DNA from: Caldinitratiruptor microaerophilus
GTDB taxonomy: Bacteria; Bacillota; Sulfobacillia; Symbiobacteriales; ZC4RG38
Direction: 5' to 3'
Length of the DNA: 64,000 bases
NCBI RefSeq assembly: GCF_025999835.1
Contig: NZ_AP025628.1
Span: 1,240,001-1,304,000, forward strand
Shown: in pieces, positions 1 to 64,000 of the stretch
How positions within the stretch are numbered: the first letter of the stretch is position 1
Layout: the number at the start of each line of letters is the position of its first letter
Program-made: the position numbers and the translations under genes
Notes under the pieces: model-generated
The model's database searches: none
What the model was told of the DNA's origin: nothing
Seen by the model: only the letters and a program-made list of their open reading frames with translations

Positions 1-165
1 CCGCCACACGTCGACGACCCCGGCGAGGACCTTGAGCAGGGTGGACTTGCCGCTCCCGTTCGGCCCGAAGATGGCCGTGATCCCGCTGGGAAGGGCCTCG
101 ACGTCGACCCCGTGGAGGATCTCCTGCTTGCCGTACCCGGCCACGACACCTTCCGCCCGGATCAC
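1..165 (-). CDS. livF: Branched-chain amino acid-type ABC transporter ATP-binding protein LivF (partial)
   Basis: N-terminal 55 residues only; the gene runs off the left edge. The GTG start at 165 overlaps the TGA of livG by four bases (GTGA). The Walker A motif GPNGSGKST is visible at about residues 36-44, after the usual LivF opening with an aromatic A-loop residue (AGYGKQEIL). It would be the second of the two cytoplasmic ATPases powering a Liv/HAAT-family importer whose permeases and binding protein lie upstream in the same operon. Family is clear; substrate cannot be told from this fragment. Confidence 0.88.
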   Translation of the reverse strand, partial: MIRAEGVVAGYGKQEILHGVDVEALPSGITAIFGPNGSGKSTLLKVLAGVVDVWR

Positions 166-890
166 GCTTCGTCACTCCCCAGGTAGGCCGCAACGACCTG
201 CGGATTCGCCTTCACGGCGTCGAAGTCGCCCTCGGCGATCTTCTGGCCCCGGTCCATCACGATGACGCGGGAGCACAGGTCCTGGATGAGATCCATGTCG
301 TGCTCGATGACCAGGAACGTGATCCCCTGGCCGTTCAGGGTCCGGATGTACCCGGCGATCTCCCGGGCCAGCACCGGGTTCACGCCCGCGGCGACCTCGT
401 CCAGGAGGATGAGCCGGGGGGAGATCATCAGGACCCGCCCCAGCTCGAGCAGCTTCATCTGGCCGCCCGAGAGGTTCTCGGCCGGCTCGTCCGCCAGGTG
501 GGCGAGCCGCAGGAACTCGAGCCAGTGCCCGGCCGCCCTCGCCAGCTCCTTCGCGGACCGCCCCTGGGGCTGGGCCATGCCGGCGACCAGGAGGTTCTGG
601 CGCACCGTCATCTTGAGGAACGGCGTGGGGATCTGGAAGGTCCGGCCGAGGCCCAGCCGGGCGATGCGGTGGGGCCGCCAGCCCGTGACGTCGTGCCCGG
701 CGAACCGGACGCTGCCGCCGTCGGGCGGGAGCACGCCGGCGACGAGGTTGAAGAAGGTGGACTTGCCGCTGCCGTTGGGACCTATGATGCCAACGATCTC
801 CCCGCCCTCGACGGTGAGCGACACCCCGTCGACCGCCCGGATGCCGCCGAACGAGCGGGCAAGGTTCCGGACCTCGAGCAGCGCGCTCAT
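162..890 (-). CDS. livG: ABC transporter ATP-binding protein LivG
   Basis: 242 residues. Cytoplasmic ATPase of a hydrophobic amino-acid-type importer. Walker A GPNGSGKST is at residues 37-45, the LSGGQ signature near 152, Walker B LILLDEV just after it, and the LivG-type VIEHDM switch region near 206. The ATG at 890 overlaps the livM stop by four bases, so an open frame extending further upstream is not the real start. It sits fourth in the order livK-livH-livM-livG-livF, which is the classic Liv gene order and implies one transcript. Confidence 0.93.
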   Translation of the reverse strand: MSALLEVRNLARSFGGIRAVDGVSLTVEGGEIVGIIGPNGSGKSTFFNLVAGVLPPDGGSVRFAGHDVTGWRPHRIARLGLGRTFQIPTPFLKMTVRQNLLVAGMAQPQGRSAKELARAAGHWLEFLRLAHLADEPAENLSGGQMKLLELGRVLMISPRLILLDEVAAGVNPVLAREIAGYIRTLNGQGITFLVIEHDMDLIQDLCSRVIVMDRGQKIAEGDFDAVKANPQVVAAYLGSDEA

Positions 891-1855
891 GCCCCCACCC
901 CCAGACGGCGGAGAAGGTAGCGGGCGTTCTCCCGCCAGCGCCCGCCGCGGCGGCCCTCGAACAGCCCCACGATGCCGTCGGGGAGGTAGAGCACCACCGC
1001 GCAGACGGCGAGACCGAGGAGGACCAGGTAGAACACCGACTCGCCCCAGTACGCCCAGATGACCCGGTTGAGGAGCCACAGGATGCCCGCGCCGAGCACG
1101 GGGCCCCAGTACGTGCCCAGCCCGCCGAGGAGGACCATCACGACCATCTGGTCCGTCACGGAGACGTCCAGGACGCTCTGCGGGTGGATGAACGTGATCC
1201 AGTACGTGTAGATGCCCCCCAGCACCCCGGGGAAGAACGCGGAGAGGGCGAAGGCCTGGAGCTTCACCCGCGTGGTGTCGATCCCGAGGGACTCCGCTGC
1301 CATCTCATTCTCCCGGATGGCCTGCAGCTTCTGCCCGAAGGGCGCGCGCTCGAGGAGCCACCATGTCACGGCCATCGTCAGCAGGAAGGCGCCAAACGTG
1401 ATGTAGTACACGAGCGTGTCGTTGAGCGGGGAGTCCACCTGAATGCCGTGGGGGCCGCCGGTGAACTCGAGAACGAGAGCGACCTGCTTGACCATCTCAC
1501 CGAAGGCCCACGTGGCGATCGCAAAGTACGGCCCCCGCAGCCGGAGCGTGGGGATGCCGATGGCAGCCGCCAGGAGGGTCGTCAGGAGCCCGCCCAGCGG
1601 GAGCGTGGCCGCAAACGGCAGGCCCAGCTCGTTCATGCCGAGCGCCGTCACGTAGGCGCCGATCCCGAAGAAGGCACCGTGCCCGAAGTTCAGGTAGCCC
1701 GTGTACCCGCCGATGATGTTCCAGCTCTGACTGAGGGCGGCCCACAGCCAGATGCCGGTGAGGACCCGGAGCCAGAACGCCGGCAGGGCCGGGGGGACGG
1801 TGAGCAGCACGCCCAGGCCGGCTGCGAGCGCCACCAGGCGCAGCGAGCGACCCAC
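887..1855 (-). CDS. livM: Branched-chain amino acid-type ABC transporter permease LivM
   Basis: 322 residues, close to the usual 300-360. Highly hydrophobic with roughly eight to ten membrane segments; contains the LivM landmarks GYTGYLNFGHGAFFGIGAY (about residues 50-68) and the coupling-loop sequence containing GQKLQAIRENEMAAESLGI near 170-190. It pairs with LivH to form the membrane channel. The start lies four bases after the livH stop, and the stop overlaps livG, so translation is likely coupled through the operon. Confidence 0.93.
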   Translation of the reverse strand: MGRSLRLVALAAGLGVLLTVPPALPAFWLRVLTGIWLWAALSQSWNIIGGYTGYLNFGHGAFFGIGAYVTALGMNELGLPFAATLPLGGLLTTLLAAAIGIPTLRLRGPYFAIATWAFGEMVKQVALVLEFTGGPHGIQVDSPLNDTLVYYITFGAFLLTMAVTWWLLERAPFGQKLQAIRENEMAAESLGIDTTRVKLQAFALSAFFPGVLGGIYTYWITFIHPQSVLDVSVTDQMVVMVLLGGLGTYWGPVLGAGILWLLNRVIWAYWGESVFYLVLLGLAVCAVVLYLPDGIVGLFEGRRGGRWRENARYLLRRLGVGA

Positions 1856-1858
1856 CGC

Positions 1859-2725
1859 CTACACCCCCTTCCCGAAGAGACCCCTCGGCGCCACCAGCAG
1901 GACGAGGTAGAGCGCGCCGAAGAGGATCAGGAGGGTGTACTGGGCTCCCAGGTACGTGGCGACGAAGGACTGCAGGACACCCAGGGCCAGGCTGGCGGCG
2001 ATCACGCCGGGCAGGTAGCCCATCCCCGCCAGGACCACGACGAAGAAGGCGAAGATGGTGTACCGGACGCCCATCTCCGCCCACACCGAGAAGAGCGCGC
2101 CGAGGAGCGCCCCCGCCATCCCGGTCAGCCCCGTGTGGAGGGCATAGACCAGGGCGGAGAGCCGGCGGATGTCCACCCCCTGGAGCGCGGCGTTCACCTT
2201 GTCCTGGGCCGTGGCCCGCACCGCCATCCCGAACCGGGTCCGGTACAGCACGCCCAGGGCGGCCAGAGTCAGCCCGAGGGCGATCAGCCCCGTCACGAGC
2301 CGCAGGGTCGGGATCTGGCCGACCAGCGAGATGCTGCCCGTGAACTGGGTGCGCAGGGAACGGAAGTCGTACCCGAACGCGGTGAGCGCCGACCCCCGCA
2401 GCAGCGTGGCGACGCCGAAGGTGAAGACGAGGCCCATCAGGGCCGGCCGGGGCCGGCGGCCGCCGGTTACCCGGTGCAGGAACGGGTGGACGGCCAGCCC
2501 CAGGGCGAAGGTCACGGCGAAGCTGAAGGGCATGAGCAGCAGGGGATCCCAGCCCGTCGCCTGCTGAAGGAAGTACGCCGTGAAGGCACCGACCATGACC
2601 CACTCGCCGACCGCGAAGTCCACGACGTCCATCACACCGAAGCTGAGGGAAAACCCCAGGCTGATGGCGATGTAGAGTCCACCGATCAGAAGGCCGTTGA
2701 TGAGCGTCTGCAGGAAGAGGTGCAT
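1859..2725 (-). CDS. livH: Branched-chain amino acid-type ABC transporter permease LivH
   Basis: 288 residues, normal for LivH. Begins with the typical QTLINGLLIGGLYIAISLGFSL membrane helix. A FAVGEW segment stands where most LivH proteins have FAQGE, a small departure seen across acyl/amide-type Liv systems. Partner of LivM in the channel. It follows the binding-protein gene after an 82-base gap that holds a strong stem-loop. Confidence 0.92.
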   Translation of the reverse strand: MHLFLQTLINGLLIGGLYIAISLGFSLSFGVMDVVDFAVGEWVMVGAFTAYFLQQATGWDPLLLMPFSFAVTFALGLAVHPFLHRVTGGRRPRPALMGLVFTFGVATLLRGSALTAFGYDFRSLRTQFTGSISLVGQIPTLRLVTGLIALGLTLAALGVLYRTRFGMAVRATAQDKVNAALQGVDIRRLSALVYALHTGLTGMAGALLGALFSVWAEMGVRYTIFAFFVVVLAGMGYLPGVIAASLALGVLQSFVATYLGAQYTLLILFGALYLVLLVAPRGLFGKGV

Positions 2726-2753
2726 CCGGGCACTCCCTTCTCCGGCGGGCGGT

Positions 2754-2800
2754 CTGGCGGAAGGCGCCGGATCCCCGTTCGGACCCGGCGCCCCCGCCAG
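2754..2800 (-). terminator. Stem-loop between binding protein and LivH genes
   Basis: Arms CTGGCGG-aa-GGCGCCGG (2754-2770) and CCGGCGCC-c-CCGCCAG (2785-2800) pair almost perfectly around a 14-base loop. There is no T-run in the reading direction, so a full terminator is unlikely. The place, just after the binding-protein gene, fits a partial terminator or 3' RNA-protecting hairpin that raises binding-protein output over the permeases. Confidence 0.55.
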
Positions 2801-2807
2801 CCACGGA

Positions 2808-4133
2808 TCAGCGCTTGTTCCACGGCGGCGTCGGGTAGGCGGGCCTGGCCATGGGGTTCTGGCCGGAAACCGACACCGTCTTGCCGCCCTGCCACTGGAC
2901 GATGATGGGCGTCAGCCCGACGTTGTCGTGGTAGAGGGGCCCTTCCGTCGTGAACTTCACGGGGCCGAAGGCCGTGGTCACGTTGATCTTCTCCAGGGTC
3001 TCGACGAGCTTGTCCTTCTCGGCCTGGTCGAGCGGCGGCGTCAGCCCCGCCTGCTTCAGGGCCTCCCCGAACACCACGCCGGCCGCGGTGCAGGCCGCCT
3101 CGGTGTAGTCAGGGGCGTGCCCGAACTTGGCACTGTAGTACTTCACGTAGTTATCCACGGTCCCGAACACCGGGTCGGTGAACGTCGTGTTCGGCAGCCA
3201 GTAGGTCGCGCCGAAGACGTACTCGGCGTCGGGCCCGAGAGCCTTCAGGAAGCTGGCGTTCGTCATGCCGTAGTGCTGGAACCAGATCTTGGGGCTGAAT
3301 CCCAGGCTTTTGGCCGCCTTGATGATCTCGATGGCCGCCTTCTCGTGGCTGCCGATCGCCACGATGTCCGGGTTGAGGGACTGGAGGGCGGTGACGATCG
3401 GGGTGAAGTCCGTGTTGACCGGGACGATGTCGGTCCGGACCACCTTGAGGCCCTTCTGCTCGGCCGCCGCCTTGAGGGAGTCGGCCGTCGCCTTGGAGAA
3501 GGCGTCGTCCAGCCCGATGATGGCGATGCTCTGGGGTTTCGGGTCCAACGTCACAAAGAAGTCGATCGCCGCCGGCCCGATCGCGCTCACCGCGGGGATC
3601 GTACCGAACGTGTACTTGTACTTCTTCTCCCACACCTTCGGCGACTCGGCCGACCCGGTGATGTGGGGGACCTTGTACTTCTCGGTGATGGCCCCGACGC
3701 TGATCGTGACGCCGGAGGTGTACGGGCCGAGCACAAAGTCGACCTTCTCGGTGTTGATGAGCCGCTCGATGGCGTCGGCACCGCTGGCGGGCTTGGACTG
3801 GTCGTCGGCGAAGTAGAGCTTGACCTGGTACTTCTTGCCGCCGATCTCGATGCCGCCCTGCTCGTTCACGTAATCGGCCCAGGCCTGGTACCCCTGCTTC
3901 GTCAGGTTGCCGCCGAAGTTGTCCTCGCCCGACAGCGACGTGATCACGCCGACCTTGAAGAAGTCCCGCGCCTGGCCGCCGCCGCTCGCCGCCGCGCCCC
4001 CGGAACCCGACGGCTGGCCGCCGCCGGGGGCCGCGCCCCCGCCTCCGCCGGAGCTTCCTCCGCAGCCGCTGACGGCGACGGAGACCAGGGCCATGGCAGC
4101 GGCAAAGAGCTTCCACTTGCGTGCCTTGTCCAT
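2808..4133 (-). CDS. Liv-type ABC transporter substrate-binding lipoprotein
   Basis: 441 residues. Starts MDKARKWKLF and has a hydrophobic signal sequence ending in a lipobox VSGC (cysteine near 24), followed by a Gly/Ser/Pro-rich linker to about residue 55, so it is a membrane-anchored extracytoplasmic receptor. The mature part begins VGVITSLSG and continues through a periplasmic-binding fold of the peripla_BP_6 (LivJ/LivK, AmiC-like) family. First Liv gene of the operon, directly downstream of an aminotransferase, so an amine, amide or amino acid ligand is more likely than a sugar. Exact ligand unknown. Confidence 0.88.
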   Translation of the reverse strand: MDKARKWKLFAAAMALVSVAVSGCGGSSGGGGGAAPGGGQPSGSGGAAASGGGQARDFFKVGVITSLSGEDNFGGNLTKQGYQAWADYVNEQGGIEIGGKKYQVKLYFADDQSKPASGADAIERLINTEKVDFVLGPYTSGVTISVGAITEKYKVPHITGSAESPKVWEKKYKYTFGTIPAVSAIGPAAIDFFVTLDPKPQSIAIIGLDDAFSKATADSLKAAAEQKGLKVVRTDIVPVNTDFTPIVTALQSLNPDIVAIGSHEKAAIEIIKAAKSLGFSPKIWFQHYGMTNASFLKALGPDAEYVFGATYWLPNTTFTDPVFGTVDNYVKYYSAKFGHAPDYTEAACTAAGVVFGEALKQAGLTPPLDQAEKDKLVETLEKINVTTAFGPVKFTTEGPLYHDNVGLTPIIVQWQGGKTVSVSGQNPMARPAYPTPPWNKR

Positions 4134-4191
4134 GCAACTCCCCTCCGTGATTCTTGCGGGTTCTGCTGGTTCTGCCGGGTCTGCGTTGGCC

Positions 4192-4208
4192 CCGGGCCGG
4201 CGGCCCGG
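4192..4208 (-). terminator. Short GC hairpin after the aminotransferase gene
   Basis: CCGGGCC-ggc-GGCCCGG forms a 7-bp stem immediately after the aminotransferase stop codon. It is too short and lacks T residues for a confident terminator. The adjoining 4157-4185 is a run of three imperfect nine-base repeats (GGTTCTGCT, GGTTCTGCC, GGGTCTGCG). Confidence 0.3.
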
Positions 4209-5597
4209 CTAGCCGCCGACCTCCCGCAGGGCTTCATCGACCACCGCCACGATGCGGTCGGCCTCCTCCCGGGTCAGGACGAGCGGCGGGGAGAACAGCA
4301 GGGCCGTACCCGTGCCGACGCCGCTCGCGCTCCAGCCGGCGTACTTGCCGACAATCACCCCCCTCGCCTGGCAGGCGGCCGCGATGCGGTTCAAGAGGGC
4401 GCCGGCAAGCGGCCGCCGGGTATCCGGATCCTCGACGAGCTCGAGCGCGGCCAGAAGGCCCTTGCCCCGCACCTCGCCGAACCAGCGGTGGTGGCTCAGG
4501 CTCCGGAGGCCGGCGATGAGGTGGGCGCCCACGCGCTCGGCGTTGCCCACGAGGTCCTCGCGCTCCATGAGCTCGATGTTCTTCAGGGCCGCCGCGCACG
4601 CCCCGGCGTGGCCACCCCAGGTGTTGACCTGCATGGCGTGCCGGCCCTCGGCAGGATCGCCCAGGAAGCCCTGGAACACCTCGTCGGTGGCCAGGGTGGC
4701 CGCCAGCGGCAGGTAGCCGCTCGAGATGCCCTTGGCGACAGCCATCAGGTCCGGCCGGATCCCGTAATGCTGGTGGGCGAACCAGCGGCCCGTGCGGCCG
4801 AAGCCGTTGATCACCTCGTCGATGATGAGGAGCACCCCGTGCCGGCGGGCGATCTCCGCCACGGTGGGCAGGTACTCGTCCGGCGGGACCAGGACGCCGA
4901 CGCCGCTCTGGATCGGCTCCATCACGATGGCCGCGACGGTCTCCGGGCCCTCGGCCTCGATCATGTACTCGATGTACCGGGCGCAGGCCAGGCCGCAGGA
5001 CGGGTACTTCTGGCCGAAGGGGCAGCGGTAGCAGTAGGCGGGCGGAGCGTGCAGGAAGCCGTCCGGCATGGGTTCGTACTTGACCCGCCGCTCGGGCAGG
5101 CCACCGGCCGCGAGGGTCGCCAGCGTGGTTCCGTGGTAGGCGTAGTACCGGCCGATGATCTTGTACCGCTCGGGCTGGCCCCGGTTCTTGTGGTACTGGC
5201 GGGCGAGCTTGAAGGCCGCCTCGTTCGCCTCGGAGCCGCTGTTGACGAAGTAGGTGTGCTCCATGCCCGCAAGCCGGCTCACCCGGTCGGCCAGGAGCGC
5301 GGCCGGGACGTTCGCCTGGGTGTGCGGGTAGTACGCCAGCTTGCGCAGCTGCTCGTAGGCCGCCTCCGCGATCTCGGTGCGGCCGTAGCCCACGTTGACG
5401 CACCACAGCCCTGCGAAGGCGTCGATGTACTCGCGCCCCTCGGCGTCGACCACGGTGGCGCCATGGCCCGCCACCATGAGGAGCGGCGGATTCTCCCGGA
5501 GCGTCTTGTGCTGCAGGAGCGGGTGCCAGACGTGGTCCAGGTCCTCCGACAGCGCCTTCTGGGCCTCTTCTGCCGGAATCCCGCGGGACGTCGTCAT
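4209..5597 (-). CDS. Class III PLP-dependent aminotransferase (taurine/beta-alanine:pyruvate type)
   Basis: 462 residues from the ATG at 5597; the reading frame is open further upstream but homology begins here. Cytoplasmic omega-aminotransferase moving the terminal amino group of an omega-amino compound to pyruvate or 2-oxoglutarate. Class III landmarks: GLWCVNVGYGR near residue 65, the VNSGSEANEAAFKLARQY PLP-phosphate region, IIDEVINGFGRTG with the cofactor-contacting aspartate, and the catalytic lysine in AVAKGISSGYLPLA. The GLWCVNVGYGR and YYPHTQ stretches resemble taurine:pyruvate aminotransferases. An unusual CYRCPFGQKYPSCGLAC segment carries four cysteines. It precedes the Liv transporter on the same strand, so it probably deaminates what that transporter imports. 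Exact substrate unproven. Confidence 0.85.
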   Translation of the reverse strand: MTTSRGIPAEEAQKALSEDLDHVWHPLLQHKTLRENPPLLMVAGHGATVVDAEGREYIDAFAGLWCVNVGYGRTEIAEAAYEQLRKLAYYPHTQANVPAALLADRVSRLAGMEHTYFVNSGSEANEAAFKLARQYHKNRGQPERYKIIGRYYAYHGTTLATLAAGGLPERRVKYEPMPDGFLHAPPAYCYRCPFGQKYPSCGLACARYIEYMIEAEGPETVAAIVMEPIQSGVGVLVPPDEYLPTVAEIARRHGVLLIIDEVINGFGRTGRWFAHQHYGIRPDLMAVAKGISSGYLPLAATLATDEVFQGFLGDPAEGRHAMQVNTWGGHAGACAAALKNIELMEREDLVGNAERVGAHLIAGLRSLSHHRWFGEVRGKGLLAALELVEDPDTRRPLAGALLNRIAAACQARGVIVGKYAGWSASGVGTGTALLFSPPLVLTREEADRIVAVVDEALREVGG

Positions 5598-5889
5598 GAC
5601 AGGACTCACCCCATCCGAGCGGTGTGATCGGAACGCGACGTCGAACCGATTCAAGCTCATGGCAAGCAAGTTCCGTGCCCGGCCGGCCGCTCTCACCTGC
5701 ACCCGCGAGGGCAGGCTCGCGGGCGCTGCCACTGCATCCGGGCGGGAGGTGGGGGAAGCGTGGGATGCGCCGGCGCATCGGTGATGCACTTCGGCATCAA
5801 CTCCAACGCCCGGGCGGGTTGCCGGCCGCCGAGAGGATTTCCCCCGGTGAGGCCGAAAGAGGCCACAGCAACGAAGGAAGGTCGATGGG

Positions 5890-7095
5890 ATGCACAGCGA
5901 GACGTGGCAGCGCTTCTTCACCGCCGAGACCGTCCGGGCCCTGGCCTATCCCCCGCCCGGCATCTGGATGCAGCGGGTGCCGCCGGGGGCCGTGAACCTG
6001 GCGGCAGGCTACCCGTTCCCCGAGTCCGTCCCCGTGCAGGAGATGCAGGAGGCCTTCGCCCGGCTGGCCCTCGCCGAGGGGGACCGCCCCTTCCAGTACG
6101 CGGGTTCCGACGCGATGGCCGGCCTCGACCGTCTCCTCACCGACGGGCTCCGGGCGCGGGGGCTGTGGCGCCCCGGCGACGCCGTGCTGGTCACGGCCGG
6201 CGCCCTGCAGGCTCTCGACCTGCTCTGCCGGGTCATCCTGGACGGGCACGTGGCTGCCCTGGTGGAAGCCCCGACGTACATGGAGGCGCTCGAGGTCCTG
6301 CGCAACTACACGCCGCACCTGCGGGGAGTCCCCGTGGGGCCGCACGGCCTGGAGGTGGAAGCCCTGGGGCGGCTGCTGCACACGGCCGGCCCAGGGGAGC
6401 CGCGCCCCCGCCTTCTCTACACCGGGCCCACGTTCCAGAATCCGACCGGCACCACGCTCCCCGAAGCAGCCCGCCGGACCCTCCTGGACCTGGCAGAGCA
6501 GTTCGACTTCCTGATCGCCGAGGATGCGGCGTACGCCGAACTCTTCTTCTCGCCGCCGCCGCCGGCCCTGAAGCAGCTCGACACGGGTGGGCGCGTGATC
6601 CACATCGGGTCGCTGTCGAAGGTGATCGCCCCCGGCCTGCGGATCGGGTGGGCCGTGGGCCCTGCGCCGGTCATCGAGGCGATGGCCCTGTACAAGAAGG
6701 ACCTGGACCACCCGTTCAGCCGGGCCCTGGTGGGCGAGTACCTGCGGGGGACGGACCTCGAGGCGCGGCTCCAGCGCCTGCGGGCCGCCTACCGGGAGCG
6801 CGCCGCCCGACTGGTGCAGGCGCTGCGGGCGCACATGCCGGAAGGGGTCACGTGGACCGAGCCGGCGGGCGGCTACTTCGTGTGGCTCACCCTTCCGGAG
6901 CCGGTCCCGGAAGAGGACCTCCTCGCCGCCGCCCGGGCCGAGGGCGTGGCGTACGTGCCGGGGCGGCACTTCTACCTGCCCGGTGAGGCCCCCTCGCGCG
7001 CCCGGCTGCGGCTGTCGTTCAGCTACGCGCCGCCGGAGGCGCTCGACGAGGGAGTGCGCCGGCTCGGCGCCGCCCTGCGGCGGTTCCTCCGGTGA
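5890..7095 (+). CDS. Class I/II PLP-dependent aminotransferase (2-aminoadipate/LysN-like)
   Basis: 401 residues, fold-type I. Shows YAGSDAMAGL and NPTGTTLP motifs, an aspartate in IAEDAAYAELFF, and the PLP lysine in GSLSKVIAPGLRIGW (about residue 240). This resembles the MocR-related family of 2-aminoadipate/multi-substrate aminotransferases, but without the N-terminal GntR DNA-binding domain, so it is a stand-alone enzyme. A GGAAGG site precedes the ATG. It is divergent from the class III aminotransferase across a 292-base promoter region and convergent with the ureohydrolase gene, with a shared hairpin between them. Confidence 0.85.
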   Translation: MHSETWQRFFTAETVRALAYPPPGIWMQRVPPGAVNLAAGYPFPESVPVQEMQEAFARLALAEGDRPFQYAGSDAMAGLDRLLTDGLRARGLWRPGDAVLVTAGALQALDLLCRVILDGHVAALVEAPTYMEALEVLRNYTPHLRGVPVGPHGLEVEALGRLLHTAGPGEPRPRLLYTGPTFQNPTGTTLPEAARRTLLDLAEQFDFLIAEDAAYAELFFSPPPPALKQLDTGGRVIHIGSLSKVIAPGLRIGWAVGPAPVIEAMALYKKDLDHPFSRALVGEYLRGTDLEARLQRLRAAYRERAARLVQALRAHMPEGVTWTEPAGGYFVWLTLPEPVPEEDLLAAARAEGVAYVPGRHFYLPGEAPSRARLRLSFSYAPPEALDEGVRRLGAALRRFLR

Positions 7096-7115
7096 CCCCG
7101 GCGCCGGCGCCCCGG

Positions 7116-7154
7116 GTCCTGACGCCGGCTCCGCCGGCGGACCGGCGTCAGGAC
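7116..7154. terminator. Bidirectional terminator hairpin
   Basis: Perfect 13-bp arms GTCCTGACGCCGG (7116-7128) and CCGGCGTCAGGAC (7142-7154) with a 13-base loop. It lies between two convergent genes and its right arm overlaps the last codons of the ureohydrolase gene. No T-run on either side. Confidence 0.65.
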
Positions 7155-8113
7155 CGGCCCACCGCCAGCGCCGCGCGCCGCTGCAGAGCCACCAGCGAGA
7201 TCATCTCGTAGAGGATGTTCGCGGCCAGGTAGGCCGTGATCTCGCCGGGGTCGTAGGCGGGAAGCACCTCCACCACGTCGAACCCGACGAAGTTCAGTCC
7301 CTGGAGCCCCCGCACGAGCTGCAGGGCCTCCCGGGACGTGAACCCGCCCACCTCGGTGGTACCGGTGCCCGGCGCGTAGGCCGGATCGACGGCGTCGATG
7401 TCGAAGGTGAAGAACGCCTTGCGATCCCCCACCCGCCTCCGGATCCGCTCGATCACCGCCGGGACGCCGATGTCCTGCACCTCGTACATGGTGATGAGCT
7501 CGAATCCGAGCTCCCGGGTACCCACGTAATCCTCCGGGCCGTAGTTCGAGCCCCGGATGCCCACCTGGATCGAGTGGGCGACGTCCAGCAGGCCCTCCTC
7601 CACGGCCCGGCGGAACGGGGTGCCGTGGTTGTACTTGCGGCCGAAGTACTCGTCCAGCGTGTCCAGGTGGGCGTCGACATGCACGAGGGCCACCGGCCCG
7701 TGCACCTTCGCGCAGGCCCGCAGCTCGCCAAGCGTGACCGAGTGGTCGCCCCCCATCCCGAGGGGGATCACGCCGGCCGCGAAGAGCGGCGTGAACGTCT
7801 GGACGATGCGCTCGTAGGTATCCTCGATGTAGCCCGGCACGACCGGCACGTCGCCGTAGTCGACCCCCGAGAGGTACCGGAAGATCTCGATGTCCAGGGC
7901 GGGGTTCCAGGGGCGGAGCATGATCGACGAGCGACGGATCGCCTCGGGGCCGAACCGGGCTCCCGAGCGGTGGGTGGTCGCGTCGTCGAACGGGATCCCG
8001 ACCAGGGCGAAGTCGACGTCCTCCGTCGTGCGCACGTGGGGCAGGCGCATGAACGTGCGGACCCCGGAGAAGCGCGGGGACTCGAGCGAGTTGGCAGGCT
8101 GGTACTTGGGCAA
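7148..8113 (-). CDS. speB: Ureohydrolase (agmatinase / guanidinobutyrase type)
   Basis: 321 residues, cytoplasmic binuclear manganese hydrolase that releases urea from a guanidino compound. All family metal motifs are present: GGDHS (121-125), DAHLD (147-151) and DIDAVDPA (238-245). The family includes agmatinase, guanidinobutyrase, guanidinopropionase and guanidine hydrolase; sequence inspection alone does not separate them. It is the last gene of a five-gene operon, 30 bases after the ATP-binding gene of a polar amino-acid transporter, so the pair plausibly imports and hydrolyses an arginine-like or guanidino compound. The symbol speB is family-level only. Confidence 0.85.
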   Translation of the reverse strand: MPKYQPANSLESPRFSGVRTFMRLPHVRTTEDVDFALVGIPFDDATTHRSGARFGPEAIRRSSIMLRPWNPALDIEIFRYLSGVDYGDVPVVPGYIEDTYERIVQTFTPLFAAGVIPLGMGGDHSVTLGELRACAKVHGPVALVHVDAHLDTLDEYFGRKYNHGTPFRRAVEEGLLDVAHSIQVGIRGSNYGPEDYVGTRELGFELITMYEVQDIGVPAVIERIRRRVGDRKAFFTFDIDAVDPAYAPGTGTTEVGGFTSREALQLVRGLQGLNFVGFDVVEVLPAYDPGEITAYLAANILYEMISLVALQRRAALAVGRS

Positions 8114-8143
8114 GACAAGCCCTCCCGGATGCGGTGTCTGCGT

Positions 8144-8863
8144 TCAGAGGACCTTGCTCAGGAAGGCCCGCGTGCGCTCGTGAGCGGGCTCGGAGAAGAC
8201 CTGCCCGGGCGGGCCCTCCTCCACGATCCGGCCCTCGTCCATGAAGATCACCCGGTCCGCCACCTCCCGGGCGAAGCCCATCTCGTGGGTGACGACCAGC
8301 ATCGTCATGCCCTCCGCGGCCAGTTCCTGCATGACCTCCAGGACTTCCTTGATCATCTCGGGGTCCAGCGCCGAGGTCGGCTCGTCGAAGAGCATGGCCC
8401 GCGGGCGCATGGCCAGCGCCCGGGCGATGGCGACCCGCTGCTGCTGCCCCCCGGAGAGGTGGTTGGGGAAGGCCCGGGCCTTGTCGCGCAGGCCCACCTT
8501 GGCCAGGAGCTGAAGCGCCAGCTCCTCTGCCTCCGCGGGGGCCATCCCGCGGACCTTCACCGGCGCGAGCATGATGTTCTGCAGCACGTTCATGTGCGGG
8601 AACAGGTTGAAGCGCTGGAACACCATCCCGACCTCGCGCCGGACCGCCTGCAGCCCGGGGCCGGGTTCAACCCGCTTCCCGTCCACCCACACCTCGCCGG
8701 AGGTGGGCTGCTCGAGGAAGTTGATGCACCGGAGGAGTGTGCTCTTGCCGGAGCCGCTCGGGCCGATGACGCAGACGACCTCGCCCTGCCGCACGTGCAG
8801 GTTGATGCCGCGCAGGACCTCGAGCGAACCGAAGCGCTTGCCGAGGTCGACGGTCCTAATCAC
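8144..8863 (-). CDS. Polar amino acid ABC transporter ATP-binding protein (GlnQ type)
   Basis: 239 residues, normal for GlnQ/ArtP/HisP. Walker [10 protein letters not shown] lies at about 33-41, the [15 protein letters not shown] signature near 135-149, Walker [15 protein letters not shown] near 158-171, and the switch histidine in [12 protein letters not shown] start overlapping the permease stop by eight bases. Energises the adjacent permease and binding protein. Confidence 0.94.
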
Positions 8864-9524
8864 TGACCCGCCACCTCCGCTCGAGAGCCCGGGCGACCCG
8901 GGAGAGGGACAGGGTCATGACCAGGTAGATGACCGAGATGGTGGTCAGCATCTCGAAGGCCTTGAACGTGCGGGCGGTGATGAGCTGGGCCGCCCGGGTG
9001 AGCTCGACCACGGAGATGGTGGCCACCAGGGACGAGTTCTTGAGGAGGGACGTGAACTCGTTGACCAGCGGCGGCAGGATGCGCTTGAAGGCCTGCGGCA
9101 GGATGACGTAGCGCATCACGCTGAGCGGCGGCAGCCCGAGCGACAGCGCGGCCTCCGTCTGCCCCCGGTCGATCGACTGGATCCCCGCCCGGATGATCTC
9201 CGCGACGTAGGCGGCGGAGTTCAGCCCGAAGGCGACGACGCCGGCGACGAACTCGTTCATGTGGATCTGCAGGACCTGGGGAATCCCGTAGAACACCATG
9301 AACAGCTGTACGAGCAGGGGCGTGCCGCGGATGACCTCGATGTAAACCTCGGCCGCCGCGGCGATCCAGGTCACCCGGGACAGGCGGGCGAGCCCCAGGA
9401 CCGTGCCCAGCGCGATCCCGATCGCCACGGCGAGGACGGTGATCTCGATCGTCCGGACGGCCCCCTGGAGAAGGAAGGGCAGCGACGAGCGGATGATCCC
9501 GAAATCCATGTCTACTTGAACCAC
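8856..9524 (-). CDS. Polar amino acid ABC transporter permease
   Basis: 222 residues from a GTG at 9524 that overlaps the binding-protein gene by 13 bases; an ATG at 9509, two bases after that stop codon, would give 217 residues and is equally plausible. HisMQ-family permease with about five membrane helices. The EAA coupling loop [22 protein letters not shown] is at about 135-156. A single permease gene implies a homodimeric channel. Confidence 0.92.
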
Positions 9525-10387
9525 TTCTTCACGAGCGCATCCATGCGGCCGTCCTGCTTCATCTTGTCAAGCACCTGGTCGACGAACTCCCGCAGGTCGT
9601 CCGAGTCGGGCCGGAAGGCGATCCCGGTGTCGACGGGGTCGAGTTCGGCCACCATCTTCAGGCGCGGGTCCTGGGCCACGAACGCCTTGGCCACGACGCT
9701 GTGCAGGATCATCGAGTCGACCTGCTTCGTGGCCACCGCCATGGCGGCGTCGGTGTACAGCGGATAGCGCTTGACCTGGGCCCCCTCGACCTTGGAGGCG
9801 ATCTGGTCCTGGGCGCTGCCGAGCTGCACGGCGATCGTCTTGCCCTTCAGGTCGTCGAGCTTCGAGATCCCCTGCGTGTCCTTGTGGACCACGATCGCGT
9901 TGCCGCCGGACATGTAGGGCTTGGAGAAGTCGACGCTCTTCTTTCGCTCCTCGGTGATGGTGAGCCCGGCGATCATGAAGTCGAACTTCTTGGCCAGGAG
10001 GGCCGGGATGAGCCCGTCAAAGGTGATGTTCAGGACCTCCAGCTCGACCCCCAGCTCCTTGGCGATCTCCCGCGCCAGGTCGATGTCGAAGCCGACGATG
10101 TTGTTGTTCTGGTCGAGGGACTCGAAGGGCGGGTAGTCCGCCGAGGTGCCGATCACGAGCTTGCCCGCCTTCTTGATCGCCGCGATGTGCCCGCCCTCGG
10201 GTGCCTGAGGCGCTGCGCCGGCGGACGGCTGGGGCGCGGACGGGGCCTGCGCCGCGGGCTGGGACTGTGGCGATGACTGCGTGGCCGAGCTCTGGCCCGA
10301 TTGCGGTGCGGCCGGCTGACCGCCTCCACAGCCCGCCATGCTGAGGACGAGGCTCAGGATGACTCCTACCAGGGCCAGGCGCTTCAT
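9512..10387 (-). CDS. Polar amino acid ABC transporter substrate-binding lipoprotein
   Basis: 291 residues. Signal peptide with lipobox MAGC (cysteine about 20), then a Gln/Pro/Ala/Ser-rich linker to about residue 65, then an SBP family 3 domain: GKLVIGTSADYPPFES, then NNIVGFDIDLAREIAKELG, an AGLTITEERKKSVDFSKPY hinge segment and the C-terminal FRPDSDDLREFVDQVLDKM. Such receptors bind polar or basic amino acids such as Gln, Arg or His. Its start overlaps the upstream GntR gene by four bases (ATGA), so regulator and transporter are translationally coupled. Confidence 0.92.
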   Translation of the reverse strand: MKRLALVGVILSLVLSMAGCGGGQPAAPQSGQSSATQSSPQSQPAAQAPSAPQPSAGAAPQAPEGGHIAAIKKAGKLVIGTSADYPPFESLDQNNNIVGFDIDLAREIAKELGVELEVLNITFDGLIPALLAKKFDFMIAGLTITEERKKSVDFSKPYMSGGNAIVVHKDTQGISKLDDLKGKTIAVQLGSAQDQIASKVEGAQVKRYPLYTDAAMAVATKQVDSMILHSVVAKAFVAQDPRLKMVAELDPVDTGIAFRPDSDDLREFVDQVLDKMKQDGRMDALVKKWFK

Positions 10388-11076
10388 GACGGATCCTCCT
10401 TCGTGAGAGGTGTCGTGGGGTCCACGCCGAGGGCGGCGAGCAGGTCCGCCCGAGCGTCGGCGAGGTGGGCCAGGACGGCCCGTGCTGCGGCTTCCCCGTC
10501 GCCCCGCCGGAGCGCGTCGACGATGGCCCGGTGCTGCCGGACCACCAGCTCCGGATCGTGGGCGCTGGCGCCGAAGAGCGTCAGCAGCATCCGGGTCTGG
10601 CTCCGGAGCATGCGGAAGACGGCGTGCAGGCGACGGTGCCCGGGTAGCCGGCAGAGCATGTCGTGAAACTCGAGGTCGATCTCCACCACGTCGGGGTACT
10701 GCAGGTCAGGATCTTGCAGACGGTCGATGACCCCGTCCAGCCCGTCCAGCGCCGCCGGATCGGGCCGCGCCGCGGCGAGGCGCGCGGCCAGCGCCTCGAT
10801 GGCGCTCCGGAGCGAGTAGATCTCCTCGACGTCGGCGGGGGTGAAGGTGACCACCACGCAGCCGCGGCCCGGCTTGTTCTCTACCAGTCCCTCCTTTTCC
10901 AGCTGTCTCAGCGCCTCCCGGAGAGGCGCCCGGCTGACGCCGAGTTCCCGCGACAGCTCGATCTCGACGAGCCGCTGCCCCGGCCGGAGGTGCCCGACCT
11001 CGATGGCCGTCCGGAGGCGCCCCGCCACTCGGTCGGTCAGCAGCTCGCGATCGACGGGCTCCATGTGCTCTCCCAT
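10384..11076 (-). CDS. GntR-family (FCD domain) transcriptional regulator
   Basis: 230 residues from the ATG at 11076; an ATG at 11064 behind GGGAGA is an alternative start. The N-terminal winged helix has RLVEIELSRELGVSRAPLREALRQLEKEGLV at about 38-68, followed by the wing GRGCVVV. The C-terminal FCD ligand-binding helical domain starts with DVEEIYSLRSAIEALAARLAA and includes EIDLEFHDMLCRLPGH, whose Asp and His are typical metal/carboxylate ligands of the family. First gene of the transporter-ureohydrolase operon; probably an autoregulating, ligand-responsive repressor of it. Confidence 0.88.
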   Translation of the reverse strand: MGEHMEPVDRELLTDRVAGRLRTAIEVGHLRPGQRLVEIELSRELGVSRAPLREALRQLEKEGLVENKPGRGCVVVTFTPADVEEIYSLRSAIEALAARLAAARPDPAALDGLDGVIDRLQDPDLQYPDVVEIDLEFHDMLCRLPGHRRLHAVFRMLRSQTRMLLTLFGASAHDPELVVRQHRAIVDALRRGDGEAAARAVLAHLADARADLLAALGVDPTTPLTKEDPS

Positions 11077-11368
11077 CCGCGTCCCCCGTCACACAGCGCG
11101 TCTGTACAGGCAATTGCCACTGCATGGTGTCGACTGTTCGATTGTTAGACGTTCATTTTGTCGACAGCTTGCCGATTCGACAAGGCCGCGGAGGACTCCT
11201 TCCTGCTTGTCAGCGATCTTCCAACGGGCCCGCGGAGGAACACGCAGCCCGCTGCTCGAAACACGAGCAGCAGGCCTGGTATCTTCGCCGCGCCGCACGT
11301 GCCGGCGCCCCGATGCTGCGTGCGGCCTCGCCGCGGCCCAGCGCGGGGGTTCATCCGAGGAGGCAGGG
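11077..11368. promoter_or_regulatory. Divergent promoter region with two TGTCGAC copies
   Basis: 292 bases between the GntR gene (minus) and galE (plus). The part 11100-11185 is distinctly more AT-rich than its surroundings. TGTCGAC occurs at 11128-11134 and again within the palindrome TGTCGACA at 11159-11166, 31 bp apart centre to centre, a spacing close to three helical turns. These could be binding sites for the adjacent GntR protein, but no consensus supports that directly. Confidence 0.35.
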
Positions 11369-12385
11369 GTGTTGGCCACGATTCTGGTCACGGGCGGAGC
11401 AGGGTACATCGGCAGCCACACGGTCCGCGCCCTCCTGGACGCCGGCGACTCCGTCGTGGTCGTGGACGACCTGAGCCGGGGACATCGGGAGGCCGTCGAC
11501 CCCCGGGCGGAATTCGTGCAGGCAGATGCCGGCGACCGGGAGCGGCTGGCGGCTCTCCTGACCGGGCGGCCGTTCGACGCCGTGATCCATTTCGCCGGGC
11601 TCATCGCCGTGGGGGAGTCGATGGCTGACCCGGCCCGCTACCACCACGGAAACGTGGTCAAGAGCGCCGCGCTCTTCGACGTCCTCCGGGCGCACGGCGT
11701 CACGCGGGTCGTGTTCTCCTCGAGCGCGGCCGTCTACGGAGAGCCGGAGACCGTGCCGATCCCCGAGGACCACCCCCTCCGCCCGACCAGCGTCTACGGC
11801 GAGACGAAGCTGTGGGTCGAGCGCATGCTCGCACACTACGCCCGGGCGTACGGCTTCCGCTACGTGGCTCTCCGCTACTTCAACGCCGCCGGGGCACACC
11901 CCGACGGCACCCTCGGCGAGGCGCACGACCCCGAGACCCACCTCATCCCCCTGGCGATCGGGGCCGCCCTCGGGACCCGGCCGCCGCTCCGGATCTTCGG
12001 CACCGACTACCCCACCCCGGACGGCACGGCCATCCGGGACTACATCCACGTCTGCGACCTCGCTGACGCCCACCTCCTCGCCGTCCGCCACCTCCTCGCC
12101 GGCGCCCCCGGCGGGGTCTACAACGTCGGCACCGGCCGCGGGCACTCGGTGCGGGAGGTGCTGGCTGCGGCCGAGCTTGTGACCGGCCGGCCCGTGCCGG
12201 CCGTCGAGGCGCCCCGCCGCCCCGGCGACCCGGCCCGGCTCGTCGCGGCCCCGGACCGCATCCGCCGGGAGCTGGGCTGGGAGCCCCGCTACGGGCTGGA
12301 GGACATCCTCCGCCACGCCTGGCGGTGGCACAGCCGGCAGGGCGGCGGCAGGTCCGGCAGCGCGGGCGGATGGCCCGGTGGATGA
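11369..12385 (+). CDS. galE: UDP-glucose 4-epimerase
   Basis: 338 residues from a GTG at 11369, five bases after GAGGAGG; the frame is open further upstream but homology begins here. Extended SDR that interconverts UDP-glucose and UDP-galactose. NAD-binding GGAGYIGSH is at residues 8-16, the SSSAAVYG strand carrying the catalytic Ser near 120, and the YGETK catalytic Tyr/Lys pair near 147-151, with the family RYFNAAGAHPDG segment. It stands alone between two unrelated operons and is followed by a conserved hairpin repeat, the likely terminator. Confidence 0.92.
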   Translation: MLATILVTGGAGYIGSHTVRALLDAGDSVVVVDDLSRGHREAVDPRAEFVQADAGDRERLAALLTGRPFDAVIHFAGLIAVGESMADPARYHHGNVVKSAALFDVLRAHGVTRVVFSSSAAVYGEPETVPIPEDHPLRPTSVYGETKLWVERMLAHYARAYGFRYVALRYFNAAGAHPDGTLGEAHDPETHLIPLAIGAALGTRPPLRIFGTDYPTPDGTAIRDYIHVCDLADAHLLAVRHLLAGAPGGVYNVGTGRGHSVREVLAAAELVTGRPVPAVEAPRRPGDPARLVAAPDRIRRELGWEPRYGLEDILRHAWRWHSRQGGGRSGSAGGWPGG

Positions 12386-12483
12386 TCCCGGGGCGCAGCG
12401 CGTCGCCCGGGTCCCTTCCCGGAGCGACCTTCCGGGCAAGGCAGCGGCTGCGAGGATCGCCGTTGCGGGGCATGCGGGGGGCC

Positions 12484-12720
12484 GGGACAGAAATCGACCC
12501 ATGTACCTGCAGGGGTACATGGGTCAAGTCTTGTCCCTGTTTGCCTCGTAATGCCGGAACGGTTGACGGAAGTACGGACTTACGTTGACGGCCACCGCAT
12601 TTCCGTAAACCTGGTAGCCACCCGCGAGGAAGCCGCGACGGTGCAAAGCGCTCTTGCGGCCCTGCCAGGACAATCTTTGTGCCATCACCGAGGCGCCGGC
12701 TGGGACAGAAGTTGTGCGCC
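12484..12720. repeat. Dispersed intergenic hairpin element, copy A
   Basis: About 235 bases matching a second copy at 58020-58250. The left end carries a stem-loop with 12-bp arms GACCCATGTACC (12496-12507) and GGTACATGGGTC (12514-12525). The right end carries a 23-base block (12664-12686) identical to 58200-58222. Between these, scattered matches (for example around the GCCGGA and TTACGT words) keep the two copies collinear with few gaps. Both copies lie between convergent genes. Candidate small mobile element remnant, structured RNA or bidirectional terminator unit. Confidence 0.7.
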
Positions 12721-12828
12721 TCCGCCTCCACCATGCCGGAACGGGTTGCCCCAGAACCGGGGGGCGGCGGGACCGGCGGGCGACACGGGCCGCCACCGCC
12801 CCGGCGGGAGCGCCAACCCGGCGGCCCC

Positions 12829-13269
12829 CTACGCCGCTCCCGCGGCCGCGGCGGCGGCTTCTGTCGAGACAAGTCCCGTCGCCCCGGCCACGGCAACGGC
12901 CCAGGCCGAAAGCACCTCCGGCGCCGAAGAGAACGCCGGCACCTCGAGCCGCTGCCACCCGGCCGGGAGGGCCACCCCCGGCGGGGGAGGCGCGCAGAGC
13001 ACGTGGACTCCAGGCTGTGCCCCCAGGTGGGGGATGAGGCTGGGGTCCAGCACCACCGCCCAGTCCGCCTTCACGGTCATGGGCGCCCGCTCCCGGATGT
13101 ACCGGTCGCTCACCCGGGTGACGGCGGCGATGGGCCCCCGCACCGGGGTGATGGAGAACACCCGCCACGTCTGGCTGAACCGGCCGTCGCGGAGCGCCGC
13201 GGCGGCGAGGAGCTCGGCCAGCCGTGGCACCGGCTGGCCGGCGCGGCCGTGGAAGATCACGGTGGTCAT
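12829..13269 (-). CDS. 2-oxoacid:ferredoxin oxidoreductase gamma subunit, C-terminally short
   Basis: 146 residues against a usual 180-190. Start TTVIFHGRAGQPVPRLAELLAAAA matches the gamma-subunit opening FHGRGGQGAV, with an altered GRAGQPVPR in place of GRGGQGAVT; VRGPIAAVTRVSD matches the R-x-G-P-V-x-A-F-x-R-x-S region. It ends in LVSTEAAAAAAGAA followed by TAG, where relatives continue for about 35 more residues. It follows the beta gene by 12 bases. The altered loop and the missing tail, next to repeat copy A, suggest erosion, though a functional short form is possible. Confidence 0.75.
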   Translation of the reverse strand: MTTVIFHGRAGQPVPRLAELLAAAALRDGRFSQTWRVFSITPVRGPIAAVTRVSDRYIRERAPMTVKADWAVVLDPSLIPHLGAQPGVHVLCAPPPPGVALPAGWQRLEVPAFSSAPEVLSAWAVAVAGATGLVSTEAAAAAAGAA

Positions 13270-13281
13270 CGGTGCGCCCCC

Positions 13282-14130
13282 CTACGCGTCCCGGGAGTCG
13301 ACCCAGCGCTGCAGCGCCTCGACCTGGGCCTCGTCGAGGGTACGGAACCGCCCCTGGGCCCGGACGTACTCCCGCACCGGGACCTTCGGCTCGGGGATGA
13401 CGGTCTGCCGCTTCACCCCGTTCTCGATCTCGTAGAGCGGCCACAGCCCGCTGGTGGTCGCCATGCGGGTCACTCGGATCGACTGCTCCGGCGGGATGTC
13501 CCACCCGACGTGGCACGGCGCCAGCACGTGAATGTAGCGGAAGCCCCGGATCAGGCTGGCCTTGCGGAGCTTGGCCAGGAAGTCCTCGGGGTAGGCCACC
13601 GACGCGGTCGCCACGTACGGCACCCCGTGGGCGGCGAGGATCGCCGGCAGGTCCTTCTTGGGCGTGAGCTTTCCGCCTGGGGTGACGCTGCTGCGCGACG
13701 CCAGGGGCGTGGCGCCATCGGCCTGGCCGCCCGTGTTCATGGCCAGCTCGTTGTCGTAGCAAACGTGGAGGATGTCGTCGTTCCGCTCGGCCGCCGCCGA
13801 GAGCGCCTGCAGCCCGATGTCCCCGGTCCCGGCGTCGCCCGCCCAGGAGACGACGTGCACGTCCTCGATCCCCTGCGCCTCCAGGCCGGCCCGGATGCCG
13901 GCTGCGACGGCCGGCGCCGACTCGAACAGCGTGTGGAAGAACGGGATCTGCCAGGCCGTGTGGAGACTGTTCGCGCCGATCGTGCCGGCGCACGACGCCG
14001 GCACGGCGACGATGCTCCGCCGCCCCAGGGCGTGACCCGCCAGCCGGATGGCCAGGGCCGCCCCGCAGCCCGGGCAGGCCAGGTGGCCGCCGGTCAGCCA
14101 GGGCTCGACCGGTTCGAGCGGCACGCTCAC
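13282..14130 (-). CDS. porB: 2-oxoacid:ferredoxin oxidoreductase beta subunit (TPP-binding)
   Basis: 282 residues from a GTG at 14130 that overlaps the alpha stop (GTGA). Thiamine-diphosphate/iron-sulfur subunit of a pyruvate-type ferredoxin oxidoreductase. CPGCG near residue 18 and the cysteines in PASCAGT and APCHVGW are the expected [4Fe-4S] ligands. The TPP/Mg motif is GDAGTGDIG near 102 with YDNELAMNTGGQ after it; the second glycine of the canonical GDGGT is alanine here. The MNTGGQ and SRSSVTPGGK segments are typical of PorB. Oxidises a 2-oxoacid to acyl-CoA and CO2 while reducing ferredoxin. Confidence 0.88.
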   Translation of the reverse strand: MSVPLEPVEPWLTGGHLACPGCGAALAIRLAGHALGRRSIVAVPASCAGTIGANSLHTAWQIPFFHTLFESAPAVAAGIRAGLEAQGIEDVHVVSWAGDAGTGDIGLQALSAAAERNDDILHVCYDNELAMNTGGQADGATPLASRSSVTPGGKLTPKKDLPAILAAHGVPYVATASVAYPEDFLAKLRKASLIRGFRYIHVLAPCHVGWDIPPEQSIRVTRMATTSGLWPLYEIENGVKRQTVIPEPKVPVREYVRAQGRFRTLDEAQVEALQRWVDSRDA

Positions 14131-15338
14131 TGCCCCTCGCCCCCTTCGTCGAGGCCGTACCACAGCGGCTCGCGCAGGGCATCGGCGTCCTTCGCCTCGG
14201 AGGCCCGCACCATGCGCTCGATGCCCTCCACCCCCACGTCCTGGCCGCCGAGCCCGGCGATCCAGCCGGCGATCCGGGGCCGCAGCCCGGCGCCCCAGAG
14301 CGCGCCCTTGACCTCCCGGGCGACCGCTCCGCCGGCGCCGTACACGATGTTCCGGTCGATGACCACCACGAGGTCGGCGCCCGCCGCCGCGGCCACCAGT
14401 TCATCGGCGGGGAAGGGGCGGAACGCCCGGACCTTTAGAAGCCCGGCGGGCCGGCCGGCATCCCGCAGCCGGTCGACCGCCACCCGGGCCGACGCGGCCA
14501 TGGACCCCATGGTGACGACGAGGGTGCGGGCGCCCTCGGTTCGGTACGCCTCGGCGAGGCCGCCCCACTCCCGGCCGAAGCGTCGCCGGAAGTCCGCGTC
14601 GACCTCCCGGATGACCTCCCGGGCAGCCCCCATCGCCCGGTGCTGGTTGTACTTGTAACCCCAGTAGACCTCCGTGTTGGAAGCGGCGTTGATGGCCAGG
14701 GGGTTGTCGACGTCCAGGTGCCGGCGCCGGATCAAGGGCAGGAAGGCGTCGACCTCCGCCTGGTCGGGAACGTGGACCGGCTCCCGGGCATGGCTGAGGA
14801 TGTAGCCCTCGTAGTTCACCATCACGGGCAACTGCACGCGCTCGTCCTGAGCGATCCGGAACGCCTGGATGGTAGTGTCCAGCACCTCCTGCACGGTCTC
14901 GCAGAAGAACTGCAGCCAGCCCGAGCTCTCCTGCGAGATGGCGTCCCCGTGGTCGGGCCAGCGGCTGTGCGGCGCGTGCAGCGCCCGGTTCACCACCGCC
15001 ATGACGATCGGCAGCCGCAGCCCGGACGCCTGGTGGAGCACCTCGCTCATGTAGGCCAGGCCCTGGGAGCTCGTGACGGTGAAAGTCCGGGCGCCGGTCA
15101 GGGCGGCGCCGACGCAGGCCGCCATGGCGCTGTGGTCGGACTCCACGCGGATGAAGCGCGCCTTCAGTTCGCCCCGCTCGACGAACCCGGTCAGGTGCTC
15201 CATCGCCGGGTAGGCGGGGGTGATCGGGTACATCGGCAGGACCTCCGCCCGGGCCAGGCGGGCTCCCCACGCGGCGGCGAGGTTCCCGTCCATGAGCCGG
15301 GCGGCCCGGATGGCTGCGGGCGGATGGAGCGCAGTCAT
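14127..15338 (-). CDS. porA: 2-oxoacid:ferredoxin oxidoreductase alpha subunit
   Basis: 403 residues, the usual PorA size; starts at an ATG overlapping the delta stop by four bases. Early YPITPAYPAMEHL with FIRVESDHSAMAACVGAALTGART is the alpha-subunit pyrimidine/CoA half, including the catalytic glutamate region, followed by TVTSSQGLAYM. The C-terminal transketolase-like domain has TLVVTMGSMAASARVAVD and VIDRNIVYGAGGAV. Partner of beta, gamma and delta in one cytoplasmic complex. Pyruvate is the default substrate, but branched or aromatic 2-oxoacids cannot be excluded. Confidence 0.88.
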   Translation of the reverse strand: MTALHPPAAIRAARLMDGNLAAAWGARLARAEVLPMYPITPAYPAMEHLTGFVERGELKARFIRVESDHSAMAACVGAALTGARTFTVTSSQGLAYMSEVLHQASGLRLPIVMAVVNRALHAPHSRWPDHGDAISQESSGWLQFFCETVQEVLDTTIQAFRIAQDERVQLPVMVNYEGYILSHAREPVHVPDQAEVDAFLPLIRRRHLDVDNPLAINAASNTEVYWGYKYNQHRAMGAAREVIREVDADFRRRFGREWGGLAEAYRTEGARTLVVTMGSMAASARVAVDRLRDAGRPAGLLKVRAFRPFPADELVAAAAGADLVVVIDRNIVYGAGGAVAREVKGALWGAGLRPRIAGWIAGLGGQDVGVEGIERMVRASEAKDADALREPLWYGLDEGGEGQ

Positions 15339-15616
15339 CGGCCGGCCACCTCCAGCTCGGGCACCATCTCGATGGCCCCCCGCGGGCACTCGACCGCGCA
15401 GATGCCGCACCCCTTGCAGATGTCGAGGTCTGCATCGGTCATGGAGCCCACCACGCGCCGGGCGCCTTCGGGACAGAACGTCACGCAGACCATGCACAGG
15501 TCGCACTTGTTCGGGTCGGTGACGGGCCTCCGGGTCCGCCAGGCGGCCATCTTCGCCCGCGCGCGCAGGGTGCCGGACCGCGCCGCCGGGGTAACTGGCA
15601 GATCCGCGGGACGCAT
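15335..15616 (-). CDS. porD: 2-oxoacid:ferredoxin oxidoreductase delta subunit (2[4Fe-4S] ferredoxin)
   Basis: 93 residues. Two cluster motifs: CDLCMVCVTFCPEGA (about 38-52) and CKGCGICAVECPRGA (about 68-82), each C-x2-C-x2/3-C-x3-CP, so two [4Fe-4S] clusters. Passes electrons from the catalytic subunits to ferredoxin. First gene of the delta-alpha-beta-gamma operon, coupled to alpha by an ATGA overlap. The N-terminal 30 residues are basic and Ala/Arg-rich. Confidence 0.9.
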   Translation of the reverse strand: MRPADLPVTPAARSGTLRARAKMAAWRTRRPVTDPNKCDLCMVCVTFCPEGARRVVGSMTDADLDICKGCGICAVECPRGAIEMVPELEVAGR

Positions 15617-16083
15617 CGCCGGGGTCCACCTCCTCCCACGTGTTGGCCCTGGCGCTCCGGAGATCCGGTGGGCGGAGCCCTGGCGGCCGGCCGCCGGGCC
15701 GGGGCCGCTCCTGCACGCTGGCTACTGTATGCAGTCTACAACGTGGGATTCGACACAGGTTTGCGAATTCCTCCCGGATCGCCCAATCTTGCGATGAATG
15801 AGCCGGATTCCGGTGGGCCCGTTGAGTCCCGCAGGATCGCGTGCCCCTGGCAGCCAGCCCGCCAGGGCCACGGTCACGGGGCGCACCGCCGGGCCCCGGG
15901 TGAGGGTGACGACCACGGCGAATGCACCGGGCGAGAGCGGCAAAGCGCACGTGCAGCTGCGTGTTTTTGACTTGGAATGAATCATGTTAAGCAGGAATCG
16001 ATCCGTTTTGAGCGAACATGGTGCAATGCCGAGCTGAAACGCTCAAGCGCGCACTCCAGTTAACGAGGAGGAGAAGGACCCCG
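15617..16083. promoter_or_regulatory. Divergent promoter region, por operon versus TRAP operon
   Basis: 467 bases with no convincing gene. Two less GC-rich patches stand out: 15720-15800 (containing the imperfect palindrome ACTGTATGCAGT at 15724-15735) and 15960-16020, before dctP. GAGGAGGAG just before 16084 is the dctP ribosome site. Promoters for both directions are expected here; I cannot assign -35/-10 boxes with confidence. Confidence 0.4.
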
Positions 16084-17133
16084 ATGCGCTGGAAACCGCT
16101 CGCCGCGACCATCGTTGCTGCTGCCCTTCTCGCCGGCTGTGGCTCCGCCACCAAGGAGGGCCCGAAACCGGGTGAGGCCGCTGCCGGTCAGCCGGCCCAG
16201 AAGGTGACCCTGACGCTGTCGACCCCGGATCCGGACAGCTCCTCCATCACCGAGGCGGCCAAGCACTTCGCCGAGCTCGTGGCGGAAAAGAGTAAGGGCG
16301 CAGTCGAGATCAAGGTCTTCCCGAACGGCACCCTGTACAACGGCGACCCGAACGCCGCCGTGAAGCAGCTCGGCGCCGGCTCCCTGGACATGCTGACCCT
16401 CTCCACCTCGCTGTACGCGAACTTCGACTCCCGGTTCACAGCGATTTCCATCCCGTACCTCTTCGACAGCACCGACCAGCTGCTGAAGTACCTGAACGGT
16501 GAGCCGGGCCAGGAGCTGCTCGCCGGCCTTGACAGGCTCCAGATCAAGGGCCTTGCCCTCTGGACGCGGTCTTTCCGGCAGATGACCAACTCGAAGCGCC
16601 CGATCACCGGCCCGCAGGACCTCAAGGGCCTGAAATTCCGGGTCCCCAACAACCCGCTCTGGGTGGAGTTCTTCAAGGCTGCCGGCGCTGCCCCGACGCC
16701 CATGGCCTTTGGCGAGGTGTACAACGCCCTTCAACTGAAGACCATCGACGGCCAGGAAAACCCCATCGACATCGCCAGGAGCGCGAAGTTTTACGAGGTC
16801 CAGAAGTACTTGACCATCTCCAACCACATGGCCGACGGTTGGGTCGTGGGCATCAACATCAACAAGTTCGCGTCGCTGCCCCAGGACGTCCAGAAGATCC
16901 TGATGGAGGCCGCGGCAGAGACCCAGAGCTGGAAGCTGCGGTACGACCAGGAGCAGGACGCTCAGGCCCTCGAGTTCCTGAAGAGCAAGGGCATGGAGGT
17001 CAATACCCTCACGCCCGAGCAGCAGCAGGCGTTCGTCGACCTGGCCAAGCCCCTCTACCCCAAGTTCGCGGAGCTGGTGAGGGACCAGGCTTTCTTCGAG
17101 AAGACCCTGAAGTTCGTCGGCAAGGCCAACTGA
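16084..17133 (+). CDS. dctP: TRAP transporter solute-binding lipoprotein DctP
   Basis: 349 residues from the ATG at 16084 preceded by GAGGAGG; an in-frame ATG further upstream would put 22 charged residues before the signal peptide. Signal peptide with lipobox LAGC (cysteine near 20). DctP-family landmarks: FAELVAEKSKGAVEIKVFPNGTLY, the substrate-carboxylate-binding arginine region LKGLKFRVPNNPLWVEFFKAAGA, and LKTIDGQENPI. Captures an organic or sugar acid outside the membrane and hands it to DctQM, which use an ion gradient. A strong hairpin follows the gene. Confidence 0.92.
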   Translation: MRWKPLAATIVAAALLAGCGSATKEGPKPGEAAAGQPAQKVTLTLSTPDPDSSSITEAAKHFAELVAEKSKGAVEIKVFPNGTLYNGDPNAAVKQLGAGSLDMLTLSTSLYANFDSRFTAISIPYLFDSTDQLLKYLNGEPGQELLAGLDRLQIKGLALWTRSFRQMTNSKRPITGPQDLKGLKFRVPNNPLWVEFFKAAGAAPTPMAFGEVYNALQLKTIDGQENPIDIARSAKFYEVQKYLTISNHMADGWVVGININKFASLPQDVQKILMEAAAETQSWKLRYDQEQDAQALEFLKSKGMEVNTLTPEQQQAFVDLAKPLYPKFAELVRDQAFFEKTLKFVGKAN

Positions 17134-17154
17134 GTACTCACCAGGACAGCACGG

Positions 17155-17187
17155 AAGGGGCAGGGGCCACTGCGGCCCCCGCCCCTT
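17155..17187 (+). terminator. Stem-loop between dctP and dctQ
   Basis: Arms AAGGGGCAGGGGCC (17155-17168) and GGCCCCCGCCCCTT (17174-17187) pair with a single mismatch around the five-base loop ACTGC, followed by TGGGGG. Probably a partial terminator or mRNA-stabilising hairpin that gives more DctP than membrane subunits. Confidence 0.6.
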
Positions 17188-17203
17188 TGGGGGAAAGCCT
17201 GCG

Positions 17204-17761
17204 ATGATGAAACGGTCGGCGATTCCCAGCGCACGGGTCACCCCCGGCTCTGAGGCCGCGAGGCTCCGGAGGGACCGGATCGAACGCTTCCTCGCTGCCG
17301 TCCACCGCTGGCCGGACTACCTGGCCGGCCTCGCCACGGCTGGGATGCTGGTATCCGTCCTGCTTCAGATCGGAAGCCGGCTGGCCGGAAAGCCTGTCGC
17401 CTGGACGGAGGAAGGCACCCGCTTCCTCTTCCTATGGATCGTCTTCCTGGGCATCGGCGCGGGGTTCCGCAAGGCCGAGTCGGCCCGGGTGACCTACTTC
17501 CTGACCAAGATGCCCCGGCCCGTCCGCCGGCTTGCCCCGCACATCTACGCCGCCACCACCATCGGCTTCTTCGTCCTGGTCCTGATCACCGGCTCCCAGC
17601 TGGTACTCCAGCAGATCCGGAGCCACGAGCTGGGCTCCGCCCTCATGATCCCGATGTGGCTGGTGGGCATCAGCGTGCCCGCCTCCGCGGTGCTCGGGAT
17701 CCTCGGCGTCATCGAGTCGCTGCTCGTGCGGCCCGAACTGCTGCAGGTCGAGGAGGAGTGA
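17204..17761 (+). CDS. dctQ: TRAP transporter small permease DctQ
   Basis: 185 residues with four hydrophobic segments, the DctQ topology. Contains WTEEGTRFLFLWIVFLGIGAGFRKAE, the conserved E-E-x-x-R-F-x-F-x-W signature. The first 40 residues are charged and may be a cytoplasmic tail. Forms the membrane complex with DctM, three bases downstream. Confidence 0.9.
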   Translation: MMKRSAIPSARVTPGSEAARLRRDRIERFLAAVHRWPDYLAGLATAGMLVSVLLQIGSRLAGKPVAWTEEGTRFLFLWIVFLGIGAGFRKAESARVTYFLTKMPRPVRRLAPHIYAATTIGFFVLVLITGSQLVLQQIRSHELGSALMIPMWLVGISVPASAVLGILGVIESLLVRPELLQVEEE

Positions 17762-17764
17762 CGC

Positions 17765-19042
17765 ATGAGCCTCACGCTCCTCCTGCTCTTTGGCGTCCTG
17801 GTCCTCTTCGGGGTGCCGCTGGCAACCGCCCTGGGGATCGCGTCGGCCATCACACTGGCCCTTTTCACGGACATTCCGCTGAACCTGGTAGCCCAGTCCA
17901 TGTTCTCCTCGATGAACTCCTTCCTGATGGTGGCCGTGCCGCTCTTCATCCTGGCCGGCCTCCTGATGGACGAAGGCGGCCTCGGCGAGAAGATCTTCGA
18001 CTTCGCCAACGCCATCGTGGGGTGGCTGCCCGGCGGGCTGGGTCAGGTGAACGTCGTCTCCTCCATGGTCTTTGCCGGCATGTCGGGCTCTTCGGTGGCA
18101 GACATCGCTTCCATCGGGCTCATCGAGATCACGTCGATGACCAAGAACGGCTACCCGAAGGGGTATGCGACCGCCTTGACGCTGGTGACCTCGGTCCTGG
18201 CCACGATCATCCCGCCCTCGATCCTGATGGTGATCGCAGGCTCGGTGGCCAACGAATCCATCGGCCGCCTGCTGGTGGCGGGACTCGTCCCCGGGCTGCT
18301 GATCGGCGGGGCGTTCATGTTGTATAACCATATCTACTGCGTCAGGCACGGGTATGGAAAGCGCATCCCCTTCGACCCTCGCGCGGCCGCTGCCAAGACG
18401 CTCACGGCCCTGCCGGCGCTGCTGGTCCCGGCGGTGCTGATGTACGGGATCGTGGGCGGCTTCTTCACGCCGACGGAGGCTGCCGGTATTGCGGTGCTGT
18501 ACACGATCCTGATCGCCCTGCTGGTCTACCGGAACGTGAATCTCCGCCAGCTGCCTGGCTTCTTCTTCCGGACGGCCAAGCTGACCGGCACCATCCTCTT
18601 CATCGCCGTCACTGCCAAGATGGCCGGTTGGATCTTCGCCTACGACGCCCTGCCGGCAAAGATCGCGGCGCTTCTCACCCGGATCTCCACCAGCCCGACC
18701 GTGATCATGCTGCTGACGGTGCTCTTCCTGATCATCGTGGGCATGTTCATGGACGCCACAGCCTCCCTCTTCATCCTTATCCCGATCCTCCTGCCGCCGC
18801 TGCAGGCGGTCGGCATCGACCCGGTTCACTTCCTCGTGGTGATGGTGATCACGCTTTCCCTCGGGCTCGTGACCCCGCCCGTCGGCGTCTGCCTCTTCGC
18901 CGTGTCGAACCTGACCGACCTGAGCCTGGAACAGGTCACCAGGGAGTCTCTGGGGCTGATGGCCATCCTCGCTGCTGCCGTCTTGCTGATCGCCCTCGTG
19001 CCGCAGATCGTCCTGGGACCGCTGCAGTGGATCGGAATCTAG
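17765..19042 (+). CDS. dctM: TRAP transporter large permease DctM
   Basis: 425 residues, the standard DctM length, about 12 membrane segments. Shows the family signatures PLFILAGLLMDEGG, FAGMSGSSVADIASIG and the C-terminal LGLVTPPVGVCLFAVSNL. It is the ion-coupled transport subunit. Co-transcribed with dctPQ and followed 12 bases later by a DeoR regulator, so transport is tied to the aldolase/dehydrogenase/kinase genes downstream. Confidence 0.93.
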   Translation: MSLTLLLLFGVLVLFGVPLATALGIASAITLALFTDIPLNLVAQSMFSSMNSFLMVAVPLFILAGLLMDEGGLGEKIFDFANAIVGWLPGGLGQVNVVSSMVFAGMSGSSVADIASIGLIEITSMTKNGYPKGYATALTLVTSVLATIIPPSILMVIAGSVANESIGRLLVAGLVPGLLIGGAFMLYNHIYCVRHGYGKRIPFDPRAAAAKTLTALPALLVPAVLMYGIVGGFFTPTEAAGIAVLYTILIALLVYRNVNLRQLPGFFFRTAKLTGTILFIAVTAKMAGWIFAYDALPAKIAALLTRISTSPTVIMLLTVLFLIIVGMFMDATASLFILIPILLPPLQAVGIDPVHFLVVMVITLSLGLVTPPVGVCLFAVSNLTDLSLEQVTRESLGLMAILAAAVLLIALVPQIVLGPLQWIGI

Positions 19043-19054
19043 GAGCTGAGTCGG

Positions 19055-19825
19055 ATGTTGCCTGCGGAGCGCCGTGACCGGATCGTCCGGGAACTGCGGA
19101 AAGACCGTTTCCTGTCGGTGACGGAGCTGGCTGGCCGGCTTGGAGCCTCCATCTCCACCATCCGCCGGGACCTGGCCGAGCTGGAGCAAGAGGGCGTGAT
19201 CGTCCGGACGCACGGCGGCGCCGGCCTGAACACCGCCGGACTCCCGAAGGAGATGGCCGGATCGGTCCGGGCGCTGCAGCAGGTCCCCCAGAAGCAGTCA
19301 ATCGGCCGGGCGACCGCCAGGCTGCTCGCCAACATGAGCACCGCCATCCTCGATGGCGGCACGACTACCCTGGAGGTGGCCCGGGCCCTCAACCCGACCC
19401 GCCACCTGCGGGTGATCACGGACAGCGTCGAGATCGCCTGGGAGCTGCGTGACCGGGAGAACGTCACGGTGATCCTCACAGGTGGCATCATGCGCCGCAG
19501 TGCGTACAACCTTTTCGGATCTCTGGCCGAGCAGGCGCTTGCCGGCCTGCACGCCGAGGTCTGCGTCATGGGCTGCTCCGGTCTCTCGCTTACGGAGGGC
19601 TTGACCAAGCACGACATCGAGGCCCTTCCCGTTCGCCGCCGCATGGTCGAGGTGAGCAGTCGCCTCATCGTGGTCGCCGACTCGACGAAGCTGGGCCGGG
19701 TGGGCCTGGTGGCCGTCTGCGGCGTCGACCGGATCCACACCCTGGTGACGGACTCGGGCATCCCGCCGGCGTTCCGGGCCGCTCTGGAAGAGCAGGGTGT
19801 CGAAGTGATCATCGCCGATGCCTGA
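19055..19825 (+). CDS. DeoR/GlpR-family transcriptional regulator
   Basis: 256 residues, normal size. N-terminal DeoR winged helix: LPAERRDRIVRELRKDRFLSVTELA then STIRRDLAELEQEGVIVRTHGGA (about 3-55). The C-terminal sugar-phosphate sensor (DeoRC) has ILDGGTTTLEVARAL, a KHDIEALPVRRRMV segment and the conserved VADSTKLGRVG. Such regulators usually repress until a phosphorylated sugar binds; the FGGY kinase downstream would make the inducer. Likely controls the 16-23 kb module. Confidence 0.9.
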   Translation: MLPAERRDRIVRELRKDRFLSVTELAGRLGASISTIRRDLAELEQEGVIVRTHGGAGLNTAGLPKEMAGSVRALQQVPQKQSIGRATARLLANMSTAILDGGTTTLEVARALNPTRHLRVITDSVEIAWELRDRENVTVILTGGIMRRSAYNLFGSLAEQALAGLHAEVCVMGCSGLSLTEGLTKHDIEALPVRRRMVEVSSRLIVVADSTKLGRVGLVAVCGVDRIHTLVTDSGIPPAFRAALEEQGVEVIIADA

Positions 19826-19860
19826 CGTTCAGCCACCCATCCCTGAAGGAGATGAGCACC

Positions 19861-20682
19861 ATGTTCCTCGGTAAAGAAATCCGCCTTCGCCGCCTGCTCA
19901 ACCGCAAGTCCGGTCGCCTGCTGGCCATCACCATCGACCACCCCATCACCCGGGGCGTCCTGCCTGGGCTGGTGAACGTCCGGGAAACGCTGCCCAAGCT
20001 GGTCGCCGGGAAGCCGGACGCCATCACGATGCATAAGGGGATCGCCGAGAAGGTGTTCGCCCCCTTTGCCGGGGAGGTCGCGCTCATCCTGAAGACCAGC
20101 GCCTACTCGGTCGCCTACCACCCCCACTACGACGCCCCGGTGGCCGACGTGGAGGAGGCGGTCCGCCTCGGCGCCGACGCGGTGTCCGTGGGCATGATCG
20201 TCGGCGGCCCGGAGCAGGCGCAGCAGCTGACCCACCTCGGCATGATCAGCAAGGAGTGCGCCCTGTACGGCATGCCGCTCATCGCCCACATCTACCCCAA
20301 GGGCTCTATGATCAAGAACCCGTACGACGCCGACGCCATGGCGTACGCGGTGCGCGCGGGCGCCGAACTGGGCGTGGACATCATCAAGACCATGTGGACC
20401 GGCTCGGCCGAATCCTTCGCCAAGGTGATCGAGGCCTGCCCGGCCAAGGTTGCCCTGGCGGGCGGCGACGCCGGCGAGAAGCTGGAGGATTACCTCCGCA
20501 TGACCCGCGAGGCCCTGGACATCGGCCTGGCCGGGGTCACCTACGGCCGCTTCGTCTGGCAGCACGAGTACCCGGCTGCGGTCATCCGGGCCCTGGCCGC
20601 CCTCATGCACGACAACGCGTCGGTGGAGGAAGCCATGGAAGTGTACGAAGAGGCGGCTGCCCGCATCCGGGAGGCCCGGTAG
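19861..20682 (+). CDS. Class I aldolase of the DeoC/FbaB/LsrF family
   Basis: 273 residues from the ATG at 19861; another ATG at 19852 sits directly on the GAAGGAG ribosome site and is too close. TIM-barrel Schiff-base aldolase: LLAITIDHPITRG near the start, then ITMHKGI, the Schiff-base lysine in VDIIKTMWTGS, and LAGGDAGEKLEDYLRMTREALDIGLAGVTYGR. Relatives include fructose-bisphosphate aldolase class I (FbaB/DhnA) and LsrF. With the neighbouring kinase it would cleave or thiolyse the phosphorylated product of the transported sugar or polyol. Exact substrate unknown. Confidence 0.8.
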   Translation: MFLGKEIRLRRLLNRKSGRLLAITIDHPITRGVLPGLVNVRETLPKLVAGKPDAITMHKGIAEKVFAPFAGEVALILKTSAYSVAYHPHYDAPVADVEEAVRLGADAVSVGMIVGGPEQAQQLTHLGMISKECALYGMPLIAHIYPKGSMIKNPYDADAMAYAVRAGAELGVDIIKTMWTGSAESFAKVIEACPAKVALAGGDAGEKLEDYLRMTREALDIGLAGVTYGRFVWQHEYPAAVIRALAALMHDNASVEEAMEVYEEAAARIREAR

Positions 20683-20685
20683 GCC

Positions 20686-21723
20686 ATGCGTGCTGCACTC
20701 TTGACTGCCCCCAACCAGATCGTCCTGACCGAGGTCCCCACCCCTGCGGCCGGCTCCGGGGAGATCGTGCTGCGGGTCCGGGCGGCCACCATCTGCGGCA
20801 CCGACCTCCGGATCCTCCGGGGCAAGAAGACCCGGGGTGTGCGCTTCCCCTCGGTGATCGGGCACGAGTTCGCCGGCGAGGTCGTCGAGGTGGGCAAGGG
20901 CGTGCAGGAGTTCAAGGCCGGCGACCGGGTGAGCGTCGACCCGGTGATCCCCTGCCATCACTGCGCATACTGCCAGAACGGCATGGAAAACGTCTGCGCG
21001 AACCGGACGGCCATCGGCTACGAGTTCGACGGCGCCTTCGCCGAGTACGTGCGGATCCCGGCCACCGCCGTCGCGGGCGGTCACGTGTACAAGATCGGCG
21101 ACGGGATCGCCTGGGAGCAGGCTGCGCTGGCGGAACCCCTCGGGTGCTGCATCAACGGGCAGGAGCACGCCCGGATCGGGCTGGGCGACGTCGTCGTCAT
21201 CCTCGGCGCCGGGCCCATCGGCCTCATGCACCTGCAGCTGGCGAGGGCCGCAGGGGCCCGCCAGATCATCGTCAGCGAACCCCTCGCCCACAGGCGGGAG
21301 ATGGCCGTGAAGCTCGGCGCCGATCGCGCGGTCGATCCTCACGAGGAAGACCTGCAGGCCGTTGTGAAAGGCATCACAGGCGGCCTGGGGGCCGACGCGG
21401 TGATCGTGGCCATTGGCATCCCCGCCCTGGCCAACCAGGCGCTCGCCCTCGTGCGCAAGGGCGGTCGCGTGAACCTCTTCGCGGGCTTCTCCGCAGGCGA
21501 CATGCCGCCCATGGACGTCAACCTCATCCACTACAACGAAATCGTCGTCACGGGAACCAGCGCCCTCACACGCCGCCACTACGAGAAGGCGCTGCGGCTG
21601 ATCGAGGCCGGCGTGGTGAAGGTGAAGGAGCTGGTCTCGCACCGGTTCCCTCTGGAGCAGATCCATGAGGCGTTCCAGGCGGCGGAGGGCGGCCTCGGCA
21701 TCAAGGTCGCGATCCAGCCGTGA
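20686..21723 (+). CDS. Zinc-dependent medium-chain alcohol/polyol dehydrogenase
   Basis: 345 residues. Catalytic zinc ligands in ICGTD (about 37-41) and GHEFAGEV (about 60); structural zinc cysteines C-x2-C-x2-C-x7-C in HHCAYCQNGMENVC and preceding Cys (about 88-102). The NAD-binding loop VVILGAGPIGLMHLQLARAAGA is near 165-186 and has a GAGPIG core. It resembles sorbitol/threonine-type dehydrogenases. Lies three bases after the aldolase and overlaps the kinase start by four bases, so it should oxidise a polyol or reduced intermediate of this pathway. Confidence 0.88.
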   Translation: MRAALLTAPNQIVLTEVPTPAAGSGEIVLRVRAATICGTDLRILRGKKTRGVRFPSVIGHEFAGEVVEVGKGVQEFKAGDRVSVDPVIPCHHCAYCQNGMENVCANRTAIGYEFDGAFAEYVRIPATAVAGGHVYKIGDGIAWEQAALAEPLGCCINGQEHARIGLGDVVVILGAGPIGLMHLQLARAAGARQIIVSEPLAHRREMAVKLGADRAVDPHEEDLQAVVKGITGGLGADAVIVAIGIPALANQALALVRKGGRVNLFAGFSAGDMPPMDVNLIHYNEIVVTGTSALTRRHYEKALRLIEAGVVKVKELVSHRFPLEQIHEAFQAAEGGLGIKVAIQP

Positions 21724-23216
21724 ACGGCACCCTTCTGGGCATCGACGCCGGCACCAGCAACGTGAAGATCTGTGCCTTCGGGCAGGACGGGACGCTCCGG
21801 GCGCGGGCGTCCCGCCCCGTGTCGCTGGCAACGCCCCGGCCTCGCTGGGCCGAGCTGGACCTCGACCGGTACTGGGAAGCCGTGACGGACGCCCTGCGGG
21901 AGGTGATCCCGCGCTCCGGCCCCGTCATGGGGATCGGCATCGCCACCACATGCCCGCTGACCGTCCTGCTGGACGAGGCCGGACGCCCCCTCCGACCGGG
22001 CATCCCGTTCCTGGACACCCGAGCGACAGCCGACGTCGCGGTCATCGGCGAGGCGGCCGGCGGGCCGGAGGCGTTCTTCCGCCTGACGGGTAACCGGCTG
22101 AGCCCCTCCACCTGCTCCGCCGGAACGGTTCGCTGGGTGATCCGCGAAGAGCCCCGGGTCTGGGCGAGGACAGCCCGCATCGGGTTCCTGAATAGCTTTC
22201 TGGCTGCCCGCCTGACAGGCAACGTGGCGGCCGACTGGACCCAGGCTTCGTACTCCGGCCTCTTCCGGCTGGAGTCAGCGAACGGCTGGGACGGGGAACT
22301 GGTGAGGATCGCGGGGATCCCCGAACGGGTCCTGCCGCCGGTGCTCCGCCCCTTCGACCGGGTGGGCGGGGTGACGCCCGAAGTCGCCGCATCCACGGGG
22401 CTCCGCACGGGAACGCCGGTGGCCATCGGTGCAGCCGACACCGCCGCGGCCGCCTTCGCCCTCGGGATCGAGGCGGGGGGCGAGTGCTTCGAGTCGTCCG
22501 GCACCTCCGGGGTGATCACCTTCTGCCTCGACCGGCCGGACTTCGACGACACGTTCCTGAACCGTTGCCACGTCGTGCCGGGCCGGTGGCTCGCGCACGG
22601 GGCCATGTCGGCGCCGGGAGCCGCACTGGCCTGGCTCCGGGAGAAGGTATGGCCCGACCTGTCCGCCCCGGCCGACCTTGAGCGCCTGGCGGCCGCCTCC
22701 GAGCCGGGCGCACGCGGGCTGGTGTTCCTTCCTTACATGGCCGGCGAGCGCAGCCCGATCTGGGACCCGGCGGCCAACGGCGCCTGGATCGGGCTGCGCC
22801 TGGACACCACCCGGGCGGACATGGCCCGGGCGGTCTACGAGGCGACGGCCTACGGGCTCCGCCAGATCCTCGAGCGCGGCGTCGAGCGCTGGGGGTACCG
22901 TCCCGAGGCCATGCTCTGCGTCGGCGGCGGCACCCGCAGCGCCCTGTGGCTACAGATCAAGGCGGACGTGATGGGGATCGTGTGCCGGGCAGCGGAGCTG
23001 CCGGACGCGGCGGCCCTGGGTGCCGCGATGCTGGGCGGTATTGCCGCCGGGGTCTACTCCGGAATCGACGACCCGGACCTGCCGAAGCTCCGCGCCGGTG
23101 GCCAGGAGATCCGGCCGGGCCCGGCCGAGCGCCGGCAAGCGTACGAGCGGACGTTCGCTGTCTACCGGACGCTTTACCCGGCACTCAGGCACGCCATGCA
23201 CATGCTGGCCCAGTGA
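21720..23216 (+). CDS. FGGY-family carbohydrate kinase (xylulokinase-like)
   Basis: 498 residues from a GTG overlapping the dehydrogenase stop (GTGA). Actin-like sugar kinase: phosphate loop [16 protein letters not shown] near 5-20; the second domain has [30 protein letters not shown] and the adenosine motif [21 protein letters not shown]. Closest in look to xylulokinase/gluconokinase types. Together with DeoR regulator, aldolase and dehydrogenase it completes a transport-phosphorylate-cleave module. Sugar specificity not determinable here. Confidence 0.88.
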
Positions 23217-23272
23217 CCTGGGCCGCAGTCACTACGAGCTGGGGGCCGTGCGCCTTCAAGGGGCTCAGTCAA

Positions 23273-23306
23273 GGGGCTTCCGGTTCGCAGGGGCTTCCGG
23301 TTCGCA
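23273..23306. repeat. 17-bp perfect tandem duplication
   Basis: GGGGCTTCCGGTTCGCA is present twice head to tail (23273-23289, 23290-23306) in the gap between two convergent genes. A hairpin with 10-bp arms (23396-23405 with 23423-23432, one G-T pair) follows and may terminate transcription of the kinase or of the SDR from the other side. Confidence 0.55.
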
Positions 23307-23455
23307 CCAGTGACCTCCCGGTGCGGCTCCAGGAACGGCGGGAGCACGAGCCTTTCGCCGAGGCTCGCCGGGTCTTCATCGACCGTGAAGCCGTCCCGGG
23401 CCCGCGCGCCCGGCGCGCCGGAGCGGGTCCGGCCCGGTGCGGGAACCCCACCGTC

Positions 23456-24193
23456 TCACTCGAGGTAGATCATCTTCACCGTCATCCCGCCGTCGATCAC
23501 GATGTGCTGACCCGTGAGAAAACCAGACTGGTCGGGGTCGGCGAGGAACAGCGCCGCACGGGCGATGTCCTCCGGCCGGCCGACGCGGCCGGCGGGATGC
23601 TGGGCGTGGTCCTCCGGGCGGAGCTGGTCGTAGTCCTCCGTCTCGATCCAGCCCGGACAGATGGCGTTGACCCGGATCCCGTACCGGCCGAGGCTCACGG
23701 CCAGGGCGTGGTTGAGGCCGAGGAGGCCCGCCTTGGAGGCGCCGTAGGCCTCCGAGTCGGGCTCGGACTGAAAGGCCCTCGTGCTGCTGATGTTGATGAT
23801 GGCGCCCCCGCCCGTGGCCTTCATGAGGGACGCGGCCTGGCGAGCGCAGAGAAAGGCGCCGGTAAGATTCACGCCGAGCACCCGGTGCCAGCGCTCCTCC
23901 GCGTCCTCGGCGAACATCGACCCAAAGCCGGCGATCCCGGCGTTGTTGACCAGCACGTCGACTCGCCCGCAGGTCCGGTGCACGTCGGCGAAGAGGTTCT
24001 CGACGGAGCGGGCATCGGAGACGTCCGTGCGGACGAACAGGCCGCCGACCTCGCCCGCCACCGCCCGGCCCTTTTCTTCCTGAACGTCCGCCACCACCAC
24101 CCGGGCCCCGGCGCCGGCGAACGCCTGCGCGATCGACCGGCCGATGCCCTGTGCGGCCCCGGTCACCACGGCGACCTTTCCAACGAGAGGCAC
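23456..24193 (-). CDS. SDR-family NAD(P)-dependent oxidoreductase
   Basis: 245 residues. Classical SDR: TGAAQGIGRSIA cofactor motif at 11-22, NNAG near 86, catalytic Ser in INISSTRAF, and the Tyr/Lys pair in EAYGASKAGLLGLN. The C-terminus TGQHIVIDGGMTVKMIYLE is standard. The substrate is unknown; neighbours on this strand are the coiled-coil gene and the gamma-glutamyl-amine operon, separated by about 400 bases, so it may be an independent unit. Confidence 0.87.
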   Translation of the reverse strand: MPLVGKVAVVTGAAQGIGRSIAQAFAGAGARVVVADVQEEKGRAVAGEVGGLFVRTDVSDARSVENLFADVHRTCGRVDVLVNNAGIAGFGSMFAEDAEERWHRVLGVNLTGAFLCARQAASLMKATGGGAIINISSTRAFQSEPDSEAYGASKAGLLGLNHALAVSLGRYGIRVNAICPGWIETEDYDQLRPEDHAQHPAGRVGRPEDIARAALFLADPDQSGFLTGQHIVIDGGMTVKMIYLE

Positions 24194-24588
24194 GACGAAT
24201 CCCTCCCGGCGGCGCGTATTCGTTCCCGCCGGAAGGGTTCCTGCTTGCGGCCCGCTACGCTGCGTTCAGGGCTCCCGCAGGTGCCCGTCGCTGGCGCCGG
24301 CGACGGGCGAGCGCGCGGCCGGGGAGTGCGGTCCGAAGGTCTAACCGGCAGCCGCCCGCCGCAGGGCGCCACCGGCTGCACCCAGGTCGGCTGAATCCCG
24401 CTCGATGGTGATGGCCGCCCAGTTGAGCCGCGGAACGCACCGCCCACCGACCTTGCCTGGTCCAGTCAAGACCTCCCCTTTTCGCGGCGTGCCGGATCAA
24501 GACGGCCGCTTCCGTCTGCCGGTTCCCGCCGGGAGCGTCTCTTTGCAGCGCAGCCGCGCGCAGCACAGGTGTTGCCCCTGTCCAGGTC
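24194..24588. other. Gap of 395 bases with hairpins only
   Basis: No convincing gene on either strand. It contains GCCCGTCG/CGACGGGC arms (24283-24290 and 24301-24308) and, at the right edge, AGCACAGGT (24562-24570) pairing with ACCTGTGCT (24591-24599), a 9-bp stem overlapping the coiled-coil stop codon and probably its terminator. Possible promoter of the SDR gene lies at the left end. Confidence 0.4.
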
Positions 24589-25212
24589 CTACCTGTGCTT
24601 CAACCGGTAGATCGCCTCGTCATGCTCCATCCACTTCACGGCGAAATGGTCCAGCCGCTGGTCGATCTTGTCCAGGCGGTCCCTGATTTCATGCAGGTCT
24701 CCCCGGACGTCCTGGATATCCTGCTCGAGTTCCGCCGTGGCAACGCGCACTTCCGTCCTCAAAGTGTGAAGTTCCGCTTTCACCGCCTGAACCTCGGCAT
24801 TCGTGGCATCGAGTCTCTCCCGAATCGCCCTGACCTCGGCGTTCGTGGCATCGAGTCCCTGTCGAACCGCTTCGACCTCTGCGCCCGTAGCGTCCAGTCT
24901 CTCCCGAATCGCCCGAACCTCGGCGTTCGTGGCATCGAGTCCCAGTCGAACCGCTTCGACCTCTGCACTCGTGGCGTCCAGTCTCTCCCGAATCGCCCGA
25001 ACCTCGGCATTCGTCGCGTCCAGTCTCTCCCGAACCGCTTCGACCTCTGCGCTCGTGGCATCCAGTCTCTCTCGAACCACCTGGACCTCGGCCCTCGTCG
25101 TGTCGAGTCCCTCTCTGACCGCTCGGACTTCCGCACGGGTCCCCCTGAGCTCGGCGGTCAGCTCATCGAGCCGGCCCAGCACGACCGCGAGCGGGTCGTC
25201 GGTGCCCGTCAT
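24589..25212 (-). CDS. Coiled-coil protein of 14-residue tandem repeats
   Basis: 207 residues, no known enzyme domain. From about residue 27 to 180 the sequence is a register of 14-residue units of the form A-[IV]-R-E-R-L-D-A-T-N-A-E-V-[RE], eight close copies then three looser ones, equal to two heptads each; the DNA shows the matching 42-bp tandem repeat. Predicted as one long, rod-like, highly charged coiled coil. It ends in DHFAVKWMEHDEAIYRLKHR. No signal peptide or membrane helix. It lies 157 bases downstream of the SDR of the sigma-54 operon. Resembles DUF-type coiled-coil/tail-fibre-like proteins of Firmicutes, but function is unknown. Confidence 0.8.
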   Translation of the reverse strand: MTGTDDPLAVVLGRLDELTAELRGTRAEVRAVREGLDTTRAEVQVVRERLDATSAEVEAVRERLDATNAEVRAIRERLDATSAEVEAVRLGLDATNAEVRAIRERLDATGAEVEAVRQGLDATNAEVRAIRERLDATNAEVQAVKAELHTLRTEVRVATAELEQDIQDVRGDLHEIRDRLDKIDQRLDHFAVKWMEHDEAIYRLKHR

Positions 25213-25369
25213 CCGATTCCCTCCCCCGTGACCATCGGCGGTGGACAGCCCTGGTAGGGCAAGCGTAACACAAACCGGGTTCCGGTCAAAACCGGCCCAG
25301 AGGGAAAAGCCCCGCCCGGCGGTTCGGGAGGGCCGGCCACCGGGCGGGGTCTCTGCAGCAAGAACTCGG

Positions 25370-26137
25370 TCAAAAATAATTGCTCGTGATCCCCCCGTCG
25401 ATCACGATCACCGCCCCGTTCGTCCACTCGGACTCGTCAGAGGCGAGGAACACGGCCATGTTGACGATGTCCTCCGGCCGGCCGAACCGCCCGGTCGGGT
25501 TGCGGCTGAGGCGGACGCGCCGGGCTTCCTCGTCGCGGAGGAGCCACTCGGTCAGGAGGGGCGTCTCAATCGGCCCGGGGCAGATCGCGTTGGCGCGCAC
25601 GCCGCGGGGTGCGAACTGGACGGCCAGGGACTTCGTAAGGGAGATCACCGCCCCCTTCGAGGCCGTGTAGGCGTCCTGGGGGACGCTGCAGCCGAGGAGG
25701 GCCACGAACGAGGCGATGTTGATGATCGATCCCCGGCCGTTCTTGAGCATCTCCGGGATCCCGTACTTGCAGCAGAAAAAGATGCCCTTCACGTTCACGG
25801 CCAAGGTCTTGTCCCACACCGCCTCCTCCGTGTCGATCACGGAGCGGTCCTGCTCCAGCATGACCCCGGCGTTGTTGTAGAGAACGTCCAGCCGTCCGAA
25901 CCGGTCGACCGTGGTCCGGATCGCCGCCGCCACCTCCGCCTCCTTCGTCACGTCGCAGCGGATCGGCAGGACCTCTCCGGGAGCCCCGTCGGCCAGGCGG
26001 GCGGTTTCCTCCGCGGCAGGGCCGTCGACGTCGACCGCCGCCACCCGGGCTCCCTCCCGGGCGAACCGGATCGCGGCGACACGCCCCATGCCGCTGCCGG
26101 CCCCGGTGATGAAGCACACCTTGCCTTGAAGTCGCAC
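25370..26137 (-). CDS. SDR-family dehydrogenase of the gamma-glutamyl-amine operon
   Basis: 255 residues from a GTG at 26137, eight bases after GAGGAGG; the frame continues upstream without homology. Classical SDR: TGAGSGMGRVAA near 11-22, YNNAG near 87, Ser in INIASFVALLG, and Tyr/Lys in DAYTASKGAVISL, with C-terminal NGAVIVIDGGITSNYF. Last enzyme gene after the glutamine synthetase homologue (94-base gap), so it may oxidise an alcohol or reduced intermediate in that pathway. It is not the FAD oxidase or aldehyde dehydrogenase expected in an E. coli-type Puu pathway. Confidence 0.85.
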   Translation of the reverse strand: MRLQGKVCFITGAGSGMGRVAAIRFAREGARVAAVDVDGPAAEETARLADGAPGEVLPIRCDVTKEAEVAAAIRTTVDRFGRLDVLYNNAGVMLEQDRSVIDTEEAVWDKTLAVNVKGIFFCCKYGIPEMLKNGRGSIINIASFVALLGCSVPQDAYTASKGAVISLTKSLAVQFAPRGVRANAICPGPIETPLLTEWLLRDEEARRVRLSRNPTGRFGRPEDIVNMAVFLASDESEWTNGAVIVIDGGITSNYF

Positions 26138-26231
26138 GGTGACAACCTCCTCGACCTCCGCGCGCGGACCCGGGCGGCCCAGGGCGAGCCGGTGCGCCGC
26201 CACGCGCCCGGCTCGCCCCGCCCCACACGGT

Positions 26232-27620
26232 CTACCCGCGCTCGTAGTACCGCTCCCGCTCCCAGCACGTCACGACGGCGTCGTACGCCTGCTGCTCGAC
26301 CCGGGCGGCGTTGAGGTAGTGCTCCACCACCTCGGTGCCGAAGATGGCCCGGGCCGCCTCGCTCCGCTCCAGGCGGTCGATGGCCTCGTAAAGCGAGCGC
26401 GGTACCCGCGGCACCTTGGCGGCCGCGTAGGCGTTGCCATGGAATTCGGGTCCGGGGTCGATCTTGTGCTCGATCCCGTACAGCCCGGCTCCGATCGCCG
26501 CCGCGAAGGCCAGGTAGGGGTTGATGTCCGCGCCGGGGATACGATCCTCGATCCGCAGCGAGGGCCCGTGCCCGACGATCCGGAACCCGCAGGTGCGGTT
26601 GTCGCGCGCCCAGGCGACGTTGACCGGCGCCCAGCTCGCCACGGCGTAGCGCTTGTACGAGTTCACGTTGGGGGCGAAGAAGACGGAGAGGTCCTGGGCA
26701 CAGGCCAGGAGGCCGCCGAGGAACCAGCGCATGATGTCGGACATGCCATGGGGGTCGCCGTCGGCGGGGAACAGGTTGCGGCTACCGGCGAGGTCCCAGA
26801 GCGACAGGTGCAGGTGACCGCTCGAGCCGGTCCAGGTGTGGTCCGGCTTGGCCATGAAGGTGATGGAGCATCCGCTGCGGAGTGCAATCTCCTTGGCCCC
26901 GTGCTTGAAGAGGATGGCCCGATCCGCGGACTCCAGGGCCTCGGCGAAGCGGATGTTCGCCTCGTGCTGGCCCACACCGGCCTCGCCCTTGGTGAACTCG
27001 ATCGGGATGCCGGCTGCCTGCATCCCAAGTCGGATCTGGCGGTGGATCGGCTCGCCCCGGGTTCCCTGGAGGATGTGGTAGTCCTCGTTGTACCATCCGT
27101 ACGGCTCCAGGCCGTGGTAGTTCTTGCGGCGGGCGGTGTCGTAGTCGTCCCGGATGAGGTAGTACTCGAGCTCGGCCGCCGCCATCACGGTGAAGCCCAT
27201 CGCCCGCGCCTTCTCGAGCTGCCGACGGAGCACCTGCCGCGGCGCCACCGGGACCGGCGTGCCGTCCTCGAACTCGGCGTCGGCCAGCACCAGCGCCGTC
27301 TTCTCCAGCCAAGGGATCCGGCGGAGGGTGGACCAGTCGGGCCGAGCCAGCCAGTCCCCGTACCCCTGCTCCCAGCTCATGAGGCGGAACCCGGGCGGGC
27401 AGGTCATCTCCATGTCGGTGCCGAGGAGGTAGTTGCAGAAGTGGATGCCGTCCTCCGTCACGTGCTCGAGGAAGAACTCCGCCGACACCCGTTTCCCCAT
27501 CAGCCGGCCCTGCATGTCCGCAAAGGCCGTGATGACGGTGTCGATCTCGCCGATCTCCACCAGCCGGCGTAGCTGCGCCAGGTCCAGCCGGCTGGCCTGC
27601 CGGCTCTGGCTGTCTGCCAT
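26232..27620 (-). CDS. Glutamine synthetase homologue, gamma-glutamylamine ligase (PuuA/GlnA3-like)
   Basis: 462 residues from the ATG at 27620 behind AGGAGG. Glutamine-synthetase fold: N-terminal beta-grasp TVITAFADMQGRLMGKRV, then the catalytic domain with the metal glutamates in AAAELEYYL and the GQHEANIRFAEA region, the HLHLSLWD histidine, and the NPYLAFAAAIGAG C-terminal motif. Typical ammonia-assimilating tyrosine adenylylation and ammonium-site motifs are weak, and it is clustered with a PuuD-like hydrolase and an APC permease, so it probably ligates glutamate to an amine or polyamine using ATP. Confidence 0.85.
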   Translation of the reverse strand: MADSQSRQASRLDLAQLRRLVEIGEIDTVITAFADMQGRLMGKRVSAEFFLEHVTEDGIHFCNYLLGTDMEMTCPPGFRLMSWEQGYGDWLARPDWSTLRRIPWLEKTALVLADAEFEDGTPVPVAPRQVLRRQLEKARAMGFTVMAAAELEYYLIRDDYDTARRKNYHGLEPYGWYNEDYHILQGTRGEPIHRQIRLGMQAAGIPIEFTKGEAGVGQHEANIRFAEALESADRAILFKHGAKEIALRSGCSITFMAKPDHTWTGSSGHLHLSLWDLAGSRNLFPADGDPHGMSDIMRWFLGGLLACAQDLSVFFAPNVNSYKRYAVASWAPVNVAWARDNRTCGFRIVGHGPSLRIEDRIPGADINPYLAFAAAIGAGLYGIEHKIDPGPEFHGNAYAAAKVPRVPRSLYEAIDRLERSEAARAIFGTEVVEHYLNAARVEQQAYDAVVTCWERERYYERG

Positions 27621-27659
27621 CCGGTAACCCCTCCTGTCGGTACGCACTCCGGACCGGGC

Positions 27660-29171
27660 TCAGGTGGCCACCCGGCCCGTCCGCCGCCACAGGCTCTCCT
27701 GCTCGAGCGCCCGTTCGATGCGCTCGAGCTCGTCCTCGGTGCCGAGCCGCCGAGGCCCCTCGAACCGGTGCCGCTCCACCGCGACCCAGTAGAGGACGAG
27801 GGCGGCCAGAACGACCGCGAACGTGTAGCCGGTTTTTTCGTTGGGCGGGGCCACGAAGAGCACGGAGATGAACAAGATCCAAAGGATGGCCAGGACGTTC
27901 ACCAGCGTGCTGAGGGGACCGAGGTTCCACGGGCCGTCGTTCCGGCTGGTCCAAGCGCCCCGTGCGCGGGCCCACAGCTTTAGGGCCATCGGGATGCCGT
28001 AGGAGACGTACAGCGCGATGGTGGAGATCGACGTGATGATGGGCAGGGCCTCGGCGTAGACGGCGAACAGGAAGGCGACCACGACGGCGAGCCACACCGC
28101 AGCCGCGGGGGTGCGGTACCGCCGGCTCACTGTCCCGAGCCAGCGGTGGCCGGGCAGCCCCCGGTCCCGAGCGAAGGCGAAGATCATCCGGGAGTTCGCC
28201 GTCACCGAGCTCAGGCCGCAGAACCACATGGCGATGGTGACGATCCACAGCATCGCCCGACCGAAGACCCCGCCAAGCGCCTGCTCGATGGCCGTGATGT
28301 ACGGATTCGTCGCCGCCGCCACGGCCTGCGGGTCCCGGATCGCCAGGGTCACGGCGGCGAGCATGACGTACCCGAAGAAGGCCGATACCGCCACGGCCAG
28401 GTAGACGCCCCAGGCCGCCCGGACGCGAGGATTGATGGTCTCCTCGGTGACGTGGGCCGAGGCGTCGTAACCGGTGTATGTCCACTGGGCCTGCAAGAGC
28501 CCCAGCAGGAACGCCCACCAGTACGGGTAGCTCGTGGTGGTGAAGCCGGTCTCGAAGAGGTAGCTCAGATCCCGTTTCGGGGCGAAGATCAGAAGGGCCC
28601 CCACGAGCAGCGCCACTCCGCCCATGTGCCACCAGGCGCTGAGGTCGTTCAGGCGGGCCACCACCCGGATGCCGTAGTGCTTCAGGATCCCGTGGCTCAG
28701 CAGCACCACGGCGTAGACGGCGAGAAAGTTGCCCCAGGTCTCCTCCAGTCCCAAGAGCGGGGTGAGGAACAGGGATACCGACCAGTCGATCCCGGCCGTG
28801 ATCGTGAACTGGCCCACCAGGTTGAACCAGGCCGCGAACCACCCCCACGCGCGGCCGCCCAGGACGTGGCTCCAGTGGTAGATGGCTCCCGAGGTGGGGA
28901 TCGCCGAGGCCAGCTCGGCCATCGCGGCGGCGACGAAGAGCGTGAAGAAGGTCACCAGCGGCCAACCGAGCCCGTTCACCGCCGGACCACCCATCGTGAA
29001 CCCGTAACCGTAGAGGCTCACGGCTCCGGTGAGGATCGAGATGATCGAGAAAGAGATCGCGAAGTTCGAGAAGCCGCCCATGTCCCGGAACAGTTCCTGG
29101 GCGTAACCGTAACGGTGAAGCTCCCGCCGGTCCCGCTCGAGCTGTTCTACCTCGCGCTGCACGGTGCTCAT
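27660..29171 (-). CDS. APC-superfamily amino acid/amine permease
   Basis: 503 residues with about 12 membrane helices. N-terminal cytoplasmic arginine/glutamate-rich segment, then GGFSNFAISFSIISILTGAVSLYGYGF, the AIPTSGAIYHWSH substrate-site loop, and YTGYDASAHVTEETINPRVRAAWG, all typical of the amino acid/choline-GABA (BAT1-like) transporter branch. A charged, probably helical tail (about residues 465-503) follows the last helix. Sits between the GS homologue (39 bases) and a tiny membrane protein (29 bases) in the sigma-54 operon. Likely imports the amine or amino acid handled by those enzymes. Confidence 0.9.
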   Translation of the reverse strand: MSTVQREVEQLERDRRELHRYGYAQELFRDMGGFSNFAISFSIISILTGAVSLYGYGFTMGGPAVNGLGWPLVTFFTLFVAAAMAELASAIPTSGAIYHWSHVLGGRAWGWFAAWFNLVGQFTITAGIDWSVSLFLTPLLGLEETWGNFLAVYAVVLLSHGILKHYGIRVVARLNDLSAWWHMGGVALLVGALLIFAPKRDLSYLFETGFTTTSYPYWWAFLLGLLQAQWTYTGYDASAHVTEETINPRVRAAWGVYLAVAVSAFFGYVMLAAVTLAIRDPQAVAAATNPYITAIEQALGGVFGRAMLWIVTIAMWFCGLSSVTANSRMIFAFARDRGLPGHRWLGTVSRRYRTPAAAVWLAVVVAFLFAVYAEALPIITSISTIALYVSYGIPMALKLWARARGAWTSRNDGPWNLGPLSTLVNVLAILWILFISVLFVAPPNEKTGYTFAVVLAALVLYWVAVERHRFEGPRRLGTEDELERIERALEQESLWRRTGRVAT

Positions 29172-29200
29172 CCGCGCGCACCTCCCCCTCTTCTACCGGG

Positions 29201-29389
29201 CTACCGGGCAGAGACCGTGCTCGCCCCGTGCGGCTCCTCGCTGCGGGTCTCCTGCCCCAGTACCTTCAGGTCCATGAAGCTGACATGCTCCTCCTCGCGC
29301 CACGTCCGCACGCCGCGGTTCCCGAGCCATCCCAGAAACACCGCGTTCGCGGCAGCGAGGAGCACCACCAAGATGCCGATTGCGGTCAT
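29201..29389 (-). CDS. Small single-helix membrane protein, possible permease accessory subunit
   Basis: 62 residues from the ATG at 29389, behind a strong GGGAGGGG site. One N-terminal transmembrane helix TAIGILVVLLAAANAVFLGWLG, then a soluble tail of about 38 charged residues (VRTWREEEHVSF onwards). No family recognised. Its place, 37 bases after the hydrolase and 29 before the APC permease, with its own strong ribosome site, resembles small accessory proteins encoded beside symporters. Confidence 0.7.
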   Translation of the reverse strand: MTAIGILVVLLAAANAVFLGWLGNRGVRTWREEEHVSFMDLKVLGQETRSEEPHGASTVSAR

Positions 29390-29426
29390 CGCTATCCCCT
29401 CCCTCTCCTCGCGCCGAGTCGGCCGA

Positions 29427-30212
29427 CTACACCCGGTCGCCCGAGCGGACCCGCTCACGGTAGCGACCGGCCTCAACGACCAGCCAGCGGAACGGCACGA
29501 GCCCCTCTTCGTCGCCGGCCGCCACCATCTCGGGATGCCACTGGACGGCGAGGAACTCCGGCCTGTCCGGCATCACGAGGGCCTCGATCACGCCGTCCGG
29601 AGCCGTCCCGATGACCGCCAGGCCCCGCCCGAGGCGATCGATCGTCTGGTGGTGGAAGCTGTTGGTGAGAATCACCTCCTTCCCGTAGAGCTCGGCGAGG
29701 ACACTGCCCGGCGCCAGGGAAACCGGGTGCACACGGTACCAGCGCGGTCCCTGGCGCAAGTTGTGGGCGAGCGACGTGCCGGGCCGGTCGGAGAGATCCT
29801 GGTAGAGAGTGCCGCCGAGCAGCACGTTGACCAGCTGCATCCCCCGGCACACAGCCAGGAGCGGCAAACCTGCCTGCAGCGCGTGGTCCGCCAGCGCGAG
29901 TTCGAACCGGTCCCGCTCGGGGTCCACCCGCCCCAGGTGGGGCCCGGGCTCCTGGCCGTAGGTCCACGGGTCGATGTCCTCGCCGCCCGCCAGCACCAGG
30001 CCGTCCAGCCGGGTGACGTAGGCCCGGATGAGCGCCTCATCCCTCACCAGGGGGAGGGTGACGGGCAGCCCACCGGCCCGGCGCACGGCTTCCACGTAAT
30101 CCTCGCTCACCAGCGTGAACGACTGCCCCTCTCGCCCCCGCAGCGTCCCCCCCACCGGTTCCGTCGGACCGATGTGGTACCCCGTGAGGCCGATGAGCGG
30201 CGCCTGCTGCAT
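29427..30212 (-). CDS. puuD: Gamma-glutamyl-gamma-aminobutyrate hydrolase-like amidase (PuuD type)
   Basis: 261 residues, class I glutamine-amidotransferase-like peptidase C26. Catalytic triad visible: Cys122 in AVCRGMQLVNVLLGG, His226 and Glu228 in VQWHPEMV. The oxyanion region LVLAGGEDIDPWTYG (about 72-86) is typical of PuuD/YvdE. Hydrolyses a gamma-glutamyl amide to glutamate and the amine or amino acid. First gene of the operon; the GGGAGG site lies seven bases before the ATG and the sigma-54 promoter about 40 bases upstream. Role fits a gamma-glutamylated intermediate made by the GS homologue. Confidence 0.9.
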   Translation of the reverse strand: MQQAPLIGLTGYHIGPTEPVGGTLRGREGQSFTLVSEDYVEAVRRAGGLPVTLPLVRDEALIRAYVTRLDGLVLAGGEDIDPWTYGQEPGPHLGRVDPERDRFELALADHALQAGLPLLAVCRGMQLVNVLLGGTLYQDLSDRPGTSLAHNLRQGPRWYRVHPVSLAPGSVLAELYGKEVILTNSFHHQTIDRLGRGLAVIGTAPDGVIEALVMPDRPEFLAVQWHPEMVAAGDEEGLVPFRWLVVEAGRYRERVRSGDRV

Positions 30213-30249
30213 AACCCAACCTCCCCGCGTCGATCACCTGACACGCTTA

Positions 30250-30266
30250 CGCAAACTGCGTGCCAA
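30250..30266 (-). promoter_or_regulatory. Sigma-54 (RpoN) -24/-12 promoter
   Basis: On the minus strand TTGGCACG-CAGT-TTGC occupies 30266 to 30251, with exactly ten bases between the -24 GG and the -12 GC, an almost perfect match to the sigma-54 consensus TGGCACG-N4-TTGC. Expected transcript start is near 30240, about 28 bases before the puuD ATG. The sigma-54 activator gene is directly upstream. Confidence 0.9.
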
Positions 30267-30366
30267 GTGAGGAAGCGAAGGGACAAGACCCGTACCGACC
30301 GCCGGATCGACCCGGGGGCAAAGCGCGAAGCAGGGCGGCCGGGAGTTCTACCCGCGAGTCCGGCCG

Positions 30367-30423
30367 CCCCATTTCAGCCCATTTTCGGCACCACAAATGG
30401 GATGGTGTATCCCATTTGTGGTG
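30367..30423. promoter_or_regulatory. Activator binding-site cluster: palindrome plus half-sites
   Basis: A perfect inverted repeat with 14-bp arms CACCACAAATGGGA (30389-30402) and TCCCATTTGTGGTG (30410-30423) has a 7-base spacer; two further CCCATTT half-sites lie at 30368-30374 and 30378-30384. Its centre is about 140 bp upstream of the sigma-54 -24 box, a normal upstream-activating-sequence distance. It also abuts the end of the activator gene, so a terminator role is possible, but no T-run follows on the minus strand. Confidence 0.75.
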
Positions 30424-30435
30424 TCCTTTTCCCTT

Positions 30436-32448
30436 TCAGATCGGCGAATGGCGGCTCTCCTGTACGTACTCCGTTCCGGCAGGGGTGAGCCGCGTGCCGG
30501 ACCGCCCTCGCCGTGGCTCCACGAGGCCCGCCTCCGCCAGGGCCCGGAGACAGCGCCGGACCTCCGCCTCCCCCACCCGGAACCCGGCCGCCCGGGCCGC
30601 CCGCACCAGGCTCCGCCGGCCGGTGCCCTCGCCCGACTGCAGGGAATCGAGAAGAAAACGCGCGAGATCAGCACGGCGCACGCCGGCCCCCGTTCCGTTC
30701 GGGCGGCCCGCCTGCGCCCGGCGGACGGACGGCGGGAGGTCGGTGACCCGGAATTCCCCGTCGCACACCGTGGCCAGGTACTCCACGCAGCTCCGGAGTT
30801 CACGCACGTTCCCCGGCCAGTCGTGCGCCAGCAGGGCGCCCAGGACGTCCGGCGGCAGGGGCCGGGGGTCGCCGAGCTCGTCCAGGAAGCGCCGGACCAG
30901 GAGGGGGATGTCCTCCTTGCGCTCCCGGAGGGGCGGGATGTGCAGGGGGAGCACCGCCAGCCGGTAGTACAGGTCGGCCCGGAACCGGCCGGCGGCCACC
31001 GCCGCCTCCAGATCCTGGTTGGTGGCGCCGATGACGCGGACGTCGACCGGGCGCACCCGGGTGGCCCCCACCCGCATCACCTCGCGCTCCTGCAGGACCC
31101 GCAGGAGGCGGGCCTGCAGGGCGGGGGAGAGGTCGGCGATCTCGTCGAGGAAGATCGTGCCCCGGTGCGCCTGTTCGAACAGACCGGCCTTCCCGCCCCG
31201 GCGCGCACCGGTGAAGGCGCCCTCCTCGTATCCGAAGAGCTCGCTCTCCAGCAGGGATTCGGGGATCGCCGCGCAGTTGATGGCGACGAACGGGTACGGC
31301 GCCCGGGGCGAGGCATTGTGGATCGCCTGGGCGAACAGCTCCTTTCCCGTGCCGCTCTCGCCGATCAGGAGGATGGACGCCGCCCCGCCCACCAGGCGCA
31401 TCGCGCGGGCCACGGTGTCCCGGATGGCCTGGCTCTCCCCGACAATGTCGGTGAACGTATAGCGCGCGACGAACCCCCGCTCCCGCAGCTCCAGCCGCAG
31501 GCGGCGGTCCGCCTCCTCGAGGTCCTGGGCGTACCGGAGGGTGTAGACGACACCCCGGTCCGCCCCCCGGCTCGCCGCCGTGGCGACCACCTCCCGGCCG
31601 CCGACGCGAAGGACCTCCGGACCCCCGCCGGGGACGGGCCACGCCTGCGGCCCGACCCCCAGCGCGGCCCGGATCCGGCCGATGCTCTGGCCGACCACCT
31701 GCCACGCCTGCTGGCCGAGGATCTGCTCGGCGGTGCGGTTCACCAGCCGGACGATCCCCGCGCCGTCGACCGCCAGGATGCCCTCGTGCACCGCGTCCAG
31801 TACGGCCTCCAGGTCCTGCCGCAGCGCGGAAAACCACTGCAGGACCTGGCGGGTCCCCGGCCGCGTCATGACCTGCTGCTCGTAGACGGCCAGGCGCCGG
31901 TGCTCCTCGGGGCCGAAGCGGCCGAGCAGCGTCAGCACCTCCAGGATGGTGGCCGGGTCCAGGACCCGGTCGCCGAGGTCCAGGACCCGCTCCACCCAGG
32001 GCGGCACCAGGTGCGGTTCTCCGGGCGTGATGGCCAGCTGCACCCGGGGCACCTCGGACATGCCGGGGTAGACCGGCGTGAGCGCCAGGTGCACGGCGCC
32101 GAGTTCCCGCAGCAGCGCGACGGTGTCGACCGCCGTGTCCGGACCGTCGTTCACCACCAGGGCCGCCGTGCGCGCCGGGAGGGCCATGACCTCCTCCCAC
32201 GCCTGCCGGCGGAGCGTCCGGACGGCCGTGACCACCGCGGTCCCGGGCAGCAGCCAGTCGCCCAGGCGGCTCGTCATGAGGGGGGTCGAGGTGACGACGA
32301 GCGCACCCTCGGGCCGCTCGCCGAGCCCGTGCTCGAGCGATCGCCCCTCCACCGCCACCCGATCCCCGAAAAAGGCCTTGAACTGGCCCACGAGGATCCG
32401 GGCAGTCCGCTCCCGGTTCGCGACGACCAGGACTCGCTGCGCGCCCAT
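30436..32448 (-). CDS. Sigma-54-dependent transcriptional activator with winged-helix C-terminus
   Basis: 670 residues from the ATG at 32448; an in-frame GTG at 32457 is an alternative. Layout: N-terminal PrpR-like sensor (about 1-180), PAS domain (about 215-310; [17 protein letters not shown]), AAA+ domain (about 330-560) with Walker A GESGTGKE 363-370, the sigma-54 contact loop GAFTGA 410-415 and Walker B IFLDE near 432, then a winged helix (about 600-670; [22 protein letters not shown] split by wing residues) where most relatives have a Fis helix-turn-helix. Expected to drive the puuD-led operon from the sigma-54 promoter. The inducer is probably a small molecule sensed by the N-terminus or PAS domain. 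Confidence 0.92.
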
Positions 32449-32505
32449 CCACACCACCGCACCGTCGGTATGTTGCGGGCCCCCTGCGGGGGCCCTCCTT
32501 CGCGA

Positions 32506-32721
32506 TCACGCGTGCCGCCGGGGCGGCCACCACCCGAAGAGCTGCAGCATGTTCGCCCACATCCAGGCGTGCCGGGCCTCGTCCCGGCGCACGTTCTCAA
32601 AGTGCACGGCCAACCAGGGGTCGGGCGCCGTGCGGGCCAGGCGGCCGTAGAATTCGACCGCCTCCGCCTCGTCGAGGTATGCCTCCTCCAGGGCCCTGCG
32701 GAAGGTCTCCTGTCCGTCCAC
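32506..32721 (-). CDS. Small ferritin-like (two-helix) protein
   Basis: 71 residues from a GTG at 32721, about nine bases after GGGAGGAGG; GTG codons at 32727 and 32739 are alternatives. Two predicted helices: EEAYLDEAEAVEFYGRLAR and the one with VHFENVRRDEARHAWMWANML. The first Glu cluster and the E-x-x-H in DEARH match half of a rubrerythrin/ferritin di-iron four-helix bundle. A two-helix subunit would need to dimerise to bind iron, as encapsulin-associated ferritins do. No encapsulin is nearby. Lies between a thioesterase gene and the sigma-54 activator, all on one strand. Confidence 0.65.
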   Translation of the reverse strand: MDGQETFRRALEEAYLDEAEAVEFYGRLARTAPDPWLAVHFENVRRDEARHAWMWANMLQLFGWWPPRRHA

Positions 32722-32775
32722 GCTCACCCCTCCTCCCACAGGCCAGTTTACGGAAGAGGGGTGCTTCTGGCCCTG

Positions 32776-33177
32776 TCACGGGGCCTTCTTCTGCTCCACC
32801 CGGTTCAGGAAGCGGTCGAGCTGGACGATGAAGCGCTCGTGCCGGCCCTCGCCGATCTTCTCCGTCTCGTCGTGGGCCTCGACGCGGAAGACCAGGCGGC
32901 GCCCGTCGACCTCCTCCAGCACCGCCCGGGCCACCACCTCCATCCCGACGGGCGTGGCGGCCAGGTGGCGGACGTCGACGAGGATTCCGACCGTCGTCTC
33001 CCCCGGCGCCAGGTGCGGCTGCACGGCCGTGGCTGCCGCGCCCTCCATGAGCCCGATCATGTGGGGCGTGGAGAAGACCCGCACGCCGCCGCTGCCGATC
33101 GCCTCGGCGGTGTGTTCCGGCCCGACGCGCAGGCGCAGCTCGCCGGTGAGGCCGGGGGTGAGGGCAGGCGTCGTCAT
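32776..33177 (-). CDS. Hot-dog fold thioesterase (fluoroacetyl-CoA thioesterase FlK-like)
   Basis: 133 residues from the ATG at 33177; GAGGAGG abuts an earlier ATG at 33183. Matches the FlK-type family: an early VFSTPHMIGLMEGAAATAV with Ser/Thr, His, Glu and the C-terminal HDETEKIGEGRHERFIV. This family hydrolyses acyl-CoA thioesters or acts as a housekeeping hot-dog enzyme; most members do not act on fluoroacetyl-CoA. First of three same-strand genes before the sigma-54 activator (gaps of 54 and 57 bases), so co-transcription is possible. Confidence 0.8.
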   Translation of the reverse strand: MTTPALTPGLTGELRLRVGPEHTAEAIGSGGVRVFSTPHMIGLMEGAAATAVQPHLAPGETTVGILVDVRHLAATPVGMEVVARAVLEEVDGRRLVFRVEAHDETEKIGEGRHERFIVQLDRFLNRVEQKKAP

Positions 33178-33554
33178 CTTCATCCTCCTCGGTGGGATCA
33201 CTGCCGGTCGGACGGGTACCGTCCATCCGCACCGGAGCACCGATTTCGCCCCGCAGGGACGTGAACCCTGCCGGCCTCCGCCAGCCCCAGGACTAAGGAT
33301 CTGGGTGAGATGTGCACTTCAGGACCCGCTAGGATCGCCGTTGCGGGTCCTCAAGTGCACGACCGGGAACGCCGGCGGTGGGATGTGGTCCGGCGGTTTT
33401 CAGGGCAAACTTTGCCCCGACGGGAGTCGGTGTTGTGCAGAACCCTTCGCACGAGTGGCCGCACCGGACCCGCCCTGGACGCCCGTCGTGCCGGGGCGAT
33501 ACCTGGCCCCGCCCCGACGTTCGCCGCGCACACTACTGCCGGGGGTGGGCCGTC
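33178..33554. promoter_or_regulatory. Divergent promoter region with two inverted repeats
   Basis: 377 bases between the thioesterase (minus) and gnd (plus). It contains a long inverted repeat, GTGCACTTCAGGACCCGC (33312-33329) against GCGGGTCCTCAAGTGCAC (33343-33360), 18-bp arms with one mismatch around a 13-base loop, and a short operator-like palindrome GGGCAAA-c-TTTGCCC (33403-33417). Either could be a regulator site for one of the divergent operons. No gene seen. Confidence 0.5.
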
Positions 33555-34481
33555 GTGGACATCGGCCTGATCGGGCTCGGCCGGATGGGGTTCAACCTGG
33601 CGCGTAACCTGAGGGACCACGGGCACCGGGTAGTCGTGTACAACCGGTCGCCGGAGAAGGTGCGGCAGGCGGAGGCCGAGGGGTTCGAGGGCACCTACCG
33701 CCCAGGCGAGCTGGTCGGGCGGCTCCAGCCGCCGCGGCACGTGTGGCTCATGCTGCCGGCGGGAAGGCCGGTCGACGACGTGATCGACGCCCTGGTGCCG
33801 CACCTCCGCGCGGGCGACGTGGTCATCGACGGGGGCAACTCGCACTGGCAGGACACGCTCCGGCGGGCCGAGCACCTGAAGGCATACGGCTTGCGGCTGG
33901 TGGACGTGGGGACGAGCGGCGGGATCGAGGGCGCCCGGCACGGGGCGTGCACGATGATCGGCGCGGACGAGGACCTTTTCGCCCGCCTCGAACCCGTCTT
34001 CCGGGACATCAGCGTGCCCGGGGGGTACCTCCGCACCGGGCCGGTGGGCAGCGGACACTTCGTGAAGATGGTGCACAACGGGATCGAGTACGGGATGCTG
34101 CAGGCGATCGGCGAGGGGTTCGAGATCCTGAGCCGCGCCCCGTTCCCGCTCGACCTGCGGGCCGTGGCGGCCGTCTACGCCCGCGGGTCGGTGATCCGGG
34201 GATGGCTGATGGAGCTCACCGAGCGGGCGCTCGCGCGGGACCCGAAGCTGGAGCGGATCGCCGGGGTGGTGCACCACTCGGGGGAGGGCCGCTGGACGGC
34301 CGAGACCGCCCTCGCCCTGGGGGTGCCTGCGCCGGTCATCACCACGTCCGTGTTCATGCGCTACCGCTCGGAGCAGGCGGAGAGCTTCGGGGCGAAGGTG
34401 ATCGCGGCCCTGCGGGGCGAGTTCGGGGGGCATCCCGTCGAGCCGGCCGCAGCCCAGGGCCCGGCGGTGGCGCGGCCATGA
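33555..34481 (+). CDS. gnd: 6-phosphogluconate dehydrogenase, short (decarboxylating, GntZ-like)
   Basis: 308 residues from the GTG at 33555; an open frame runs further left without homology. Short bacterial 6PGDH/GntZ type, as opposed to the 470-residue form. NAD(P) fold DIGLIGLGRMGFNLARNL at 2-19, then VVIDGGNSHWQDTLRR, the substrate motif VDVGTSGGIEGARHG and the catalytic region VGSGHFVKMVHNGIEYGMLQAIGEG. Converts 6-phosphogluconate to ribulose 5-phosphate and CO2. The stop overlaps zwf by four bases, giving both oxidative pentose-phosphate dehydrogenases in one transcript. Confidence 0.92.
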   Translation: MDIGLIGLGRMGFNLARNLRDHGHRVVVYNRSPEKVRQAEAEGFEGTYRPGELVGRLQPPRHVWLMLPAGRPVDDVIDALVPHLRAGDVVIDGGNSHWQDTLRRAEHLKAYGLRLVDVGTSGGIEGARHGACTMIGADEDLFARLEPVFRDISVPGGYLRTGPVGSGHFVKMVHNGIEYGMLQAIGEGFEILSRAPFPLDLRAVAAVYARGSVIRGWLMELTERALARDPKLERIAGVVHHSGEGRWTAETALALGVPAPVITTSVFMRYRSEQAESFGAKVIAALRGEFGGHPVEPAAAQGPAVARP

Positions 34482-36100
34482 CGCCGGGCAGCGTGACCCT
34501 GGTCCTCTTCGGCTGCACCGGGGACCTGGCCCGGCGCAAGCTCTACCCGGCGCTGTGGCGGCTCTTCCGCCAGGGGCTGCTGCCGGCGGGGTTCCGTGTC
34601 GTCGGGGTCGGCCGGCGGGACCTGGGCGACGATGGCTTCCGCGCCCTCGTCCGGCAGAGCGTGGAGGCGCGCCGGGAGGGGCCCGTGGACGAGGCGACCT
34701 GGACGCGCCTGGCGCCGCACCTGGCGTACGTCCGGGTCGACCTGAGGACCGGGGCCGGCTACCCGGACCTGGCCGCGCGGCTCGGCGGCGCTGCCGCAGC
34801 CGGCGGAGGTGAACGGGTGGGTGGCGGTGGCGCGGCCGGAGGTCTCGACCAGGCAGCGAATGGCACGGCCCGCGCGGGCCCGGGAGGCTACCTTTATTAC
34901 CTGGCGGTGGGGCCGGAGCTCTTCGAGCCGGTCGTCCACCACCTCCGCGGCGTGGGACTGGCGCCGCCGCCCGGGGCGAGCTGGGTGCGGGTGGTGATCG
35001 AGAAGCCGTTCGGCCGGGACCTGGCGTCGGCCCGGCGCCTGAACCGGCGGCTCCGGGAAGCGTTCGAGGAGGGAGAGATCTACCGCATCGACCACTACCT
35101 GGGCAAGGAGATGGTCCAGAACATCGCCGTGATCCGCTTCGCGAACGGCCTCTTCGAGCCGCTGTGGAACCGCCAGCACGTCGGCAACGTGCAGATCACG
35201 GTGAGCGAGACCGTCGGGGTCGGCGAGCGGAGCGGGTACTACGACCACGCCGGCGCCCTGCGGGACATGGTCCAGAACCACCTGCTGCAGATGCTGGCGC
35301 TGACGGCGATGGAGCCCCCGGGGAGGTTCTCGGCCGAAGCGGTGCGGGACGAGAAGGTGAAGGTCCTGCGGGCCCTCCGTCCGCTGGACGGTGAGGACGC
35401 CCTTCGCCAGGCGGTGCGCGGGCAGTACGGGCCCGGGACGATCGACGGCAGCCCCGTTCCCGGGTACCGGGAGGAGCCGGGGGTGCGGTCGGACTCGCCG
35501 ACGGAGACGTTCGTGGCGCTGAAGGTGTACGTCGACAACCTCCGCTGGGCCGGCGTCCCGTTCTACCTGCGCACCGGCAAGCGCCTGCCGGTGAAGGCGA
35601 CCGAGGTCTGCGTCCAGTTCCGTCCGCTGCCGGCGGTCTTCGACTTCTTCGAGGCGGGCCGGCTGGCGCCGAACCGGCTGGTGATCCGGATCGACCCCCT
35701 CGAGGGGCTCTACCTCCAGATGAACGCGAAGCAGCCCGGGAACACGGCCCGGGTGGTGCCGGTCGCGCTCGACTTCTGCCAGAACTGCGGGACCGGCCTG
35801 GGTACGGCGGAGGCGTACGAGCGCCTCCTCCTCGACGCCATCCGCGGGGACAGCACCCACTTCACCCGCTGGGACGAGGTGGAGCTGGCGTGGCAGTTCG
35901 TCGACCCCATCGCCGACGCGTGGGCGGCCTCCCCCGCCCCCTTCCCGAACTACGCCGCCGGCACCTGGGGCCCGTCAGAGGCCGACCGCCTGCCGGAGCA
36001 GGACGGCTTCCGGTGGTGGCCGCCGCAGGTCGACGCCCGCTTCCTCGCCCACGGGGACCTGCCGGCCTCCGTGCCGGTCGGTGCAGGGCGGGAGCGATGA
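34478..36100 (+). CDS. zwf: Glucose-6-phosphate 1-dehydrogenase
   Basis: 540 residues, longer than the usual 480-500. Nucleotide motif FGCTGDLARRKLYPAL at 11-26, the invariant active-site RIDHYLGKE at 203-211, and NRQHVGNVQITVSE. The extra length is a Gly/Ala-rich insertion at about 103-137 (for example GGGERVGGGGAAGG) with simple-sequence character, just before YLYYLAVGP. It probably forms a surface loop. Oxidises glucose 6-phosphate; the 6-phosphogluconolactonase is not in the window. Coupled by overlaps to gnd and the cyclase gene. Confidence 0.93.
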   Translation: MTPGSVTLVLFGCTGDLARRKLYPALWRLFRQGLLPAGFRVVGVGRRDLGDDGFRALVRQSVEARREGPVDEATWTRLAPHLAYVRVDLRTGAGYPDLAARLGGAAAAGGGERVGGGGAAGGLDQAANGTARAGPGGYLYYLAVGPELFEPVVHHLRGVGLAPPPGASWVRVVIEKPFGRDLASARRLNRRLREAFEEGEIYRIDHYLGKEMVQNIAVIRFANGLFEPLWNRQHVGNVQITVSETVGVGERSGYYDHAGALRDMVQNHLLQMLALTAMEPPGRFSAEAVRDEKVKVLRALRPLDGEDALRQAVRGQYGPGTIDGSPVPGYREEPGVRSDSPTETFVALKVYVDNLRWAGVPFYLRTGKRLPVKATEVCVQFRPLPAVFDFFEAGRLAPNRLVIRIDPLEGLYLQMNAKQPGNTARVVPVALDFCQNCGTGLGTAEAYERLLLDAIRGDSTHFTRWDEVELAWQFVDPIADAWAASPAPFPNYAAGTWGPSEADRLPEQDGFRWWPPQVDARFLAHGDLPASVPVGAGRER

Positions 36101-36726
36101 GGATTCACGACGTCTCCATGCCCATCCACCCCGGCATGCCGGTCTACCGGAACCGGGAGGAGAAGCGCCCGGCGTTCGCGGTGACCCGGGACTTCGACGC
36201 ACAGGGTGCGGGCGTGCGGGAGACCCGAGTCTCGCTGGACACCCACACCGGGACGCACGTCGATGCCCCGCTGCACCTGTTTCCGGACGGGACAGGGGTC
36301 GACCGCCTCCCCCTGGAGGCCCTTGTCGGCCCCTGCCGGGTGCTGGACCTCACGGGCGTCCCGGGCGGCATCCGCGCCGCCGACCTGGCACCCCACGGCG
36401 TCCGGGCCGGCGAGTTCGTGCTGCTCAAGACCCGCAACTCCCTGCGGGAGGGGTTCGACCCTTCGTTCGTGTACCTGACGGCCGGGGCGGCCGCATTCCT
36501 CGCCGGCCGGGGCGTGCGGGGGGTCGGCATCGACGCCCTGGGCATCGAGCGGGACCAGCCTGGCCACCCGACCCACCGGACGCTCCTGGGCCGGGGGATC
36601 GTGGTCCTGGAGGGCTTGAGGCTCGGCACCGTACCGCCGGGGGAATACTGGCTTGCCGCCCTGCCCCTGAGGCTAATCGGCCTGGACGCCGCGCCGGCCC
36701 GGGTGGTGCTGGTCGAGATGCGCTGA
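36097..36726 (+). CDS. Cyclase-family metal hydrolase (kynurenine formamidase-like)
   Basis: 209 residues, starting at an ATG overlapping the zwf stop (ATGA). PF04199-type metal hydrolase: RIHDVSMPIHPGMPVY opening, the metal motif DTHTGTHVDAPLHL (about 48-61), and the C-terminal DALGIERDQPGHPTHRTLLGRGIVVLEGL. Relatives act as kynurenine formamidases, lactonases or isatin hydrolases. Being locked in a transcript with gnd and zwf, a lactonase-like or carboxylic-acid role would be an attractive but unproven inference. Confidence 0.82.
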   Translation: MRIHDVSMPIHPGMPVYRNREEKRPAFAVTRDFDAQGAGVRETRVSLDTHTGTHVDAPLHLFPDGTGVDRLPLEALVGPCRVLDLTGVPGGIRAADLAPHGVRAGEFVLLKTRNSLREGFDPSFVYLTAGAAAFLAGRGVRGVGIDALGIERDQPGHPTHRTLLGRGIVVLEGLRLGTVPPGEYWLAALPLRLIGLDAAPARVVLVEMR

Positions 36727-36925
36727 GGTTCGATTCGGCGTCCCTTCGCGTCCGAACGAGGCAGGACCGCAGCCCGTCCGGTTCGTATCTCCAGGTTCAA
36801 TCCGGCAGTTGTCGCAACGCCCACACCCCTGTCCGGGGGATCCGGCGGTCCTGTGGGCGCGCCAACTGCGCCGGCACGCAGGCGGCGACAGCAAGCGCCG
36901 GTTCAAGCAGGGGAGCGGACGAACA

Positions 36926-37687
36926 GTGGACCTCTTCAGCCTGAAGGGCAAGGTGGCCGTGGTCACCGGAGGCGGGCGCGGGCTGGGGCGGGGCATGGCG
37001 CTGGCCCTGGGTGCGGCCGGCGCCGACGTGGTGGTCGTGAGCCGGAGCCTCGACCAGGTGGAGGCGGTCCGGGAAGAGCTGGAGCGCCTCGGGAGCCGCG
37101 CGCTCGCTTACGCCGCCGACGTCGCGGACCTGGACGCGGCAGGCGCGGCGGTCGAGGCCGTGCTGGCGGCGTACGGCCGGATCGACATTCTGGTCAACGC
37201 AGCCGGAATTCAGGTCCGCAGGCCGATCCTGGAGTTCACGCCCGCGGACTGGGAGCGGGTGATCGGGGTCAACCTGCGTGCGGCGTTCTTTCTCAGCCAG
37301 CGCGTGGCCCGCCATATGATCGAGCGGGGCCAGGGTGGCAAGATCATCCACGTGGCCTCCCTCACCAGCTTCATCGGCATCCCGGGGACAGGCATCTATG
37401 CGGCCAGCAAGAGCGGAATCGTGGGCATCACCCGCGCCATGGCCGTGGAGTGGGCGCCGTACGGAATCCGGGTCAACGCGATCGCTCCGGGCTACTACCG
37501 GACGGAGATGACGGAACCCCTCTTCCGTGATCCCGACCGCAGCCGCTGGGTGCTCTCCCGCATCCCCGTGGGCCGATCGGGTGTGCCGGAGGACCTGGCC
37601 GGGACGGTCGTGTTCTTGGCCTCCCCTGCGTCGGACTACGTCACGGGACAGGTTATTCCGGTCGACGGCGGATGGCTGGCCGGTTGA
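36926..37687 (+). CDS. SDR-family oxidoreductase (KduD/gluconate 5-dehydrogenase-like)
   Basis: 253 residues from a GTG behind GGGGAG. Classical SDR: TGGGRGLGRGMA near 14-25, NAAG near 92, catalytic Ser in HVASLTSFIG and Tyr/Lys in IYAASKSGIVG. The start DLFSLKGKVAVVTG and SDYVTGQVIPVDGGWLAG end match keto-aldonate dehydrogenases. First gene of a SDR-ADH-MoaD-like-iron ADH unit that ends at a strong terminator, preceded by a 199-base gap that should hold the promoter. Confidence 0.85.
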   Translation: MDLFSLKGKVAVVTGGGRGLGRGMALALGAAGADVVVVSRSLDQVEAVREELERLGSRALAYAADVADLDAAGAAVEAVLAAYGRIDILVNAAGIQVRRPILEFTPADWERVIGVNLRAAFFLSQRVARHMIERGQGGKIIHVASLTSFIGIPGTGIYAASKSGIVGITRAMAVEWAPYGIRVNAIAPGYYRTEMTEPLFRDPDRSRWVLSRIPVGRSGVPEDLAGTVVFLASPASDYVTGQVIPVDGGWLAG

Positions 37688-37728
37688 CCCTGTGCATGAA
37701 GGGAGCCTGAAGGGATGGGGGTTGGCGC

Positions 37729-38757
37729 ATGAAGGCAGTCGTGAAGTACGGACGCCAGCCGGGGCAGGTGGAGCTCCGGGACGTGCCGGTCCCGGAGCCG
37801 GGACCGGGCCAGGTGCTGGTGCGGGTGGCGGCGTGCGGCATCTGCGGCTCGGATCTGCACGCGTACCTGTCGGATCCCGGCTATGAGTTCGTGGCCGTGC
37901 CCGTGGTCCTGGGGCACGAGTTCTCCGGCACCGTGGAGGCCGTCGGACAGGGCGTGAGCGACTTGGCGCCGGGCGACCGGGTGGTCGGCCTCGCCATCCA
38001 GGGCTGCGGGCGGTGCGAGACCTGCCGCTCCGGCTCGTCCCACCTCTGCCCCTCCCGGCGGGTCCACGGGCTGCACCACGACGGCGGCATGGCGGAGTAC
38101 ACGACTGTGGGGCAGGAGCACCTGGTCCGCGTGCCGGACGGAGTTGACCTCCCGGCGGTCGCGCTGGTCGAGCCCCTGTCCGTCGCCGTTCACGCCGTCG
38201 TGGATCGGTCCCGGGTGCGCCCCGGCGACCTCGTCGTGGTGAGCGGCCCCGGGCCGATCGGACTCCTCTGCGCCCTCGTGGCCCGCCACGCGGGCGGTAC
38301 CGTGGTCGTGACTGGCGCCCAGGCCGACGCCACTCACCGCCTGCCGGCGGCGGCCCGGCTCGGCTTCCCCGTCCTGAACGTGGCGGAGGAGCCGCTGTCC
38401 GATGGGCTCCGCCGTCTCACCGGGCGATCGGAGGCGGACGTCTGGGTCGAGGCGTCGGGGGCCGGCGCGGCGCTCGAGGCGGCCGCCGGCTCGGTCCGCT
38501 CCGGCGGGGTGGTCACCGTCGTAGGGATGTACGCACACCCCGTGGAACTGTTCTTCACGAGCCTGGTGCGCAAGGAGGTCGACGTGCTCTTCAGCTACGC
38601 GTCCCACCGGGCCAACTACCTGAGGGCGCTGGCGCTCGTGGCCGGAGGCGCGATCGACCCGACGCCGCTCGCCGACCCCTTCCCCCTCTCCCGGGCGTCC
38701 GAGGCCTTTGCCGCCGCCCTGGAGAAGCGCGTGGTGAAGCCGGTCCTGCTGCCGTGA
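37729..38757 (+). CDS. Zinc-dependent medium-chain alcohol dehydrogenase
   Basis: 342 residues. Catalytic zinc motifs CGICGSDLH (about 36-44) and LGHEFSG; structural zinc cysteines in CGRCETCRSGSSHLC (about 88-102). The NAD loop SGPGPIGLLCALVARH begins near 173. Sorbitol/threonine dehydrogenase-like. Same transcript as the SDR before and iron ADH after. Unusually many oxidoreductases of different folds act together here, so the pathway likely handles a polyol or hydroxyacid. Confidence 0.87.
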   Translation: MKAVVKYGRQPGQVELRDVPVPEPGPGQVLVRVAACGICGSDLHAYLSDPGYEFVAVPVVLGHEFSGTVEAVGQGVSDLAPGDRVVGLAIQGCGRCETCRSGSSHLCPSRRVHGLHHDGGMAEYTTVGQEHLVRVPDGVDLPAVALVEPLSVAVHAVVDRSRVRPGDLVVVSGPGPIGLLCALVARHAGGTVVVTGAQADATHRLPAAARLGFPVLNVAEEPLSDGLRRLTGRSEADVWVEASGAGAALEAAAGSVRSGGVVTVVGMYAHPVELFFTSLVRKEVDVLFSYASHRANYLRALALVAGGAIDPTPLADPFPLSRASEAFAAALEKRVVKPVLLP

Positions 38758-38761
38758 GGGG

Positions 38762-38995
38762 GTGGCGGCGGTGATCGTCCACGTGCGCGTGGAAGGGGCC
38801 GTCGAGTGGTACCATCGGGTCCCCCAGTTCCAGCTCGTGGTGGTCGATGGCGCGTCGGTCGGCAGCGTCCTCGAGCTCCTGGGGCTCAAGCTGACCGGCC
38901 GGGAGCGGATCGCCCGCAACGGGCTGCCGGCATCCCTGACCGACCCCCTCGAGGATGGCGACCGCCTGCTGATCACGGCGGAGGAGGCCGGCTGA
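38762..38995 (+). CDS. MoaD/ThiS-like ubiquitin-fold small protein
   Basis: 77 residues from a GTG; a second GTG nine bases later is possible. The pattern SVGSVLELLGLKLTGRERIARNGLPASLTDPLEDGDRLLITAEEAG matches the beta-grasp sulfur-carrier family (length, N-G-x-x-V/L-x-x-x-x-L-x-D-G-D-x-x). The C-terminal Gly-Gly needed for adenylation is absent; the chain ends Ala-Gly. Set between two alcohol dehydrogenase genes; such proteins are often beside tungsten/molybdenum oxidoreductases, but none is here. Confidence 0.6.
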   Translation: MAAVIVHVRVEGAVEWYHRVPQFQLVVVDGASVGSVLELLGLKLTGRERIARNGLPASLTDPLEDGDRLLITAEEAG

Positions 38996-39044
38996 CGGCG
39001 CCTCCGGCCCGGCTCGAGACCCGCTTTCGAAAGGAGAGACGCCC

Positions 39045-40196
39045 ATGGACATCTTCCCCTTCCAGATCCCCACCCGGCTCACGATCGGCCCCGGCGCGGT
39101 GTCTTCCCTCGGCGAGCAGGTCGCCGCCGTGGCCCGGCGCGCCCTGATCGTGACCGACCCCGGCCTCGTGCGGGCGGGAGTCGTCGAGAAGGTGCAGGCG
39201 TCGCTGTCGGCGGCGGGCGTGAACTACGCCGTCTTCGACCAGGTCGAGGAGAACCCGAGCGATTCCACCTGCGAGAAGGCCGCCGAGCTCTGCCGGGCCG
39301 AGGGGTGTCAGGCGGTCGTGGGCGTCGGCGGCGGGAGCTCGATGGACACGGCGAAGGTCGTGGCCGCCCTGATGGGCAACCCGGGGAAGCGGCCGCAGGA
39401 CTTCGAGGGCCGGGAGCAGGTCGAGCGGGACGGGCTTCCCACCTTCATGGTCCCGACCACCGCCGGTACTGGCAGCGAGGTCACGTTCATCGCCGTGATC
39501 ACGGACACCCGCCGGACGTTCAAGATGACGCTGTACAGCCGGCGGCTCGCCCCGACGGCGGCTGTGCTCGACCCCCTCCTCACCCTCTCGAAGCCGCCGG
39601 GCCTCACCGCCGCCACCGGCATGGACGCCCTCACCCACGCCATCGAGTCCTACACGAACCGCTCCTACAACCCGATCTCGGACGCGCTGTCGGTGCGCGC
39701 GATCGAGATGATCGGCCGCCACCTGCGGACCGCCGTCGTGCAGGGCAGCGACGTGGAAGCCCGCCACGAGATGCTCCTGGCGAGCCTCATGGCGGGCATG
39801 GCCTTCAACTTCACCCGGCTGGGGCTCGTCCATGCCATGAGCCACCCCCTGGGGGCGCACTTCGGCATCGCCCACGGCGTGGCGAACGCGGTCCTGCTGC
39901 CGGCGATCATGGAGTTCAACCTGTTCGGCTGCATCGAGCGGACGGCGCACATCGCCCGCCTGCTCGGGGAAGACACGGCCGGCCTGAGCCCGGTCGCGGC
40001 GGCCCGCCGTGGCGTGGAGGCCGTGCGGGCGCTGGCCCGTGACGTAGGGATTCCGGAGCGCCTCGGACCCCTCGGCGTTACCGCCGATCGGATCCCGGCG
40101 ATGGCCGAGGACGCCATGAAGAGCGGGAACATCCCGGTCAACCCCCGGCAGGTGACCGCCAACGACGTGGCGCGGCTGTTCGAGAGCCTGCTCTGA
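39045..40196 (+). CDS. Iron-containing (group III) alcohol dehydrogenase
   Basis: 383 residues, normal length. NAD-binding VVGVGGGSSMDTAKVVA (about 91-107), VPTTAGTGSEVT near 141-151, and the iron site: Asp in ATGMDALTHAIE (about 190-200) and histidines in HAMSHPLGAHFGIAHG (about 263-278). Such enzymes reduce aldehydes or oxidise alcohols, including lactaldehyde and 1,3-propanediol. GAAAGGAGA precedes the ATG. Last gene of its unit, followed by a strong terminator. Confidence 0.92.
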   Translation: MDIFPFQIPTRLTIGPGAVSSLGEQVAAVARRALIVTDPGLVRAGVVEKVQASLSAAGVNYAVFDQVEENPSDSTCEKAAELCRAEGCQAVVGVGGGSSMDTAKVVAALMGNPGKRPQDFEGREQVERDGLPTFMVPTTAGTGSEVTFIAVITDTRRTFKMTLYSRRLAPTAAVLDPLLTLSKPPGLTAATGMDALTHAIESYTNRSYNPISDALSVRAIEMIGRHLRTAVVQGSDVEARHEMLLASLMAGMAFNFTRLGLVHAMSHPLGAHFGIAHGVANAVLLPAIMEFNLFGCIERTAHIARLLGEDTAGLSPVAAARRGVEAVRALARDVGIPERLGPLGVTADRIPAMAEDAMKSGNIPVNPRQVTANDVARLFESLL

Positions 40197-40203
40197 GGAG
40201 GGT

Positions 40204-40247
40204 ACTGCGCCCTGGGCGGTCGCCCGCGTGACCGCCCAGGGCGCAGT
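40204..40247 (+). terminator. Strong terminator hairpin
   Basis: Perfect 18-bp arms, ACTGCGCCCTGGGCGGTC (40204-40221) and its complement (40230-40247), around an 8-base loop, then GTGTTGTGTC. It begins eight bases after the iron-ADH stop codon. The strongest terminator-like structure in the window. Confidence 0.88.
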
Positions 40248-40261
40248 GTGTTGTGTCGGAC

Positions 40262-40613
40262 CGCCGCCCACCCAGGTGCACTTATGTAAACGTCAGGGAA
40301 GAGCAACGCAAAACTTGACTCTCTGGGGTCCGGCTCGACTGTCAAACTCTGCGTCCGCGGGCTATGAGAAGACCGCCGTTCTACCATAACGCCGGTCTTA
40401 TGTCGCCCCGGAGGTGCTGGAAACGCTTTCGTCTCCCTTCGCCAGGCTCCGCGGATGGGAGCACCCCGCAGAAAGTGACAGGCAAACCCGGGGCTTGCCA
40501 GTCACCTTTTGCGATTCGTTCCGCCGTCAGGTACGGCGTTCGGCAGTGCGGGATCAGAGCCACTGGTTCGAGCCGCGGCCCCGAGCCCTGGGGCGGCCGG
40601 TCCACGCAGGTCC
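40262..40613. other. Convergent intergenic gap with two more hairpins
   Basis: No gene found. Two additional stem-loops: AAGACCGCCGTT/AACGCCGGTCTT (40369-40399, one mismatch, 7-base loop) and GTGACAGGCAA/TTGCCAGTCAC (40475-40505, one mismatch) followed by CTTTT. The second is placed to stop transcription of the fumarylacetoacetase-family gene from the other side. 40270-40330 is notably AT-rich. Confidence 0.45.
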
Positions 40614-41495
40614 CTACTCCGCCCGCGCGACGGGGTTGGCGAGGGTGCCGATGCCGGAGATCGTGATCTCCACCCGGTCCCCAGGGAGCAAGGTGAAGTC
40701 GTCCGGGGGCACCAGGGCGGTGCCGGTCAGGAGCACGGCGCCATGCGGGAAGCGGTTGTAGCGCCCGAGGTAGGTGACGAGCTCGGAGATCGACCGGCGC
40801 ATCTGCGAGATGGCGATCGAACCCTCGAACACCGTCTCTCCGCCCCGGCGGATGCGCATCTGCATCGTACTCTGCATCGGGTCGAGGTCGCCGGCCAGGG
40901 TGATGACCGGCCCCACCGCGCAGGAGCCCACCCAGATCTTCGCCTGCGGGAGGTAGAGCGGGTTCTCGCCCTCGATCCGGCGCGAGCTGACGTCGTTCCC
41001 CACCGTGTAGCCCACCACCTCGAGATCCGGGCTCAGGACGACGGCGAGCTCGGGCTCGGGCACGTCCCAGTCGGAGTCCGGGCGAATGGTGATGGGCGCC
41101 CCGGGGCCGACCACCCGGTGGGGCGTGGCCTTGAAGAAGATCTCCGGCCTGGGGGCGTCGTAGACCCGGTCGTAGATGTCCGGCGACCCCGACTCGCGCA
41201 TCCGCGCCTCCCGGCTGCGGGTGTAGGTCACGCCGGCGGCCCAGACCTCCTGCAGGTCGAGCGGCGGCAGGAGATGGGGCACGTCCGGCGCAGGCGGCCG
41301 GAACAGGTCGGAGAGCGGCGGACCGGGGGGTGCTTCGGCGAATGTCCGCTCGGCCAGGCGTAGGCGGTCGGGCGAGGCGAGGAACCCGGCGAGGTCCGCG
41401 ATGAGCCCCGCGGCCGTGGCGTCGTGGACGCGCCCGTCGCGAACGACCCCGACGTGGGCGCCCTCGCCGGGAACGTGGAAGCGGCAGATCTGCAT
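40614..41495 (-). CDS. Fumarylacetoacetate hydrolase-family protein (2-keto-3-deoxy sugar acid dehydratase-like)
   Basis: 293 residues. FAH-fold metal enzyme: the metal glutamates in DVPEPELAVVLS (about 143-154), then VGYTVGNDVSSRRIEGENPLYLPQAKIW and the C-terminal SGIGTLANPVA. The DVSSRRIEGENPLYLPQAK segment is typical of 2-keto-3-deoxy-arabinonate/xylonate dehydratases and fumarylpyruvate hydrolases. It is divergent from the sugar-acid operon beginning at 41894 and probably shares its regulator. A sugar-acid dehydration product is a likely substrate. Confidence 0.83.
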   Translation of the reverse strand: MQICRFHVPGEGAHVGVVRDGRVHDATAAGLIADLAGFLASPDRLRLAERTFAEAPPGPPLSDLFRPPAPDVPHLLPPLDLQEVWAAGVTYTRSREARMRESGSPDIYDRVYDAPRPEIFFKATPHRVVGPGAPITIRPDSDWDVPEPELAVVLSPDLEVVGYTVGNDVSSRRIEGENPLYLPQAKIWVGSCAVGPVITLAGDLDPMQSTMQMRIRRGGETVFEGSIAISQMRRSISELVTYLGRYNRFPHGAVLLTGTALVPPDDFTLLPGDRVEITISGIGTLANPVARAE

Positions 41496-41893
41496 GGGCG
41501 GAGACCTCCCCTGTAGTCACCCGGCGGGCGGAACCCCGGGCGGGTTCGGGTGGCGGCACGGGCCGGGCGGGCGACCGGCAGGGCCAGCCGCCCGGTCGGG
41601 CGCCACCAGACAGCGCCGGAACCGTCCGGACGCCAGCGCCGTGCGGAGGCTGGATTCGCCGCGGGCAGTCGCATTCCTGCGCGGCCCGAATGGCGGCCGG
41701 CGCGACGGCCGGACGGGCCGTGGGAAACGGCATGAGACGGCCGAACTGTCCCGCGGACAAGTTCCCTTCGTAACTTTCACTGTTGGCGGAAGGAATCAAG
41801 CGCCGCGCGCCGAATCGTAGTGCTTCAATGGTCAGAGGTATGACCAGTAATCCAACCCCCCACATCAGGGAGACGGGAGCGGAGGTCGAGAGA
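41496..41893. promoter_or_regulatory. Divergent promoter region of the sugar-acid operon
   Basis: 398 bases between the FAH-family gene and the binding-protein gene. At 41829-41846 lies TGGTCA-N6-TGACCA, a perfect inverted repeat resembling FadR/UxuR-type GntR operators; the operon encodes such a regulator at 46604-47341. The repeat sits 48 bases before the binding-protein ATG. The ribosome site GGAGG is at 41881. No other convincing gene. Confidence 0.6.
41829..41846. promoter_or_regulatory. Candidate GntR/FadR-type operator
   Basis: TGGTCA-GAGGTA-TGACCA, perfect six-base arms. FadR-subfamily operators have T-G-G-T-x-x-x-x-A-C-C-A cores; here the spacer is two bases longer than the four-base T-G-G-T-N-A-C-C-A core of the simplest form. 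Inference, not demonstrated. Confidence 0.45.
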
Positions 41894-43108
41894 ATGCGGC
41901 GCAGGCTGGGCCTGGTCACAATCGTGCTGGCAGCAGCCCTACTCGTGACGGCGTGTGGTGGCGGGTCCTCCCAGGGCGGCGGCGCGGCCCAGGGCGGCGG
42001 GCAGCCGTCCGGGCAGAGCGCGCAGCAGGCCGCCGGCGGTGGCGAGACCAAGCCGATCAAGATCGGCCAGGTCATCCCGATCACCGGCGAGGCGGCCGAG
42101 TCCGGGAAGTACCAGAAGCAGGGTGCGGAGCTGGCGGTCGAGCAGATCAACGCCGCCGGCGGGGTCAAGGGTCGTAAGCTCCAGCTCGTCCAGGAGGACG
42201 ACAAGACCACGAACCCCGGCGCGGTGGCGGCCCTCCAGAAGCTTTTGGAGGACAAGGAGATCGTCGCGGTGATCGGGTCCATCCGGTCCACGCAGGTCCA
42301 GGCCATGATGCCGACGATTGCCGAGGCGAAGATCCCCGTGGCGATCGGCGGCACGAACTACGGCCTCACCCACTCCGGCAACCCGTGGGTGTTCCGGTTC
42401 CGCCCGCATGACGGGTACAGCGCGCAGGTCCTCGCCAAGTTCACGGTGGAGGAACTGGGCAAGAAGAAGGTCGCCGTCATCCACTCCACCGATGCCTTCG
42501 GCACCGGCGGCAAGGACTTCGTGGTCGAGGCGCTCAAGAAGCTGGGCGTGGAGCCGGTCCTGGTCCAGGGCTACAACAACGGCGAGAAGGACTACACGGC
42601 GATCCTCACCGCCCTCAAGCAGTCCGGCGCCGAGGCCCTCATCACCTACATGACCTTCTCCACCGACCTCGGCATCATGGCCAAGCAGATCAAGCAGCTC
42701 GGCATCAACGTCACGTGGGTCGGGTCCCCGTCGATCACGGCGAAGGACGCCGCCAACCTGGCGGGTGACGCCCTGTACGGGACCTACGGGGTGACGGACT
42801 TCCAGGTCGACGGCAGCGAAGCCTCCAAGAAGTTCGCCGAGGCGTACAAGGCGAAGTACGGCCAGAACCCCGACCTCTACTCCGCGTGGACATACGATGC
42901 GGTGATGGTCTTCGCCGAGGCGATGAAGAAGGCCCCCGATCTCAAGCCCGAGTCGATCCGCCAGGCGATCCTCAGCATCAAGGGCTTCCCGGGCGCCGAG
43001 GGCGAGTACAACTTCGACCAGAACGGCGACGGCCTGCGCCACTACCACGTCGTGAAGAACGAGAACGGCACCTGGAAGCTCTTCAAGACGATCACGATCA
43101 CCGACTGA
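41894..43108 (+). CDS. Liv-type ABC transporter substrate-binding lipoprotein
   Basis: 404 residues from the ATG at 41894 behind GGAGG (an in-frame ATG further left gives an implausible leader). Signal peptide with lipobox VTAC (cysteine near 20), then a Gly/Gln/Ser-rich linker to about residue 50, then a peripla_BP_6 domain: KPIKIGQVIPITGEAAESGKY split here for length, VKGRKLQLVQEDD and GKDFVVEALKKLGVEPVLVQGY. Because the operon downstream encodes sugar-acid enzymes, its ligand is more likely a hydroxy- or sugar acid than a branched-chain amino acid. Confidence 0.88.
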   Translation: MRRRLGLVTIVLAAALLVTACGGGSSQGGGAAQGGGQPSGQSAQQAAGGGETKPIKIGQVIPITGEAAESGKYQKQGAELAVEQINAAGGVKGRKLQLVQEDDKTTNPGAVAALQKLLEDKEIVAVIGSIRSTQVQAMMPTIAEAKIPVAIGGTNYGLTHSGNPWVFRFRPHDGYSAQVLAKFTVEELGKKKVAVIHSTDAFGTGGKDFVVEALKKLGVEPVLVQGYNNGEKDYTAILTALKQSGAEALITYMTFSTDLGIMAKQIKQLGINVTWVGSPSITAKDAANLAGDALYGTYGVTDFQVDGSEASKKFAEAYKAKYGQNPDLYSAWTYDAVMVFAEAMKKAPDLKPESIRQAILSIKGFPGAEGEYNFDQNGDGLRHYHVVKNENGTWKLFKTITITD

Positions 43109-43115
43109 CGCGCTG

Positions 43116-43150
43116 GGCGGAGGCGGGGCCCGGCCGGCCCCGCCTCCGCC
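43116..43150 (+). terminator. Stem-loop between binding protein and LivH genes
   Basis: Perfect 15-bp arms, GGCGGAGGCGGGGCC (43116-43130) and GGCCCCGCCTCCGCC (43136-43150), around CGGCC, then TCTCCG. Partial terminator or 3' stabiliser, at the same place as the hairpins at 2754 and 17155. Confidence 0.65.
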
Positions 43151-43199
43151 TCTCCGTGGATCGGTGCAAGGACCCACGCCTCGCCGAAGGAGGGTGCCG

Positions 43200-44096
43200 A
43201 TGTCCGAAAGCCTGCCCATCGTCGGCCAGCTCCTCTTCACCGGCCTGTCGATCGGCGGGGTGTACGCGCTGGTGGCGCTGGGGATCGTCCTGATCTACCG
43301 GGCCACCAACGTGGTGAACTTCGCCCAGGGCGACTTCAGCATGCTCGGGGCGTACATCCTCGTGGTGCTGACCCAGGGAGCCGGTCTGCCGTACGGCCTC
43401 GCCTTCGCCGTCGCGCTGGCGGCGATGGCCCTGTTCGGCCTGCTCTTCGCCCTCGGCGTCTACTACCCGCTTCGCAACCGGACGTTCCTGCCGGTCATCA
43501 TCGCCACCATCGGCGCGTCGATCATGTTCCAGAACGGCGCCCTGGCCGTCTTCGGCCCGTCGCCGCAGAAGCTGCGCCCGATCATCGACGCCGGCCCCAC
43601 GGGCGGGGTGACCGTCGGCGGCGTCTTCTTCGACTACCAGTACCTCGTCACGCTGGTCGTCACCCTCGTCCTGGTGGCCGTGCAGCACTTCTTCTTCGAG
43701 TACACCCTCCTCGGGAAGAAGATGCAGGCCACCTCCCAGGACAAGGACATGGCCCGCCTCTTGGGGATCCCCGTGACGGCGATGATCGCCCTGACCTTCA
43801 TCTACAGCACCTTCCTCGGCGGCCTGAGCGGCATGCTCGTGGCCCCCATCTTCTTCGTCACCCACAAGATGGGGGCGGTGCTGGGCCTGAAGGCGTTCGC
43901 GGCGACGATCACGGGCGGCTTCGGGGACGTGAAGGGGGCGATCATCGGCGGCCTGGCGCTGGGGATCGTCGAGACCTTCGGCGCCGCCTACATCTCGGTG
44001 CCGTACAAGGACGCCTTCGCCTTCCTCGTCCTGATCATCTTCCTGCTGTTCCGGCCCCAGGGCATCTTCGGCGAGAAGGTGGCGGAGAAGGCATGA
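43200..44096 (+). CDS. livH: Liv-type ABC transporter permease LivH
   Basis: 298 residues from the ATG at 43200 behind GAAGGAGGG. Hydrophobic, eight or so membrane segments. Shows GLSIGGVYALVALGIVLIYRATNVVNFAQGDFSMLGAY (LivH FAQG motif) and the coupling loop with DKDMARLLGIPV. The stop overlaps the next gene by four bases. Subunit of the second Liv transporter in the window. Confidence 0.93.
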   Translation: MSESLPIVGQLLFTGLSIGGVYALVALGIVLIYRATNVVNFAQGDFSMLGAYILVVLTQGAGLPYGLAFAVALAAMALFGLLFALGVYYPLRNRTFLPVIIATIGASIMFQNGALAVFGPSPQKLRPIIDAGPTGGVTVGGVFFDYQYLVTLVVTLVLVAVQHFFFEYTLLGKKMQATSQDKDMARLLGIPVTAMIALTFIYSTFLGGLSGMLVAPIFFVTHKMGAVLGLKAFAATITGGFGDVKGAIIGGLALGIVETFGAAYISVPYKDAFAFLVLIIFLLFRPQGIFGEKVAEKA

Positions 44097-45841
44097 AGGA
44101 GGCACGGCGCTTCCGCGTGCGCCCGGCGTACCTCGCGGGCCTGCTCGGGCTGGCGCTGGTCGTCGGGCTGCCGCAGCTGGTCACGTCCCGGTACGGCACG
44201 AACCTCCTGATCCTGGGCGCGGCCTGGGGCGTGGTGGCCCTCGGGATGACCGTGGTGCTGGGCTACACCGGTCAGATCTCCCTCACCCAGGCGGCCTTCT
44301 ACGGCATCGGCGCGTACGCCGTGGCCCTCCTCACCACCCGGGCCGGGTGGAGCTGGTGGCCGGCGCTCCTGGTCGGGATGGCCCTGGCCGCTCTGGCGGG
44401 GGTCCTCCTCGGGATGACCACCCTCAAGCTCGGTGGCCACTACCTGGCGATGGTCACGATCTCGTTCCAGATCATCTTCACGCTCGTCCTGGCCAACTGG
44501 ATCCCGGTGACGGGCGGGCCGGACGGGATCAGCGGCATCAAGCGGCCCTCGCTCGGCCCGATCGCCCTGGACTCGGCCACGAAGTACGCTTACTTCGCGC
44601 TCGGCATCCTGTTCCTGGTGGCGGTCCTGGTCGCCTGGCTCAAGCACACCGCGCTGGGCCGGGCGATGCGGGCGGTCCGGGAGAACGAGCTGGCCGCCGA
44701 GGCCCTCGGGGTCGACACCCTCCGGGTCAAGGTGACCGCCTTCACCCTCTCGGCCCTCCTGGGGGCCCTGGGCGGGGCGGTCTACGCCGCGGGGTTCCTG
44801 TACATCAGCCCGGACAGCTTCAACTTCGACATCTCGGTGGAGTTCCTGGCGATGGCGCTGGCGGGTGGGGCGGACTCGACCCTCGGCACCATCCTCGGCG
44901 CTTCGCTGCTGACCTTCCTGCCCGAGTGGCTGCGCGAGCTCAAGAACATCTACCTGGTCGTCTACGGGCTGATCATCATCCTCGTCATCGTCTTCATGCC
45001 GGACGGCCTCTGGGGCTACGTGAACCTCGCCCTGCGCCGGGTCACCCGGCCGGAGCCGGTGGGAAAGGCCAGCCGGGGGCTGAGGGTCGGCGGTAGCGGC
45101 GCCCCGGGCGAGCCGATCCTGGAGGTGCAGGGCCTCGTCAAGCACTTCGGGGGCCTGCGGGCCGTCGACGGGGTCGACTTCACCGTGCGGCGCGGCGAGA
45201 TCCACGCCCTGATCGGGCCGAACGGGTCCGGCAAGACCACCGTGATCAACCTGCTCTCCGGGGTGTACGTGCCCACGGCGGGGTCGATCCGCTTCCTGGG
45301 CGAGCCGATCGTGGGGCTGCGCCCGAACCGCATCGCCCGCAGGGGCCTGACCCGCACGTTCCAGAACATCCGCCTGTTCCGGGAGCTCACCGTGTGGGAG
45401 AACGTCCTGGTCGGCTCGCAGCGGGCCGGCGGCGGCGAGGCGGAGGTGCGGGAGCGGGCCCTGGCCGCCATCGAGTTCGTCGGCCTCCAGGACCGAGTGC
45501 ACGAGGTGGTGAAGAGCCTGCCCTACGGGCACCAGAAGCTCGTCGAGCTGGCCCGCACCCTGGCGGGCGAGCCGCAGCTCCTCCTCCTCGACGAGCCGGC
45601 CGCCGGCCTCAACCAGACGGAGAAGCAGGAGCTGGTGGCGCTCCTGAGGCGCCTGCACGGGATGGGGCTCACCATGCTCGTGGTCGAGCACGACATGTCG
45701 ATCGTCGCCCAGCTGGCGGACACCATCACCGTCCTCAACTTCGGCCGGAAGATCGCCGAGGGACACCCGGCGCAGGTCCTGCACGACCCGGTCGTGGTCG
45801 AGGCGTACCTGGGCAACCGGGAGGTGGCCCTCGGTGCTTGA
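44093..45841 (+). CDS. livM: LivM permease fused to LivG ATP-binding protein
   Basis: 582 residues, two proteins in one. Residues 1 to about 310 are LivM: GYTGQISLTQAAFYGIGAY, MRAVRENELAAEALGVDTLRV coupling loop and eight to ten membrane helices. A linker (about 310-335; KASRGLRVGGSGAPGEP) joins to LivG: Walker A GPNGSGKTT near 374, LTRTFQNIRLF, Walker B LLLLDEPAAGLN near 497 and VVEHDMSIVAQLAD. The LivG signature helix is altered: LPYGHQKLVELARTL instead of LSGGQ. The fusion, seen in some Liv systems, fixes a 1:1 ratio of permease and ATPase. Confidence 0.92.
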   Translation: MKEARRFRVRPAYLAGLLGLALVVGLPQLVTSRYGTNLLILGAAWGVVALGMTVVLGYTGQISLTQAAFYGIGAYAVALLTTRAGWSWWPALLVGMALAALAGVLLGMTTLKLGGHYLAMVTISFQIIFTLVLANWIPVTGGPDGISGIKRPSLGPIALDSATKYAYFALGILFLVAVLVAWLKHTALGRAMRAVRENELAAEALGVDTLRVKVTAFTLSALLGALGGAVYAAGFLYISPDSFNFDISVEFLAMALAGGADSTLGTILGASLLTFLPEWLRELKNIYLVVYGLIIILVIVFMPDGLWGYVNLALRRVTRPEPVGKASRGLRVGGSGAPGEPILEVQGLVKHFGGLRAVDGVDFTVRRGEIHALIGPNGSGKTTVINLLSGVYVPTAGSIRFLGEPIVGLRPNRIARRGLTRTFQNIRLFRELTVWENVLVGSQRAGGGEAEVRERALAAIEFVGLQDRVHEVVKSLPYGHQKLVELARTLAGEPQLLLLDEPAAGLNQTEKQELVALLRRLHGMGLTMLVVEHDMSIVAQLADTITVLNFGRKIAEGHPAQVLHDPVVVEAYLGNREVALGA

Positions 45842-46562
45842 GCTGCAGGGCGTGCACACCTTCTACGGGCCGGTGGAGGCGCTTAAGGGCATCTCGCTCA
45901 CGGTGCGCAAGGGCGAGATCGTCGCCCTCCTGGGGGCCAACGGCGCCGGCAAGTCCACCACCCTCCGCACGATCTCCGGCCTGGTCCACCCGGCGCAGGG
46001 GTCGATCCTCTTCGAGGGGCAGCCGATCCACCGCCTGCCCCCGGAGGCGATCGTCCGGCTGGGGATCTCTCACGTCCCCGAGGGGCGGCGGGTCTTCCCC
46101 GGCCTCACCGTGAAGGAGAACCTCCTGCTGGGGGCCTCCAACCGGGGGCGCGTGCCCCGGAGCGAGCTCGAGGCGGACGTGCGGCAGATGTTCCGCATCT
46201 TCCCGGACCTCGAGCGCCTGCAGGACGCCCTCGGCTGGACGCTGTCCGGCGGCCAGCAGCAGATGCTCGCCATCGCCCGGGGCCTCATGGCCCGCCCGAA
46301 GGTCCTCCTCATGGACGAGCCCTCCCTCGGCCTCGCCCCGATCATCGTGCAGCAGGTGTTCCACGTGATCCAGGAGATCAACGCGAGCCTGGGCACCACC
46401 GTGCTCCTGGTGGAGCAGAACGCGAGCATGGCACTCCGCATCGCCCACCGGGGCTACGTGATGGAGACCGGCCGGATCGTCCTGGAGGGAGAGGCCGCGG
46501 ACCTGCTGAAAGATCCCGAGGTGCGGGAGGCCTACCTCGGCGGGCGGCGCCAGGCCGGGTGA
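45834..46562 (+). CDS. livF: Liv-type ABC transporter ATP-binding protein LivF
   Basis: 242 residues from a GTG overlapping the fused gene by eight bases. Opens LELQGVHTFYGPVEALKG; Walker A GANGAGKST near 37-45, signature LSGGQQQMLAIARGLM near 137, Walker B LLMDEPSLGLAPI near 158 and VEQNASMAL switch, all classical LivF. Completes the second Liv transporter. Confidence 0.94.
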   Translation: MLELQGVHTFYGPVEALKGISLTVRKGEIVALLGANGAGKSTTLRTISGLVHPAQGSILFEGQPIHRLPPEAIVRLGISHVPEGRRVFPGLTVKENLLLGASNRGRVPRSELEADVRQMFRIFPDLERLQDALGWTLSGGQQQMLAIARGLMARPKVLLMDEPSLGLAPIIVQQVFHVIQEINASLGTTVLLVEQNASMALRIAHRGYVMETGRIVLEGEAADLLKDPEVREAYLGGRRQAG

Positions 46563-46603
46563 TGCCGGCGCGGCCCCGCTCGGCTGCGGAAGGGGGATGT
46601 GCC

Positions 46604-47341
46604 GTGCTCGAACCGATCAAGCGGGTGAGCGTGAGCGCGGTGATCGTCGACCGCATCCGCCAGTCGATCGAAAGCGGGTCCCTGCGGCCCGGCGACCGGC
46701 TGCCGCCGGAACGGGACATGGCCCGCCAGCTCGGGGTGAGCCGCCTCTCCGTCCGGGAGGCCATCAAGGTCCTGGAGGCCATGGGGCTCGTCGAGGTCCG
46801 CCCCGGCGACGGCACCTTCGTCCGCCGCGCCACGGCGGAGAACCTGGTCGACCCGGTGCTCCTGGGTCACCTGGTGGAGGAGGGCACCACCCTGGCCGAG
46901 CTGGTCGAGGTGCGGATGGTGCTCGAGGTCGAGATGGCGTCGCTGGCGGCGGGCCGGGCGACCCCGGAGGACATCGAGGCGATGGAGTCCGCTCTGCGCC
47001 GCATGGAGGAACAGATCGGGCGCGGGGAGGACTTCCTCGAGGCCGACCGGGAGTTCCACGCCGCCGTCTGCGACGCCACCCGCAACGCGGTCCTGGCCCG
47101 GATGTACGAGGGAATCATGGACCTGGTCACCCACCTCCGGCGCCGCACCTGGCGGGTGCCGGGCGCCCCGGAGCGGGCCGTGGCCTCCCACCGGGCCATC
47201 CTGGACGCCATCCGGGCGCGGGACCCCTCTCGGGCCCGGGCGGCCATGCGCGAGCACATGGCGAACGTGCGCCGGGACCTCGAGGTGGTCATGGGCCAGG
47301 AAATGACCGCCGAAGGGGGAGCCGACCGTGCAGATCGTTGA
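46604..47341 (+). CDS. GntR-family FadR-type transcriptional regulator
   Basis: 245 residues from the GTG at 46604 behind GGAAGGGGGA; an upstream GTG at 46559 overlapping the livF stop is the alternative. Winged helix: RIRQSIESGSLRPGDRLPPERDMA then GVSRLSVREAIKVLEAMGLVEV (about 12-62). FCD C-terminal domain with LVEVRMVLEVEMASLAA and ADREFHAAVCDATRN, where Asp and His are metal ligands. It sits mid-operon between transport and catabolic genes, so probably represses the operon from the TGGTCA-N6-TGACCA site, with a sugar or organic acid as inducer. Confidence 0.88.
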   Translation: MLEPIKRVSVSAVIVDRIRQSIESGSLRPGDRLPPERDMARQLGVSRLSVREAIKVLEAMGLVEVRPGDGTFVRRATAENLVDPVLLGHLVEEGTTLAELVEVRMVLEVEMASLAAGRATPEDIEAMESALRRMEEQIGRGEDFLEADREFHAAVCDATRNAVLARMYEGIMDLVTHLRRRTWRVPGAPERAVASHRAILDAIRARDPSRARAAMREHMANVRRDLEVVMGQEMTAEGGADRADR

Positions 47342-48683
47342 GGGAGGGCTGGACATCCCGCTGCCGCGCATGGTGCGTGTGCGGCAGCGTTTTCCGGCGG
47401 TCGCCGAGCCCGACGTCGCCGCGGCCGTCGCCCGGGAGCTGCGGCGCCCGGAGGTGGCGGGCCGGGTGCGCCCCGGGCAGCGGATCGCCCTGGGGGTCGG
47501 CAGCCGGGGAATCGCCCGGCTGGCCGAGATCGTCGGGGCGGTGGTGCGCGAGCTGAAGGCCCTGGGCGCCGACCCGTTCATCATCCCCGCGATGGGCAGC
47601 CACGGCGGCGCCACGCCGGCCGGGCAACGGGAGGTGCTCGCCACCTACGGCGTGACGGAAGAGGCCATGGGCGTGCCCATCGTGGCCGACATGGACACGG
47701 TGCAGGTCGGCGAGACGCCGGGCGGCGTGCCGGTGTGGTTCAGCCGGCCGGCGCTCGAGGCGGACGCCATCCTGCCGATCGGCCGGGTGAAGCCGCACAC
47801 CGACTTCCACGGTACGGTGGAGAGCGGCCTGTGCAAGATGCTCGTCATCGGCTTCGGCAAGCACCGCGGGGCGACCCGCATCCACCAGGAGGGGTTCGCC
47901 CGCTTCCACGAGCTGATCCCCGCCGCCGCCCGGGTGGTGCTGGACAGGGTGCCGGTCCTGGGCGGGCTGGCGATCGTCGAGAACGCGCACGAGGAGCCGG
48001 CCCGGATCGAGTTCGTCCCGGCCGGACGGATCCTCGCGCGCGAGCCCGAGCTCCTCGAAGAGGCCCGGCGACTCATGGCCCGCCTCCTCTTCGACTCGAT
48101 CGACGTCCTGGTGGTCGACGAGCTGGGCAAGGACATCAGCGGCGCCGGCATGGACCCGAACGTGACGGGCCGCTACGTGGCCGCCCACATGCGGGGCGGC
48201 ACGCCGGCCGTGCAGAAGATCGTGGTGCTCCGCCTCACCGAGCGCACGCACGGCAACGCCACGGGCATCGGCGTGGCGGACGTGACGACCCGCTGGGTGG
48301 TCGAGAACATCGACTACCAGAAGACGTGGACGAACGTGATCACCTCGACCGAACTCGCCGGGGGCCGCACGCCCATCTGGATGCCGAGCGACCGGGAGGC
48401 CATCGCCCTGGCGGTCAAGACGCTCAACGGGGTCGACATCCGGTCTCCCCGGATCGTCCGCATCCACAACACGCTGGAACTGAAGGAGATCTGGCTGTCC
48501 GAGCCGATGTGGCTCCAGGAGCGCCACCGCAGCGACCTGGAGGCGCTGGGCGATCCCCAGCCGCTGCCCTTCACCCCGGACGGCCAGCTCCGGGACCTGC
48601 CGCTGCCGCGGGAGCGCCACGGCCTGTGGCCGTGGACGGACGACGCGAGGAGGGAACCGCCGTGGAGCCGCGGCGCTTCGTGA
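47328..48683 (+). CDS. LarA-like nickel-dependent hydroxyacid racemase/epimerase family protein
   Basis: 451 residues, GTG start overlapping the regulator by 14 bases. The N-terminal half matches the lactate racemase (LarA_N) fold: GVGSRGIARLAEIVGAV, MGSHGGAT with His92, GRVKPHTDFHGTVESGLCK with His157, then Lys170, the place where LarA attaches the nickel-pincer nucleotide, and His179/His186 in the following stretch. Known LarA homologues racemise lactate, malate and other 2-hydroxyacids, and one epimerises gluconate at C2. The C-terminal part is less conserved. Placed before a hydro-lyase and acid-sugar kinase, so an epimerase of a sugar acid is inferred. The larBCE maturation genes lie 10 kb to the right. 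Confidence 0.75.
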   Translation: MQIVEGGLDIPLPRMVRVRQRFPAVAEPDVAAAVARELRRPEVAGRVRPGQRIALGVGSRGIARLAEIVGAVVRELKALGADPFIIPAMGSHGGATPAGQREVLATYGVTEEAMGVPIVADMDTVQVGETPGGVPVWFSRPALEADAILPIGRVKPHTDFHGTVESGLCKMLVIGFGKHRGATRIHQEGFARFHELIPAAARVVLDRVPVLGGLAIVENAHEEPARIEFVPAGRILAREPELLEEARRLMARLLFDSIDVLVVDELGKDISGAGMDPNVTGRYVAAHMRGGTPAVQKIVVLRLTERTHGNATGIGVADVTTRWVVENIDYQKTWTNVITSTELAGGRTPIWMPSDREAIALAVKTLNGVDIRSPRIVRIHNTLELKEIWLSEPMWLQERHRSDLEALGDPQPLPFTPDGQLRDLPLPRERHGLWPWTDDARREPPWSRGAS

Positions 48684-48958
48684 TCATGAAGCCGGGCAAG
48701 GACAACGTGGCCACCGCGCTGCGTGACCTGGCCGCCGGCACGGAGGTGGACCTGGGCGGCCAGATCATCCGCCTCCTCGACCCGATCCCCTTCGGACACA
48801 AGTTCGCCCTCCGCGACATCGCCGCCGGTGAACCCGTGTACAAGTACGGGCAGGTGATCGGCAAGGCCTCCCGGCCGATCCGGGCCGGGGAGCACGCCCA
48901 CGTCCACAACATCGAGAGCAACCGGGGGAGGGGCGACCTTGCAGCTTCCGGAGGGTAA
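48662..48958 (+). CDS. UxaA-family hydro-lyase small subunit (SAF domain)
   Basis: 98 residues from a GTG at 48662 behind GAGGAGGGAACC; overlaps the LarA-like gene by 22 bases. SAF-type beta domain as at the N-terminus of altronate/galactarate dehydratases: VATALRDLAAGTEV then PIPFGHKFALRDIAAGEPVYKYGQVIGKA and the end HAHVHNIESNRG, which holds the metal-site HxHN-type residues. In E. coli UxaA this domain is fused to the large part; here it is a separate subunit, as in sulfolactate sulfo-lyase SuyA and some sugar-acid dehydratases. Confidence 0.85.
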   Translation: MEPRRFVIMKPGKDNVATALRDLAAGTEVDLGGQIIRLLDPIPFGHKFALRDIAAGEPVYKYGQVIGKASRPIRAGEHAHVHNIESNRGRGDLAASGG

Positions 48959-50117
48959 GTTCTGGGGTTACCGCCGCCCGGACGGCCGGGTCGGCGTTCG
49001 CAATCACGTGCTGATCCTGCCGACCATCGTGTGCGCCGCCAAGACGGCGCAGAAGGTCACCGAGCTCGTGCGCGGGACCGTCTCGTTCTACCACCAGCAC
49101 GGGTGCGCCCAGATCGGCGCCGACTGGCAGCAGACGGTGCGGACCTACGTGGGGATGGCCGCCCACCCCAACGTCTCCGGGGTCGTGATCATGGGCCTCG
49201 GCTGCGAGGGCGTGCAGGCCCGGTGGGTCGCCGACCTGGTCGCCAAGGAGGTCCCCTGGAAGCCGATCGAGCTCGTGCTCATCCAGGAGCACGGCGGCAC
49301 GCTCCAGACCATCGCGGACACCGCCAGGGCCGCCGCCAAGCTGGTCCAGCACGCCTCGCTGGAGCAGCGGGAGCTGTGCGACGTCTCCGAGCTCATCCTC
49401 GCCACCGAGTGCGGCGGGTCGGACGCCTGCTCGGGGCTCTCGGCCAACCCCGCCGTCGGCTACTGCTCCGACCTCCTGATCGATGCCGGCGGCACCGTGA
49501 TCCTGGCGGAGACGACGGAGCTCATCGGCGCCGAGCACCTGCTGGCCGAGCGGGCCGTGAGCGAGCGGGTCCGGAAGAGGGTCTACGAGGTCATCGACCG
49601 CTACGAGAAGAGCGTCCTGCGGATGGGCGTCGACATCCGGGGCGCGCAGCCGGCGCCCGGGAACATCGAGGGCGGGATCACGACCATCGAGGAGAAGTCC
49701 CTCGGCTGCATCTACAAGGCCGGGACCAAGCCGCTCCAGGACATCATCGAGTACGCCGAGCGGCCCCGCACGAAGGGCCTCGTCTGGATGGACACGCCCG
49801 GCCACGACATCGAGCAGATCACCGGCATGGTGGCAGGCGGCGCCCAGGTCGTGGTCTTCACCTCCGGCCGCGGTACCCCCACCGGCAGCCCCATCGCCCC
49901 GACCATCAAGATCGCCACCAACACCCCCATGTTCGAGCGGATGAACGACAACATGGACCTGAACGCCGGCGGGGTGATCGACGGCACCGAGACCGTCGAG
50001 GAGGTCGGCCGCCGGCTCTTCGAGGAGGTCCGGCTCGTCGCCTCCGGCAAGCTCACCAAGGCCGAGATCCTCGGGCAGGACGACTTCGGGCTGTGGCGGA
50101 TCGGTCCGAGCCTGTGA
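48939..50117 (+). CDS. UxaA-family hydro-lyase large subunit (altronate/sugar-acid dehydratase type)
   Basis: 392 residues from a TTG at 48939 behind GGGGAGGGG, overlapping the small subunit by 20 bases. Large catalytic part of the UxaA/GarD/SuyB family: FWGYRRPDGRVGVRNHVLILPTI, QHGCAQIG, GLGCEGVQ, ECGGSDACSGLSANPAVGY and TPTGSPIAPTIKI with several conserved cysteines that hold iron or an iron-sulfur cluster. Removes water (or sulfite, for SuyB) from a hydroxyacid. With kinase and dehydratases nearby, a sugar-acid dehydratase is favoured over sulfo-lyase. Confidence 0.87.
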   Translation: MQLPEGKFWGYRRPDGRVGVRNHVLILPTIVCAAKTAQKVTELVRGTVSFYHQHGCAQIGADWQQTVRTYVGMAAHPNVSGVVIMGLGCEGVQARWVADLVAKEVPWKPIELVLIQEHGGTLQTIADTARAAAKLVQHASLEQRELCDVSELILATECGGSDACSGLSANPAVGYCSDLLIDAGGTVILAETTELIGAEHLLAERAVSERVRKRVYEVIDRYEKSVLRMGVDIRGAQPAPGNIEGGITTIEEKSLGCIYKAGTKPLQDIIEYAERPRTKGLVWMDTPGHDIEQITGMVAGGAQVVVFTSGRGTPTGSPIAPTIKIATNTPMFERMNDNMDLNAGGVIDGTETVEEVGRRLFEEVRLVASGKLTKAEILGQDDFGLWRIGPSL

Positions 50118-50122
50118 GAGCG

Positions 50123-51280
50123 ATGCCGCCCCGGGTGCTCCTGGTCGCCGACGACTTCACCGGCGCTGCCGACACCGCCGTTCACTTCGCGGCGGCAGGG
50201 CTCGACACGGCGGTCTGGGCCGGCGCGCCGGACACCGCGCCGCCCCGGGCGGAGGTCCTGGCCGTGAGCACGAACAGCCGCAGCCTGCCCCCGGCGGCGG
50301 CCGCGCGGGCGGTGGCCGCCGCCGTTCGGGCGGCGGGGCCGGCGGACGATACCTTCCTGTTCAAGAAGATCGATTCGACCCTCCGGGGCAACCCGGGGCC
50401 GGAGCTGGACGCCCTGGCGCAGGACCGCCTCGCCCTCGTCTGCCCGGCCGTGCCGGCGCAGGGCCGTACGGTCCGCAGCGGCGTCCTGCATGTCCATGGC
50501 CGGCCCGTCGCCGAGACGGAGTTCGCCCGGGACATCCGGACCCCGGTGCGGACGAGCCGGGTGGCGGAGGTGTTCGGCCCCGCCGCCGAAGTGTCGCTCG
50601 CCGCCGTCCGGGCCGGGGAGGCCGCCCTGCGCGCGGCCGTGCGCGCGGCGGGCGCCCGCCGTGTGGTGGTCGACGCCGAGATGCCGGAGGATCTGGCCAC
50701 CATCGCCCGGGTGGCCCTGGACCTGGGCGCCGTCCCCTGCGGGGCAGCAGGTCTGGGCGCCGCGATCGCCGCCGAGCTGGCGCGGCGGCTGCGCGCCGTG
50801 GACCGCCTCGTCGCCGTCGTCGGCAGCGCCCACCCGCTGGCCCGGGCGCAGGCCGGGTCGCTGGCCGCCTGGCTGGGCTGCCCCGTCACCGAGGTCGGCC
50901 CCGGCACGGACGGGGCGCTGGAGGAAGCCGCGGCGGCGGGGGCCGCCGGCACCGGATCCGCGGTCCTGATCGCGCCCGAGAGGACGGCCGACCCCGCGGC
51001 GGTGGAGTCGGCCCTGGGCCGGGCGGCGGCGGCGTTCGTGCAGGCCGGGCCGCCGGGGCTCTTGGTCGTCGTGGGCGGGGAGACCGCCCGGGCGGTGCTC
51101 GGCGCCCTCGGGGCGACCGGGGTGCGACTCGTGGGCGAGGCGCTGCCCGGGCTCCCCCTCGGTCGCCTCGCCGGCGGGCCATGGGAGGGCCTGCCGGTCG
51201 TCACCAAGGCGGGCGGGTTTGGCGACCCGGGGACGCTGGCGGCCCTGGCCCGCCGGTGGAAGGAGGAGAGGCTCGGATGA
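50123..51280 (+). CDS. otnK: Four-carbon acid sugar kinase (DUF1537/OtnK family)
   Basis: 385 residues; ATG at 50123 preferred, a GTG at 50114 overlapping the upstream stop (GTGA) is possible. N-terminal domain LLVADDFTGAADTAVHFAAAG (about 5-25) and FLFKKIDSTLRGNPGPEL (about 74-91); C-terminal nucleotide-binding domain has LLVVVGGETARAVLGALGATG and KAGGFGDPGTLAAL. This family phosphorylates D-erythronate, D-threonate or related acids at O4. Directly followed by pdxA with a four-base overlap, the same pair found in D-threonate pathways. Specificity (threonate versus erythronate) is not determined. Confidence 0.88.
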   Translation: MPPRVLLVADDFTGAADTAVHFAAAGLDTAVWAGAPDTAPPRAEVLAVSTNSRSLPPAAAARAVAAAVRAAGPADDTFLFKKIDSTLRGNPGPELDALAQDRLALVCPAVPAQGRTVRSGVLHVHGRPVAETEFARDIRTPVRTSRVAEVFGPAAEVSLAAVRAGEAALRAAVRAAGARRVVVDAEMPEDLATIARVALDLGAVPCGAAGLGAAIAAELARRLRAVDRLVAVVGSAHPLARAQAGSLAAWLGCPVTEVGPGTDGALEEAAAAGAAGTGSAVLIAPERTADPAAVESALGRAAAAFVQAGPPGLLVVVGGETARAVLGALGATGVRLVGEALPGLPLGRLAGGPWEGLPVVTKAGGFGDPGTLAALARRWKEERLG

Positions 51281-52305
51281 CGTCCGCAGCCGACGGGCGA
51301 CCCATCGTGGCCGTCACCATGGGGGACCCGGCCGGGGTGGGCCCCGAGGTGGTCCTGAAGGCGGCGGTGGACCCGGCCGTGGCGAAGGTGGCCCGCCCCG
51401 TGGTCGTGGGCGACGCCGACCTCCTCGGCCGGGTCGCGGCGGCCCTGGGCCTCCCGGTGCGCCCCGTCCGGGTGCAGGACCCGGCGGAGGCGTCCTTCGA
51501 GCCGGGGTCGGTCCCGGTGGTCGACCGCGGGTTCCTGCCGCCCGGCTGGTACAGCCCCGGCCGGATCGACCCGGTGGCAGGCGCGGCGGCCGTCGCGTGC
51601 GTCCTGGAGGCCGCGGCCCTGGCCATGGCCGGACGGGTCGGCGCCATCGCCACCGCCCCCCTCAACAAGGCCGCCATGCACGCGGCGGGCTTCACGCGGT
51701 ACGCCGGGCACACGGAGATCCTCACCGAGGCCACCGGCGCCCGCGACTCCGCCATGCTGCTGGTGGCCAGGAACCTGCGCGTGATCCACGTCAGCACCCA
51801 CGTGTCCCTCGCCGAGGCCGTGCGCCGAGTGACCCCGCAGCGGGTCGAGCGGGTGATCCGCCTGGCCGACGAGGCGGTGCGGGACCTCGGCATCCCCCGC
51901 CCCCGGATCGCCGTGGCGGGGCTGAACCCCCACGCCGGCGAAGGCGGGCTGTTCGGCCGGGAGGACCAAGACGTCCTCGCCCCGGCCGTGGAGCGCTGCC
52001 GGGCGGACGGGATCGAGGTGAGCGGCCCCTGGCCGGGGGACACCGTGTTCTACCGCGCCGCGTACCGGGACGAGTTCGACGTCGTGGTCGCGATGTACCA
52101 CGATCAGGGGCACATCCCGATCAAGATGTACGCCTTCGACCACGGGGTGAACGTCACCGTGGGCCTGCCCATCATCCGCACCTCGGTCGACCACGGCACG
52201 GCCTTCGACATCGCCGGTCAGGGGATCGCCCGGCCGGCCAGCATGATCGAGGCGATCCGGCTCGCAGCCCGCATGGCCGCCGCCCGGGCGGCCGCGCGGC
52301 GCTGA
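51277..52305 (+). CDS. 4-hydroxythreonine-4-phosphate dehydrogenase-family (PdxA2-like)
   Basis: 342 residues, ATG overlapping the kinase stop. PdxA landmarks: VAVTMGDPAGVGPEVVLKA, ATAPLNKAAMHAAGFTRYAGHTEIL with the catalytic histidine and lysine, GLNPHAGEGGLFG, AMYHDQGHIPIKMYAFDHGVNVTVGLP split in practice by loops, and RTSVDHGTAFDIAG. Metal histidines are in these motifs. In acid-sugar operons PdxA2 oxidatively decarboxylates a 4-phospho-acid sugar to dihydroxyacetone phosphate; the kinase partner here supports that rather than a pyridoxal-synthesis role. Confidence 0.88.
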   Translation: MTSAADGRPIVAVTMGDPAGVGPEVVLKAAVDPAVAKVARPVVVGDADLLGRVAAALGLPVRPVRVQDPAEASFEPGSVPVVDRGFLPPGWYSPGRIDPVAGAAAVACVLEAAALAMAGRVGAIATAPLNKAAMHAAGFTRYAGHTEILTEATGARDSAMLLVARNLRVIHVSTHVSLAEAVRRVTPQRVERVIRLADEAVRDLGIPRPRIAVAGLNPHAGEGGLFGREDQDVLAPAVERCRADGIEVSGPWPGDTVFYRAAYRDEFDVVVAMYHDQGHIPIKMYAFDHGVNVTVGLPIIRTSVDHGTAFDIAGQGIARPASMIEAIRLAARMAAARAAARR

Positions 52306-52338
52306 CGGGCCGCCCGCTCCGAGGGAGGGAACGTTCGG

Positions 52339-54513
52339 ATGGCGACCAGGGTGTACCCCCGCATCGACACGCCGGTGAACCCCTACCAGACCAACGTCCA
52401 GGGCAAGGCGAACGAGCCCATCTGCGTGGCGGGGCTCCTCGACCACGCCCGGCGGCTGGTCGGCTACGAGGGGCGACCGGACTGGACCCTGGAGGAGATC
52501 TACGACCGGCTGGAGGCGAACGCCCCGCGGGTGGCGATCATCGGCGGGTCCAGCGACCACCCCGCCCACATCGTCGACCCCTTCACCGTGGCCCACGCCG
52601 CCCTGCGGATCTGGGAGAACGGCGGCGTCCCCTTCGGCTTCAGCATCCCGGTCATGTGCGACGGCACCGCGCAGAGCACGATGGGCATGAGCTACTCGCT
52701 GCAGAGCCGCAACGCCGTCGCCATGGCCGTGGTGAACCAGATGGAGTCCCACGGCTACCACGCCGCCTTCGTGATCCAGGGCTGTGACAAGACACCGACC
52801 GGCATCCTCTCCGGCCTGGCCCACCTGGACCTCGTGCGGCGCCGGCGGGGTGAGGCGCCCGTCTGGGCCTCCTTCGCCCCGGCCCACGTGCTGCGGGGCG
52901 GCAGCATCCCGGAGAAGCTGCGGGCGGAGCTCGAGCAGCTGGCCCGCCGGGCCGAGGCGGAAGGCTACACGGACCTCGCCGAGGACGTGCGCGACACCGC
53001 CGCGTACATCCTGCAGTGCTCCAGCAACACCGCCTGGCAGGGAGTCCTGGAGCGGGCCGTGCAGGTCGGGCTGCTCACGCGGGAGCGGCACAAGGCGATC
53101 GAGCGGGAGCTCGCCGTCAACACCTGCCACCACCTGGGTGGGGTATGCGCCTTCAACGGCACCGGCAACAGCTCGCGGCACGTGGTGGCCGGACTCGGCA
53201 TGGCGCACCCCAGGCTCGAGCTCCTGACCGACCCGCCGGATGCGGCCACCGTGGCGGCGGCGGTCGACGACCTCTTCCGCCTGTTCAACCGGCCGGAGTA
53301 CAGCGTGCGGGAGATCGTCGGCCGGAACATCGCCAACGCGATCCGGATCCACAGCGCCTCGGGCGGTTCCACGAACCTCATGATGCACCTCGTCGCCGTC
53401 ATGCTGTACGCCGGCTACCGCTTCACCCTCTGGGACCTCGACCGCATCCGCCGCAGCTACCCGGTCCCCGACCTCTTCGACTACAGCCTCACCCAGGGCC
53501 GCGACATCTTCGCCCTGGCCCAGCACACCTGCGCCGGGCACATCCGGGGCATGGAGACGCTCTTCCACGAGCTGCTGGAGAACGGCGTGCCCATGGACCT
53601 CGACGCCCCGACCGTCACCGGGACCACCTGGCGGGAGCGGCTGGCCGTGCGGGAGGGGCTGTCCGCCCTCGGCGTGCGGGAGAACCCGATCATCCTGCAC
53701 ACCCCGCGGCGGCCCTTCAGCGGCATCGAGGTGCTGACCGGCAACTGGTTCGAGAGCGCCGTGGTGAAGGTGAGCGGGATGACTACGGCGCAGCTCGACG
53801 AGTTCGACGGGCGCCCTGCCTTCGTGCTCTACTACGAGAACGAGGACGAGGCGAACCGCAGCCTCCTCGACGTCGGGCTCCTCGCCGGGCTGCGCGCGGC
53901 CCGCGCCTTCCCGCGCCCCGAGATGGAGGCCATGTACCGGCTGACCGGCGGCGACGGCGACGCGTCCGAATGGCCCTACGACGAGCTGTGGGACCGGATG
54001 GTGGCCGGCGGGCACCTGCGGATCGCCATCGTCATCGCCGGGCAGGGGCCGGAGGCCTTCGGCATGCCGGAGATGTTCACCCCGATGCAGCACATCAACG
54101 CGAACCGCCAGCTCCGCCGGCTGACCTGCCTCCTCTCCGACGGTCGCTACTCCGGCGTCACCTACGGCGCCGCCATCGGCCACGTCACCCCCGAGGCGGC
54201 CCGGGGCGGCGGGATCCTCTACCTCCGCACCGGCGACGTGCTCCTGCTGGGCCTCCGGCGCCGGCGGATCGACCTCCTCGACGCGGCGGCCTTCCGGGAG
54301 GGCCGGCTCGAGCCCTACGCCGGGAACCTGGCCGCCGAGCGCGCCGGGCTCGGGCAGGAGCGCCTCGCCCGGATCCGGGACCGCCGGCGCCAGGTGGCGG
54401 CCGTGAACCGGATGGTCGGGTTCACCGACGCCTCGGCCGGCGTGGTCCCGCCGCAGGTGTTCGAAGAGGCCGACGAGCCGCTGCCGGCGCTGGCGGGGGT
54501 CTCGCCCGCGTGA
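52339..54513 (+). CDS. IlvD/Edd-family dehydratase, long form (sugar-acid dehydratase)
   Basis: 724 residues against about 560-600 for standard IlvD/Edd. Three cluster cysteines are visible: Cys107 in VMCDGTAQSTMGM, Cys149 in QGCDKTPTG and Cys270 in GGVCAFNGTGNSS. Catalytic region SGGSTNLMMHL and a C-terminal LLSDGRYSGVTYGAAIGHVTPEA match the family. The N-terminal 100 and central 440-560 parts carry the extra length. Likely dehydrates a sugar acid to a 2-keto-3-deoxy acid. Good GGAGGGAACG ribosome site. Confidence 0.88.
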   Translation: MATRVYPRIDTPVNPYQTNVQGKANEPICVAGLLDHARRLVGYEGRPDWTLEEIYDRLEANAPRVAIIGGSSDHPAHIVDPFTVAHAALRIWENGGVPFGFSIPVMCDGTAQSTMGMSYSLQSRNAVAMAVVNQMESHGYHAAFVIQGCDKTPTGILSGLAHLDLVRRRRGEAPVWASFAPAHVLRGGSIPEKLRAELEQLARRAEAEGYTDLAEDVRDTAAYILQCSSNTAWQGVLERAVQVGLLTRERHKAIERELAVNTCHHLGGVCAFNGTGNSSRHVVAGLGMAHPRLELLTDPPDAATVAAAVDDLFRLFNRPEYSVREIVGRNIANAIRIHSASGGSTNLMMHLVAVMLYAGYRFTLWDLDRIRRSYPVPDLFDYSLTQGRDIFALAQHTCAGHIRGMETLFHELLENGVPMDLDAPTVTGTTWRERLAVREGLSALGVRENPIILHTPRRPFSGIEVLTGNWFESAVVKVSGMTTAQLDEFDGRPAFVLYYENEDEANRSLLDVGLLAGLRAARAFPRPEMEAMYRLTGGDGDASEWPYDELWDRMVAGGHLRIAIVIAGQGPEAFGMPEMFTPMQHINANRQLRRLTCLLSDGRYSGVTYGAAIGHVTPEAARGGGILYLRTGDVLLLGLRRRRIDLLDAAAFREGRLEPYAGNLAAERAGLGQERLARIRDRRRQVAAVNRMVGFTDASAGVVPPQVFEEADEPLPALAGVSPA

Positions 54514-54550
54514 ACGGATCGGAAGGAGTTCCGCAGAAGGAGGCGCAGGC

Positions 54551-55297
54551 GTGGAACTGAAAGGCAAGGTGGCCATCGTCACCGGCGGCGGGACCGGGCT
54601 CGGGCGGGCGATCTCCCTCCTCCTCGCCCGCCACGGCGTGAACCTCGCCGTGAACTACTCCCGCTCCGAGGCCGACGCGGTCGCCACGGCCCAGGAGGCC
54701 GCTGCGCTCGGGGTCCGGGCGATCCCCGTCCGGGCCGACATGGCCGTCCAGCACGACATCTACGCCATGGCGGAGACGGTGGAGAGGGAGTTCGGGCGCA
54801 TCGACATCCTCATCGCCAACGCCGCCACCACGGTGTTCGTGCCGATGTCCGACCTGGACGGGGTCGACCCGGAGACGTGGGACCGGATCATGAACGTGAA
54901 CGTGAAGGGGCCGTGGCTCTGCGCCCGGGCCGTCGCCCCGGCGATGCGCCGGGCGGGGGGCGGCCGGATCGTCACGATCTCGTCGATCGCCGGCCTGAAC
55001 CCCGCCGGCAGCAGCATGCCCTACTGCGTCTCCAAGGCCGCCCTCATCCACCTGACCCGCTGCCTGGCGGCGGCGCTGGCGCCGGACGTGCTGGTGAACA
55101 GCGTGGCGCCCGGCCTCCTGGAGACCCGCTGGACCGCGGGCCACTCGGAGGCGGCCCGGGCGCGGTTCATCCAGAGCGCGCTCCTCCGCCGCGTCGCCAC
55201 CCTGGAGGACGTGGCCGACCAGGTGCTGACCCTCGTCCGCACGGACAGCATCACGGGGCAGACCGTGGTGGTCGACGGCGGCACCGTCCTGCGCTAG
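54551..55297 (+). CDS. SDR-family dehydrogenase (FabG-like)
   Basis: 248 residues from a GTG behind AAGGAGG. TGGGTGLGRAIS near 12-23, ANAAT near 88 in place of the more usual NNAG, catalytic Ser in TISSIAGLNPAGSS and Tyr/Lys in PYCVSKAALIHL. Likely oxidises or reduces an intermediate of the sugar-acid operon. Substitution of NNAG by NAAT is a mild departure but tolerated in the family. Confidence 0.86.
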   Translation: MELKGKVAIVTGGGTGLGRAISLLLARHGVNLAVNYSRSEADAVATAQEAAALGVRAIPVRADMAVQHDIYAMAETVEREFGRIDILIANAATTVFVPMSDLDGVDPETWDRIMNVNVKGPWLCARAVAPAMRRAGGGRIVTISSIAGLNPAGSSMPYCVSKAALIHLTRCLAAALAPDVLVNSVAPGLLETRWTAGHSEAARARFIQSALLRRVATLEDVADQVLTLVRTDSITGQTVVVDGGTVLR

Positions 55298-55315
55298 GAG
55301 GGCTGTGAGCGGGCC

Positions 55316-56095
55316 ATGAACGACCGGAACGTGCTCGACCTCTTCCGCCTGGCCGGCCAGGTGGCGCTGGTCACCGGCGCCGCCTCGGGCATCGGGCAGG
55401 CGCTCGCCGTGGCGCTGGCCCAGGCCGGGGCGGACATCGCCCTGGTGGCGAACCGGCGCTCGCCGGAGGAGACCGTGTCCGCCATCGAAGCCGCAGGCCG
55501 GCGCGCCGCCGTCCTGCAGGCCGACCTGTCCCGCCTGCGCGCCCGGGACGGGGAGCAACTCGTCGACGAGGTCATCCGGCGCATGGGCCGGCTCGACATC
55601 CTGGTGAACTGCGCCGGCACGACCTGGCGCGGCCCGGCCCTGGAGGTCGACGACGAGGCGTGGGAGCGCGACCTGGCCGTCAACGCCCGCGCCCCGCTTT
55701 TCCTCTCCCGGGCGGCTGCCCGGCACATGGCGGAGCGCGGGCGGGGGAAGATCGTCAACGTCGCCTCCGTGCTGTCATTTCAGGGCGGCGTCCGGGTGCT
55801 GCCGTACGCCGCCAGCAAGCACGCCCTCGCCGGCATCACCCGGGCGCTCGCCAACGAGCTGGCCCCGCTGGGCATCCAGGTGAACGCCCTGGCGCCGGGG
55901 TACATCGCGACGGAGTTCACGAAGGTCCTGCAGGACGACCCCGTCCGAAACCGCCAGATCCTCGAGCGCGTCCCCGCCGGCCGCTGGGGCCAGCCGTGGG
56001 ACCTGGCCGGCGCCGTGGTCTTCCTCGCCTCCGCCGCCTCGGACTTCATGACCGGGCAGGTGCTGGTGGTCGACGGCGGCTGGCTGTCGCGCTGA
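55316..56095 (+). CDS. SDR-family dehydrogenase (KduD-like)
   Basis: 259 residues. TGAASGIGQALA near 20-31, NCAG near 98, Ser in VASVLSFQGG and Tyr/Lys in PYAASKHALAGI; ends TGQVLVVDGGWLSR, close to 2-keto-3-deoxygluconate dehydrogenases. Starts 18 bases after the previous SDR. Two consecutive SDRs of different subtypes suggest two consecutive oxidation steps or different stereoisomers. Confidence 0.86.
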   Translation: MNDRNVLDLFRLAGQVALVTGAASGIGQALAVALAQAGADIALVANRRSPEETVSAIEAAGRRAAVLQADLSRLRARDGEQLVDEVIRRMGRLDILVNCAGTTWRGPALEVDDEAWERDLAVNARAPLFLSRAAARHMAERGRGKIVNVASVLSFQGGVRVLPYAASKHALAGITRALANELAPLGIQVNALAPGYIATEFTKVLQDDPVRNRQILERVPAGRWGQPWDLAGAVVFLASAASDFMTGQVLVVDGGWLSR

Positions 56096-56154
56096 ACCAC
56101 CCGCCGTTCTGGCTGGAGGCGGTGCAACGCACCACTCACTGGGGGGCATCCGCC

Positions 56155-57120
56155 GTGATCGCCATGCGCGTCCACCGCTTCGGCGGTCCCGAAGTGCTGC
56201 AGCGCGACGAGGTCCCCGTGCCCGAACCGGGCCCCGGCCAGGCCAGGGTCCGGCTCGAGGCGATCGGCCTCAACTATCACGATACCTACACACGGAGCGG
56301 CCTCTACCCGGTCTCGCTCCCCTACACGCCGGGCATCGAGGCGGCCGGGGTGGTGGACGCCGTCGGCCCGGGGGTGACGGAGGTCAAGCCGGGCGACCGG
56401 GTGGCGTATGCCCTCGCCGGCGCCACGTACGTGGAGTACGGCCTGGCGGAAGCCGCGAAGCTGGTGCCCCTCCCGGACGGCGTCTCGAGCGAACTCGCGG
56501 CCGCCGTCCTGCTCCAGGGCCTGACCGCGCACTACCTGGCCACCAGCACGTTCCCCCTCCGCCCCGGCCACCGCGTCCTCGTGCACGCCGCGGCCGGCGG
56601 CACCGGGCTCCTCCTCGTCCAGATCGCCAAGCGGCTGGGCGCCACGGTGTACGGCACCGTCGGCTCCCCCGCGAAGGCCGACGTGGCGCTCGCCGCCGGC
56701 GCCGATGCCGTGATCCTCTACCGTGAGGTCGACTTCGTGTCGGAGGTAGAGCGGCTCACGGGCGGCGAGGGCGTGCACGCCGTCTACGACTCCGTGGGAC
56801 AGGCCACCTTCCGGGGCAGCCTGCGCTGCCTGGCGCCGCGCGGGATCCTGGTCTCCTTCGGGCAGTCCAGCGGGCCCGTCGAGCCGATCGCGCCGCTCGA
56901 GCTCATGAACGGCTCCCTCTACCTCACCCGGCCGCACCTGCGCGACTACATCCGGACGCGGGAGGAACTCCTGTCCCGCGCCGGCGACATCTTCGCCTGG
57001 CTGGCGGCGGGCGAACTGCAGGTGCGGATCGACAGCCGGTTCGCGCTGACGGAGGTGGCCGACGCCCACCGCCGCCTCGAATCCCGCCAGAGCGTGGGGA
57101 AGATCCTCCTGATCCCGTGA
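56155..57120 (+). CDS. NADPH:quinone oxidoreductase-type MDR protein
   Basis: 321 residues from the GTG at 56155 behind GGGGGG; the ATG at 56164 (318 residues) is an alternative. Zinc-free quinone-oxidoreductase (QorA-like) family: MRVHRFGGPEVL opening, GLNYHDTYTRSGLYP, NADPH loop VLVHAAAGGTGLLLVQIAKRLGA near 140-162 and PHLRDYIRTREELLSRAGDIFAWLAAGEL. Reduces quinones or enones. It is the only redox enzyme in the operon with no clear sugar-acid role. Confidence 0.87.
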   Translation: MIAMRVHRFGGPEVLQRDEVPVPEPGPGQARVRLEAIGLNYHDTYTRSGLYPVSLPYTPGIEAAGVVDAVGPGVTEVKPGDRVAYALAGATYVEYGLAEAAKLVPLPDGVSSELAAAVLLQGLTAHYLATSTFPLRPGHRVLVHAAAGGTGLLLVQIAKRLGATVYGTVGSPAKADVALAAGADAVILYREVDFVSEVERLTGGEGVHAVYDSVGQATFRGSLRCLAPRGILVSFGQSSGPVEPIAPLELMNGSLYLTRPHLRDYIRTREELLSRAGDIFAWLAAGELQVRIDSRFALTEVADAHRRLESRQSVGKILLIP

Positions 57121-57166
57121 GCCGGCGGATCCCGGCGATCCCGGTTTGCGAGGGGAGATGTTGCGG

Positions 57167-57964
57167 ATGCTGGACAGCGGGACCCTCCAGGACTGGGCGC
57201 AACGCCTCCTGCAGGCCGAGGCGCAGCGCCGACCCCTGCAGCCCATGACCGACGCCTTGCCCCAGATCACTGCAGAGGATGCGTATGCGATCCAGGAGAT
57301 CGTGATCGAGGAGAAGCTGGGGCTCGGAGCCCGGGTAATCGGCTACAAGCTGGCCCTGACCAGCCAGGGCACCCGGAACGCCCTGGGGGTCCGGGAACCC
57401 GTCGCCGGCGTCCTCCTGGACACGGCGCTCGTCGAGGTGGCCGAAGGCCGGAGCCATGCCGTCCTCTCCCGCGGCGACTTCATCGCCCCGCAGGTCGAAC
57501 CGGAGCAGGCCTTCATCCTGGGCGAGGACCTGGCCGGCCCCGGGGTGACGGTGGCCCAGGTGCTTGCCGCCACCCGGCTGGTCGTCCCCGCCCTCGAGAT
57601 CCCGGACAGCCGCTTCAACTGGCAGGTCCGCGCCCCGGAGATGATGGCCGACAACGCGGCGGCGTCCCGGATCCTCCTGGGCGGCCGGGGTGTCAGCCCT
57701 CTGACCGCCGACCTGCGCCTCATCGGGGTGGTGTTGGAGAAGAACGGCCAGATCGCCGGCACCGCCGCCGGCGCGGCGGTGCTCGGCCACCCGGCCGCCT
57801 CCGTGGCCTGGCTGGCCAACCACCTGGCCCGCTCCGGCCGCCACCTCCGGGCCGGCCAGGTGATCTTCACCGGGTCCCCCATGGCCGCCGTGCCGGTGGA
57901 GGCCGGCGACGTCGTGCGGGCGACCTTCGACCACCTCGGCGCGGTGGAGGTGCGGTTCGAGTAA
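57167..57964 (+). CDS. 2-keto-4-pentenoate hydratase-family protein (MhpD-like)
   Basis: 265 residues from the ATG at 57167, nine bases after GAGGGGAG; closer starts at 57158 and 57146 sit too near the site or lack it. FAH-superfamily fold: GYKLALTSQGTRNALGV, a metal-site region VEPEQAFILGEDL with two glutamates, and PVEAGDVVRATFDHLGAVEVRF. Relatives add water to 2-hydroxy-penta-2,4-dienoate or decarboxylate 4-oxalocrotonate. Last gene of the 41.9-58.0 kb transcript; the dispersed hairpin element directly follows. Confidence 0.85.
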   Translation: MLDSGTLQDWAQRLLQAEAQRRPLQPMTDALPQITAEDAYAIQEIVIEEKLGLGARVIGYKLALTSQGTRNALGVREPVAGVLLDTALVEVAEGRSHAVLSRGDFIAPQVEPEQAFILGEDLAGPGVTVAQVLAATRLVVPALEIPDSRFNWQVRAPEMMADNAAASRILLGGRGVSPLTADLRLIGVVLEKNGQIAGTAAGAAVLGHPAASVAWLANHLARSGRHLRAGQVIFTGSPMAAVPVEAGDVVRATFDHLGAVEVRFE

Positions 57965-58019
57965 GGACCCCCGGGCCTGCCGCGCCAGCGCGGCCGCCGG
58001 AACCGGCTGCGGGGGACCG

Positions 58020-58260
58020 AGATAGGGGTTGACCCACGTACCCCGAGGGGTACGTGGGTCAAGAAACTTCCCTGTTCGCCCCTCTGCCGGATCCGGGGTT
58101 TACGGAACCTTATAGTTACGTCCTGTTCCGGCCCATTACGGTAAACCCGCCAGCTCAAGCTCAAGAGGTCGCGACCATCGAAAGCACTCTTGCGCGCACG
58201 CCAGGACAATCTTTGTGCCATCCGCGGATACGGCGCCGGGACAGAACCTGTGCACGCCCG
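58020..58260. repeat. Dispersed intergenic hairpin element, copy B
   Basis: Second copy of the element at 12484-12720, same orientation. Perfect stem-loop with 16-bp arms TTGACCCACGTACCCC (58029-58044) and its complement (58047-58062), loop GA. The pair 58037/58054 is C-G where copy A has T-A (12502/12519): a compensatory change keeping the stem. The 23-base block (58200-58222) is identical to copy A. It lies between convergent genes and probably ends transcription of the sugar-acid operon. Confidence 0.7.
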
Positions 58261-58427
58261 CTCCGGCAACAGGGCCCCGTGAGAGTCGTTGCCCCCGGGT
58301 ACACAAGACGAACGGGTAGGGACAGCCGCACTGGAAGCCGGCTCCAGCATCCGCACGGGCATCTCGGCTCGGCTGCCGGGTCCGACGGCCGCAAGCTCGG
58401 CGGAGAGCGTGACGGCGGCCCGGACGC

Positions 58428-58865
58428 TCATCTGGCCGCCAGTCCCTTGCGGAACTGATACTGCGTCTTGACAACAGCGTACCCGAGGTCTCGATAGAAC
58501 TGGTGCGCCCTCTCCCGGACGACATTCGAGTTGAGAACGACCTCCTGGTATCCCCGCTCCAGCGCCCAGGCTTCCGCCGCCTGCACGAGCGCCTTCCCGA
58601 TCCCACGCCCGCGGTGGGATTGGTCCACCACCAAGCCTGCGATCCGGGCATGCGAGGGACCCCCGAGCCAGTGGTGGCCGTGCACGTGCACCCATCCCAC
58701 CACCTGGCCGGCCGGCGCTTCGGCCACGAGGATCGTTTGATCTTCGTCCACGGCCAGTCCCGCATGGTAGCGCAGGACCTGTTCCTTCGACGAGGCGTAG
58801 CCCAGCTGCTCACAGAGCAAAGCCACGCGCTCCGCGTCGTCCGGTCGCATCGGACGAATCTGCAC
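58428..58865 (-). CDS. GNAT-family N-acetyltransferase
   Basis: 145 residues, complete single GNAT domain: IRPMRPDDAERVALLCEQLGY start, VVDQSHRGRGIGKALVQAAEAWA acetyl-CoA binding motif A (about 79-101) with R/Q-x-x-G-x-G/A, and the C-terminal NVVRERAHQFYRDLGYAVVKT. Substrate unknown (protein, amine or drug). 90 bases after larE, and may be read through from the lar operon, or be independent. Confidence 0.85.
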   Translation of the reverse strand: MQIRPMRPDDAERVALLCEQLGYASSKEQVLRYHAGLAVDEDQTILVAEAPAGQVVGWVHVHGHHWLGGPSHARIAGLVVDQSHRGRGIGKALVQAAEAWALERGYQEVVLNSNVVRERAHQFYRDLGYAVVKTQYQFRKGLAAR

Positions 58866-58955
58866 CCGGCACCCCCCCTGAACGCCCGCCGTCCGTTCGA
58901 ATCGCCACCGCGGACCGCCTGGGACCGCTTCGGGCGCGACCGGCTGGGCGCCGGG

Positions 58956-59786
58956 TTACCGCACGCCCTCCACCTTCACCAGCACCTCGTTCATGCTGCC
59001 CGTCCGGTACCCCAGGAGGTCCATGGTCACGTAGAGGAAGCCCAGGGCGCGCAGGCGATCGGAAACCTCCTCGGCCACCTCCAGGAGCCGGATCCGCTCC
59101 TCGCGCCCCACCTCGATCCGGGCGATGTCCCCGTGGTGGCGAACGCGGAACTGGCGGAAGCCGAGCTCCCACAGGACCTGTTCGGCCGCCTCCACCTGCC
59201 GGAGCTTCTCCGCCGTGATCGTGCTCCCGTAGGGGAAGCGGGAGCTCAGGCAGGCGAAGGCCGGCTTGTCCCACACCGGCAGGCCCAGGCGCCGGGACAG
59301 GGCCCGGACGTCGGCCTTGGTGAGCCCGGCCTCCTTGAGGGGCGAGCGGACGCCGAACTCCTGCGCCGCCTGCGCGCCGGGGCGGTGGCCCAGGGCGTCG
59401 TCGGCGTTCTCCCCGTACGCGAGCCAGCGGAAGCCCAACTCCCGGGCGAGACCCTCAAGCCGCGTGAACAGCTCCGTCTTGCAGAAGTAGCAGCGGTTCG
59501 CGGGGTTGGCGGCGTACCGCGGATCGTCCAGCTCGTGGGTCTCGATGACCAGGTGCCGCACCCCGATCTCGGCCGCCAGGCGCCGCGCCTCCTCCAGCTC
59601 CCGCCGGGGCAGCGAGGGCGAATCGGCGGTGACGGCGACGGCCCGCTCCCCCAGGACGTCGAAGGCCACCTTCACCAGGAAGGTGCTGTCCACGCCGCCC
59701 GAGAAGGCGACGAGGACCTCCCCCATCCCCCGCAGGATCGCCTGCAGCCGGCTGTACCGTATCTCAAGCGCCTCCACTGCGCTCAC
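58956..59786 (-). CDS. larE: LarE, ATP-dependent sulfur transferase of nickel-pincer cofactor synthesis
   Basis: 276 residues, standard. PP-loop ATPase: SGGVDST at 29-35 adenylates the carboxylated nicotinate mononucleotide, then sulfur is inserted. Cys99, Cys102 (NRCYFCK) and Cys179 (FACLSSRFPYG) are present; the first-described LarE has only the last and gives up its own sulfur, whereas three-cysteine forms are proposed to carry a [4Fe-4S] cluster. Overlaps larB by 23 bases. Confidence 0.93.
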   Translation of the reverse strand: MSAVEALEIRYSRLQAILRGMGEVLVAFSGGVDSTFLVKVAFDVLGERAVAVTADSPSLPRRELEEARRLAAEIGVRHLVIETHELDDPRYAANPANRCYFCKTELFTRLEGLARELGFRWLAYGENADDALGHRPGAQAAQEFGVRSPLKEAGLTKADVRALSRRLGLPVWDKPAFACLSSRFPYGSTITAEKLRQVEAAEQVLWELGFRQFRVRHHGDIARIEVGREERIRLLEVAEEVSDRLRALGFLYVTMDLLGYRTGSMNEVLVKVEGVR

Positions 59787-60471
59787 GTCCTTCCCAGATC
59801 GCCCGGTGGATCGTGGCCGCGGCGTACCCGGCGCCGAACCCGTTGTCGATGTTCACCACGGTGACCCCGGGCGCGCACGAGTTCAGCATCGCCAGGAGGG
59901 CCGCCAGCCCGCCCAGGCTGGCGCCGTAGCCCACGCTGGTGGGCACGGCGACCACCGGGCGGTCCACCAGGCCGCCCACCACGCTGGCGAGCGCCCCCTC
60001 CATCCCGGCGACGACCACCACGACGGCGGCCTGCCGGATGGCCCCCACCTGGCCGAGGAGCCGGTGGAGCCCGGCGACCCCCACGTCGTAGATCCGCCGC
60101 ACGGCGCTCCCCATGGCTTCGAGGGTCACCGCCGCCTCCTCGGCGACCGGCAGGTCGCCGGTCCCGGCGCAAACGACCGCCACGTACCCGGGCCGCGGCG
60201 GCGCCGGGGCGCGGTCCAGGCGGATCACCCGGGCGATCTCGTGATAGGTGGCGTCCGGGACCCGGCCCCGGACGACGGCGAAGTGCTCCGGCGTCGCGCG
60301 CGTGGCCAGGAAGCGGCCGTGCGCCTGCGCCAGGCGCTCGGCGATCGCCGCCGCCTGCTCGGGCGTCTTCCCCTGGCAGAGGACGACCTCCGGGAAACCG
60401 CACCGGGCCTCCCGGTCGAGGTCGAGGTGGGCGAACTCCAGCGGCTCCCCTTCACGCGCCATCGCCGGCAC
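59764..60471 (-). CDS. larB: LarB, nicotinic acid adenine dinucleotide carboxylase/hydrolase
   Basis: 235 residues from a GTG (ATG at 60462 alternative), 20-base overlap with larC. PurE-like C-terminal domain: VAVVCAGTGDLPVAEEAAVTLEAMG, VVVVAGMEGALASVVGGLV and VPTSVGYGASLGGLAALLAMLNSCAPGVTVVNIDNGFGAG are LarB hallmarks. Carboxylates the pyridinium ring of nicotinic acid adenine dinucleotide and cleaves off AMP, the first step of the nickel-pincer nucleotide. Confidence 0.93.
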   Translation of the reverse strand: MPAMAREGEPLEFAHLDLDREARCGFPEVVLCQGKTPEQAAAIAERLAQAHGRFLATRATPEHFAVVRGRVPDATYHEIARVIRLDRAPAPPRPGYVAVVCAGTGDLPVAEEAAVTLEAMGSAVRRIYDVGVAGLHRLLGQVGAIRQAAVVVVVAGMEGALASVVGGLVDRPVVAVPTSVGYGASLGGLAALLAMLNSCAPGVTVVNIDNGFGAGYAAATIHRAIWEGRERSGGA

Positions 60472-61810
60472 CGTCCCGGACGAGGCGGGCCGCGGCCGCC
60501 AGCGCCTGCTCCCACACGCGCCGCAGCGGCACCCCGTGCTCCCGGGCCGCGGCCCGGCAGTCCTCGTACTCCGGCATCGCGTTCACGACCCGGCCGCCGA
60601 GCCGGGCGACCTTCACCTGCACCGGGCCGTACGGCGTCTCGACCGTGACCCACTCCCGCGGGAGCACCCAGCGCTCGACCTCGGATCGCCGCAGCCCGAT
60701 CGTCGTGGTCTCGGCGAAGACGATCGCCGCCAGCGCGTCCGCCTCCTCCCGCCGGGCCAGCACGTGCAGGAGCACCCCCGGCCGGCCCTTCTTCATGTGC
60801 GCGGGGGTCAGCCACGCGTCCAGGGCGCCGCCTTCGAGGAGCCGCTCGAGCAGGTGCGGGTAGACCTGCGGGTTCATGTCGTCGATGTTCGTCTCCAGGA
60901 GGACCACCCGTTCGAGCGCCCAGCCGGGCCCGGGTCCACCGGCGCCGGCGGCCCCGGCCGGGGCTGGGACGCCCGCTCCGAACTCGGCCGTAACCGGATC
61001 GCCGAGGTGCACCCGCAGGACGTTGGGGATCACCCGGTCATGCTTGCCGGCGCCGTAGCCGGTGGCCCGGATGCGCATCGGCGGCCGCGGGCCGAACGCG
61101 CGGCACACGGTCGTGAGGACGGCGGCGCCGGTCGGCGTGAGGAGCTCGCCCTCCACGTCGGTGGCGTAGGACGGCACCCCCTCGATGAGGTACGCCGTCG
61201 CCGGCGCCGGCACCGGGTAGCGGCCGTGAGCGGTCTCCACGAACCCCCGCCCCACGTGGAGCGGGCTGGCGTGGCACTCCGGCATCCCCAGAAGGTGCAG
61301 GGCGACGGCCGCGCCGCAGATGTCGACGATGGCGTCGACCGCCCCGACCTCGTGCAGGTGCACGTCCGCCGGGGAGACCCCGTGGACCCGGGCCTCCGCC
61401 TCCCCCAGCCGCTCGAAGATCCGCCGGGAGAGCGCCTTGACCGGCCCGGCCAGCGCGCTCCGGTCGATGAGGTCCAGGATCTCCCGCAGCGGCCGCGCCG
61501 GCGCGTGGTGGCCGTGAGGGCCGTGGTCACCGTGGTGGTCGTGGTGGTCGTGGCCGTGGTCGTGGCCGCGGATGTGCCCGGCGCCGTGGCGGGGCGGGGC
61601 GTCGGGGTCGGCACCGCCCTCCAGAAGGACCTGGAAGCGGGTCGCGGCGATGCCGCGCCGCGTCACCCGCTCCCGCTTGAGTTCGTAGCCGGAGATCTCC
61701 AGCTTCTGCAGTTCCCGCTGCACGGCGTCCAGGTCAACGCCGGCGTCCAGGAGCGCGCCCAGGATCATGTCGCCGCTGGCGCCGGCGAAGGCGTCGAAGT
61801 AGAGGATCAT
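60452..61810 (-). CDS. larC: LarC, nickel insertion protein (cyclometallase), single ORF
   Basis: 452 residues in one frame; in the first-described organism larC is made by programmed frameshifting of two ORFs. ILYFDAFAGASGDMILGALLDAG start (residues 2-24), a histidine-rich loop at 75-102 with about a dozen His that probably gathers nickel, ETNIDDMNPQVYPHLLERLLEGGALDAWLTP in the C-terminal half. CTP-dependent nickel insertion into the pincer nucleotide. ATG overlaps the stop of the aldolase gene by four bases. Confidence 0.93.
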   Translation of the reverse strand: MILYFDAFAGASGDMILGALLDAGVDLDAVQRELQKLEISGYELKRERVTRRGIAATRFQVLLEGGADPDAPPRHGAGHIRGHDHGHDHHDHHGDHGPHGHHAPARPLREILDLIDRSALAGPVKALSRRIFERLGEAEARVHGVSPADVHLHEVGAVDAIVDICGAAVALHLLGMPECHASPLHVGRGFVETAHGRYPVPAPATAYLIEGVPSYATDVEGELLTPTGAAVLTTVCRAFGPRPPMRIRATGYGAGKHDRVIPNVLRVHLGDPVTAEFGAGVPAPAGAAGAGGPGPGWALERVVLLETNIDDMNPQVYPHLLERLLEGGALDAWLTPAHMKKGRPGVLLHVLARREEADALAAIVFAETTTIGLRRSEVERWVLPREWVTVETPYGPVQVKVARLGGRVVNAMPEYEDCRAAAREHGVPLRRVWEQALAAAARLVRDGAGDGA

Positions 61811-62574
61811 GACCGGATCGCGGCCACCACGTCCGTCAGCGACCGGACGATCAGGCTGGCGATGTTGAAGACGAGGTACCGCGCCCCCTTCTCCCGCCAG
61901 GCCCGGTACGCGGCGGGGTCGCCGACCAGGATGCCGGGCGCCTTCCCCGCCGCGGCGATCCGCCGGATGGCGCCCTCGATGGCGCCCTGCACCTCCGGGT
62001 GCCCGGGGTTGCCGGGGTGGCCCATGGAGGTCGAGAGGTCCGTCGGGCCGATGAACATCGCGTCGATGCCGGGGACAGTGAGCAGGTCGTCGAGATTCCG
62101 GAGGGCCTCCACGGTCTCCACGTGCGTGACGACCGCCGTCCCGGCGTTACTCCGCTCGATGTGCTCCAGCCCGCCGAAGAATCCCCAGCCCGCCGCCCGG
62201 GTGGAGTTCGCCACCCCGCGGATGCCCTCGGGCGGGTACTTGGCCGAGCGCACGGCGAGCTCCGCGGTGGCACGGTCGTTCACCTGCGGGACCTGCACGG
62301 CCGACGCGCCGATGTCCAGCGTCCGGAGGATCTCCTGCGTGTTGGCGGAGGAGACCCGCACCACCGGCACCACGCCGGCCGCGCGGGCGGCACGGATCAG
62401 GTTCTCCGTCGTCTCGATGCCGGCAGGCCCGTGCTCGTTGTCGAGGATGACGAAGTCGAACCCCGCGAACCCGGCCATCTCGACGAGGGCGGGATGCGGG
62501 ATGCTCACGAAGAGGCCGACCAGGGTCCGCCCCTCGCGCAGCCACTCCTTCAGGCGGGTGTCGATGACCGCCAC
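61807..62574 (-). CDS. HpcH/HpaI-family class II aldolase
   Basis: 255 residues from a GTG at 62574 behind GAGGAGG. HpcH/HpaI fold: GLFVSIPHPALVEMAGFAGFDFVILDNEHGP near 20-50, with Glu48 (EHGP) and, later, catalytic metal-binding ETVEALRNLDDLL and IDAMFIGPTDLSTSMG. Cleaves a 2-keto-3-deoxy acid to pyruvate (or a related keto acid) and an aldehyde. Sits between an Ldh-type dehydrogenase and larC, so it plausibly acts on a product linked to a hydroxyacid racemase. Confidence 0.88.
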   Translation of the reverse strand: MAVIDTRLKEWLREGRTLVGLFVSIPHPALVEMAGFAGFDFVILDNEHGPAGIETTENLIRAARAAGVVPVVRVSSANTQEILRTLDIGASAVQVPQVNDRATAELAVRSAKYPPEGIRGVANSTRAAGWGFFGGLEHIERSNAGTAVVTHVETVEALRNLDDLLTVPGIDAMFIGPTDLSTSMGHPGNPGHPEVQGAIEGAIRRIAAAGKAPGILVGDPAAYRAWREKGARYLVFNIASLIVRSLTDVVAAIRS

Positions 62575-62587
62575 CGGCAACGCCTCC

Positions 62588-63664
62588 TCACTCGTGCAGC
62601 GGGGGCAGCGGGACGCCGTAGCGCCCGGCGAGCTCCCGGAACTCCTGCAGCACGCCGGGCCCGAGCGGGATGCCGAGCCGGCGCCGCTCCGCCTCCTGCT
62701 CTGCCTCCACGTCCCCCGGCGCCCGCACCCGGTCGGTCCCCGGCGCAGGCGGCACCGCGCGCACCTCGCGCACGAGCCGGTCGACCCGCGCCCGGTACTC
62801 CTCTTCCGGCAGGAACAGGTCGGGGCGCAGCGCCAGGAAGAAGTGGCCGAGCTGCTGGGGCTCGGTGAGCCGCTCGTACATTCTTGGCAGGTGCGGCCCA
62901 AAGGGAGCGCCGGAGAGGATGCCCGCCAGGAGCTCGACCACCATGGCGAGCCCGTAGCCCTTCACCCCGCCGGCCGGGAGCACCATGCCCTCCTGGGCCG
63001 CCCGCGGGTCCGTGGTGGGGACGCCCTGCCTGTCGGTGGCCCATCCCGGGGGGATCTCCGGCCAGCCCTCCCGGACGGCCCGGAAGATCTTGCCCCGGGC
63101 GACCTGGCTGGTGGCCATGTCCAGCACCACAGGCCCCTCCTCGCCCGCCGGGAACGCCCACGAGAGCGGGTTGGTGCCGAAGAAGGGCTGCGAGCCGCCC
63201 CAGGGCGGCATGCTGGCCGGGGCATGGGTGGCGGCGAAGCCGATCAGCCCGGCCGCGGCCATCCGCAGCGTGAAGTAGGCCAGCGCGCCGCAGTGGGTGG
63301 AGTTGCGGACCACCACGACCCCGACCCCGGCCTCGCGGGCCTTGCGGATCGCCAGGTCCGCCGCCCGGACGGCGACCACCTGGCCGAAGCCGTGCTGCCC
63401 GTCGAGCAGGGCGCTCACGGGGGTCTCCTGCAGCACCCGCACCTCGGTGCGGCGGGCGACCAGCCCCGCCTCGAGCCGCTGCAGGTAGATGCCGAGGCGG
63501 CTCGTGCCGTGGGTGTCCACGCCCCGGAGGTCGGCGGCCACGAGCTGGCGGGCGACCTCGGCGGCGTCAGCGGGGTCCACCCCGGCCTTCTGCAAGAGCG
63601 CGGCCGCCCACGCCTCCAGCCGGGCGGCCTCGATGCGGGGAACAGCCTGCGGAGAGGTTTCCAT
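62588..63664 (-). CDS. Ldh-family NAD(P)-dependent 2-hydroxyacid (malate/L-lactate/sulfolactate) dehydrogenase
   Basis: 358 residues of the malate/L-lactate dehydrogenase-2 (YlbC/ComC) family. RGVDTHGTSRLGIYL (about 47-61) with the conserved His, VVVVRNSTHCGALAYF, and GGSQPFFGTNPLSWAFP, then GGVKGYGLAMVVELLAGILSGAPFG. Oxidises an (S)-2-hydroxyacid to the 2-oxoacid with NAD(P). With larBCE downstream in the same transcript, racemisation of D- to L-hydroxyacid followed by oxidation is a natural reading. Confidence 0.88.
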   Translation of the reverse strand: METSPQAVPRIEAARLEAWAAALLQKAGVDPADAAEVARQLVAADLRGVDTHGTSRLGIYLQRLEAGLVARRTEVRVLQETPVSALLDGQHGFGQVVAVRAADLAIRKAREAGVGVVVVRNSTHCGALAYFTLRMAAAGLIGFAATHAPASMPPWGGSQPFFGTNPLSWAFPAGEEGPVVLDMATSQVARGKIFRAVREGWPEIPPGWATDRQGVPTTDPRAAQEGMVLPAGGVKGYGLAMVVELLAGILSGAPFGPHLPRMYERLTEPQQLGHFFLALRPDLFLPEEEYRARVDRLVREVRAVPPAPGTDRVRAPGDVEAEQEAERRRLGIPLGPGVLQEFRELAGRYGVPLPPLHE

Positions 63665-63704
63665 GCGCCGTCTCTCATCTCCTCCTGCGGCGTGACTTCT
63701 GGAG

Positions 63705-64000
63705 TTACCCTTTCACCGCGCCGGCCGTGAGCCCTGCTACCACGTACTTCTGGAGGTAAATGTAGAGCACGACCACGGGGATCGTGCCGAGCACGGCGGC
63801 GGCCATCAGCTCGCCCCAGAGGTACACGTCGCCCAGGATGAGGTTCGTCAGTCCCACCGTGAGCGGGTGGGTGCGGGTGTCCGAGATGAAGACGAGGGCG
63901 TACAGGAACTCGTTCCAGGAGTTCGTGAAGGCGAACAGGGCGGCGGCGACCAGCCCGGGCTTGGAAAGCGGCAGCACCACCCGCGTGAGGGCTTGCCAGC
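63705..64000 (-). CDS. CUT1-type sugar ABC transporter permease (partial, MalG-like)
   Basis: The C-terminal end of a permease that continues past the right edge. From the edge: WQALTRVVLPLSKPGLVAAALFAF, the EAA-loop sequence of the MalG branch, then SWNEFLYALVFISDT and TVGLTNL, and a C-terminal VVLYIYLQKYVVAGLTAGAVKG membrane helix and GAVKG end, the usual terminus of MalG-like permeases. It lies 40 bases upstream of the Ldh gene on the same strand and may supply its substrate. Confidence 0.9.
   Translation of the reverse strand, partial: WQALTRVVLPLSKPGLVAAALFAFTNSWNEFLYALVFISDTRTHPLTVGLTNLILGDVYLWGELMAAAVLGTIPVVVLYIYLQKYVVAGLTAGAVKG

Follow-up and report, generated by a model that had tools for sequence, protein, structure and literature searches.

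What switches on the probable gamma-glutamyl-amine operon that begins 223 bp behind the gene of a sigma-54 activator? We addressed this question in a 64-kb window, by which we mean the whole stretch of DNA that was analysed. The five operon genes are co-directional with the activator gene and are separated by short gaps, and the answer was sought in the interval at 30213-30435. As far as the DNA sequence allows a judgement, and with a probability of roughly 0.87, this interval is predicted to hold an enhancer and the sigma-54 promoter of the operon, which would be switched by the adjacent winged-helix activator. The features are as follows.

25370-26203, minus strand: short-chain dehydrogenase (SDR; PF13561, E 1e-68)
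26232-27647, minus strand: glutamine-synthetase-like (GS-like) ligase, probably a gamma-glutamyl-amine synthetase (PF00120, E 8e-99)
27660-29171, minus strand: APC-superfamily amino acid/amine permease (PF13520, E 1e-53)
29201-29389, minus strand: small membrane-like protein; translation from an internal ATG gives about 62 aa (91 aa as a mechanical ORF)
29427-30212, minus strand: PuuD-like gamma-glutamyl hydrolase of the peptidase C26 family, with its gene leading the operon (PF07722, E 3e-66)
30251-30266, minus strand: sigma-54 -24/-12 promoter, TTGGCACGCAGTTTGC, with the top -24/-12 score in the window and a position kept at homologous loci
30368-30374, no strand: extra CCCATTT half-site, ten bases from the copy at 30378
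30378-30384, no strand: extra CCCATTT half-site
30389-30423, no strand: inverted repeat with 15-bp arms and two AAATGGGAT half-sites, the probable activator-binding site (enhancer); half-site enriched at homologous loci
30436-32457, minus strand: sigma-54 activator (bEBP), about 670 aa, with GAFTGA and a winged helix (PF00158, E 2.2e-68; PAS, E 9e-8)

The promoter and the repeats upstream of it

On the minus strand, 30266-30251 reads TTGGCACG-N4-TTGC, in exact agreement with a preliminary description of this DNA. This -24/-12 element carries the GG and GC dinucleotides at the fixed spacing of YTGGCACGN4TTGCW and is near-consensus; no other site in the window scores as high, and a first-order Markov model predicts about 0.15 such scores per 64 kb. 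From the usual spacing of -24/-12 promoters, the operon transcript is expected to start near 30240. The runner-up in the window was a -24/-12-like site, CGGGCACGGAACTTGCTT, at 5680 (minus strand).

Our statements on the whole genome rest on pattern searches and family searches. The genome encodes one sigma-54 factor, RpoN (PF04552, E 1.4e-61), and about 14 full sigma-54 activators. The strict pattern TGGCACN5TTGC was matched 14 times, compared with four times for a reversed control pattern. When the activator and pattern lists were compared, eight of the 14 matches had a full activator gene no more than about 2.1 kb away.

Upstream of the promoter, the arms of the inverted repeat (30389-30403 and 30409-30423) are 100% complementary and enclose a 5-nt loop, and the centre of the repeat is 142 bp from the -24 GG. 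The palindrome that had been reported about 140 bp upstream is thus present, but its arms are 15 bp long and not 14; the additional CCCATTT half-sites, at 30368 and 30378, were recovered as described. The window has four AAATGGG/CCCATTT heptamers, and a single 50-bp stretch (30368-30417) between the activator gene and the promoter contains them all. Their total is ordinary (four against 2.2 expected), and it is the clustering alone that is unusual. In the 3.6-Mb genome, a pattern search for AAATGGGAT-N3-20-TCCCATTT returned a single occurrence, which is this repeat. Together with the direct copies, it very probably constitutes the enhancer of the activator. Each part alone had been considered a possible product of chance, and it is the promoter score, the clustering of the heptamers and the independent conservation at homologous loci that lift the parts beyond this.

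The activator

The start codon of the activator gene is uncertain (32457, 32454 or 32448). The protein consists of a bilobed alpha/beta N-terminal domain, a PAS domain, an AAA+ domain with GAFTGA and a winged helix. Taken in isolation, its C-terminus matches PF08461 (HTH_12) with an E value of 1.2e-4, and residues 594-668 are arranged in the AlphaFold model as helix-helix-helix-strand-strand-helix. HTH_12 was also matched in 11 of 35 activator homologues, and Arg613 in the winged-helix domain is invariant across the activator alignment. The Fis-type HTH (PF02954) was found neither in the activator of the window nor among the families of the 35 homologues. The earlier view of this gene as a sigma-54 activator with GAFTGA and a winged-helix C-terminus therefore agrees with PF00158, HTH_12 and the model. 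The activator differs in this respect from the other activators of the genome, which, where their C-termini were read, have Fis-type helical ends as recognised by eye.

The N-terminal domain (31837-32454, minus strand) matched no Pfam family. Its bilobed alpha/beta fold was modelled with confidence (pLDDT 93.5), and a search of the model against the PDB gave no Foldseek match with E < 0.001 and a best VIA-align Z of 7.6, which is within the background. Many of the structures returned had bilobed periplasmic-binding-like or receiver-like folds. Designed TIM barrels, which came up in a profile search against solved structures, were set aside as relatives because the matches apparently arose from repetitive sequence, and maleate isomerase was set aside as a weak match (E 0.18). 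A gene of the FlK-type (fluoroacetyl-CoA-specific) thioesterase family (32776-33240, minus) immediately precedes the activator gene on the same strand.

Conservation at homologous loci

The activator has full or near-full-length homologues in Brevibacillus, Clostridia, Tissierellia and others. At most of them, a -24/-12 site lies 70-262 bp past the activator stop codon in the same direction, and an operon comes next. On the evidence of these loci, the layout of activator, sigma-54 promoter and operon is genuine and has been retained by distantly related Bacillota.

For 22 homologues, the window excluded, word counts in the gaps were compared with those in dinucleotide shuffles. The top 5-mer was AATGG/CCATT (31 against 11.8 expected, z 5.8, with a family-wise 95% limit of 4.3) and the top 6-mer was AATGGG/CCCATT (17 against 3.4 expected, z 7.3, with a limit of 6.1). 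Both stayed on top when each gap was stripped of its strongest hairpin, and likewise without the near relatives. Because the half-site of the window had no part in finding these words, their enrichment is an independent test of the proposed enhancer, and the expectation that the half-site is kept upstream of homologous operons was borne out. At the loci of other activators, in the sequence upstream of sigma-54-like sites, AATGG comes only 478th and TGTTTC/GAAACA leads, as is expected of Fis-type sites, many Fis-type bEBPs using TGT-N-ACA. The half-sites of the homologues drift between AATGGG, AATGGTT and ATTGGT, so the word statistics pool sites that are related and not identical. In C. difficile, AATAGG/CCCATT occurs at one site and there is little or nothing at others. 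As a separate candidate, GGGATA was the sole 6-mer shared by four GS-operon gaps; it was dropped because 6.9% of shuffles do equally well.

In the activator tree, the window groups with L134, L135, L024 and L025 (support 98/97), including two Brevibacillus proteins, and of the five activators in this clade, that of the window among them, four have a GS-like operon beside them. In Brevibacillus fluminis and B. reuszeri, the activator is followed by a sigma-54 site and genes for an M20 hydrolase, an SDR, a GS-like ligase (44-46% identity), an aldehyde dehydrogenase and an APC permease, where the names of the M20 hydrolase, the aldehyde dehydrogenase and the permease were assigned to the translations by eye. 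The L134 locus comprises the activator, a sigma-54 site, an M20 hydrolase, a GS-like ligase, an APC permease, an amidohydrolase and an aminotransferase, also by eye, with the ligase backed by similarity. L135, of the same clade, has no operon and no sigma-54 site after the activator. Outside the clade, a GS-like neighbour was found for one of 35 tree proteins. The difference in GS-like linkage between the clade and the rest has a p value of about 3e-4 by our own arithmetic, in a comparison where some loci are short. The exception is L050, where the GS-like gene and the homologous activator (6151-7503 and 7739-9733) are divergent and a weak -24/-12-like site lies between them.

The operon and its published relatives

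The nearest solved relatives of the PuuD-like hydrolase are Lin1909 and PuuD. The family match to PF07722 is accompanied by 112.7 bits for the PuuD equivalog, whose cut-off is 266. The small membrane-like ORF matched nothing in Pfam or NCBIfam. For the GS-like ligase, the matches to TIGR03105 and GGputSyn are below cut-off (194.9 bits for GGputSyn against 650), so it is not a PuuA-type ligase at the equivalog level. From what is known of these families, the substrate would be an amine or amino alcohol that becomes gamma-glutamylated. A 207-aa ORF of short repeats (LDATNAEVRAIRER), probably a coiled coil, adjoins the end of the operon (24589-25212, minus).

The E. coli Puu pathway comprises PuuA, PuuD, PuuP and the PuuR repressor, and the Ipu pathway serves isopropylamine and alaninol. 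The kinds of enzymes are those of the window, namely a gamma-glutamyl ligase, a permease, a dehydrogenase and a C26 hydrolase. However, the ligase of the window is only distantly related to PuuA, and the control of these pathways is by PuuR or other factors and not by a linked sigma-54 activator. Fis-type bEBPs such as NtrC, NifA, FhlA and PrdR share with the window the AAA+ domain with GAFTGA, the sigma-54 promoter and the upstream sites, but they carry a Fis-type HTH, whereas the activator of the window has a winged helix and AATGGG half-sites.

The preliminary description knew of no such gene set under sigma-54 control, and this holds only in part. In the sections of Nie et al. (2019) that we draw on, the sigma-54 regulons of Clostridiales include GamR with puuDT, GasR with puuXP and XcyR with malY-pepT (PMC6615313). 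A transcript map of C. difficile assigns a -24/-12 promoter and the GamR-type activator CD1186 to CD1187-CD1189, which encode a gamma-glutamyl-GABA hydrolase and a permease; for CD0166-CD0165, listed with the GamR-type CD0167, the fold change on mutation of sigL was 0.17 (PMC7438776). This kind of system is therefore already known. Like the window, GamR/puuDT has an activator of the winged-helix family and a -24/-12 promoter, followed by a PuuD-type hydrolase and an amino acid permease, and the layout in the C. difficile genome is activator, TTGGCATGTATATTGC, small ORF, PuuD and permease. In contrast to the window, the parts of these reports that we cite list no GS-like ligase or SDR, and the GS-like component appears to be absent from their tables. 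The C. difficile activator (L154) shares 35% identity and lies outside the clade of the window, together with L155, and its half-site has drifted to AATAGG/CCCATT. XcyR/malY-pepT, as far as the cited sections of PMC6615313 describe it, apparently has the same activator family and layout at L037, L038 and L040 of Lachnospiraceae/Oscillospiraceae, with repeated AATGG-type half-sites, but its targets are an aminotransferase and a peptidase and it forms a separate clade.

Alternative explanations

The promoter could be real and the enhancer elsewhere, if the inverted repeat were merely a 3'-end hairpin that terminates or stabilises the activator transcript. The repeat begins 13 bp past the activator stop codon, and the 90 nt around it fold strongly (-37.9 kcal/mol). 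Two perfect GC-rich hairpins with 15- to 18-bp arms and no T-run, at 40204-40247 and 43116-43150, start 8 nt past the stop codons of the ORFs ending at 40196 and 43108. Hairpins of this type may be how transcripts usually end in this genome, which makes such a role possible for the repeat as well, and T-runs come after the repeat in some of the homologues. However, the repeat of the window has no T-run behind it when read as the activator gene is transcribed, and the T-rich tail is on the other strand only, unlike an intrinsic terminator. Moreover, two direct heptamer copies lie outside the hairpin, the enriched words do not depend on the strongest hairpins of the homologous gaps, and L137 has three direct CCCATTT-type copies with no comparable palindrome. 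We consider it unlikely that the repeat is a hairpin only, and it may double as the enhancer and the 3' end of the activator transcript.

The repeat might also be bound by a different regulator, such as a repressor of the operon, because palindromes with 15-bp arms are typical of dimeric repressor sites too. This seems very improbable, since the enrichment of the half-site accompanies the homologues of this activator and is absent where other activators stand. The site is also unique in the genome and lies within the 100-250 bp given as the normal enhancer distance in the cited part of PMC6615313. It is similarly hard to believe that the -24/-12 match is fortuitous, with transcription of the operon starting at a housekeeping promoter or continuing into it from the activator gene. 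The consensus is short, and read-through is possible because the activator and operon genes are co-directional. However, no sigma-70-type promoter was found within 29800-32800, the expected number of such -24/-12 sites is far below one in 64 kb, and the position of the promoter is kept at homologous operons. Enhancer-dependent control of the operon, as proposed in the preliminary description, is instead supported by rpoN, GAFTGA, the promoter score, the unique palindrome, the conservation of half-site and gene order, and the GS-like operons beside the closest activators.

Proposed control of the operon

From the parts, their order and spacing, their rarity, their conservation and the operon content specific to the clade, we infer the following course of events. 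The activator would sense a small molecule, the inducer, through its N-terminal domain, its PAS domain or both. It would bind the AAATGGG half-sites that lie about 104-142 bp upstream of the -24 element, in the inverted repeat and as two direct copies, and its GAFTGA AAA+ domain would then open the sigma-54 RNA polymerase at 30266-30251. The PuuD-like hydrolase, the small membrane protein, the permease, the gamma-glutamyl ligase and the dehydrogenase would be expressed, and the operon would probably import an amine or amino alcohol, gamma-glutamylate it, oxidise it and release the product.

A more general proposal is tentative, and we would sooner expect it to fail than to hold. Winged-helix activators may form a distinct group with an AATGGG-type enhancer code just past the activator stop codon, in which one clade controls gamma-glutamyl-ligase operons and the repeat may double as a 3'-end hairpin. 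If this were true, ending the message of the regulator and enhancing its target operon would share one DNA element in some members. Independently of this proposal, the half-site offers a specific and cheaply testable candidate binding code for a group of sigma-54 activators that lack the usual Fis-type domain and adjoin operons for amino acids, peptides and amines throughout the Bacillota. To the published systems, the present locus adds an operon containing a ligase, a clade and a shared half-site, the last of these unless it is identical to the published GamR/XcyR motif. Gamma-glutamyl-ligase operons would join the sigma-54 repertoire, and nothing is overturned.

Elsewhere in the window there are two similar perfect hairpins (GACCCAYGTACC...GGTACRTGGGTC), at 12496-12525 and 58029-58062, the former flanked by GGGACA/TGTCCC-like sequence. 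They are perhaps copies of a small dispersed repeat.
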